Of a stretch of 36,327 nucleotides of DNA, positions 1-36,327 are shown piece by piece. The translations under genes were made by a program, and so were the position numbers. The stretch comes from Candidatus Bathyarchaeota archaeon. GTDB lineage: Archaea > Thermoproteota > Bathyarchaeia > Bathyarchaeales > SOJC01. The notes under the pieces are model-generated. The model made no database searches and had not been told where the DNA came from. It was given only the letters and a program-made list of their open reading frames with translations. Within the stretch, counting starts at the first letter, position 1. Each line of letters begins with the position of its first letter. Where the stretch lies: contig SOJC01000100.1 in the NCBI GenBank assembly GCA_004376645.1, forward strand, positions 1-36,327, given 5' to 3'.

Positions 1-156
1 TAATCCCATATGAATATTATGAACTTGTTTTGCTGCCCTGTACGCTTGCAGTAAATTAGAGCAAGCAGAAGGACGCAGTTGCCAGCGCAACCTGCTACGT
101 AAGTCTTTTAAGTGAACCAAATGCAAAGTTGCTTGTGGTGAAGGAGACAGTTCCGG

Positions 157-447
157 ATGAAGAAAAAGCTGATGGATATCTTAGCTTGTCCTATTGATAA
201 ACACTATCCTTTGGAACTTCACGTTTTTGAGGAGAAGGATGAGATTGTGGAAGGGGTGATTATTTGTCCGAAATGTCTACGTTGGTATCCAATTCGAGAT
301 GAGATACCTGAGATGCTGCCTGATGAACTTCGTGAGAGAAAGGATGAGATGCCTTTCTTAAGAAAATGGAGGAGCGAGATTCCTAAGAGAGTTCTTGTCG
401 AAGGGAAACCGTTCAACCTTAAAGCAGAACTGAATAAGACGGATTAG
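157..447 (+). CDS. Trm112-like small zinc-binding protein
   Basis: LMDILACPIDKHYPLEL...IICPKCLRWYPIRDEIPEMLP matches the Trm112/UPF0434 pattern. Confidence 0.8.
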   Translation: MKKKLMDILACPIDKHYPLELHVFEEKDEIVEGVIICPKCLRWYPIRDEIPEMLPDELRERKDEMPFLRKWRSEIPKRVLVEGKPFNLKAELNKTD

Positions 448-1406
448 CTCAATTTGTCGAAGTTCAACCTAATGGAATGATCAGATTTAGAGGATTCTAT
501 GGCAGCTTCAGCGATTATGAGCGCCTTAAGGCCGTCAACACCTGTAACCTCAGGTTCCTCGTTCTTAAGCATCTTCCGCGCAAAATGCTGCAGCTCCAAT
601 TTTAATGGTTCTCTCCACTCGTATCTGGGTTTTGTGGTTCTTTTTGACGTTTCTACGATGATCTCTTGTGTCAGATAGTCAAGTTCCATTATGGCGTCAC
701 TGCCGGTGAGTGACAGCTTTCTGATCTTGTATGGTGTGAGCCAGTTTGCTTCTATGAATGCAGTCTTTCCATGTCGGAATGTAAGCATTATTTGGGCGTA
801 ATCTTCATATTTCACGTGTTTCAGACTGCCAACCTTCGCGTAGACCGCTATAGGATCATCTTCAAAGATCTTCCGCATAATGTCGATTTCATGGATTGCA
901 TAATCCTTGACTACTCCTACGTCACCAATTCTTTCTGGCCATTGTGAAACTCGCTTTGCAGTAGCTGAGACAAGTTCACCGATCTCTCCTTTAGATAATA
1001 ATTTCTTGGCTCGTTGAACGCTTGGATTGAACCTCTCAATAAAGCCCACTGCCAAAAGCTTCCTTCTTTGCCTTGCGAAATCCACTATTCGCCTTGCTTC
1101 TTTAATCGTACTAGCCAGCGGTTTCTCAACAAAGGTATGCTTTCCAGCTTTAAGCGCTCGCATAGCTTCAACAGCGTGAGTTGTAGTCCATGTGCAGATG
1201 CTGACTGCTTCAATATCTTTCCGCTTCAGCAATTCTTTGCTGTCGCTGTAGGCTTCAACACCGTATTTTTCGCCAATGCTTTTCGCTCTTTCTTCATTTG
1301 CATCGCAGACCGCCAAGAGTTCAGTTTCCGCTAGCTCGCTGAAAACCCTCACGTGGTTTTTGCCCCAGAAACCTACTCCGATAACTGCCACGCCAAGTTT
1401 GCTCAT
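444..1406 (-). CDS. Gfo/Idh/MocA family NAD(P)-dependent oxidoreductase
   Basis: N-terminal GVGFWGKNHVRVF Rossmann motif, GKHTFVEKPLA EKP motif. Confidence 0.9.
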   Translation of the reverse strand: MSKLGVAVIGVGFWGKNHVRVFSELAETELLAVCDANEERAKSIGEKYGVEAYSDSKELLKRKDIEAVSICTWTTTHAVEAMRALKAGKHTFVEKPLASTIKEARRIVDFARQRRKLLAVGFIERFNPSVQRAKKLLSKGEIGELVSATAKRVSQWPERIGDVGVVKDYAIHEIDIMRKIFEDDPIAVYAKVGSLKHVKYEDYAQIMLTFRHGKTAFIEANWLTPYKIRKLSLTGSDAIMELDYLTQEIIVETSKRTTKPRYEWREPLKLELQHFARKMLKNEEPEVTGVDGLKALIIAEAAIESSKSDHSIRLNFDKLS

Positions 1407-1411
1407 GTTGT

Positions 1412-2785
1412 TTACCCTCTTCCCAAACCGCGATATACAAATCCATACTTCCTCGCTTTAAGTGGATCTATGATGTGAGTAACATCAACAAGCGCTGGTG
1501 ACTTCTTGGCCAAGAGTTTCACTCGTTTCAGGCTAAGTCGCTCGAACCTAGAATGTCCAACCAGAATAATCAAGCAATCTGTCCCTTCCACCACCCTAGA
1601 CAAGTCATCTGCTTCAAAGCCGAGTTCAACCAACTCCTTTCTTGAAAAGAAAGGGTCATAGACTTGAACTGTCCTCACTTTTTTTCTGAGAAAATTAACA
1701 AGGTTCCTTCTTGAAGCTCCTGGGGCTACTTTGCAATTTGCCTTCTGAGAAATGCCAATTACAGAAACCTTTGATCTTCTAACAGTTTTCCCGCAAACTT
1801 TTAGAGCGTCCTTAATCAATCGAAAAATTTGGTCTACAATTTCATCGTTGATCTTTCTCGCAACAAGCATCAACCGAGGACTCAAGTTTGCATTTTCAGA
1901 TTCCTCTAGAAGAAGATAATAGTTACTTCGTATTGAGTCAGCAACCAGACCTGGTGAAGGTAAGGAAAATATCCGACTTCGCTCGGCAGCCTTCAAGATT
2001 TCAAGAAAGTCTATCTTGAATTTCTCACACATCATAGCAAATTCATTTGCTATCGCTAGATTGACTTCATTTTTCGCTTCTCTGAAAAGCCCTAAGGCTT
2101 CGACAGTTCTAATATTGCTTACCTCAACAATCTCTGATTGGATTTTGCTTAGGATCAGTCTAGCTATTTTGAGGCTTGTGCTGTCAATCGCCCCCACAAC
2201 TCTTACAGCATCAGAGACTTCGAAATTCTTTCCCGACCTGACTTTCGCTGGGCTAGATGCCAGACCGAAATCTTTGCTTGCTTCAAGCCCTGAGGTTCTC
2301 TCCAGAATACTGCGCATAATGTCTTCAATAATCCCCGGTCCAGTCTGAGTGACGAAAATCACTAAGGATCCCCTGTTCAGCCCCATGCCAACTTCCTTAC
2401 ATGTCTTCTCAAGTGATGAATAATCTGTCCTCCCTCTCTTGTCGATTACTGCCTCTGTGGAAATAATTATAATCTCACTTGTCGACACGGCTTTTCTGAT
2501 ACTTGAAGTCACTGCGAAAGATTTCTCTCTCTTCACATCTTCCGAACATTCATCTTCAAGATACCTTCTTCTGATTTTGGTCAGCTGTTTAAGCATGTGC
2601 GGATTCGAGTTTGCACATATAACCTTGAATCCAGCGTTGCCAAATAGATATGCATGTGAGATGCCTAGTCCGCCACACTCAACTATAGTTACACTGTAGC
2701 GTCCCCGCCCTTCGTAACTCTCAACGTCTTCTTCGCTGACTTCCATTATGTTAAGCATCTTTGCAGCCCCAATAGGATTTGACAA
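1412..2785 (-). CDS. Divergent UDP-glucose/GDP-mannose dehydrogenase family protein, probably without dehydrogenase activity
   Basis: Central REAKNEVNLAIANEFAMMCE helix and C-terminal domain (VYDPFF...GTDCLIILVGHSRF) are typical of the family; the catalytic Cys motif is altered. Confidence 0.75.
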   Translation of the reverse strand: MSNPIGAAKMLNIMEVSEEDVESYEGRGRYSVTIVECGGLGISHAYLFGNAGFKVICANSNPHMLKQLTKIRRRYLEDECSEDVKREKSFAVTSSIRKAVSTSEIIIISTEAVIDKRGRTDYSSLEKTCKEVGMGLNRGSLVIFVTQTGPGIIEDIMRSILERTSGLEASKDFGLASSPAKVRSGKNFEVSDAVRVVGAIDSTSLKIARLILSKIQSEIVEVSNIRTVEALGLFREAKNEVNLAIANEFAMMCEKFKIDFLEILKAAERSRIFSLPSPGLVADSIRSNYYLLLEESENANLSPRLMLVARKINDEIVDQIFRLIKDALKVCGKTVRRSKVSVIGISQKANCKVAPGASRRNLVNFLRKKVRTVQVYDPFFSRKELVELGFEADDLSRVVEGTDCLIILVGHSRFERLSLKRVKLLAKKSPALVDVTHIIDPLKARKYGFVYRGLGRG

Positions 2786-2814
2786 GAGAAGGTTGGTAAA
2801 TTCAAAACCCCCTA

Positions 2815-4218
2815 CTATTTTTCACGGGGGCTTATGAGGTGTTGAAGTTTCTCCTTATATTCCTTTACTAACTTTACTGCTTTCTCTTTTGTCTTTGCCT
2901 CAGCATAGAAGCGGTAAATGGGCTCGGTTCCGCTTGGTCTAATCAAGATTGAACTATTATCTGGGAACCATAGTTTCACTCCGTCAATTCTCTCCGGGTT
3001 TAGGTGATTAACTTCCTCGTTCAAAGTCTTAAAGACATTGATTTTCTGTTCAGTTGGACACACCACCTTGTCTTTGACAAGATAGTATCTCGGTAAGGCT
3101 TCAAAGAGCTCAGAGAGGGTCTCATCAGCCTTAGCCATTATACTAAGAATCAGCGCGGTTGACATTGCCCCATCTCTCACAGGTTGATGGGGACCATAGA
3201 ATACACCACCGTTTTCTTCGCCTCCAAGTTTTGCCTTCAATCTCTTCATTGTATGAGAGACTATGATGCTTCCCACTTTTGTCCAAACAAGTCTTCCTTC
3301 ATATTTTTCAGCGATGTCTTTAACTACCTGTGAAGAGCTGACCGGTGTAACAATTGTTTCCCCCTGATTCATCATTAGAAAATCTTCTTCAATCAGAGCA
3401 AAAGATCTATCCCCCCATTGAACCTTACCTTCGTCGTCCACAAAGATGGAACGGTCAGCATCACCATCAAAAGCGACGCCAATATCTGCTCCAATCGCTG
3501 TGATAGTCGCGGCCAAGCTACCTAAGTTTTCAGGTCTAGGTTCCGGCATTCTTCCAGGGAAGGTTCCATCAATGTCGCCATTAATCGTCGTCACCTTGCA
3601 ACCTAAATCTCTCGCCAAGTACGGAATAACTAAAGAAGCCACCCCATTGCCTGCATCTACAACGATATGATAATGCCGCTTTCTGATCTCAGCCACATTT
3701 ATGTGTCGTTTTATTGATTCTCTGTATTCGTCCAGTAGTCCAAGTAGAGAAAATCTTTGTTTAATACACTCCCAGCTAGCAAGTCTAATTCTCTCTTTGA
3801 AGAATAGATCTTCAATCTCTCTTTCTTGTCGGCTTGTAATTTCCACCCCATCATTCCACATAACCTTTATTCCATTATATTCTGGCGGATTGTGGGAGGC
3901 CGTAACCATTACCCCGCCATCCATTTTGTGGTTTCCCACCGCATATTGAATGCACGGTGTAGGTGCCATTCCACCATCATAAACCTTGCAGCCTGTTGAA
4001 AGAAGCCCACTCGTAACAGCATTAACTAGCATTATATTGCTCTTTCTACCGTCATATCCTATGAGAATATTGCCTTGTCTGAAGAATGAACCTATTGCCT
4101 CACCGATCTTTGCTGCAAATTCTGGTGTTAGTTCTCTGTTGACAATTTTCCTGATTCCGTTCGTCCCAAACAGACGTCTAGGCTTCTCCAATCCTTGCAT
4201 CTCCTTCACACTATACAT
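2815..4218 (-). CDS. Phosphoglucosamine mutase / phosphomannomutase family
   Basis: FGTNGIR, TASHNPPEYNGIKVM, DGDADRS and RPSGTEPIYR motifs; start may be internal. Confidence 0.92.
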   Translation of the reverse strand: MYSVKEMQGLEKPRRLFGTNGIRKIVNRELTPEFAAKIGEAIGSFFRQGNILIGYDGRKSNIMLVNAVTSGLLSTGCKVYDGGMAPTPCIQYAVGNHKMDGGVMVTASHNPPEYNGIKVMWNDGVEITSRQEREIEDLFFKERIRLASWECIKQRFSLLGLLDEYRESIKRHINVAEIRKRHYHIVVDAGNGVASLVIPYLARDLGCKVTTINGDIDGTFPGRMPEPRPENLGSLAATITAIGADIGVAFDGDADRSIFVDDEGKVQWGDRSFALIEEDFLMMNQGETIVTPVSSSQVVKDIAEKYEGRLVWTKVGSIIVSHTMKRLKAKLGGEENGGVFYGPHQPVRDGAMSTALILSIMAKADETLSELFEALPRYYLVKDKVVCPTEQKINVFKTLNEEVNHLNPERIDGVKLWFPDNSSILIRPSGTEPIYRFYAEAKTKEKAVKLVKEYKEKLQHLISPREK

Positions 4219-5324
4219 TGTGATGTAGTTGTTCTCTCATCGACCTTCTTTGAAGGGCATACTTTGACATTCTGACTTAGGGTAGTATTATCTTGAATAG
4301 TGACGTAATCACCCACTAAACACCCTTCCTCAATCCTCACATTCCTTCCAAGAGTAACATGTTCTCCCAACACAGCACCTTTGATGGTTGAATAATCTGA
4401 GATTGTAGTATGAGGGAAAATCACTGAGTTCTCAATGTGGACTCGATTTCCAACGCGAACTTCTTTCCCAACTGACACATTTGGCCCTATTATCGATATC
4501 TCTCCAAACTGTACGCCTGATCCAATTGCCACGTTTTCTTTGATTTTTGTCCCTCTCAAAGCACTAATCTTCGTTGAGCGCCCGTCTTTTGACCTTGCTG
4601 CGAGCCATAGCGCATTAGCTTTTATGTAGTCGGCCGGTTTTCCGACATCTACCCATAGCCCTTTAATTTCGTGACCAAAAAGTTTTCTTTCTTCAGCCAA
4701 CTTCGGAAACACTTCCCGTTCTATGGAGCATCTTTTCCCAGCTTGAATATATTGGAAAATATCTGGTTCAAGAACATAGATACCTGCATTTACCTGATTG
4801 CTTGGAGTGTTCTTCTTAGGTTTTTCGACGAACGCCTCAATACGATTCTCCTTCGTTAGCTTGACTACTCCGAAGCGACTTGGATCTTCAACTCTGTGGA
4901 GCGCCAAAGTTGCAGTAGCATCATAGCTTTGATGGGCCTCTAAGATCTCCGAGTAATCTACATCAGCTAAGATGTCACCGTTTAACACGAAGAAAGGCTC
5001 TTCCTTTCCAAGAAGCTTCTCAGCTTGCCTTATTGGTCCCCCTGTGCCTAAGGACTTCTGAGAATTTGGAGTTTCCCTCTTTGGAGGTTTGTCTCTGGAA
5101 TAGTGCAGCGTTACTCCATATCTTGTCTTTCCAAAGACCGCTTCCAGACGTTCTGCCATGAAGTTGACTGCGAGGATGACTTCTTCAACGCCGTTTTTCG
5201 CAAGTCTTTCAATTATCAAATCGAGAAGTGGCCTGTTGGCTATTGGAAAGAGAAGCTTTGGTCTCGTACAACTTAAAGGACGTAACCTTGTACCAAACCC
5301 TCCTGCTAGAATCAGAGCTTTCAA
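4206..5324 (-). CDS. NDP-sugar pyrophosphorylase (mannose-1-P guanylyltransferase / glucose-1-P thymidylyltransferase type) with left-handed beta-helix C-terminus
   Basis: MKALILAGGFGTRLRPLSCTRPKLLFPIANRP and hexapeptide repeats. Confidence 0.9.
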   Translation of the reverse strand: MKALILAGGFGTRLRPLSCTRPKLLFPIANRPLLDLIIERLAKNGVEEVILAVNFMAERLEAVFGKTRYGVTLHYSRDKPPKRETPNSQKSLGTGGPIRQAEKLLGKEEPFFVLNGDILADVDYSEILEAHQSYDATATLALHRVEDPSRFGVVKLTKENRIEAFVEKPKKNTPSNQVNAGIYVLEPDIFQYIQAGKRCSIEREVFPKLAEERKLFGHEIKGLWVDVGKPADYIKANALWLAARSKDGRSTKISALRGTKIKENVAIGSGVQFGEISIIGPNVSVGKEVRVGNRVHIENSVIFPHTTISDYSTIKGAVLGEHVTLGRNVRIEEGCLVGDYVTIQDNTTLSQNVKVCPSKKVDERTTTSQCIV

Positions 5325-5431
5325 TTCCGTGTCTACCCTTCTAGTAAACTATTGGTTGACTCAACTCAACTAAAAAAGCTTGTTCAACCATCTGAACATG
5401 TAGGCTTCTCAAATGTGTGGATAAGAGAATT

Positions 5432-6988
5432 CTATTCCCATTCAATCGTTGCGGGTGGCTTGTTGGTGAGATCATATGTGACTCTAGTCACTTCAGGTAT
5501 CTCATTTGTTATTCGCGAAGAAATCTTCTCCAAAATCTTATACGGAATCTTTGCGAAACTGGCTGTCATAGCCTCTCTGCTTTCAACAATCCGTACAGCT
5601 ACTACATAACCATAAGCTCTGGAATCTCCTTTAACTCCCGTGCTTTTCGTGTTAGTTAATACAGCGAAATACTGCCACAGGTCGTCTCCAAGTCCTGCCC
5701 TCTCAACCTCCTCGGTGACTATAGCGTCCGCCTTTCTAGCAATTTTCAACTTATTCTGAGTCACTGCTCCTAACACACGCACAGCTAATCCAGGCCCGGG
5801 AAATGGTTGCCTTTTGACAATTCTATCGGGTAGCTCTAGTTTTTTGGCAACTTTCCGAACCTCATCTTTGTAAAGGTCTCTTAGCGGTTCCACAACTGCT
5901 ACAAACTCCATCCTTGCTGGCAGTCCAGCGACATTATGATGCGTCTTTATCTTGTCTGAGAACTTCCGGAATCCGGATTCAATCCTGTCAGGATAGATCG
6001 TTCCTTGTATAAGATATTCCGCGTCTGCCTTTCGTGCTTCCTCCTCAAAAACACGAACAAATTCCTCTCCGATGATCTTCCTCTTTTGCTCAGGATTAGA
6101 TATACCTTGTACTCTCTTCAAGAATCTATCTCTTGCATCGACAGTTACTAGGCGGAAGTCAAACTTCGCAAAGGCATGCTTAACCGATTCAGGTTCACCT
6201 TCCCTCATGAACCCATGATTTACAAACACAGCTGTAAGGTTTCTGTCTATAGCCTTAGCCGCTAAGGCAACTGCAGTACTAGAATCTATACCTCCACTGA
6301 AAGCCATTATTGCCTTTCCATTACCTATGATCCGTCTTGTCTCATCTACAGCTTTTTCGATGAAATCCTCCATTGTCCAGTTTGCCCTGCAACGACAAAC
6401 TTCAAATAAGAAGTTCCTAAGCATTTTGTATCCTCTTTCGGTGTGAATAACTTCAGGGTGCCATTGCAATCCGTATATCGGGCATTTCTTGTGGCGAAAG
6501 GCAGCAACTGGGCAGTTAATAGTATGAGCTAAAACTTCGAAATCATCTCTGAGTTTACCTACAATGTCGCTGTGGCTCATCCAAACTTTCTCCTTCTTCT
6601 CCAGCCCCTTCAATACGCCTACAGGTTTACTAATTGAAGCGTAGGTTATTCCGAATTCTCTCTTGCGTGCTGGCTTGACTGACCCTCCAGTGAGAAGGGC
6701 AATAAGTTGATGACCATAGCACAATCCTAAAACAGGTAGATCTAGCTCTAAGATCTTCGAATCAATTTTCGGAGAATTAAGGTCAAAGACACTTTGAGGT
6801 CCACCTGACAGAATAAGTCCTTTAACATTGAACTCCTTTCGCAAATTTTGGAGGTCATCTGGTGAGATGTCGTAGGAGACTATATCGGAGAAGACGTTGT
6901 GCTCTCTCACTCTTTTTGCAATTAGGTGAGTGTATTGACCCCCAAAATCTAAGACTAGAATCGTATCTAAAGTCATGTTAGATTCCAT
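5432..6988 (-). CDS. guaA: GMP synthase (glutamine-hydrolysing), fused amidotransferase and synthetase
   Basis: ILVLDFGGQYTHLIAKRVRE, LGLCYGHQL, FSGGIDSS, QPFPGPGLAVRVLG, C-terminal PPATIEWE. Confidence 0.95.
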   Translation of the reverse strand: MESNMTLDTILVLDFGGQYTHLIAKRVREHNVFSDIVSYDISPDDLQNLRKEFNVKGLILSGGPQSVFDLNSPKIDSKILELDLPVLGLCYGHQLIALLTGGSVKPARKREFGITYASISKPVGVLKGLEKKEKVWMSHSDIVGKLRDDFEVLAHTINCPVAAFRHKKCPIYGLQWHPEVIHTERGYKMLRNFLFEVCRCRANWTMEDFIEKAVDETRRIIGNGKAIMAFSGGIDSSTAVALAAKAIDRNLTAVFVNHGFMREGEPESVKHAFAKFDFRLVTVDARDRFLKRVQGISNPEQKRKIIGEEFVRVFEEEARKADAEYLIQGTIYPDRIESGFRKFSDKIKTHHNVAGLPARMEFVAVVEPLRDLYKDEVRKVAKKLELPDRIVKRQPFPGPGLAVRVLGAVTQNKLKIARKADAIVTEEVERAGLGDDLWQYFAVLTNTKSTGVKGDSRAYGYVVAVRIVESREAMTASFAKIPYKILEKISSRITNEIPEVTRVTYDLTNKPPATIEWE

Positions 6989-7129
6989 TCGTTTTTGAAT
7001 AGTGAAAATAGCGTTGTTATTTTACTGTTGCGGTTCCTCTCAAATTTCCTAATAGATTTATGACTAGGGCTCTTTCGAAATGTTTCCATGCGCAGGATTA
7101 GCAGCATCCTCTGTAGATAAAGTTTATTA

Positions 7130-7159
7130 GAGCCAATCTTGCCTCTATGGCGTTGGCTC
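7130..7159. repeat. Inverted repeat GAGCCAA...TTGGCTC (7-bp arms) with nested GCC/GGC, upstream of rpoB
   Basis: Arms read directly at 7130-7136 and 7153-7159; inner GCC 7141-7143 and GGC 7149-7151. Confidence 0.6.
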
Positions 7160-7223
7160 CAAAAAGCACCGTAAGGATAATATATCAGAATTGCTTTTTG
7201 AGTCTGACCATCCCCACCCCTAA

Positions 7224-10200
7224 TTGGAGGAAACTCCCAGTTTGGAAGAGAGCGTTCCTATAAAACTTCCATATCAATCTAATTCAATCAACAGACCCTT
7301 GGAGACAAAGTTGGATATGTCAGAGATCACTCAAGATGAGATTCTCCTCCTGCAAAAATCCTTTTTCAAGGAGAAAGGACTAGTCAGGCAACATTTAGAC
7401 TCCTATAACGAATTCATCGATCATGGATTGCAGGAGATGATATATGAAACCGGAGAAATTAACATAGAACTCCCAGAAAATCCTTACAAAATAAAGCTCG
7501 GTCAAGCTTGGATAATTGACCCCCAGACTCGAATAAGTGGCCCATATGTAACAGAAGTAGATGGGACAAAACATGAGATATTCCCTATGGAAGCAAGGTT
7601 TCGGAATCTCTCATATGTCGCTCCTATAGCAGTTGAAATGACACCGATAATTGACGGAAGAGAGATGGACACAGAACTTGTTCTAATCGGTGACATTCCA
7701 GTCATGCTGAAGTCGAAATTATGCATCCTTTCGCAATTGCAGAAAGACGAGTTAATTCTAAACGGTGAAGACCCAAGCGATCCAGGAGGATACTTCCTCA
7801 TAAATGGTTCAGAACGTGTAATCGTTGCCCTCGAAGATTTGGCTCCAAACAGAATCTTAATAGACATTGACACGAGAGGGGCGCATCCTGTTTGTCAGGC
7901 AAAAATCTTCTCTACAACTGTAGGCTTCAGAGCTAGAATTGAACTCCGTCTCAAATCCGACGGGGTGATCTATGTCACCATACCCGGTGTTCCATCCGAG
8001 GTTCCATTCATAATTGTGATGAGAGCCCTTGGAATAGAATCTGATAAGGTGATCGCTGAAACAGTCTCATCCGACCAGTCAGCGCAAAACCTACTTGAAC
8101 TATCATTTGAAAAATCAGCAGGAGTGGAAACCAACCGAGAGGCTCTTGAGTACATAGGTAACAGGGTCGCCCACGGTCAAGTGTTGGAGTACCGCATACA
8201 AAGGGCTCGGAACATATTGGACAGAAACTTCCTACCCCATCTGGGCCGCACTCCTGAAAGCCGTGAGGAGAAGTCAACATTCTTGGGGGAGATGGCATGT
8301 CGAGTTCTAGATTTGAAACTAGGAAGACGCTCAACCGATGACAAAGATCACTTTAAAAACAAAAGGCTAAAACTAGCAGGACCTCTGCTTGCAGATCTCT
8401 TCCGTATAGCCTTCCGAAATCTTTGCAGAGACATAAAATATCAACTAGAGAGGATGGGATTCAAACGACAGATGATCACAATATCAGCCGCGGTACGTTC
8501 CGGCATAATATCGGATCGTCTTCGACATGCTTTAGCAACTGGCAATTGGGGCCGAGGCAAAGTAGGAATAACACAACTTCTTGACAGAACAAATCTCATT
8601 TCAACTCTGAGTCATCTTCGTAGGCTCCAATCCCCTCTCAGCCGCAGCCAACCAAACTTTGAGGCTCGTGACTTACATCCCACACATTGGGGTCGTCTCT
8701 GTCCCAATGAGACTCCAGAAGGTTCGAACTGTGGCTTGGTGAAAAATCTCGCTCTTTCCGCTTGCATATCTGTCGCTGTAAATGTTGACACGGCAAGGCA
8801 TGCGGTCTACGAATTGGGAGTCATTCCAGCGCAAGAGGCTAATCAAGAACTTCGGCTTTCAGGAACGAAGGTTTTCATAAATGGTTCGATAATTGGTTAC
8901 CATCCGTATCCAGATGAGCTAGTTTCTGCGATGCGAACGAGACGCAGAAGAGGCGAGATTCCTTCTGAATTAAATGTTGCACACTTCAAGACAATAGGCG
9001 GAAGAGAGGAGGTTTACGTCAACTGCGACGTAGGAAGAGTACGACGACCACTAATAATCGTAGAAGACGGTGTCTCTAAACTTCAAGCAAGACATATAGA
9101 AATGATTCGTTCTGGTGAATGGTCTTGGGAGGATATTATAAAGAACGCGATTATTGAATATATTGACGCAGAAGAAGAAGAGAACATCTATGTAGCCTTG
9201 ACTCTAGATGGAGTGAAACCAAATCATACACACATAGAGCTTTCACTCTACACTATACTAGGCATCAGTGCCTCCTTAATTTCCTATCCGGAACACAATC
9301 AATCTCCCCGAAACTCTTACGAAGCAGCGATGGCGAAGCAGGCTTTAGGCATTTACGCAACCAACTACGTTTTTCGTGTGGACTCTCGCTCCCATATTCT
9401 ACATTATCCTCAAATACCCCTTGTCAAAACAAAATCCATGGAGATTTTGAGGTATAACCAAAGGCCTTCAGGGCAAAACTATCTAGTTGCTGTGATATCC
9501 TTTGAGGGATATAACATGGAAGATGCTCTGATTTTCAACAAAGCCTCTATAGAACGTGGTTTAGGTCGTTCTACATTCTATCGGATTTATGAAGCTGAAT
9601 GCCGTCAATACTTAGGAGGGCTGAAGGACAAATTCACAATTCCTGAGTCTGGTATCAGAGGTTTCAGAGGTGAACAGTATTCCCGCTTACTTGAACCGGA
9701 CGGCATTATAGGTTTGGAGGCCAGCACAGCTGGTGGAGACGTACTTATCGGCAGAACAAGTCCTCCAAGATTCCTTGAGGAATATAAAGAATTCGATGTC
9801 AAAGGACCCTCAATGCGTGACACTTCTGTGGACATGAGACAATCAGAAGCTGGTACGGTTGATTCCATTTTTATCACTGAATCTAAGGAAGGTAGCAAAT
9901 TAGTAAAAGTCAAAATACGGGATCAGCGAATTCCTGAGCTGGGAGACAAATTTGCTTCGCGCCATGGACAAAAGGGCGTCATCGGAATGATTATACCTCA
10001 AGAGGACTTACCTTTCACGGAAACTGGTATCGTTCCAGATGTAGTGATCAACCCCCATGCCATTCCTTCACGAATGACTATAGGTCAATTCCTAGAATCT
10101 ATGGCGGGAAAGATGGCTGCAGCTCGAGGTAGAGCTGCTGATGGAACACCTTTCGTCGGTGAAACGTCGAGCAAGATAAAGCAAACATTGATCAACTGCG

Positions 10201-10679
10201 GCTTTAGCCATACAGGGAAAGATGTCTTTTATAACGGCATAACTGGTGACAAGTTTACAGCAGATATATTCGTAGGCGCAGTGTACTACCAGAAACTACA
10301 CCATATGATCTCTGATAAAATCCACGCTAGAGCACGTGGGCAAGTTCAAATGTTGACACGACAGCCAACTGAAGGCAGAGCTAGAGGCGGAGGATTAAGA
10401 TTTGGCGAGATGGAACGGGACTGTTTAATAGGTCACGGGGCTGCGATGCTGCTGAGAGACCGTCTTCTGGAAGAATCAGACAAGTACCTTCTTTACGTTT
10501 GCGAAAATTGCGGTTATATAGCATATTATGACATGAAACAACGTACATATGTTTGTCGCATCTGCGAAAAAGAAGCGCAGATTTCCCCGGTCGTCATTTC
10601 CTATGCCTTTAAGCTTCTGTTGCAGGAGTTGATGAGCCTCACTGTTGCACCCCGCTTAAGGCTTAAGGAGCGTGCTTAG
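7224..10679 (+). CDS. rpoB: DNA-directed RNA polymerase subunit B (unsplit)
   Basis: GYFLINGSERVIV, CPNETPEGSNCGLVKNLAL, GDKFASRHGQKGVIG, C-terminal zinc ribbon CENCGYIAYY...CRICEK; TTG start or downstream ATG. Confidence 0.97.
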   Translation: MEETPSLEESVPIKLPYQSNSINRPLETKLDMSEITQDEILLLQKSFFKEKGLVRQHLDSYNEFIDHGLQEMIYETGEINIELPENPYKIKLGQAWIIDPQTRISGPYVTEVDGTKHEIFPMEARFRNLSYVAPIAVEMTPIIDGREMDTELVLIGDIPVMLKSKLCILSQLQKDELILNGEDPSDPGGYFLINGSERVIVALEDLAPNRILIDIDTRGAHPVCQAKIFSTTVGFRARIELRLKSDGVIYVTIPGVPSEVPFIIVMRALGIESDKVIAETVSSDQSAQNLLELSFEKSAGVETNREALEYIGNRVAHGQVLEYRIQRARNILDRNFLPHLGRTPESREEKSTFLGEMACRVLDLKLGRRSTDDKDHFKNKRLKLAGPLLADLFRIAFRNLCRDIKYQLERMGFKRQMITISAAVRSGIISDRLRHALATGNWGRGKVGITQLLDRTNLISTLSHLRRLQSPLSRSQPNFEARDLHPTHWGRLCPNETPEGSNCGLVKNLALSACISVAVNVDTARHAVYELGVIPAQEANQELRLSGTKVFINGSIIGYHPYPDELVSAMRTRRRRGEIPSELNVAHFKTIGGREEVYVNCDVGRVRRPLIIVEDGVSKLQARHIEMIRSGEWSWEDIIKNAIIEYIDAEEEENIYVALTLDGVKPNHTHIELSLYTILGISASLISYPEHNQSPRNSYEAAMAKQALGIYATNYVFRVDSRSHILHYPQIPLVKTKSMEILRYNQRPSGQNYLVAVISFEGYNMEDALIFNKASIERGLGRSTFYRIYEAECRQYLGGLKDKFTIPESGIRGFRGEQYSRLLEPDGIIGLEASTAGGDVLIGRTSPPRFLEEYKEFDVKGPSMRDTSVDMRQSEAGTVDSIFITESKEGSKLVKVKIRDQRIPELGDKFASRHGQKGVIGMIIPQEDLPFTETGIVPDVVINPHAIPSRMTIGQFLESMAGKMAAARGRAADGTPFVGETSSKIKQTLINCGFSHTGKDVFYNGITGDKFTADIFVGAVYYQKLHHMISDKIHARARGQVQMLTRQPTEGRARGGGLRFGEMERDCLIGHGAAMLLRDRLLEESDKYLLYVCENCGYIAYYDMKQRTYVCRICEKEAQISPVVISYAFKLLLQELMSLTVAPRLRLKERA

Positions 10680-10680
10680 A

Positions 10681-13600
10681 ATGGCATTTGAAGAAGTGAC
10701 GCATAAAATAATAGATAAGCTTCAGTTTGGGATGTTTTCACCTCAAGAGTTGAGGAGGTCCTCAGTCGCTGAAATCCAAACTGCTGACACCTATGATGAA
10801 GATGGAGCCCCCATTACTTCCGGTTTGATGGATGGTAGACTAGGCACTCTGGAGCCACGACAGAGATGTAAGACTTGTGGAAACACCGCAATCCGTTGTC
10901 CTGGCCATTTTGGCCATATCGAATTAGCAGTTCCTGCTATTCACATCATATTTTCAAAAATAATCCACAAACTTCTAAGGTCCACGTGCAGAAATTGTGG
11001 GCGTGTGACTCTTCAAGAAGAGCAAATCGCAAAAATCAGAAAGCAAATCGAACGTTCGAAATCCCTTCTCGGCGGAGTACCCGCGAGTATCTATAAGACG
11101 GTGTTGAAAGATGCCAAACAGAAACAATGCCCATATTGCGGTACACCTCAGCATAAGATAGTCTTTGAGAAACCAACAAGATTCCGAGAAGAAGCCCCTG
11201 AAGAAGGTTCTCACCAGTTAACTCCAAGTATGATCCGCGAAAGGTTGGAACGGATATCTGATGAAGACGCCGAGCTCTTCGGCTTCGATCCTAACACTGC
11301 TAGACCCGAATGGATGGTTCTCCAAGTTCTCCCAGTTCCCCCAGTCTACGTTCGACCTTCAATCACCTTGGAATCCGGAATCCGCTCAGAAGACGATCTA
11401 ACCCACAAACTTGTAGATATTATCCGAATCAATCAACGTTTGAAGGAAAATATGGACGCTGGCGCACCCACCCTAATCATACAGGACCTGTCGGAACTGC
11501 TTCAATATCACGTAACGACCTATTTCAACAACGAAGCATCAGGGATTCCACCTGCTAGGCATCGTTCCGGCAGAGCCCTCAAAACTCTCTCTCAACGCCT
11601 TAAAGGAAAAGAAGGACGTTTCAGAAGCAACCTATCAGGAAAACGCGTTGACTTCTCTGCAAGAACAGTTATCTCTCCAGATCCCAACCTTGACATCAGC
11701 GAAGTAGGAGTTCCCCTCAGAATAGCAATGAAACTCTCCATTCCAGAGAAAGTTACTGAGTGGAACCTTGAAGAGATGCAGAAACTAGTCAAGAATGGTC
11801 CGGAAAACTACCCAGGTGCTATGTATGTTCTTAGACCAGATGGAAAGCGAATCCGACTTGAGTTCGTTGTAGATCGGGAGAAAATCGCCGAGGCTATTGA
11901 GCCTCAATTCATCGTAGAGAGACATCTCAGAAATGGTGACATCGTAGTCTTCAACAGACAGCCATCCCTACATCGTATGTCAATTATGGCACACTACGTC
12001 AAGGTCTTGCCCTTTAAAACCTTCCGTCTACATCTCTGTGTCTGCCCTCCATACAACGCTGATTTCGACGGAGATGAAATGAATCTCCATGTGCCCCAAA
12101 GTGAAGAAGCACGCACAGAAGCCATACTACTAATGCAGGTTCAAGATCAAATGCTGTCTCCAAGGTTCGGTGGGCCTATCATAGGTGCAATTAGAGATTT
12201 CATAACTTCAGCCTACCTCCTCACCAAAAAATCCACATATCTAACTAAAGAAGAAGTCTGCAGATTACTGACAGGGGCCAGATATGAAGGGCCTATGCCA
12301 GAACCTGAAAGGAAGAAACCTACTCCAAAGTGGTCAGGAAAGCAGATATTTAGTCTATTTCTGCCTAAAGACTTCAACTACTCGCTAAAAGCTACAATAT
12401 GTCAGAGTTGCCCTCAATGCCTAAAAGAAAAATGCCCTCATGACGCCTTCGTAGTCGTTAAGAATGGTGTTCTTCTCTCAGGAGTCATCGATCGACGTTC
12501 AATTGGCGCTGAGCAATCTGAAAGCATATTACATCGAATAATTAAAGACTACGGTACACAACAAGGGCGGATGTTTCTAAATAAAATCTGTCAACTCCTC
12601 AAACTTTTCATGTCTATTCGCGGGTTCACCTACTCTTTTGATGAGTTGGAACTTTCTCCAAGAGCCCAGAAAAGAATTTCCCGAACTCTGGAAAAACACG
12701 AGAAGAACGTCCAAAAGCTAATCACAGCCTACAAAAAGGGAACACTTCAAAGACTCCCTGGACAGTCACTACAAGATTCCTTTGAAATATATGTTATGAA
12801 TGAACTTGCCATGTCAAGAGATGAAGCCGGGAGAATAGCTGATGAGAATTTCACACTGGAGAATGCGGGGATAATCATGACCCGCACCGGAGCTCGGGGC
12901 TCTAACTTGAACATAGGTCAAATGACAGCTTCTGTTGGTCAACAATCTGTGAGAGGTAAAAGGATAATGAGAGGTTATGTGGAAAGATCCTTACCTCACT
13001 TTGAACCAGGCGATCCATCTCCTAAAGCAAGGGGTTTCATCTACGCATCATACCAATCCGGTTTGGATCCCGTTGAGTTCTTCTTCCATGCTATGGGTGG
13101 TCGAGAAGGATTAGTGGATACTGCTGTTCGAACACAGCAAAGTGGCTACATGCAAAGGAGACTAATCAATGCTCTAGAGCATCTTCGCGTTGAATATGAC
13201 GGAACAGTCCGTAACTCAGTTGGCGACATTGTACAGTTCCGATATGGTGAAGATGGTGTTGACCCTGCAAAAAGCGACCATGGAAAAGCTGTAAACGTAA
13301 GCAGACTTGTTGATCAAGTCACAATTATGATGGGAAAAGGCGAACAGGCTTCACAGAAATACATCGAAGGGAAACTGAGTAGTGTGGAGAATCAGCTTAC
13401 AGCGATACTATTTGATGAACTGAAAGAAGAGTTGAATAAGGCTAAACTGAGCAAGAAAGGCGTTGACCGAACAATTGAGTTGACATTGAAAAACTATAAA
13501 CAAGCCTTTGTTGAGCCAGGGGAGGCAGTTGGCATCGTAGCGGCGCAATCGATAGGGGAGCCAGGCACACAAATGACTCTGAGAACATTCCACTATGCTG

Positions 13601-14502
13601 GTGTCAGAGAGCAAAACGTCACCTTGGGATTACCACGTCTAATTGAAATTGTAGATGCAAGACGAGTTCCATCAACACCCATAATGTCAATTTTTCTTAA
13701 CAAGAATAATCGAAAAAGTAAGGGCAAAGCCACTGAAGTCGCACGCAACATTATTTGCACCAAGGTGGAGGACATCGTAAAAGCCGTCTACGAAGATCCC
13801 AAACATGACCGAGTTGTTGTCGACTTGGACAGTGCTCTGATGACAAATAGAGGAATTCTCCTAGAAGAAATAAAAGAGAAGCTTCAGTTCACAGGATGTC
13901 TGGTAGATGCGCGTGGGAGAAAGGTCTATGTGAAACCAAAGAAACCAGAAGACTGCAAGAAACTGATTGCAAAAATCATCTCTCAGACTGTAAAGGGAGC
14001 TCTAGGTGTCAAACGTGCCTTGGTTGCTGAAGAAAGAGGAGAATGGGTGATTAGGACTGATGGATCAAATCTGGCAAAAGTTCTAGAAACCAACGGAATC
14101 AACCCAGCCCGAACAATTACAAACCATGTTCACGAAATTGCGAAGACCTTAGGTATAGAAGCAGCCCGTAGCTCCATAATTCAGGAAGCACTTGGTGTAT
14201 TGGAGGAGCAGGGTTTAGATGTTGATATTCGTCACATAATGCTCGTCGCAGACATTATGACTACGACAGGTGAAGTGAGGCAGATCGGACGACATGGAAT
14301 AAGTGGTGCAAAAGCTAGTGTTCTTGCTAGAGCAGCTTTCGAAATAACTGTCCCAAACATTGTTGACGCCGCCATCCAGGGTGAAGCTGATCCGCTTCAA
14401 GGTGTGACCGAAAACGTTATAGTAGGGCAGTCAATACCGATTGGCACTGGTCTCGTCAACCTATATATGTCAACTCTAACACATAAGGAGAAGACCAAAT
14501 GA
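10681..14502 (+). CDS. rpoA: DNA-directed RNA polymerase subunit A, A' and A'' in one polypeptide
   Basis: ORF track starts at GTG 10672; ATG at 10681 (MAFEEVTHKIIDKLQFGMFSPQELRRSSV) is more plausible. Contains NADFDGDEMNLH and, without interruption, EPGEAVGIVAAQSIGEPGTQMTLRTFHYAG. Confidence 0.96.
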   Translation: MAFEEVTHKIIDKLQFGMFSPQELRRSSVAEIQTADTYDEDGAPITSGLMDGRLGTLEPRQRCKTCGNTAIRCPGHFGHIELAVPAIHIIFSKIIHKLLRSTCRNCGRVTLQEEQIAKIRKQIERSKSLLGGVPASIYKTVLKDAKQKQCPYCGTPQHKIVFEKPTRFREEAPEEGSHQLTPSMIRERLERISDEDAELFGFDPNTARPEWMVLQVLPVPPVYVRPSITLESGIRSEDDLTHKLVDIIRINQRLKENMDAGAPTLIIQDLSELLQYHVTTYFNNEASGIPPARHRSGRALKTLSQRLKGKEGRFRSNLSGKRVDFSARTVISPDPNLDISEVGVPLRIAMKLSIPEKVTEWNLEEMQKLVKNGPENYPGAMYVLRPDGKRIRLEFVVDREKIAEAIEPQFIVERHLRNGDIVVFNRQPSLHRMSIMAHYVKVLPFKTFRLHLCVCPPYNADFDGDEMNLHVPQSEEARTEAILLMQVQDQMLSPRFGGPIIGAIRDFITSAYLLTKKSTYLTKEEVCRLLTGARYEGPMPEPERKKPTPKWSGKQIFSLFLPKDFNYSLKATICQSCPQCLKEKCPHDAFVVVKNGVLLSGVIDRRSIGAEQSESILHRIIKDYGTQQGRMFLNKICQLLKLFMSIRGFTYSFDELELSPRAQKRISRTLEKHEKNVQKLITAYKKGTLQRLPGQSLQDSFEIYVMNELAMSRDEAGRIADENFTLENAGIIMTRTGARGSNLNIGQMTASVGQQSVRGKRIMRGYVERSLPHFEPGDPSPKARGFIYASYQSGLDPVEFFFHAMGGREGLVDTAVRTQQSGYMQRRLINALEHLRVEYDGTVRNSVGDIVQFRYGEDGVDPAKSDHGKAVNVSRLVDQVTIMMGKGEQASQKYIEGKLSSVENQLTAILFDELKEELNKAKLSKKGVDRTIELTLKNYKQAFVEPGEAVGIVAAQSIGEPGTQMTLRTFHYAGVREQNVTLGLPRLIEIVDARRVPSTPIMSIFLNKNNRKSKGKATEVARNIICTKVEDIVKAVYEDPKHDRVVVDLDSALMTNRGILLEEIKEKLQFTGCLVDARGRKVYVKPKKPEDCKKLIAKIISQTVKGALGVKRALVAEERGEWVIRTDGSNLAKVLETNGINPARTITNHVHEIAKTLGIEAARSSIIQEALGVLEEQGLDVDIRHIMLVADIMTTTGEVRQIGRHGISGAKASVLARAAFEITVPNIVDAAIQGEADPLQGVTENVIVGQSIPIGTGLVNLYMSTLTHKEKTK

Positions 14503-14855
14503 TTGACATAGACAAAGCGATCGCAACTGCAGTCAAGACAGGTAAAGTTGTTTTCGGAGCGAAAGAAGCTATGAGAAGTGTGAAGAGCGGTAAGGCTCGC
14601 ATGATTATGATAGCCTCGAACACTCTTTTCTCCACAAAAGAAAACTTGGGACACAATGGTAGGCTATCTGAAATACCAATTGTCACGTATAAAGGAAACA
14701 ATTTCGACCTTGGCAGGATCTGCGGGAAGCGATTTCCTGTTGGGACTTTAACAGTGAAAGAGCCTGGCGACTCTGCTATCTTGAAACTGATTGAAGAGAT
14801 CGAAAAAGAGCAAACACTCTCGAAATCAGACGGGGGAGGTCCAATAAGTGGCTAG
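14499..14855 (+). CDS. rpl30e: Ribosomal protein L30e
   Basis: L30e-like sequence TGKVVFGAKEAMRSVKSGKARMIMIASNT; ATGA overlap with rpoA and position in the RNAP operon. Confidence 0.9.
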   Translation: MIDIDKAIATAVKTGKVVFGAKEAMRSVKSGKARMIMIASNTLFSTKENLGHNGRLSEIPIVTYKGNNFDLGRICGKRFPVGTLTVKEPGDSAILKLIEEIEKEQTLSKSDGGGPISG

Positions 14856-15285
14856 TGGAATTAAACTGACAAGCAAAGAAATGCGTTACATCGCTCTTTT
14901 TGAGAGCATCACGGGTGCATCCGTGAAAGATTGCGTTCTAGATGAAGAATCAAAACGGGCGATTTTCATCGTGAAAGAAGGAGACGTAGGTATGGCAATA
15001 GGCAAAGGAGGGAAGAACATCCATCTCTTGGAACGAATGACCAGCAAGAGACATGAGATCATCGAATACTCTGATTCACCCGACCAATTCATCAGAAACG
15101 CGCTCAAACCAGCTCAAGTCTTAGAAATTAGAATAACAGAAAAACCTGACGGAAAATCCTTTGCGGTTGTACGTGTCAACCCAAAAGATAAAGGCGTGGC
15201 TATAGGAAAAAACGGTAGGAATGCTGAGAGAATACGTTTTCTCGCAAAACGCTACTTCCAAATCCAAAATGTCTCGATAACTTAG
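14848..15285 (+). CDS. nusA: NusA-like transcription elongation protein (two KH domains)
   Basis: GMAIGKGGKNIHLLE and GVAIGKNGRNAERIR KH signatures; GTG start overlapping rpl30e. Confidence 0.92.
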   Translation: MASGIKLTSKEMRYIALFESITGASVKDCVLDEESKRAIFIVKEGDVGMAIGKGGKNIHLLERMTSKRHEIIEYSDSPDQFIRNALKPAQVLEIRITEKPDGKSFAVVRVNPKDKGVAIGKNGRNAERIRFLAKRYFQIQNVSIT

Positions 15286-15389
15286 GTATTGAATGTCTCT
15301 ATAATTACCTTATCTTTATCCGTAACTACTTTTTCCATTGAAGAAGCTTCTCAACCGAGTAGCCAAGTAGAAAGGGAAATCTATTGATG

Positions 15390-17882
15390 TTATTTCTGCT
15401 TCCTAGCCAGCATTCTATCCAAAACTTGTTTCAGCTTCGCGTTTTCTGCCTTGATTCTTTCATGACCCAAGTCTTCTAGCTGCATAGCCATTTCCTTCAT
15501 TAGCTCAGCAAACTTTAGTCCTTCCGCAGCTGAGACATATTCCACTCGGAACCGCTGAGGGCTCAGTCCCAGCTTCTGCAACATAGGAGACAAAGCATCC
15601 ATTCTTGCTTTCATCTTCCAGTTTCCACTAATATAATGGCAGTCATAAGGCATGTGGCATGCACCAATTAACACCATACCCGCCCCCTTTCTGAAAGCAT
15701 CCAATACGAAGTCCCGATCAACTCTACCTGAACACATAACCCTGATTGGCCTGAGCAAGGGAGGATACTCGAAGCGGCTTGTACCCGCTAGATCTGCGCC
15801 AGCATAGCTACACCAGTTGCATAGAAAGCCTAGAATCTTACTTTCAGGTTCTTGCTCCAACGCTGAACTTATTTGAGCAAAAATCTGATCGTCTGTGAAG
15901 TGTTTCTGTGTAATGGCATCTGCAGGGCATTCAGCCACGCAAGTGCCGCAGCCGTGGCACATGGCTGTTATTACTTTTGCGGGTTGGTTTTCGGGGGCTT
16001 CAATAGCTCCATAGGGACATCGGTCGGCACAAATACCGCATTTCACCCTTGTATTTCTACATTTTTCAGGATTTACCACTGCAACGATGGGTTCAATCTT
16101 CCATCTATCCTTCGAAAGTACGGTTGCGGCTCGAGCTGCAGCTCCGCTTCCTTGGGAAACACTGTAGGGAACATCTTTAGGACCTTGACAAGCACCTGCT
16201 AGGAAAGTTCCATCTACAGGCGTGTCTAATGGCTTCAGTTTTGGGTGACTTTCCATGAAGAAGCCATTGGATCCTCGAGAGATGTTGAAGATTCTTGCTG
16301 TGTCTTCTGAACCTTTACTCGGAATCGCCGCTGTTGCCAGCACCACCATATCAGTCTTTATCTCTACTGGACAATCATCTTCTGTTTCTGCATACACGGT
16401 CAAACTTTCTGTTTCCGGATTTTCAACGACCTTTCTGTTAGTAAGTTTTGCTCGGATAAAATTGATTCCCATATTCTGGGCTCTTCTGAAGAGTTCTTCA
16501 TAGCCTTTCTTGTTGGTACGCATATCTGTGTATAGCACATTAATCTCAAGGGCGTTACCGTATTTCTCTTTCAGCAAGACCGCACTTTTTAATGTTAACA
16601 TGCAACAAAAACCTGAGCAATACTCATACTTATTAACGTCACGCGAGCCAACGCATTGAATAAAAGTTATACTGTTGGGGTTCTTACAGTCTGAAGGTCT
16701 TACAAGGTCTCCGGTGATTTGAGTGCCCGTATCCAATATTCGTTCAAGCTGAAGCCCAGTTACCACATTTCTATATTGTCCATATCCATACTCTTTCAGG
16801 TCATAGGGCTCGTAAATGTCGAATCCTGTCGCAATTATGATAGAACCTACTTTGAATGTGATCTCCTCGGGCTTCTGCTCAAAATCTACCGCACCTGCTT
16901 CACATGCGTCTTTGCATTCAGTGCAACTACCATCTTTGAAGTAGAGACAATTTTCTTTATCAATCGTGTGAACCAGAGGCACAGCTTGATCGAATGGCAT
17001 GTAAATCGCCTTTCGCATGCGTACACCTGCATCAAAATTATTTGGCACCTCAACAGGGCACTTTTCCACACATATGTTACAGTACCCCACACATTTTGAC
17101 TCATCAACAAATCTGGGTTTCTTAACGACCTTAACTGTGTAGCTTCCGATAACACCTTCAACCTCTTTCACTTCAGCATAAGAAATCAGCTGGATGTTTG
17201 GATGGGTAGCAACGTCTCCTATTCTCGTGGCAACACAAGAGAATCTTGGACAGCGATTCTGTTGTGGACAGTTTGAACACTCGAACATGGGAAACGTTCT
17301 GCCTAACTGCGCCATGTGACCGCCAATGCTTTCAGCCCTGTCAACTAAGTATACTATGTATCCCATGTTTGCTAGTGACATCGCTGCACTTGAGCCAGCG
17401 ACTCCGCCTCCTACCACTAATGCCTTATTAGTAACTGGTACCTCAATGACGTCAAGCGGTTGTAGCAGTCTGACCTTTGCAATGGCCATTCTTACGATAT
17501 CTTTTGCTTTTTCGGTTGCTTCTTTTGGCGTGCTTTGATGGCACCACGAAGAGAATTCACGGATGTTTGCCATTTCAAAGAGAAACGGGTTTAAGCCAGC
17601 TTCTGAAACGGTTCGGCGAAACGTAGGCTCATGCATCCGTGGAGAACAAGCAGCTACAACTACGCGGTTGAGGTTGTGTTCTTTTATTCCCTTTCTAATT
17701 TCTTCTTGTCCCGGATCAGCACACGTGTACCGGTTGGTTTTTACGTAGACTACGTTCGGAAGTGAACGGGCGTAACCTGCAACGTCTTCTACATCTACCA
17801 CTGCACCGATGTTGAGTCCACAATAACAGATGAACACGCCAATTCGCAGTTCTTCTGTTGTTCGAGGAGCCCCTTGTGCCAT
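15390..17882 (-). CDS. HdrA-like heterodisulfide reductase flavoprotein fused to a C-terminal MvhD/FlpD-like domain
   Basis: GGGVAGSSAAMSLANMGY FAD motif, multiple 4Fe-4S motifs, C-terminal LGFLCNWCSYAGADLAG...RVMCSGRVD typical of MvhD. Confidence 0.93.
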   Translation of the reverse strand: MAQGAPRTTEELRIGVFICYCGLNIGAVVDVEDVAGYARSLPNVVYVKTNRYTCADPGQEEIRKGIKEHNLNRVVVAACSPRMHEPTFRRTVSEAGLNPFLFEMANIREFSSWCHQSTPKEATEKAKDIVRMAIAKVRLLQPLDVIEVPVTNKALVVGGGVAGSSAAMSLANMGYIVYLVDRAESIGGHMAQLGRTFPMFECSNCPQQNRCPRFSCVATRIGDVATHPNIQLISYAEVKEVEGVIGSYTVKVVKKPRFVDESKCVGYCNICVEKCPVEVPNNFDAGVRMRKAIYMPFDQAVPLVHTIDKENCLYFKDGSCTECKDACEAGAVDFEQKPEEITFKVGSIIIATGFDIYEPYDLKEYGYGQYRNVVTGLQLERILDTGTQITGDLVRPSDCKNPNSITFIQCVGSRDVNKYEYCSGFCCMLTLKSAVLLKEKYGNALEINVLYTDMRTNKKGYEELFRRAQNMGINFIRAKLTNRKVVENPETESLTVYAETEDDCPVEIKTDMVVLATAAIPSKGSEDTARIFNISRGSNGFFMESHPKLKPLDTPVDGTFLAGACQGPKDVPYSVSQGSGAAARAATVLSKDRWKIEPIVAVVNPEKCRNTRVKCGICADRCPYGAIEAPENQPAKVITAMCHGCGTCVAECPADAITQKHFTDDQIFAQISSALEQEPESKILGFLCNWCSYAGADLAGTSRFEYPPLLRPIRVMCSGRVDRDFVLDAFRKGAGMVLIGACHMPYDCHYISGNWKMKARMDALSPMLQKLGLSPQRFRVEYVSAAEGLKFAELMKEMAMQLEDLGHERIKAENAKLKQVLDRMLARKQK
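17474..17736. repeat. 263-bp tract identical to 19467-19729
   Basis: Line-by-line comparison at offset 1993 shows no mismatch, with mismatches at 17473/19466 and 17737/19730. Confidence 0.93.
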
Positions 17883-17883
17883 G

Positions 17884-19863
17884 TCACTTCACCTTTTCCA
17901 AAACCGCTCTAAGCTGCGCGATGACTTGTTCTTTCGTATAAAGAGGCATAGTTATAGCTCCTGCAGGGCATGCTGCGCTGCAGATTCCACATCCCCTACA
18001 CAAACCTTCTGTGACTTTTGCCAACTCTTTTCCGTTGATTTGCTCGATTTTCACAGCATCATAACCACAAACAGACTCGCAGACACCGCATCCGCTACAG
18101 ATGTCTTCGTTCACCTTTGCAACTAGAGGAGCAATAATCCACGTGGGCTTGCTAAGAACTGTTGCTGCTAGTGCTGCAGCTCCGCTTCCTTGCGAGACGC
18201 TGTATGGAATATCTTTCAGCCCTTGACAGGCTCCTGCCAAAAAAATTCCCGGTGTATCCGTCTCAGTAGGTCTAATTTTCGGCTGGCATTCTACGAAAAA
18301 ACCGTTTGCGTCGATTGAGATGTTTAGAATTTCTGCTAGTTCTGTCGCGTTCTGGACTGCAACAGCCGCGTTCGCCAGAACCACCATTTCAGCTTCTATT
18401 TCTACTGGTTTGCCCCCCATCGTTTCAGCGTGCACGATTAGATTCTTAGTTTTTGCATCTTCAACTATCGATCTGTTTTCCAATTTCGTTCTTACAAAAT
18501 GAGCCCCGCCTTTTTTAGCTCTGTTATAGAATTCTTCATATCCTTTGAAATCGCTACGCAGATCAGTGTAGATAACGTAAACTTGGATGTTGTCCTTATA
18601 CTTCTCCTTTAGCATAACTGAGTGCTTCAATGTGTACATGCAACAGAAGCCTGAGCAATACTCATACTTGTTAACGTCTCGTGAACCAACACATTGAATG
18701 AAAACTACGGAATGAGGTTTCTCGCCATCTGAAGCCCGAATAACCTTTCCTCCAGTCGGACCTGCCGCCAGAATTAATCTCTCAAATTCCAGTGCGGTAA
18801 TAACATTATCATATTTTCCGTAACCATATAGCGGATCGGCGTATGGCAAATACTCTTCAAAACCTATTGCAACAATTATCGCGCCTACATCTATTTCTAT
18901 TTCTTCTGGTTTTTGGTCAAAGTTTATGGCTTGTCTTGCGCCGCAAGCGTCTACACATTTGTAGCATTCGATACAGTAGTCCATGTTGATAGTATATACC
19001 AGTGGGACGGCTTGTTCAAAAGGGATTGATATTGCTTTTCTTACACCCATGTTGATGTCCCACTCGTTAGGATATTCAATAGGGCAAACTTCTTTACATT
19101 CGCCGCATCCAGTGCAATTTTCGTGAATGACATATCGCGGTTTTTTCTTAATTTTGACTTTGAAGTTGCCTACATAGCCTGAGGCGCTGACTAAGTCAGC
19201 GAAGGATATTATCTCAATGTTTGGGTGGCGGCCAACATCAACCATCTTTGGCCCCTCGATGCATATGCTGCAGTCAAGTGTTGGAAAAGTCTTATCAAGT
19301 TGCGCCATGTGACCGCCAATGCTTTCGTTTTTTTCTAACAAGTACACCTTGAAGCCCATCTCTGCCAGATCTAGGGCAGAGTTTATCCCTGCTATTCCAC
19401 CTCCAATCACGAGAGCTTTATTAGTGACTGGTACTTCGATTTCTTTCAAGGGCTGAAGCAACTTTGCCTTTGCAATGGCCATTCTTACGATATCTTTTGC
19501 TTTTTCGGTTGCTTCTTTTGGCGTGCTTTGATGGCACCACGAAGAGAATTCACGGATGTTTGCCATTTCAAAGAGAAACGGGTTTAAGCCAGCTTCTGAA
19601 ACGGTTCGGCGAAACGTAGGCTCATGCATCCGTGGAGAACAAGCAGCTACAACTACGCGGTTGAGGTTGTGTTCTTTTATTCCCTTTCTAATTTCTTCTT
19701 GTCCCGGATCAGCACACGTGTACCGGTTGTCCTTAGCATAGACTACGTCAGGCAATGTCTTTGCGAACTCTACGAGTTCCTTCACGTCCACAACTCCTGC
19801 TATGTTGAGACCGCAATGGCAAACAAAGACTCCGATTCGCGGGCTCTCCTTATCCATTATCAT
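17884..19863 (-). CDS. hdrA: HdrA-like CoB-CoM heterodisulfide reductase subunit A
   Basis: FVCHCGLNI, GGGIAGINSALDLAEMG, FPTLDCSICIEGPKMVDVGRHPNI, NKYEYCSGFCCMYTLK, C-terminal 2x[4Fe-4S]. Confidence 0.93.
   Translation of the reverse strand: MIMDKESPRIGVFVCHCGLNIAGVVDVKELVEFAKTLPDVVYAKDNRYTCADPGQEEIRKGIKEHNLNRVVVAACSPRMHEPTFRRTVSEAGLNPFLFEMANIREFSSWCHQSTPKEATEKAKDIVRMAIAKAKLLQPLKEIEVPVTNKALVIGGGIAGINSALDLAEMGFKVYLLEKNESIGGHMAQLDKTFPTLDCSICIEGPKMVDVGRHPNIEIISFADLVSASGYVGNFKVKIKKKPRYVIHENCTGCGECKEVCPIEYPNEWDINMGVRKAISIPFEQAVPLVYTINMDYCIECYKCVDACGARQAINFDQKPEEIEIDVGAIIVAIGFEEYLPYADPLYGYGKYDNVITALEFERLILAAGPTGGKVIRASDGEKPHSVVFIQCVGSRDVNKYEYCSGFCCMYTLKHSVMLKEKYKDNIQVYVIYTDLRSDFKGYEEFYNRAKKGGAHFVRTKLENRSIVEDAKTKNLIVHAETMGGKPVEIEAEMVVLANAAVAVQNATELAEILNISIDANGFFVECQPKIRPTETDTPGIFLAGACQGLKDIPYSVSQGSGAAALAATVLSKPTWIIAPLVAKVNEDICSGCGVCESVCGYDAVKIEQINGKELAKVTEGLCRGCGICSAACPAGAITMPLYTKEQVIAQLRAVLEKVK
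19467..19729. repeat. 263-bp tract identical to 17474-17736
   Basis: See partner tract. Confidence 0.93.
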
Positions 19864-20096
19864 CCGTCCTCCATTCTCCTAGGGATGTGGGATGCAATCT
19901 GTGTTGAGTCTACTCGCAATTCTCTAAGAGTTAATTCGTTAGGTGAGAATCCCCTTGCTAATCCTAGTAGGGGGGGATAGTCAAACATTGGTCTCTTGAA
20001 TGATTTGTTGAACAATGTCTCTACGCGAGGTTGACTTGTGTCAAGTATCATGTGACAGAAGCGAATATCAGCCAATTTGCTTTCTCCTCGTTTCAA
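19860..20096 (-). CDS. Small uncharacterised protein (78 aa) in the hdrA operon
   Basis: Overlaps the upstream polyferredoxin ORF and the downstream hdrA start (ATGA, 19860-19863), suggesting translational coupling. Confidence 0.6.
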   Translation of the reverse strand: MKRGESKLADIRFCHMILDTSQPRVETLFNKSFKRPMFDYPPLLGLARGFSPNELTLRELRVDSTQIASHIPRRMEDG

Positions 20097-20955
20097 GGCG
20101 TTTCTTAACGGCTTCCATAGCCCTCTTCTTTCCCTTTCCTCGCAGTTCTTTTGTTACTTCAAGGGTGGACGCTAATTTTTCAAGAGCTTTATTCCATGCT
20201 CCTGAACGAATGGGAGTGTGGCGTATTGTTGAGCGTGAAAGCTCAAGGGCTCCCTCTTCTGGGCAGACAATCTTGCATACACCACAATAAGTGCAGAAGA
20301 GTTCGTTGACTCTTATCTTATCTTTCTCGTCGAGGAAGAGGGCGCCTGTTATTGGGCAGGCATCAAGACAATCCCTGCATTCTGAGGGACATTTTTCTTG
20401 GTCTATTCTAAGTTTTCCTGTGAATATTCGTCGAACTTGAATTGCTCCTTCTGGGCATTTTACGTCACAAAGGCCACAACAGGGGCATCTTTCTTTGAGT
20501 ATTTCTACAGTTACTTGGGCTTTTATGGAGTTCGACTCTATCTTAATGAGGTTTAAGGGGCAGACTTCCTCGCATTCTTTGCAATCTGTTGGGCATTTCG
20601 TGGTGTCAACAGATATTTCGCGGATGAGTTTGGGAAAGCTCTCTTTCTCAACTACTAACGAGATGTTCTCTCCGTCAACGGCAACATGGACTGCACCGTA
20701 AGGGCAGATGGCAACGCACATACCACAGTAATGGCATTTGGCTTCGTCTACGTCGATTGTGGGGCGTTCAGCTTTCTCTCCTTCTATTTTAGGTTTCTTG
20801 GTTACTTTGATGGCTTCTCTTGGGCATATTAGACTGCAAAGTTCACAACCTACGCAGGACGCTTGGTCGATGGTTAACTTGTAGGTTTTTGCGTGATGTC
20901 TCCTTTCTATAATGAGTTGATTATCGGTTGTGATCTTTTGTGTTTTCATGGGCAT
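20068..20955 (-). CDS. Polyferredoxin-like protein with six [4Fe-4S] motifs
   Basis: CVGCELCSLICP, CHYCGMCVAICP, CPTDCKECEEVCP, CPCCGLCDVKCP, CPSECRDCLDACP, CTYCGVCKIVCP. Confidence 0.9.
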   Translation of the reverse strand: MPMKTQKITTDNQLIIERRHHAKTYKLTIDQASCVGCELCSLICPREAIKVTKKPKIEGEKAERPTIDVDEAKCHYCGMCVAICPYGAVHVAVDGENISLVVEKESFPKLIREISVDTTKCPTDCKECEEVCPLNLIKIESNSIKAQVTVEILKERCPCCGLCDVKCPEGAIQVRRIFTGKLRIDQEKCPSECRDCLDACPITGALFLDEKDKIRVNELFCTYCGVCKIVCPEEGALELSRSTIRHTPIRSGAWNKALEKLASTLEVTKELRGKGKKRAMEAVKKRLETRRKQIG

Positions 20956-20956
20956 A

Positions 20957-20976
20957 GGGGATACCCCAAATTTGGG
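20957..20976. repeat. Overlapping palindromes GGGGATACCCC and CCCAAATTTGGG just upstream of the polyferredoxin start
   Basis: Read directly: GGGG 20957-20960, CCCC 20964-20967, CCCAAATTTGGG 20965-20976. Confidence 0.6.
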
Positions 20977-21137
20977 CTCCTATATTCTGTTAATTACTGT
21001 ATTTTTGTCGTGAATATTTGACATATGTAAACGTGTATTTTATGGTTTCTATGTTCCAACGAGTGTGATTACCGATTAAATTTTATGGGGTTTCTGATTT
21101 GCTTTTTGATGCTGAGAGGTAGAGGTATGCTTGTCTT

Positions 21138-21647
21138 ATGCAAAGGTTTACAGGAGACATGGTTCTAAGGCAATGTGTGGTGGATATTGTGATTCGAGGA
21201 GGAGTCCATAAGAAGGGATCTTTGAAGCTTGCGGATATAATCAGAAGCACTAGGGAGAGCCTTGACTTTCATAAGGCTGGGGCAATCGGCATCTTCATTG
21301 GTGTGGTGAGAGGCGAGATTGGAGAAGGGGTTGTGGAGAAGCTTGAATTAGAAGCACATGAGGAAGAGGCGCACGCTGTTTTAGAGAGAATTTGTGCTAA
21401 CTTGAGTCAGGAGAAGGGAATAATCGATGTGCAAATTCATCATTTGCTGGGTGAGTTTGAATCCGGTGAAGAATTGGTTTACGTTCTTGTGGCTGGTGAA
21501 CATAGAAACGATGTGTTTCCTGTTCTGCAGAAGGCTGTGAAACGATTCAAGAAGGAAGTTCCAGTCTTTAAGAAAGAGTATGTGAGCAGGAAGGACGGCA
21601 AGACTATTTCATATTGGATCGGTGAAAAGAAGGTTCCAAGCAGTTAG
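21138..21647 (+). CDS. MoaE-like molybdopterin synthase catalytic subunit
   Basis: GAIGIFIGVVRGEI...LELEAHEEEAHAVLERI...VLVAGEHRNDVFPVLQKAVKRFKKEVPVFKKEY. Confidence 0.85.
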   Translation: MQRFTGDMVLRQCVVDIVIRGGVHKKGSLKLADIIRSTRESLDFHKAGAIGIFIGVVRGEIGEGVVEKLELEAHEEEAHAVLERICANLSQEKGIIDVQIHHLLGEFESGEELVYVLVAGEHRNDVFPVLQKAVKRFKKEVPVFKKEYVSRKDGKTISYWIGEKKVPSS

Positions 21648-21704
21648 AACTGTGTATGAAAGGGTTTTTGGTGTATTTCGACAATCCCTACGTTAGTTTG
21701 TGAC

Positions 21705-22721
21705 CTATCGAGCTCTTGCCCATTTGACCCAGGAAGCGATCTCTTCTAAGCTAGGTTTATCCTCTTCCTTTATTTTTCCTTCTTTTGTGTATAGCTCAGT
21801 GGTTTTCACCATTCTAGCACCGAGGCTGAAAGGGTTCTGTAGGGCTAGCTCTTCCTTCGAGTTCACTCCGCTCTCCAAGAGAAGCACTGCATCCTCATGT
21901 TGGACTCCGGGAATCATCAGCAGTTGTAGTATGCTCTGCAAGCCCTTTGCTTCGCTTTCAGAGACTGCTTTTGTGTGAGATATTTCTAGAGGGCTGGCTA
22001 GGAGCAGATCTTCGACTTTTTTGAACCCGCTCTTTCTTAAGCGTCGGACTGTGCCTTTCTTCAATATCGCTCCTTCGAGGATCTTGATCTCTTCGGTGCT
22101 TGAGAGATATGGTTCTGGAACAGAGTTAGCTTTCTCAATTACTTCTTGAATGATTCTCAGATCCTTTTCAACTGTCTCTAGGGCGTTCAGTTTCTTATTC
22201 AATTTCGGTATGTCCTTTTGGACAGTTAGGGTTTTTTGTCCAATCTCCACAAGTTTCTTATTGGTCGCCTTAAGAATTTTCTTGTGGCTCTCCAGCTCTT
22301 TTGCCAGTTCTTTGCCTAGTTCTCCTATGTTTTTTTGTAGGGATTTCATTCCCTCTCTAAGTTGGAACTCTCTCAAACCTAGTTTTGTCAAGGTTTCATT
22401 CATTGAGTCTTTGATCTCTTGGCTTTTTTCATCTAGTTTCACCTCAAAGTCTTTGCCTAGTTGATATAGCGGTAAGTCTAAGGATTCGCTGCTTAGGATG
22501 ATGTGGCATGCAGCTCCTAAAAAGATGGAAATCGTTACTAATGTTGTGATAAGGTATGTGGTCACCTCTATCTGGAGTCCATTGCTTAGGAAGGGGGGTA
22601 CAGTGATTGAGGTGCCTGGTCCTCCGGCTAGGAAGGAGGTCCATGCATGTATGGTGCCTAGTCCACTTAGGAAGACTAGTGTAAGAATTATCCAGACTGT
22701 GAAGCTTTTCTTGAAGGTCAA
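21705..22721 (-). CDS. Membrane-anchored coiled-coil protein with C-terminal helix-hairpin-helix-like (DUF4332-like) repeats
   Basis: Two hydrophobic N-terminal segments, long K/E/L coiled coil, then ILKKGTVRRLRKSGFKKVEDLLLASP and IPGVQHEDAVLLLESGVNSKEELALQNP. Confidence 0.7.
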   Translation of the reverse strand: MTFKKSFTVWIILTLVFLSGLGTIHAWTSFLAGGPGTSITVPPFLSNGLQIEVTTYLITTLVTISIFLGAACHIILSSESLDLPLYQLGKDFEVKLDEKSQEIKDSMNETLTKLGLREFQLREGMKSLQKNIGELGKELAKELESHKKILKATNKKLVEIGQKTLTVQKDIPKLNKKLNALETVEKDLRIIQEVIEKANSVPEPYLSSTEEIKILEGAILKKGTVRRLRKSGFKKVEDLLLASPLEISHTKAVSESEAKGLQSILQLLMIPGVQHEDAVLLLESGVNSKEELALQNPFSLGARMVKTTELYTKEGKIKEEDKPSLEEIASWVKWARAR

Positions 22722-22847
22722 TGCTGCTCCTTTACAGAAGCTTGTGGATTTGATAATTTAGCGTTATGAAGCAGCAATACTGATCACTGTTATGTGAGTT
22801 CTGTTTGTGGTTTGAGAAGGAGGTTGTGTCAGATTCGGGTTTCTACC

Positions 22848-23423
22848 CTAGACGATTCCTTGTTTTTCTTCGTTTTCTTTATTGAGAATGGCAACTTCTC
22901 CGCTCTCGGTTGCGGGTTCTTCCTCTTGTTCAGTTTCTCGTTGAGAAGTTGGACTATTATGTGATTCTTGCGGGTTTTTTGTTGCTTGGGTTTGTTGCGG
23001 GTTCTTCTCTGCCAACTCTGTTTCTCGTGTTCTTGAAGTTCCTTCCTGTGTTGCCGGTTCTTGCTCGTATATTTGGGGTTGGACGTATTCAGCGAGTCTT
23101 CGTTGTTCTTCTTCCTCTTCACATCTTGTGGGTTCTTGTATGTTTTCGTATCGGAGTGCCTCTGTCTGTGTTCGGCTTTTCTTGAAGATGTATAAGGTTG
23201 CTACTATGGCGATTGAGATGTTCACCCAGCACAGTCCGAAGATGACTCCGGATAGCACCCAGTAGGGCATTGCCCATCTGTAGGTGAATTCTAAGCCGTA
23301 GTTGTAGAGTTCACCGTGGACTATGTTGTTTATTTGGTTTAGGCTGAGCATGATGAAAAGAGAGGCTGCAGCTATTGTGACTAAGACTGCTCCTGTCGAT
23401 GAGGGGTTAATCTTGGTATCCAT
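22848..23423 (-). CDS. Two-TM membrane protein with Glu/Gln/Thr-rich cytoplasmic-type tail
   Basis: Two hydrophobic segments followed by a low-complexity acidic tail. Confidence 0.6.
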   Translation of the reverse strand: MDTKINPSSTGAVLVTIAAASLFIMLSLNQINNIVHGELYNYGLEFTYRWAMPYWVLSGVIFGLCWVNISIAIVATLYIFKKSRTQTEALRYENIQEPTRCEEEEEQRRLAEYVQPQIYEQEPATQEGTSRTRETELAEKNPQQTQATKNPQESHNSPTSQRETEQEEEPATESGEVAILNKENEEKQGIV

Positions 23424-23588
23424 TGTGAGACCTTGATAGGAGAGGCTACATGAAACTGGTTAAGTGTTGTGACTTTGGAATATGATTGGTGAATTAGTAG
23501 GATTAGTATGCGCTTGTAATGATGTTTTTGGTTAGCTGTTGAAACTGTGTGTTTCTCTGCTGGCTTAGGTTGTGTGAGAGGGCTTCTT

Positions 23589-25673
23589 TTAGGTGCAGTA
23601 TGAGCATTCTAGGCTTAGGTTTGCGAGAGTTCCTTCGCTATCGATGGGTCGGAGTACTTGCTTCTCTCTGCTCCCGTGGCGGTAGACGGTTACTCCTTTG
23701 CATCCTAACGTGTAGGCGAGCCAGTAGGCTTTGTCAATGTCATCTGGTGTGGCGCTGTTGGGGCAGTTTATGGTTTTTGAGACAGCGTTGTCTGTGTGCT
23801 TTTGGAAGACTGCCTGCATGCGTATGTGCCACTCTGCTTGCATGTTGTGAGCTACGACGAAGAGATGCCTCACTCTTTCCGGGATCTCCTCCACATCTTG
23901 TATCGACGTCTTCTTCGCTATCTTCTTCATTAATTCTTCACTGTAGAATCCTTCTCTCAGTGCTATACTCTCAAATAGGGGGTTCACTTCGACAAGCCTT
24001 CTTCCAAGGCTTTCTGCGACTTCACGAATGTAGACGATGGCAAATAGAGGTTCAATCCCTTGTGAGCAGTTGGCTATTATGCTGATTGTGCCAGTGGGAG
24101 CAATTGTTGTTACTGTGGCGTTTCTCATAGTTTTGAACTGCTTCGCCCATATGCTTTCAGAGAAGTTTGGGAAGTTTCCTTTTTCTTTGCCAAGTTCAAC
24201 GCTGGTCTTTCTAGCTTCCGTGTTTATGAATTTTATGAGTGTTTCTCCTGTTTGGAGGCCTTCCTCGGTGTTGTATTGTATGCCCATTCTAATGAGCATA
24301 TCAGCAAAGCCCATTACTCCCAAGCCAATTTTTCTGTTGCCTTTAGTTGTTTTCTCTATTTCAGGTAAGGTGTATACGTTGGCGTCGATGACATTGTCTA
24401 AGAATCTTACTGCTAATCTCACTGCTTTTCGAAGTCTCTCCCAGTCTATCTTGCCATCTTCTGCTGCAAATTTGCTTACGTCAATGCTGCCTAGGTTGCA
24501 GCTTTCGTAGGGTAGGAGTGGTTGTTCGCCGCAAGGGTTTGTGGCTTCCATTCGTCCTAGCTTCGGAGTCGGATTGTGTCGGTTTATTGTGTCTAGGAAG
24601 AGTATGCCGGGTTCCCCGTTTTTCCAAGCCATCATAATTAGTAGATTCCAGATTGCCCTTGCCTTCAACGTCTCGACTGTTTGGAGGTTTCGAGGGTTGA
24701 TTAGGGCGAAGTCGCTGTCTTCTTCAACTGCTTTCATAAATTTGTCTGTGGCAGCGACGGATAGATTGAAGTTTCTGAGGACTCCTTCTCTCTCTTTTGC
24801 CACGATGAAGTCCATAATTTCGGGGTGGTCGACCTGCAGTACGCCCATGTTGGCTCCTCTGCGGCGTCCGCCTTGTTTCATCACTTCGGTTGCCGTGTCG
24901 TATATTCTGGCGAAGGATATGGCTCCTGAGGCTACGCCTCCAGTTGTTCTAACGACGTCTCGTTTTGGTCGAAGGCGTGAGAAGGAGAATCCTGTTCCTC
25001 CTCCTGTTTTATGGATTATTGCTGCTGCCTTCAAGGTGTCAAATATGCTTTCTATGGAGTCTTCGATGGGGAGGACGAAGCAGGCGCTGAGTTGCTTGAA
25101 CATTGTGCCAGCGTTCATGAGGGTGGGAGAGTTGGGAATGAATTCGAGTTTGGTCATTAGCTGGTAGAACTCGTTTTCGTAGTTTGCTATTTGAGCGTCA
25201 GTTTTGCCATATTGTCTTTCAACTTCAGCTAGGCTTTTCGCAATTCGTCTGAACATTTGGCTTGTGGATTCTATCGCTTGGCCATTCTCGTCTTTTTTGA
25301 GGTAGCGGCGTTCCAAGACTAGGATGGTGTTTAATGGTAATTTGAGTTCGTCTTTTACACCTAGGAGGGCTTTTGTCTTTCTTATTTTTGCTCGCTTCTG
25401 CCTGTATAAGATGTATGATTTGGCGATGCGTGCTTGGTCATTCTTGATGAGAGTTTTTTCGACGCAGTCTTGAACCTGTTCCACGGTTGGTGTTTGGTTG
25501 GTGGCGAGTTGCTGCTCCAACTGTCTTACGATCTGTTGGGTGAGTTTCAGGGCGAGGGATTGATCTGTTATTCCAGCAGCTTTCGTAGCTTTCCCGATGG
25601 CTTCTGCGATTTTGTCGGGGTTGAAGTCGACGTTTCTTCCATCTCTCTTCCTTATCTTCTTAATCTTGGCCAA
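23589..25673 (-). CDS. nrdJ: Adenosylcobalamin-dependent (class II) ribonucleotide reductase
   Basis: N-terminal ATP cone (KKIRKRDGRNVDFNPDKIAEAI), LSACFVLPIEDS, NPCGEQPLLPYESCNLGSID, C-terminal CSYC. Confidence 0.93.
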   Translation of the reverse strand: MAKIKKIRKRDGRNVDFNPDKIAEAIGKATKAAGITDQSLALKLTQQIVRQLEQQLATNQTPTVEQVQDCVEKTLIKNDQARIAKSYILYRQKRAKIRKTKALLGVKDELKLPLNTILVLERRYLKKDENGQAIESTSQMFRRIAKSLAEVERQYGKTDAQIANYENEFYQLMTKLEFIPNSPTLMNAGTMFKQLSACFVLPIEDSIESIFDTLKAAAIIHKTGGGTGFSFSRLRPKRDVVRTTGGVASGAISFARIYDTATEVMKQGGRRRGANMGVLQVDHPEIMDFIVAKEREGVLRNFNLSVAATDKFMKAVEEDSDFALINPRNLQTVETLKARAIWNLLIMMAWKNGEPGILFLDTINRHNPTPKLGRMEATNPCGEQPLLPYESCNLGSIDVSKFAAEDGKIDWERLRKAVRLAVRFLDNVIDANVYTLPEIEKTTKGNRKIGLGVMGFADMLIRMGIQYNTEEGLQTGETLIKFINTEARKTSVELGKEKGNFPNFSESIWAKQFKTMRNATVTTIAPTGTISIIANCSQGIEPLFAIVYIREVAESLGRRLVEVNPLFESIALREGFYSEELMKKIAKKTSIQDVEEIPERVRHLFVVAHNMQAEWHIRMQAVFQKHTDNAVSKTINCPNSATPDDIDKAYWLAYTLGCKGVTVYRHGSREKQVLRPIDSEGTLANLSLECSYCT

Positions 25674-25814
25674 CTAGTGTGCCCCCCTCTTAAAGGCTAT
25701 TGCAATCTTTTAACTATTGAGTTGCTCTGAGGGTACTTGAGGTTTTGATGGGGTTCCCGTTTGGAAAAGTCTTTAAATTATGTTTTCTCTGTATTCTGTC
25801 TACCATCTGTTTTC

Positions 25815-26777
25815 ATGGTTGGTGTTTGTGTGAGTCGGAAGGTGTTGGTGGCTTTAGGTGGAAACGCGATCTTGAGGCGAGGGGAGAAGGGTACGGCTGA
25901 GAAGCAGCTTGAGAATATACGTGTGACTTGTAGGCATCTTGTGAAGTTGGTCGTGGATGGTTATGGGCTTATTATTACTCACGGTAACGGTCCCCAGGTT
26001 GGGGAGATCCTTCTTAAGAATGAGTTGTCCAAGAGTGTTTTGGCTCCTATGCCTTTGGATGTTTGCGGGGCTCAGAGTCAAGGTATGATTGGCTACATGT
26101 TGCAGCAGTCGATGAGGAATGAGATGAAGAAGGCTGCGATTGAGATACCTGTGGTCTCCCTTGTGACGCAGACTGTTGTGGATGAATGGGATGAGGCTTT
26201 CGAGAACCCTAGGAAGCCAATTGGGCTTTTCTATAGTGGTTCGGAGGCTGAAGTGCTTCGGAGAGAGAAGGGGTGGCAAATGGTTGAGGATAGTGGGAGA
26301 GGTTACAGGCGGGTGGTATCTTCGCCAGAGCCTAGGGAGATTGTGGAGTGGGAGGCGATTAAGAGGTTGTTTGAGAGCGGTGTTGTGGTTATTGCGGCTG
26401 GGGGTGGTGGAGTTCCAACAGTCATGGGAGAAGACGGTTCTCTGCGAGGGGTAGAAGCAGTTATTGATAAGGATCTGGTAGCGCAGATGCTTGCCAATTA
26501 TGTGCAGGCGGACTTCCTTCTCATGTTGACGGATGTTGAGAACGTGTTTCTCAATTATAGAAAGCCAAGTCAGGTTACCATCGATAGGATGAGTGTTGCT
26601 GAGGCGAGGCGGTATCTTCAGAAGGGTTATTTCGCTCCGGGAAGTATGGGACCTAAAGTTGAAGCAGCTATTAGATTTGTTGAAACGGGGGGAGAACGGG
26701 CTATCATAGCGTCGCTGGAGAAAGCTGTGGAAGCTTTGGCGGGGTCGGCGGGTACAACGATTCAAGGGGAAGGATAA
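25815..26777 (+). CDS. arcC: Carbamate kinase
   Basis: RKVLVALGGNAILRRGEKGT, IITHGNGPQVG, AAGGGGVPT, GSMGPKVEAAIRF. ORF track starts at 25761 but the TATA-like TTTAAATT lies inside that extension, so ATG 25815 is preferred. Confidence 0.92.
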   Translation: MVGVCVSRKVLVALGGNAILRRGEKGTAEKQLENIRVTCRHLVKLVVDGYGLIITHGNGPQVGEILLKNELSKSVLAPMPLDVCGAQSQGMIGYMLQQSMRNEMKKAAIEIPVVSLVTQTVVDEWDEAFENPRKPIGLFYSGSEAEVLRREKGWQMVEDSGRGYRRVVSSPEPREIVEWEAIKRLFESGVVVIAAGGGGVPTVMGEDGSLRGVEAVIDKDLVAQMLANYVQADFLLMLTDVENVFLNYRKPSQVTIDRMSVAEARRYLQKGYFAPGSMGPKVEAAIRFVETGGERAIIASLEKAVEALAGSAGTTIQGEG

Positions 26778-26948
26778 TGTTACTTTTCTCTCTGGGGATT
26801 AAATTCGCTGCACGCATGCAGAGTGTGTGAGAGTGAAGTTCTGTGGCTGGAAGGTCTTGTAAGGGCAAAAAACCTGTGTTGATGATGTGTCAAATATGTT
26901 AAGGTCTAAAAAGTTTTAAATAGAGATAACGCTAACTCCTTTGGAAGG

Positions 26949-27509
26949 TTGATTAGATTGAAGGAAAAAGTCGCTTTATTCCTGCTATTGGCTTTAACGT
27001 TGATGGCTAGCTTGTGTGTGCTAGGACAAGCAGCCCCCAAAGCTACGATATATGGTTACGTTGACAAGACTCAGTATTTGAGTGGCGAAGAGGGCAAGTT
27101 GAAAATATGGATCATAAACGAAGGAGACGCAGATCTGATACTTCAGAACATCACAGTTACCTATCCTTGGAATTCGTATTTGCCTTGGGAAGGGAATGAT
27201 AGTAGAAAGACGATTGGCGCAGTGATTTTGATTGAGGGTAACACAACCTATGAATTTGACTTTACTGTACCAAGTGACGGAAGAGCTCTCGCCTATGGGA
27301 GCATTACGGTGCGGGTTGTGACTGACAAAGACACTGATGTGGCAAGCTTTGCTATAAATATCGCTAATCCACCAGTGAGTTTTAACTTGGAAGACATGGA
27401 TAACTTGATTACTCTAATCACAGTTCAGATCGTTGTCGCGATAATTGCTGCCCTAATTATTGCTGCTGCGGTCTTCCTTACAGGTCGCAGACCAACAACA
27501 GTCACCTAG
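26949..27509 (+). CDS. Secreted, C-terminally membrane-anchored protein with Ig-like fold
   Basis: N-terminal signal peptide, beta-rich middle (GEEGKLKIWIINEGDADLILQNITVTYP), C-terminal TM; TATA-like TTTTAAAT at 26914-26921. Confidence 0.65.
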   Translation: MIRLKEKVALFLLLALTLMASLCVLGQAAPKATIYGYVDKTQYLSGEEGKLKIWIINEGDADLILQNITVTYPWNSYLPWEGNDSRKTIGAVILIEGNTTYEFDFTVPSDGRALAYGSITVRVVTDKDTDVASFAINIANPPVSFNLEDMDNLITLITVQIVVAIIAALIIAAAVFLTGRRPTTVT

Positions 27510-27610
27510 CAGAAACAGGTGTAGCCCACCTTCAAAATCTCTTCTTTTTTCCGTTCAGTTTAAGTATCCTCTTGGTAGTTGTTAGAGCATCATAGGTTTG
27601 GAGGTGTAAT

Positions 27611-29611
27611 ACGCTCGGAAAAGTTTTGGTCACATGTGCGTGGCCTTATATCAACTATACTCCCCATCTGGGAACTATGATAGGGTCGGTTCTCTCAGCG
27701 GATGTTGTTGCTCGCTATTACCGTCTGAAGGGCGATGACGTGGTTTTTGTGAGTGGCTCAGATGAGCATGGGACTCCTATTGAGGTGGAAGCTGTCCGGC
27801 TAGGGATTTCACCGAAGAAGCTTACAGATGAGAACCACGCAAAAATTGTGGAGTTGTGGAAGAGATGGGGTATTAGCTTCGACAACTACACACGGACGGA
27901 AAGCCCGATCCATAAGGAGTTTGTGAAGAGTTTCTTTACGCGGATCTATAGGCGGGGCTATGTCTTTGCTCAGGATGTTGAGCTTCCCTTCTGTCGCAAG
28001 TGTGATCGGTTCTTGCCAGATCGGTTTGTGCAAGGTGTCTGCCCTAAATGTGGAGCTGAGGGAGCCCGTGGAGATCAATGTGAAAAATGTGACTGTCTTT
28101 TGGAGCCGGCAAAACTTGTTGATCCTGTCTGCGCTGTGTGTGGGTCTTCTCCTGTTATGAGGAAGGTGAAGCATTGGTATTTCGACCTAGCGAAGTTCTC
28201 TGGGGGTCTTTGCAAGTTTTTGGAGGAGAATGAGAGGTTGTCTCAGAACGCTAGGAAGTTTAGTTTGAACTTTATAGGGGGGGGTCTTAAGCCTAGATCT
28301 TTGACTAGGGATAATAAGTGGGGGATTCCAGCGCCTTTCCCGGGTGCGGAGGATAAGACTATCTATGTGTGGGTTGAAGCCGTCTTGGGATATGTTTCCG
28401 CGACTATCGAGTATTTTAGAGGTCGTGGGGAGGAGGAGAGGTGGAAGGAGTTTTGGTTCGATGGGGATGCGAAGACTCTTTACTTCATTGGGAAGGATAA
28501 CATTCCCTTTCACACAATTATTCTTCCTGCTCTCCTCCTTGCGAGTGGAGAAGGCTTCAACTTGCCGTGGAGTGTTTCTTCAACGGAGTTTTTGCAGTTT
28601 AAGGGTGAAAGTTTCTCTAAGAGTCGTAGGATTGGCATTTGGATTGATGAGGCTTTGGAGTTGTTCCAGGCGGATTATTGGAGGTACTTTCTTGTTTCAA
28701 CGAGGCCGGAGTCGAAGGATACTGATTTTTCTTGGGGGGTCTTTATTGAGAGGGTGAACTCTGATCTCAATGACACTTTGGGGAACTTTGTTCATAGAAC
28801 TCTCACATTCATCGGCAGATATTTCGATGGGAGGGTGCCTGACGGGGCTGATCTTGGCGACAGGGATAGAGAGGTCTTGCAATCTGTGCGCGAGTTGGTT
28901 GAGAGAGTGGCGAAGGAGTTGGAGGATTGTAAGCTTCAGGAGGCCTTGAGGACAGTTGTTGATGTCAGCCGGTTGGGAAACAGGTATTTTCATGAGAGGG
29001 CGCCGTGGAAGCTCATCAAGACTGATAGGGATGAGGCGGCGAAGGTTCTTTATGTAGCGGTTCAACTTGTCAAGACCTTGGCGATTGTTTTAAGTCCGTT
29101 TATGCCCTTCACGGCTGAGAGGATCTCCGCGCTTCTCAACTTGGTAGAGGATCAACGGAGAGGCTGGGAGGAAGCGGTAAAGCTTTTACCGTCCAATCAT
29201 GAGATAGGTAAGGCTGAGCCCTTGTTTGAGAAGATAATGGTTGATGGAGAGGAGTTGCAGGTTAGGTTGGAGAAAGCGAAGTCGTCAACGATAACTTTTG
29301 AGGAGTTCCTAAAGCTTGATTTGCGGGTGGGGGAGATTGTAGAGGCTGAGATGGTTCCGAAGTCTAAGAGTCTTGTGAGGCTTGGGATCGATGTTGGCGG
29401 TGGCGTTGTGAAGCAGGCTGTGGCAGGGATTGCAGGGCAGTATGAGCTTAAGCAGCTTTTAGGCTTGAAGGTGGCGGTTTTGGCTAATTTGGAGCCGAAG
29501 CGTATCTTCGGTTTGGACTCTGAGGTGATGATCTTGGCAGCAGAAGACGGTGGGAACATTTCCATTTTGATGCCTGACAAGCCGGTTAAATCGGGTAGTA
29601 AGATAAAGTGA
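27611..29611 (+). CDS. metG: Methionyl-tRNA synthetase with fused C-terminal tRNA-binding (Trbp111/EMAP-II-like) domain
   Basis: KVLVTCAWPYINYTPHLG, FSKSRRIG, zinc knuckles, C-terminal LDLRVGEIVEAE. TTG 27626 is the first standard start; homology and SD placement suggest initiation near ACG 27611. Confidence 0.92.
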   Translation, partial: TLGKVLVTCAWPYINYTPHLGTMIGSVLSADVVARYYRLKGDDVVFVSGSDEHGTPIEVEAVRLGISPKKLTDENHAKIVELWKRWGISFDNYTRTESPIHKEFVKSFFTRIYRRGYVFAQDVELPFCRKCDRFLPDRFVQGVCPKCGAEGARGDQCEKCDCLLEPAKLVDPVCAVCGSSPVMRKVKHWYFDLAKFSGGLCKFLEENERLSQNARKFSLNFIGGGLKPRSLTRDNKWGIPAPFPGAEDKTIYVWVEAVLGYVSATIEYFRGRGEEERWKEFWFDGDAKTLYFIGKDNIPFHTIILPALLLASGEGFNLPWSVSSTEFLQFKGESFSKSRRIGIWIDEALELFQADYWRYFLVSTRPESKDTDFSWGVFIERVNSDLNDTLGNFVHRTLTFIGRYFDGRVPDGADLGDRDREVLQSVRELVERVAKELEDCKLQEALRTVVDVSRLGNRYFHERAPWKLIKTDRDEAAKVLYVAVQLVKTLAIVLSPFMPFTAERISALLNLVEDQRRGWEEAVKLLPSNHEIGKAEPLFEKIMVDGEELQVRLEKAKSSTITFEEFLKLDLRVGEIVEAEMVPKSKSLVRLGIDVGGGVVKQAVAGIAGQYELKQLLGLKVAVLANLEPKRIFGLDSEVMILAAEDGGNISILMPDKPVKSGSKIK

Positions 29612-29618
29612 ACGTACT

Positions 29619-30269
29619 GTGCCTCTGAGAATCGACTTGCACGTGCACACTGTGCACTCCGTTGATTCTTTCATTACAGCGAAGGAGTTAGCTTTCTTCA
29701 TGAAGAAACGAGGGTTAGACGGAGTCGCCATAACTGATCATGACACGGTTAGTGGTTTTAGGGAATTTAGGAAGAAGCTTGACATGCTTCTTATTCCAGG
29801 AGTTGAGGTTTCTACAGGTCAGGGACACGTTTTAGGTATTGGCGTGGAGAGAATGGTTGAGGCTGGGCTGTCTTTTGCGGAGACGATTGATCTCATTCAT
29901 GATGCCGGTGGCTTAGCGATAGTTGCTCATCCCACTGCGTTCTTCAAGGGAATCCCGGAGGAAAGATTGGATGAAGGGTTTGACGGGATGGAAGTAGTTA
30001 ACGCTTCTGCTGTACCCTTCCATTATTCGGTGCGGAAGAACAGGATGCTGGCGGTTAAGCTTGATCTTCCTCAGACTGGAGGGAGCGATGCCCATTATGG
30101 GCCGGAGGTGGGGATGGGATATTCTTTGGTGGATGCAGATGGAGAAGTTGATGAGGTTATCGGGGCGATTAGGAGGGGGGCAGTGAAGCCCTTTGGTAGG
30201 GGTATTCCTTGGAGTACGAGGGTGAAAAGAGGGTTCTACAATTTTAAGAGGTTAGTGGGGAAGCTTTAG
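29619..30269 (+). CDS. PHP-domain metal-dependent phosphoesterase
   Basis: RIDLHVHTVHSVDSF, AITDHDTVSGF, GVEVSTGQGHVLGIG, GSDAHYGPEVG. Confidence 0.92.
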   Translation: MPLRIDLHVHTVHSVDSFITAKELAFFMKKRGLDGVAITDHDTVSGFREFRKKLDMLLIPGVEVSTGQGHVLGIGVERMVEAGLSFAETIDLIHDAGGLAIVAHPTAFFKGIPEERLDEGFDGMEVVNASAVPFHYSVRKNRMLAVKLDLPQTGGSDAHYGPEVGMGYSLVDADGEVDEVIGAIRRGAVKPFGRGIPWSTRVKRGFYNFKRLVGKL

Positions 30270-31321
30270 AAGTTTTCCAGTTGGTGTAGATCTAGATCTA
30301 TTGGTAGTTTTTTCTCTCGTGTTGAGTAGGGTTCTAGGTTGAAGAGTTGTGGTGTTATGGTGCTTAGGTTTGTGGTGGGGTTTGGTGGGTTGATTCCGGT
30401 TATGATGACGGTGACTCTGAATCTGCCGTTGAGTTCAGGGTCTACTTTGGCGCCCCAGATTAGGGAGTTGCTTCTCATGCTTTCAGTTATGAAGCTCTGC
30501 AGGTGATCGACTTCATCGACTGTTATGGATCTGTTGCCTGTGACGTGCACTATTGTGTGGAGGGGTTCCGCAGGGTTGGTGTTGATTAGTGGGTTGTGTA
30601 GGGTGTTGCAGGCTGCTTCTTCCGCGTTGTTTAGGGTGGTTGACTCTCCAATTCCTACTAGTGCGGCTCCGCCTTTCTCGAAGAGGGTTCCGATGGTGAC
30701 GGGGTTGTCCTGGTTTGGGTTTGAGAGGACTTCGATCATGCTCTTTATTATTGTAGCTGAGACTTGTTGGCTGATTGGCTTAGTTTCTTCTGTTGGAATT
30801 TGAGGTAGCTGCTGTTTTAGTGTTTTGTCGTCGATTAGTATTGTCGTGTCCCATTGTTGTCTGAATTTGACAAGTTTAGATTTGCTTTCTGCGTTTTGTG
30901 GGGGTGTTGTTATTACGCCTACTATTGTCGTGTCTTTTCTTTGCGCGGCTTGTGTGATGACTGTTGCGATTTCGCATTCTGTGTTGTTTTCTAGGTTGGT
31001 GGTGAGGAATATGATGTCTGTTTTGTCGAGTATGGTTTCTAGTTTGGGGGGTGTTGTGGTCTGGTTGGCGGGTTTGATGTTGATTAGTATTTTGTGGTTT
31101 GCGTGTGAGTTGTTTATTAGTTTGGGGTTTGTGGTGATGATTGCTGTGGGGGTTGTTGTGGGTTTTGTTTTTGTTAGTTGTGTGATTGTTTGGTTGCCGT
31201 GTTCGCTGATGCCGATGATGAGGGTTTTGGGGTGGGTTGGTTGTTGTGTGGTGTCGGCTTGTCTGAGGGTGCCTTGCCATCTTGGTTGTAAGGCTTTGTT
31301 AGTTTGTTTTTTGCCAGCCAT
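30266..31321 (-). CDS. Divergent FtsZ-superfamily protein with degenerate GTPase motifs
   Basis: GGAALVGIGESTTLNNAEEAACNTLHNPLI, IVHVTGNRSITVDEVD, LIWGAKVDPELNGRFRVTVIITGI match FtsZ; T4 loop GGGTGTG is replaced by ENNTECE. Confidence 0.85.
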   Translation of the reverse strand: MAGKKQTNKALQPRWQGTLRQADTTQQPTHPKTLIIGISEHGNQTITQLTKTKPTTTPTAIITTNPKLINNSHANHKILINIKPANQTTTPPKLETILDKTDIIFLTTNLENNTECEIATVITQAAQRKDTTIVGVITTPPQNAESKSKLVKFRQQWDTTILIDDKTLKQQLPQIPTEETKPISQQVSATIIKSMIEVLSNPNQDNPVTIGTLFEKGGAALVGIGESTTLNNAEEAACNTLHNPLINTNPAEPLHTIVHVTGNRSITVDEVDHLQSFITESMRSNSLIWGAKVDPELNGRFRVTVIITGINPPNPTTNLSTITPQLFNLEPYSTREKKLPIDLDLHQLENF

Positions 31322-31469
31322 TTCTATTCCTCTCCCAAACCTCTGTGGTTAGCATGTCTCTTATGGCGTTGCGTATTGCTTCTGCCCTGTTTGGGTAAAA
31401 TTGCTCGTTTACAAGTCGGTCGAGTGCTCGTAGGTATGGTTCGGGGAGATATAGGGTGATGAGTTTTAT
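31299..31469 (-). CDS. Ribbon-helix-helix (CopG/CdrS-like) DNA-binding protein, not in the ORF track
   Basis: Manual translation: (I)KLITLYLPEPYLRALDRLVNEQFYPNRAEAIRNAIRDMLTTEVWERNRNGWQKTN*; SD GGAGG at 31479-31483; no standard start in frame, ATA at the Met position; overlaps the ftsZ-like start. Confidence 0.75.
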   Translation of the reverse strand: MKLITLYLPEPYLRALDRLVNEQFYPNRAEAIRNAIRDMLTTEVWERNRNGWQKTN

Positions 31470-31520
31470 TGTTTTTTGCCTCCTTTTCCTTTCTGGGGGT
31501 GTGGTGTTGTTGAATGGTGT

Positions 31521-31573
31521 TTTGCAGTTATATCTCTATATAACATACTGCAAACATGCTTCAAACATGTTTG
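31521..31573. promoter_or_regulatory. Nested palindromic promoter/operator region of the RHH-ftsZ-like operon
   Basis: TTTGCAG 31521-31527 / CTGCAAA 31548-31554; GTTATAT CTCT ATATAAC 31527-31544; CAAACATG direct repeats at 31551 and 31562 (11-bp period); palindrome CAAACATGTTTG 31562-31573. Confidence 0.65.
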
Positions 31574-31686
31574 TGTTTCCGCTTTTAAGACTTTCCCCTG
31601 TTTCCTATCTCTGTTCGTGTTAAAGGCTCTGGAGTGAAGAATGTTTATGTTTTTGTTTGTGACTTAAAGATGTAAATTTTGATGAT

Positions 31687-32976
31687 GTGGCTTCTGTGCG
31701 AGTGTACGTCAAAGGCTTCGGTTGTTCAAGTAGCATCGCAGACGCAGAGGTCCTCGCTGGTTGTCTTGGGAGGGCTGGGCATACTTTGGTTGGGGGTTCT
31801 GAGATGGCTGAGGTGTTGGTGTATAATACTTGTGCGGTTAAGGGTCCTACTGAGAATCGTATGATTAGTCTTTTGAAGAAGGTGTCGGAGGGGCAGAAGC
31901 TTGTTGTGGCGGGGTGTTTGCCTCTCATTAACTTTGAGAGGTTGAGGAGAGAGGTTTCTTTTGACGGGGTTGTGGGCCCGGCTTTTGGGGAGGGTATTGT
32001 GGAGGTTGTGGAGATGGTTGCTTCGGGGGGACGGGTTGTACGGTTGGGTGGGGATCTGGTTAGGGTGCCTCCTGTTGATCTGCCTCGCAAGCGTGTTAAT
32101 TTGAGGATCGGTATTGTTCCGATAAGTTATGGCTGTTTGGGTTCTTGTAGTTATTGTTGTGTGCGGTTTGCTCGTGGGAAGTTGAGGAGTTACGGGATTC
32201 GGGATGTTGTGGGGAGGGTTGAGAGGGATGTTGCTGAGGGGGTGCGGGAGATCTGGTTGACGTCTCAGGATACTGCAGCTTATGGGATGGATCTTGGCAC
32301 CTGTCTGCCTGAGTTGCTGGAGGCTGTTTGTGGTGTTGAGGGGGAGTTCTTTGTTCGTGTTGGTATGATGACTGTGAATAACTTGTTGGGTTTCTTGGAT
32401 GAGTTGTTGGAGGTGTTTCGTGATGGGAAGGTGTTCAAGTTTCTGCATCTGCCGGTTCAGAGTGGTGATGATCAGGTTTTGAAGGGGATGAACCGGTTTT
32501 ATTCGAGAGATGATTTTGTTGGGGTAGTTGAGGGGTTTAGGAGGGTTTTTCCTTGGTCTACTGTGATGACTGATGTGATTGTTGGGTTTCCAGGGGAATG
32601 TGAGGAGGCGTTTAAGCGTAGTTGCAGGTTGGTTGAGGAGGTTAAGCCGGATGTTGTGAATGTTTCAAAGTTTTTTGGGAGGCCTGGGACCGCGGCTTTG
32701 GATATGGAGTTACAGGTTGACGGGTTGGCTGTGAAGGGGAGGAGTCGTGTCTTGTCGGATCTGGTGCGGAGGGTTGCTTTGGAATGTAATAGGAGGTGGG
32801 TGGGTTGGAGAGGGCGGATCTTGGTTGACGAGGTTGGTAAGGGTGATTGTGTGGTGGGACGGAATTCTGCGTATAAGCCTGTTGTGGTTGCGGGTGCGAG
32901 GGGGTTGTTGGGGAAGTTTGTTTCGGTGGAGGTTGTTGATGCTTTTCAATCTTATCTTAAGGGTGAGATTGTCTGA
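31687..32976 (+). CDS. tRNA t6A37 methylthiotransferase-like radical SAM protein (e-MtaB/MiaB family)
   Basis: KGFGCSSSIADAEVLAG, NTCAVKGPTENRM, radical SAM GCLGSCSYCCVRFARG, LPVQSGDDQVLKGMNRFY, C-terminal TRAM-like region. Confidence 0.92.
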   Translation: MASVRVYVKGFGCSSSIADAEVLAGCLGRAGHTLVGGSEMAEVLVYNTCAVKGPTENRMISLLKKVSEGQKLVVAGCLPLINFERLRREVSFDGVVGPAFGEGIVEVVEMVASGGRVVRLGGDLVRVPPVDLPRKRVNLRIGIVPISYGCLGSCSYCCVRFARGKLRSYGIRDVVGRVERDVAEGVREIWLTSQDTAAYGMDLGTCLPELLEAVCGVEGEFFVRVGMMTVNNLLGFLDELLEVFRDGKVFKFLHLPVQSGDDQVLKGMNRFYSRDDFVGVVEGFRRVFPWSTVMTDVIVGFPGECEEAFKRSCRLVEEVKPDVVNVSKFFGRPGTAALDMELQVDGLAVKGRSRVLSDLVRRVALECNRRWVGWRGRILVDEVGKGDCVVGRNSAYKPVVVAGARGLLGKFVSVEVVDAFQSYLKGEIV

Positions 32977-33013
32977 GTAGGGTCTGGAAGCGCCTGTTTT
33001 CTTGTTGGGGAAC

Positions 33014-33032
33014 GGTTTAAAGAAGGTTTAAA
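33014..33032. repeat. Tandem GGTTTAAA repeats at 11-bp spacing in the promoter of a wHTH gene
   Basis: GGTTTAAA at 33014-33021 and 33025-33032; the second overlaps a TATA-like element. Confidence 0.55.
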
Positions 33033-33084
33033 TATTCTCGTATATCTGTAGTTAATATATATTGGGAAGCGAGAAAGGGGTTTA

Positions 33085-33384
33085 GTGAGAAGAGTTTTGG
33101 TTCAAGTGCTGAGTCAGTTGAAGTCATCTCATAGGGGACGGCTAGATATTATCGCGACTATTCTGCGTTCAACTATGATTGGTGCTAGGAAGACTTCAAT
33201 TATGTACCGGTGTAATCTGAGTTTTAAGCAGTTGGAGTTTTATTTGGGCTTTCTCTTGAGGAAAGGCCATTTGACGATGTCCACCAAGTCTAGAGGGAAT
33301 AATAGCAGGTTTTTTGAGACTACGGAGAAGGGATTGGGTTTCTTGCGGGCTTACCGCAACTTGGAAGAGTTAATGTCCAAGTAG
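33085..33384 (+). CDS. Winged-helix regulator, HTH_45-like
   Basis: ARKTSIMYRCNLSFKQLEFYLGFLLRKGHL...FFETTEKGLGFL. Confidence 0.8.
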   Translation: MRRVLVQVLSQLKSSHRGRLDIIATILRSTMIGARKTSIMYRCNLSFKQLEFYLGFLLRKGHLTMSTKSRGNNSRFFETTEKGLGFLRAYRNLEELMSK

Positions 33385-33400
33385 TTTCAGTGTGTCTGTG

Positions 33401-33610
33401 TTAGATTTTTTTTAAGAATTCAGTGAAGGCTTTTGAGAGTCTCGCTTTCTTCTGTTGCCGGTTGAGTTCGAGGAAGGAGAAGGCTGAGAGGAAGTTGGTG
33501 AGGAGTTCTATTTTGCACTCGTGGAGTTTAGATTTTTGGCTGATCTCTCTTATGGAGTGCCACTTTCCGTCTTTGAGCATCTCAAGTGCATTGTCGATAC
33601 GTTTGTGCAA
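33401..33610 (-). CDS. Small winged-helix-like DNA-binding protein
   Basis: RIDNALEMLKDGKWHSIREISQKSKLHECKIELLTNFLSAFSFLEL. Confidence 0.65.
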   Translation of the reverse strand: MHKRIDNALEMLKDGKWHSIREISQKSKLHECKIELLTNFLSAFSFLELNRQQKKARLSKAFTEFLKKI

Positions 33611-33783
33611 CGGAGTGGCCCCGTCATAGCCTTTCAGCTTTGTGGGCTTAAATAATTTCTGAGGGCTTCTTTCAGAAGAGTCTTCTAGAAGTTTATGCTA
33701 GGTTGTTGTGGGCGGGGAGTTACGTTTTTATAATTTTGGGTTGTTGTTATAGGTTTGTTATGTTCTATGTTTTAGGTTAGGGG

Positions 33784-34047
33784 TTGGTGTCGATGGTTCG
33801 GAGGAGTAGGGTGGAGGTTATTGTGGATATTCTTACGGAGACGTTGGAGGGGGCTAATAAGACGAGGATTATGTATAGGGCTAATTTGAATTTTATGCGG
33901 TTTAATTGTTATCTCTCTGAGCTGGTTGAGAATGGGTTGTTGGTTGCGGAGGATGGTGGTGGTAGGCGGGTTGTTTACCGGGTTACGGAGAGGGGGAAGA
34001 CTTTGTTGGAGACGTTGCGTAAGGCTCAAGGGTTTATGGCTGTCTAG
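33784..34047 (+). CDS. Winged-helix regulator, HTH_45-like
   Basis: ANKTRIMYRANLNFMRFNCYLSELVENGLLVAEDGGGRRVVYRVTERGKTLLETL. Confidence 0.8.
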   Translation: MVSMVRRSRVEVIVDILTETLEGANKTRIMYRANLNFMRFNCYLSELVENGLLVAEDGGGRRVVYRVTERGKTLLETLRKAQGFMAV

Positions 34048-34192
34048 CGCGTTATTCTCTGATGGTTGTTTTTTTGAGTTTCTGGTTGCTTCGCGTGTCG
34101 AGTTTTTTTGTGTTTGAGGATCTTTGGTCTAGTGTTTTATGGAGAGTGTTCTATTAAGTAATTATAGAAGGTCTGTTCTAGACTAATGATCC

Positions 34193-34237
34193 AGAACAAT
34201 CGCACTAATACTTTTATAAATTAGTGAACATTGTTCT
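34193..34237. promoter_or_regulatory. TATA box flanked by a two-arm perfect inverted repeat
   Basis: AGAACAAT-cg-CACTAAT-acttttataa-ATTAGTG-aac-ATTGTTCT; TTTATAAA at 34213-34220. Confidence 0.8.
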
Positions 34238-34307
34238 ATTGTTAAATCTATGGTGAAAGATGGAGGAATCTCAGGAGAAGATATAATTACCTGGGGATTG
34301 AGGAGTA

Positions 34308-34754
34308 ATGGAAGATTCTTGTCCGCCCCCGTCAGGGAGGGATTGTATAGGGAATGCGCCGGATTGGAAAGGTTTCGTGGAAGAGCTGAGGCAGCAGTGG
34401 ACAACACTGTGGAGGGAGCGGATAGACGACAAAGTCCGAGCAGAAGGAATCGCGGATAAGAACTTTGAACTACTTTTCGTGGATAAGGGCACCGTGATAG
34501 TGGCGACTAGACACTACAAGCCTTTGGAGTTCAAGGAGATCCTTGAGGAGTATGAGGCTCCATACGAAGTTAAAGTTAAAGAGGAGAGGCCTCTTCCCCA
34601 TGTTGGTGGGTGGAGGAAGTTCGGGAGACATATGGCCAGGCGGGCTAGAAGTCGAAGAATGTTGTGGTTGGAAGATAACTCGAAGAAGGGAAGGAACGAG
34701 AATCTGCAGCTGAAGAAAGGCGGGAGGGGCTGGCTGCACCTTAATACAAAGTGA
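34308..34754 (+). CDS. Hypothetical protein (148 aa), basic C-terminus
   Basis: Longest ORF downstream of the palindromic promoter; no family recognised. Confidence 0.5.
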   Translation: MEDSCPPPSGRDCIGNAPDWKGFVEELRQQWTTLWRERIDDKVRAEGIADKNFELLFVDKGTVIVATRHYKPLEFKEILEEYEAPYEVKVKEERPLPHVGGWRKFGRHMARRARSRRMLWLEDNSKKGRNENLQLKKGGRGWLHLNTK

Positions 34755-34823
34755 AAGAAACAGTTTCAGTGTCTGTGTAATTCGCGTGTGGTTTTTTCTG
34801 TTTAGAGTTTTAGAGGGTTAGTT

Positions 34824-35183
34824 GTGGCGAGGTATAGGAGGCGCCTTCAAATTATTGCAGAGATTCTAGAGATTGTTAGGGGTGGTGCTCGAAAAACCCA
34901 TATTATGTATAAGGCTAATTTGAGTTACAAGTTGCTGTGTAAGTATCTTGATGAAGTTCTCGCGTGTGGATTGGTGCGTGTGGGTAGGGATGAGTGTTAT
35001 GTGGTGGCTCCGAAGGGAGAGAAGTTTCTCCAGAAGTTCTATTTGTATTTGAAGAGGCGGGAACGGGTGCATGAAGAGCTGAAGGCGGTGGATGAAGAGA
35101 AAGCTCTGCTTGAACATAAGTATATGAATGCCCGTGCTAAGGCTGGCCACACCAACAGTAAGGGTCTCATGAGGAAACGGTAG
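34824..35183 (+). CDS. Winged-helix regulator, HTH_45-like, with charged C-terminal extension
   Basis: RRLQIIAEILEIVRGGARKTHIMYKANLSYKLLCKYLDEVLACGLV...YVVAPKGEKFL. Confidence 0.82.
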   Translation: MARYRRRLQIIAEILEIVRGGARKTHIMYKANLSYKLLCKYLDEVLACGLVRVGRDECYVVAPKGEKFLQKFYLYLKRRERVHEELKAVDEEKALLEHKYMNARAKAGHTNSKGLMRKR

Positions 35184-35195
35184 AGGTGGGACAAG

Positions 35196-35675
35196 ATGAG
35201 AAGTCGATTTAATCGCGTGTTCTTCTTTGCGGTTTTGGTGTCTGTGGTTGTTGGGTGTAGTGTGGATGCTGTTCTTGGAGTTAGTGAGGAGGAAGCTTCT
35301 ACTGTCTTGGCCGCTGCCGAGGTGAATGTTGTTGTTTGTTATTCTGCGGTTGCTGAAGCTGATGAAGTCGGGGCTAATGTTACTGCTCTGTTGACGAGGC
35401 TGGGTGAGGCTGGTGAGCTTCTATCATTGGGTGAGCTGGCCTTTAGTGAGGGGGATTATGATTCTGCTTTGACTTATGCCGGTCAGAGTCAAGAGATGCT
35501 CTCAGGCTTCGTGGATGAGGCGCACGATTTGGAGGAGCTGGCTTTCAACGAGCATTATTGGAGTTTCACGACTGATGTGTTAATCTTTGTAGTTGGTACT
35601 TCTGTTATTGTCGTTGGAAGTATCATTGTTTGGCTTCTTCTTAAAAAGAGAACCTTGGGGAGTGTTAGCAAGTGA
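35196..35675 (+). CDS. Secreted helical protein with C-terminal TM anchor
   Basis: Signal peptide, alpha-helical acidic body, C-terminal hydrophobic segment plus KKR. Confidence 0.65.
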   Translation: MRSRFNRVFFFAVLVSVVVGCSVDAVLGVSEEEASTVLAAAEVNVVVCYSAVAEADEVGANVTALLTRLGEAGELLSLGELAFSEGDYDSALTYAGQSQEMLSGFVDEAHDLEELAFNEHYWSFTTDVLIFVVGTSVIVVGSIIVWLLLKKRTLGSVSK

Positions 35676-36283
35676 TCTTGGATGAACATAAAATCTTGTT
35701 TCTACTTGTGGGTGGTGTCTTAATTTTGCTGGTTGCGTCTCCCTTTCTGAGCAGAATCCTAGTTCTCCCTCGTACTGAGTTCTTCTCAGAACTCTGGCTT
35801 CTCGGACCTAATCATATGGCTGAAGACTACCCCTTCAACATCACAAGTGGTAGCGAGTACAGCGTGTTTTTGGGGATAGGGAATCGGTTGGGGTATGCTG
35901 CTTATTATAAGGTGTTGGTGAAGTTTCGTAGTCAAAACCAGTCAGCTCCTGATAGTTTCAATAGAACTCCCAGTAGTTTGCAGGCGTTGTATGAGATTCG
36001 AACGTTTGTGGCTGACGAGGAAGTTTGGGAGATTCCACTCGCTTTTTCCTTTAATCATTTGTATAATGAGAGTCGGTTACAGGTTGATGTGAATAGTCTA
36101 ACATTGAACCAGATTGAATTAGAAAACCTTGATTATATAATATCTTGGGATAGCGCACGGAGTGTTTTCTTTGGCAATTTGTTCTTTGAGCTTTGGATAT
36201 ATAATGCTTCATCTAATTCCTTTCACTATCATGAACGTTTCGTCGATCTAAAGTTTAACATGACAAGCCACGCGCTCACATGA
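35672..36283 (+). CDS. DUF1616-like membrane-anchored protein
   Basis: N-terminal TM then LPRTEFFSELWLLGPNHMAEDYPFNITSGSEYSVFLGIGNRLG; GTGA overlap with the upstream gene. Confidence 0.7.
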   Translation: MILDEHKILFLLVGGVLILLVASPFLSRILVLPRTEFFSELWLLGPNHMAEDYPFNITSGSEYSVFLGIGNRLGYAAYYKVLVKFRSQNQSAPDSFNRTPSSLQALYEIRTFVADEEVWEIPLAFSFNHLYNESRLQVDVNSLTLNQIELENLDYIISWDSARSVFFGNLFFELWIYNASSNSFHYHERFVDLKFNMTSHALT

Positions 36284-36327
36284 GTACGAAGTAGTTGAAT
36301 CCCAAGTTAAGATTTCCACTGTGACCC

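Follow-up and report, generated by a model that had tools for sequence, protein, structure and literature searches.

Degenerate FtsZ and Free-Standing FtsZ Tails at a Conserved Locus in Bathyarchaeia

Results

The ftsZ locus

The DNA analyzed here (the window, a stretch of 36,327 nucleotides) belongs to a metagenome-assembled genome (MAG) from Bathyarchaeia, 1.25 Mb in 142 contigs and 94.7% complete. It carries an ftsZ orthologue devoid of GTPase motifs, a small ribbon-helix-helix (RHH) gene overlapping the start of that orthologue, and flanking genes that serve as markers of conserved synteny:

27626..29611, plus strand: metG (methionyl-tRNA synthetase), conserved synteny marker
29619..30269, plus strand: PHP-domain protein gene, convergent with ftsZ, conserved synteny marker
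30266..31321, minus strand: ftsZ orthologue lacking GTPase motifs (351 aa; stop codon at 30266-30268)
30269..30391, minus strand: conserved C-terminal tail of FtsZ, residues 311-351 (...PQLFNLEPYSTREKKLPIDLDLHQLENF), the part surviving alone in relatives
30392..30670, minus strand: FtsZ_C domain (PF12327), residues 218-310
30677..31231, minus strand: degenerate GTPase (tubulin) domain, residues 31-215, with T1, T2, T3, T4, and T7 lost and a Rossmann-like fold still predicted
31232..31321, minus strand: N-terminal segment, residues 1-30, with Q12, W15, and Q16 invariant
31299..31469, minus strand: RHH (CopG/CdrS-like) gene, 56 codons, sharing 23 nt with the start of ftsZ
31687..32976, plus strand: radical SAM methylthiotransferase-like gene, divergent, conserved synteny marker

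The order metG-PHP-[RHH-ftsZ]-radical SAM is common to the window's family (f1) and to families f2 and f7, and is partially preserved in f4 and f6. At the syntenic locus of relatives ftsZ is mostly fully canonical, and the common gene order thus identifies the window protein as an orthologue of the canonical FtsZ in related families, an assignment also backed by the shared RHH gene, which lies directly upstream of ftsZ in nearly all relatives. The product of the RHH gene matches PF01402 at 28.4 bits (cut-off 20.5). Its first codon is ATA where relatives have ATG, GTG, or TTG, and there is no in-frame start nearby upstream; a non-canonical start, a mutation, and a sequence error are the alternatives. 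We infer a cdrS-ftsZ2-like operon, with the FtsZ1/FtsZ2 class read from the RHH neighbor.

Is this an extra FtsZ, as the first-pass annotation had supposed in calling it a paralogue that might cap or modulate a canonical FtsZ? No other match to PF00091 and no other above-cut-off match to PF12327 was found in the window genome. Together with synteny, this rejects an extra paralogue beside a canonical FtsZ in this genome: by gene order the gene is a single-copy orthologue of canonical FtsZ, and no second FtsZ was found for it to modulate. Of the two partners proposed for a search elsewhere in the genome, SepF is present, on contig C142, and a canonical FtsZ was not found. A horizontally acquired gene or phage tubulin is rejected by synteny as well.

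The ftsZ locus is missing from G001, G002, and G008, in which the neighboring genes are also missing or divergent, so that the closest relative within the genus is left out of the comparison. The metG of G001 (L163, contig C94), a genome of the same genus, is 38% identical to that of the window and contains an in-frame TAG, possibly through contamination, replacement, or stop read-through. In G028 (L213) the RHH-like protein is unusual in being longer, and searches detected no FtsZ and no SepF there, possibly a case of joint loss.

An FtsZ homologue with degraded GTPase loops

The frame was correctly placed by the first-pass annotation as an FtsZ-family protein, and lies on the minus strand. 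Its product matches FtsZ_C at 66.4 bits (cut-off 27) and aligns with M. jannaschii FtsZ over residues 27-312 in phmmer (E = 9e-25). It has no Pfam match to the Tubulin/GTPase domain PF00091, Tubulin_2 (PF13809) is absent from its Pfam matches at E up to 1, and its score against the NCBIfam ftsZ equivalog TIGR00065, 88.9 bits, falls far under the cut-off of 295. These searches bear out the earlier description of a non-GTPase FtsZ that retains FtsZ_C and is distinct from FtsZl. Orthologues of 360-380 aa align with it end to end at 35-43% identity. Conservation rises along the protein: relative to G009, identity is 31% in the GTPase half, 49% in FtsZ_C, and 66% in the tail. Relative to G009 and G012, the N-terminal segment is 53-63%, the GTPase half 31-34%, and the tail 61-66% identical. 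Q12, W15, and Q16 of the N-terminal segment are invariant in 9/9 full-length members of f1, decayed ones included.

Since the minus strand is extremely A/C-rich at ftsZ, the open frame alone is weak evidence of a gene. A chance frame is ruled out by the orthologue alignment, by codon-position identity to G009 (0.60/0.70/0.49), and by composition-matched simulation, in which 360 open codons arose in 1/300 four-kb stretches. Homology and fold carry the identification, and the frame is confirmed as a real FtsZ homologue. A frameshift, named at the outset as what could overturn the reading, is ruled out, as is a misassembly, by the lack of an internal stop, the end-to-end alignment, and the existence of similarly decayed relatives.

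In the alignment to its orthologues, the window protein reads GISEHGNQ at T1 (GVGGAGNN in orthologues), IITTN at T2 (AINTD), ENNTECE at T4 (GGGTGTG), and P--VTI at T7 (LDFADF), where the NxDxxD pattern is absent; T3, GLGxGG(N/D)P in orthologues, is deleted. The degeneracy of the nucleotide-binding and catalytic loops noticed at first reading thus holds. With the loops for GTP binding and hydrolysis gone, the protein should not make GTP-driven filaments. An AlphaFold2 model built on a 20-sequence alignment has a mean pLDDT of 59, with values mostly about 70-89 over the Rossmann part (residues 31-200), and the best Foldseek matches to it in the PDB are all FtsZ (E = 4.5e-12, TM 0.58-0.60), in keeping with the FtsZ fold anticipated for it. 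The modeled GTPase half thus retains the look of an FtsZ body that folds but has no active site.

The plus strand between 26000 and 36000 of the window is extremely G/T-rich, with a GC skew of 0.29-0.57 over most of the stretch. Third codon positions are 89% A/C in ftsZ and 88% G/T in the radical SAM gene, and the window protein contains 15% Thr and 4% Gly, compared with about 6-8% and 10%, respectively, in intact orthologues. This bias, which alone pushes Gly and Val codons toward Thr, Asn, Pro, and Gln, explains why the window protein is rich in these four residues. It did not cause the decay, because other decayed orthologues are near-balanced at third positions, and strand bias as the sole cause is rejected: relatives have decayed without it being extreme. 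Deamination of long-exposed single-stranded DNA would give such an asymmetry. G012, G007, and G009 show a weaker strand asymmetry immediately outside this locus.

Graded decay within the family

Within f1, the orthologues form a series. FtsZ is intact in G006, and G009 has intact T4 and T7; G007 and G012 have lost part of the motifs (T4 SGGTGIG and SGGTGME; T7 FGLANF and FDLANF); in G003, G005, G010, and the window protein, T2, T3, T4, and T7 are degraded and T1 is changed; and G004 and G011 are shortened to about 300 aa. The open frame is unbroken in every decayed member that we read. Low PF00091 scores are also found in a pair from genus g54 of f7 (G125 and G126).

In a tree of five neighboring genes, G009 sits among decayed genomes. 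A single ancestral loss in f1 is rejected, the decayed genomes forced into one clade giving an AU p of 0.017; with bootstrap values of only 36-57 at the deep f1 nodes, the number of losses is uncertain, though more than one. As judged from the loops of these genomes, all of them MAGs, Bathyarchaeia have lost the predicted GTPase machinery of FtsZ independently in several lineages. The core dN/dS is raised where decay is under way: it is 0.06 (G016/G023) and 0.01 (G013/G021) in intact pairs, and 0.50 (G007/G012) and 0.36 (G004/G011) in decaying ones. In the tail it is 0.11-0.18 where estimable.

Tail-only proteins

Behind the RHH gene, the locus in f7 encodes a protein of only ~95-115 aa, in which a variable linker joins the start of FtsZ to its tail (tail consensus LYDLE....EKxLxIDLxLYQMEDY). 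When 163 genomes of the order were searched with a profile, open frames of 84-119 aa turned up in 50 f7 genomes, and such frames in several f6 genomes; some of these frames could be contig ends. Thirty-four tail-only proteins from f7 and f6 were read directly, and the RHH gene lies upstream in 30 of the 33 scanned for it. The f6 forms are 63-96 aa long, so that the reduction happened in a second family besides f7. Among the f7 proteins, the tail has a mean pairwise identity of 63% and a pooled dN/dS of 0.09; the values for the linker are 31% and 0.27. Those scanned have no Pfam match and no NCBIfam match above cut-off, and annotation would consequently not link them to division.

A second FtsZ, with a GTPase domain that scores as intact, is present in eight f7 genomes with a tail-only protein (G064, G075, G079, G084, G087, G088, G090, and G128), and none was found in others of at least 95% completeness (G034, G031, G025, G118, and G121). 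That only the short conserved ends survive in dozens of relatives suggests that the tail has a job needing no FtsZ filaments. Several f7 genomes also encode a Tubulin_2 (FtsZl-type) protein of ~890 aa (e.g., L282:2154-4832), and some of these genomes have, about 3 kb off on the opposite strand, a frame of ~390 aa that gives a second, weak match to PF00091.

SepF and Cdv proteins

The window genome contains a complete CdvB-CdvA-CdvB-Vps4/CdvC cluster on contig C97. Snf7 was found in 37/41 genomes and SepF in 39/41, including all decayed and tail-only genomes examined, with its core conserved. Retention of SepF is not specific to decay, since genomes with intact FtsZ conserve SepF just as well; the same holds for the tail.

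Archaeal SepF binds the FtsZ C-terminal peptide, in which a GID motif is near-invariant (PMC8178401). No GID was found in the tail described here, which reads [IVL]D[LF]xL(Y/H)Q(L/M)E, with an [IVL]D[LF] step and usually F or Y as the last residue. The lack of GID genuinely counts against its being a textbook peptide for SepF; the partner could be a Cdv protein.

In three f6 genomes (G024, G030, and G033; loci L205, L206, and L209), the SepF motif DIARLGEER, as compared with L099 of the window genome, has become DIASLGEER (R-to-S), and divergent tails were read in G024 and G030. A divergent FtsZ tail is found in G020 as well, which has no SepF match. Co-evolution of tail and SepF is possible, these observations being hints only.

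Discussion

We propose the following model for the fate of FtsZ in Bathyarchaeia. The loops for GTP binding and hydrolysis are gone from the sequence, and GTP-driven filaments would not be expected. The gene is intact in sister families, has decayed independently in more than one lineage, and is reduced in two other families to a tail-only form of ~60-105 aa. Constriction may have been taken over by CdvA, CdvB, and CdvC, which would have removed selection on the GTPase. Most likely, the tail is a short adaptor peptide: by docking on membrane-bound SepF, it could recruit or regulate, at the site of division, SepF or a Cdv component reached via SepF. The window protein would have a dead yet folded FtsZ body as the carrier for its tail. 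We consider it reasonably probable that division passed to Cdv/ESCRT-III, that the GTPase became dispensable, and that the FtsZ tail stayed on as an adaptor peptide, probably one for SepF. The fuller sequence of events, in which a filament-forming FtsZ GTPase turned, on more than one occasion, into a dead, folded carrier and then into a free-standing tail protein of ~100 residues in the cdrS operon, working with SepF in ESCRT-III division, is put forward tentatively, at somewhat less than an even chance.

Could the tail bind a Cdv/ESCRT-III protein (CdvA, CdvB, or CdvC) directly, and not SepF? The Cdv cluster of the window genome and the presence of ESCRT-III in nearly all relatives would fit such a partner, but the tail is just as conserved where FtsZ is intact, and SepF is the established archaeal partner of FtsZ (PMC8178401); we regard direct binding as unlikely.

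Relaxed selection might by itself account for the decay, with Cdv having taken over and FtsZ left as a near-pseudogene with no present function, its composition set by strand-biased mutation. The graded loss across f1, the core dN/dS raised to 0.36-0.50, and the composition of the window protein (15% Thr, 4% Gly, 89% A/C third positions) are what this would predict. However, dN/dS of the core does not reach 1, every decayed family member read has an unbroken frame, the Rossmann part is predicted with a pLDDT of about 70-89 over most of residues 31-200, both ends are conserved, and other decayed orthologues lack the extreme strand bias. Tail-only proteins, moreover, persist across dozens of species with a tail dN/dS of 0.09, and for the tail the idea is largely refuted. 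As an account of the whole protein, we judge it rather improbable.

The predicted persistence of the fold, the FtsZ_C match at 66 bits, and the core dN/dS below 1 would also suit the first-pass idea of a folded, non-GTPase scaffold, whose dead body copolymerizes with FtsZ, caps it, or binds a partner through its surface. Such a role is doubtful, given that no canonical FtsZ was found in the genome to cap or join and that relatives drop the whole body while keeping the tail. Finally, although the window genome is a MAG of 142 contigs, an assembly or frame error concealing an intact FtsZ is exceedingly improbable, as there is no internal stop, orthologues align end to end, and independent MAGs are similarly decayed, including the single-contig assemblies G003, G005, G010, and G011.

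What is the relevance of an FtsZ reduced to its tail? The switch of archaea from FtsZ to ESCRT-III (Cdv) division is still debated, usually on the grounds of which genes are present or absent. At the locus described here, intermediates can be seen: related genomes with SepF and Cdv hold FtsZ ranging from intact through catalytically dead and shortened to tail-only. Our favored model, in which the tail is retained as an adaptor, predicts a role for the FtsZ tail and SepF that can be separated from FtsZ polymerization. If true, the conversion of FtsZ into a peptide would be a living record of the replacement of FtsZ division by Cdv.

Relation to known systems

A degenerate FtsZ beside Cdv is already known; a free-standing FtsZ tail was not found described. 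Our literature search, which covered few subscription journals and is weak evidence, returned nothing on FtsZ decay in Bathyarchaeia or on a stand-alone FtsZ tail. Among the closest parallels is Nitrosopumilus maritimus, likewise a TACK archaeon with a Cdv system, whose degenerate FtsZ (Nmar_1262) has AGKAGSA for GGGTGTG, lacks the T7 loop, and does not polymerize in yeast (PMC3684127). Whereas the Nitrosopumilus protein was reported as one degenerate FtsZ, Bathyarchaeia present a same-locus series of intact, dead, and tail-only forms with more than one independent loss. FtsZl/Tubulin_2 proteins (PF13809) resemble the window protein as divergent prokaryotic members of the tubulin superfamily, but the latter carries FtsZ_C without matching Tubulin_2, and FtsZl-type genes are separate in some f7 relatives.

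In Haloferax volcanii, the gene for a small RHH regulator lies directly upstream of ftsZ in cdrS-ftsZ2 (PMC8406309), as the RHH gene does in the window. FtsZ2 of Haloferax is a GTPase, and constriction depends on this activity (PMC7617429); its Bathyarchaeia counterpart, in contrast, appears GTPase-dead by its motifs or is reduced to a tail. SepF is essential in H. volcanii, and both ftsZ genes can be deleted (PMC7617429). The complex of an M. smithii FtsZ peptide with SepF (7AL2) shares with the window a short conserved C-terminal FtsZ peptide and the presence of SepF; it differs in that the window tail, a putative SepF ligand, has no GID.

Follow-up and report, generated by a model that had tools for sequence, protein, structure and literature searches.

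A CdrS-like ribbon-helix-helix gene with a likely near-cognate start overlaps the gene of a probably GTPase-dead FtsZ-like protein in a bathyarchaeal genome

We find that a small ribbon-helix-helix (RHH) frame on the minus strand of the window (the whole stretch of 36,327 nucleotides of Candidatus Bathyarchaeota DNA analyzed here) is a CdrS-like protein gene, and that it overlaps a gene whose product is predicted to keep the FtsZ fold and has lost the nucleotide motifs. With moderate confidence we read the pair as one overlapping operon, encoding an RHH autoregulator of CdrS type together with a GTPase-dead FtsZ, in which translation would begin at a near-cognate codon, repression would act through an upstream repeat array, and the C-terminal FtsZ tail would be the retained function.

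On the minus strand, the reading frame is open from 31535 to 31299, and its translation ends in ...KTIKLITLYLPEPYLRALDRLVNEQFYPNRAEAIRNAIRDMLTTEVWERNRNGWQKTN*, with the stop codon at 31299-31301. Read from an AUA codon, positions 31299-31469 (minus) specify a protein of 56 aa, with KLITLYLPEPYLRALDRLVNEQFYPNRAEAIRNAIRDMLTTEVWERNRNGWQKTN encoded after the ATA codon. The earlier note had proposed an unannotated, possibly CdrS-like RHH ORF here; domain matches, positional homologues and substitution patterns all confirm it, and, provided that translation starts at the ATA at 31467-31469, its coordinates are exact. The protein matches Pfam RHH_1 (PF01402) with E=1.4e-6 and 28.4 bits, above the curated cut-off of 20.5, and the whole of it is one RHH_1 domain, as in CdrS (about 55 aa). 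Among NCBIfam models, NF058555 ("transcriptional regulator CdrS", 9.8e-11) ranks first, followed by NikR (8.5e-8). Since the score of 41.5 bits does not reach the equivalog cut-off of 100 of this haloarchaeal model, we call the protein CdrS-like and not a haloarchaeal equivalog. The nearest solved RHH domain is that of NikR (2bj1, 5.9e-5); membership in that family was rejected, as the C-terminal nickel domain is missing and the protein stops 9 residues past the aligned RHH region. Homologues 73-84% identical lie at the same position in genomes of the same family (named relatives are Candidatus Bathyarchaeota MAGs). Over codons 2-49, comparison with seven relatives gives pN of 0.09-0.16 and pS of 0.49-0.85; substitutions so strongly skewed to synonymous sites mark the frame as a protein gene, and the gene is under strong purifying selection.

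As the earlier note had observed, no standard start lies in frame: ATG, GTG and TTG are absent from the upstream stop codon down to codon 39, and a canonical start farther upstream was sought back to that stop codon and rejected. Comparison with relatives instead places the start at the AUA codon (31467..31469, minus), where homologues have ATG, GTG or TTG (mostly ATG, with GTG and TTG common). A Shine-Dalgarno sequence, AGGAGG (31479..31484, minus), stands 9 nt ahead of it, with similar spacing in relatives. Four relatives carry ACG at the equivalent codon, three of one genus (G036, G042 and G060; g15) and one of another genus in the same family (G091). In G042 a TAG directly precedes the ACG, and neither G036 nor G042 has a canonical start upstream or in the first 18 RHH codons, so that near-cognate initiation is the simplest reading there. 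AUA at this codon occurs in one MAG only, and the window ATA may be an assembly error or a strain variant; nevertheless, judged from sequence, near-cognate initiation is likely in this single ATA case as well. Near-cognate RHH start codons in five genomes appear to be new.

The ftsZ-like ORF begins at 31321, giving a 23-nt overlap between the two genes that recurs in most relatives of the family; the RHH stop falls inside the ftsZ-like gene, as had been noted. The RHH gene thus lies directly upstream of its ftsZ-like neighbor and overlaps it, an arrangement typical of CdrS and conserved in relatives. In fact, the pairing holds throughout the order; relatives therefore do carry RHH homologues upstream of their ftsZ-like genes, and the CdrS-like reading is supported by this synteny together with the best NCBIfam family. 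The cdrS-ftsZ2 arrangement is conserved in most archaeal groups, with Bathyarchaeota among those examined (PMC7439475), and the operon part of our finding is therefore expected. A literature search, with most subscription journals outside its reach, found nothing specific on bathyarchaeal RHH/FtsZ genes or on archaeal AUA/ACG starts.

The partner is an FtsZ-like protein of 351 aa (30266..31321, minus), identified by domain search, alignment and structural modeling. Its FtsZ C-terminal domain (PF12327, 2.9e-18) is the sole FtsZ_C match in the window genome, and the Tubulin domain PF00091 has no match anywhere in that genome. In the alignment, ENNTECE (30971..30991, minus) takes the place of the GTP-binding signature GGGTGTG, the loop before the signature is also lost, and the T7 catalytic loop N-x-D-x-x-D is absent, INLDFADF being replaced by DN--PVTIG. 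The description of this FtsZ as degenerate is thereby borne out, and the loss of both motifs means that dynamic GTP-driven filaments are not expected of it. The fold itself is predicted to be kept: the AlphaFold model (pLDDT 72, pTM 0.71) is of FtsZ/tubulin type and its best PDB match is M. jannaschii FtsZ (E=3e-23). The best conserved part is the C-terminal tail LFNLEPYSTREKKLPIDLDLHQLENF with its preceding residues (319-351; 30269..30367, minus). Identity to the long FtsZ copies of 18 relatives is 36-73% in the tail and 23-35% in the GTPase part, and for the two most decayed copies (G004, G011) 42% and 15-18%, respectively. pN/pS is below 1 along the whole gene.

Among 96 genomes with the RHH copy, the partner gene encodes an intact FtsZ carrying GGGTG in 41, a long FtsZ that lacks the GTP-binding motif in 9, including the window genome, and a tail-only protein of 62-108 aa in 45 (loci include L063-L065, L069-L076, L083 and L085-L128; two loci duplicated in the source tables were counted once). 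In 95 of the 96, with G027 cut by a contig end, the gene following the RHH gene finishes with the tail motif LFNLEPYxEPEKPLxIDLGLYQME or a variant. In the remaining genome (G069, L134), two RHH copies are present, and all that follows one of them is the short fragment IAPNIFNIKLYIELKKQLKVDI, a decaying FtsZ tail; no tail was detected in G028, which has a diverged RHH and stands outside the 96. A profile built from intact FtsZ tails finds all 45 short proteins, 42 of them below 1e-3 (best E 8e-14, worst 0.005), with 0.05 as the best of 900 shuffled proteins. No Pfam or NCBIfam model recognized the tail-only proteins tried, and a folded one shows a single helix and no globular domain (pLDDT 59, pTM 0.18). 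The tail-only form is found in two families (f6, f7) whose remaining N-termini differ, which suggests that it arose more than once. Decay of FtsZ along such a series while the RHH pair persists appears to be new.

No FtsZ_C domain was found in the assemblies of 33 of the 45 tail-only genomes. SepF is present in 31 of these 33 and ESCRT-III in 32; 25 are at least 90% complete, with SepF in 24 and ESCRT-III in all 25. The window genome itself encodes SepF, along with two ESCRT-III proteins. In archaea the SepF-binding site of the FtsZ tail surrounds a near-invariant GID motif (PMC8178401), and the bathyarchaeal tail, centered on DLGLD or DLGLYQ, resembles this motif. Since all of FtsZ but the tail is lost and SepF is kept, SepF binding is the best guess for the tail, and the retained product is probably the tail as a SepF ligand.

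Several further observations concern FtsZ-related genes in these genomes. G002, a genome of the same family in a single contig and 92% complete, encodes SepF and ESCRT-III but lacks FtsZ_C and the repeat array, and its RHH matches are all weaker; the complete operon has apparently been lost. In some relatives a second FtsZ paralogue (L038, L043, L044, L047, L048, L051) has GGGTGTG and no SepF-like tail; its C-terminus is a basic stretch, hydrophobic in part, which may attach directly to the membrane. Proteins of about 800-900 aa in family f7 (G092:C2:45993, G040:C89:2299, G055:C3:219293 and others) match Tubulin weakly and partially (positions 76-156), occur in genomes with and without FtsZ, and are possibly a tubulin-like family.

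Upstream of the RHH gene lies a triple 11-bp direct repeat, CATGTTTgaagCATGTTTgcagTATGTTA (31541..31569, minus), a putative RHH operator seen in the sequence and in relatives. A palindrome, TTATATAGAGATATAA (31528..31543, minus), with similar sequence in relatives, abuts and partly overlaps the third repeat, and a TATA-like box, CTTAAAAG (31582..31589, minus), likewise present in relatives, stands 20 nt ahead of the array. The upstream regions share direct repeats of CATRTTT at 11-bp spacing, three units long. Across 95 of them, CATRWT hexamers are spaced by 11 bp 136 times, by 22 bp 52 times and by any other distance at most 4 times; the strict two-unit pattern occurs in 76 of the 95 and a looser one in 83, the latter in 24 of 19,600 shuffles. 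The distance from the TATA-like box to the start of the array is 18-21 nt in 76 of 81 cases, so the array should lie over the transcription start.

Of 121 genomes, 49 carry the strict three-unit pattern, each a single time and at the RHH locus (in one of them, G025, the contig breaks off ahead of the RHH gene), and a reversed control pattern has no occurrence in the same search. The two-unit pattern, too, has just one occurrence in the entire window genome, at the RHH locus. Six genomes without the RHH copy (G001, G002, G008, G038, G066, G081) have no site. A wider regulon was rejected, as neither the window genome nor the 48 other array-carrying genomes hold a second copy of the array. An array present once per genome, always at the RHH locus, suggests a dedicated autoregulator, and we infer that the RHH protein would be an autorepressor of its own operon and would regulate the ftsZ-like gene. 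Such a single-locus operator appears to be new. Elsewhere in the window, three separate HTH_45 winged-helix genes lie within 2.1 kb (33085-35183).

RHH proteins commonly bind such repeat arrays as cooperative dimers. In the mechanism we propose, the RHH protein would be initiated weakly at the near-cognate AUA behind a strong Shine-Dalgarno sequence, and its cooperative dimers would occupy the three 11-bp repeats, about 20 nt past the TATA box and over the transcription start, so repressing the operon. The second product, with the FtsZ fold and without the GTP-binding and T7 motifs, would not assemble into dynamic filaments driven by GTP. What is retained would be the conserved tail, through which archaeal FtsZ is anchored to SepF, and its predicted SepF binding, with constriction probably carried out by ESCRT-III (CdvB). 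More tentatively, in a large part of Bathyarchaeia, where the body of FtsZ would be gone and SepF and ESCRT-III kept, the FtsZ tail could serve as a stand-alone adaptor linking SepF to ESCRT-III division under the same RHH autoregulator and operator, the window organism, whose GTPase-dead FtsZ is nearly full-length, representing an intermediate.

Other explanations concern each element of this proposal. That the RHH frame is a chance ORF could draw only on its lack of a standard start codon; its Pfam and NCBIfam matches, positional homologues and pN/pS speak against it, and the conservation and selection of the frame refute it, leaving a negligible probability. A second alternative is that the gene, real in relatives, is dead or mis-assembled in the window, its ATA being a lost start or a sequencing error for ATG. 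The codon rests on a single MAG, is one base from ATG and adjoins a decaying FtsZ; however, ACG occupies this codon in G036, G042, G060 and G091, each time after a strong Shine-Dalgarno sequence, G036 and G042 share with the window the lack of any canonical start upstream or within 18 codons, and the remaining gene, Shine-Dalgarno sequence and operator are intact and conserved. We therefore hold this explanation to be unlikely, and retain near-cognate initiation as the preferred reading.

It is about as unlikely that the repeats serve as operator for a different regulator, such as a second, CdrL-like RHH paralogue, and that the CdrS-like protein acts elsewhere in trans. Such a paralogue, at about 52% identity, is present in most genomes, and Halobacterium CdrL binds only upstream of cdrS-ftsZ2 (PMC7439475). 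Yet the site adjoins the FtsZ-type RHH gene only and is absent from six genomes without that copy, and a single-site regulon best fits a self-regulator. (At L131, L136, L137, L138 and L139 a gene that by eye resembles orotidine phosphate decarboxylase lies near this paralogue; a 70-aa piece of it gave no Pfam match.) Less probable again is a working, divergent FtsZ that polymerizes by another chemistry, with the tail-only genes as debris. Retention of the FtsZ fold and pN/pS below 1 over the entire gene would fit it, but the GTP-binding and T7 motifs are lost just as in the FtsZ of Nitrosopumilus, which does not polymerize (PMC3684127), and 45 tail-only ORFs keeping the tail at E values down to 8e-14 are unlike debris. 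Autorepression of a GTPase-dead FtsZ with a retained tail remains the reading we prefer.

The locus bears on how archaea switched between FtsZ and ESCRT-III division. It offers a graded natural series, from working FtsZ through GTPase-dead FtsZ to the tail alone, under one conserved regulator and operator; the series points to the part of FtsZ that persists once the filament is gone, and to SepF as its candidate partner. The RHH gene would also offer a clean example of near-cognate AUA/ACG initiation in archaea, a type of start missed by ORF callers.

Among known systems, small archaeal RHH cell-cycle regulators of the aCcr1 type are only weakly matched (NCBIfam, 0.0029, well below cut-off), and NikR shares the closest solved RHH domain with the 56-aa protein, which is devoid of its nickel-binding part. 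The complex of archaeal SepF with the FtsZ C-terminal domain (PMC8178401) involves an acidic/hydrophobic tail around GID, similar to the DLGLD or DLGLYQ found here alongside SepF; in contrast to that complex, the tail is a separate small protein in 45 relatives, and its binding is a prediction. The FtsZ of Nitrosopumilus maritimus (PMC3684127) likewise has no GTP-binding motif or T7 loop, in a host with ESCRT-III/Cdv, whereas the bathyarchaeal gene is linked to a CdrS-like gene and belongs to a graded series ending in the tail alone. In Halobacterium and Haloferax, the CdrS-FtsZ2 operon (PMC7439475, PMC8406309) likewise encodes a small single-domain RHH_1 protein directly upstream of ftsZ. There, Haloferax CdrS has been linked to activation rather than autorepression and has 18 sites, whereas here the putative operator is at a single locus, the start is near-cognate, and the partner is GTPase-dead by motif loss, or tail-only in relatives. 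The CdrS-FtsZ pair itself is known; what merits follow-up is the tail-only series, together with the single-locus operator and near-cognate initiation.
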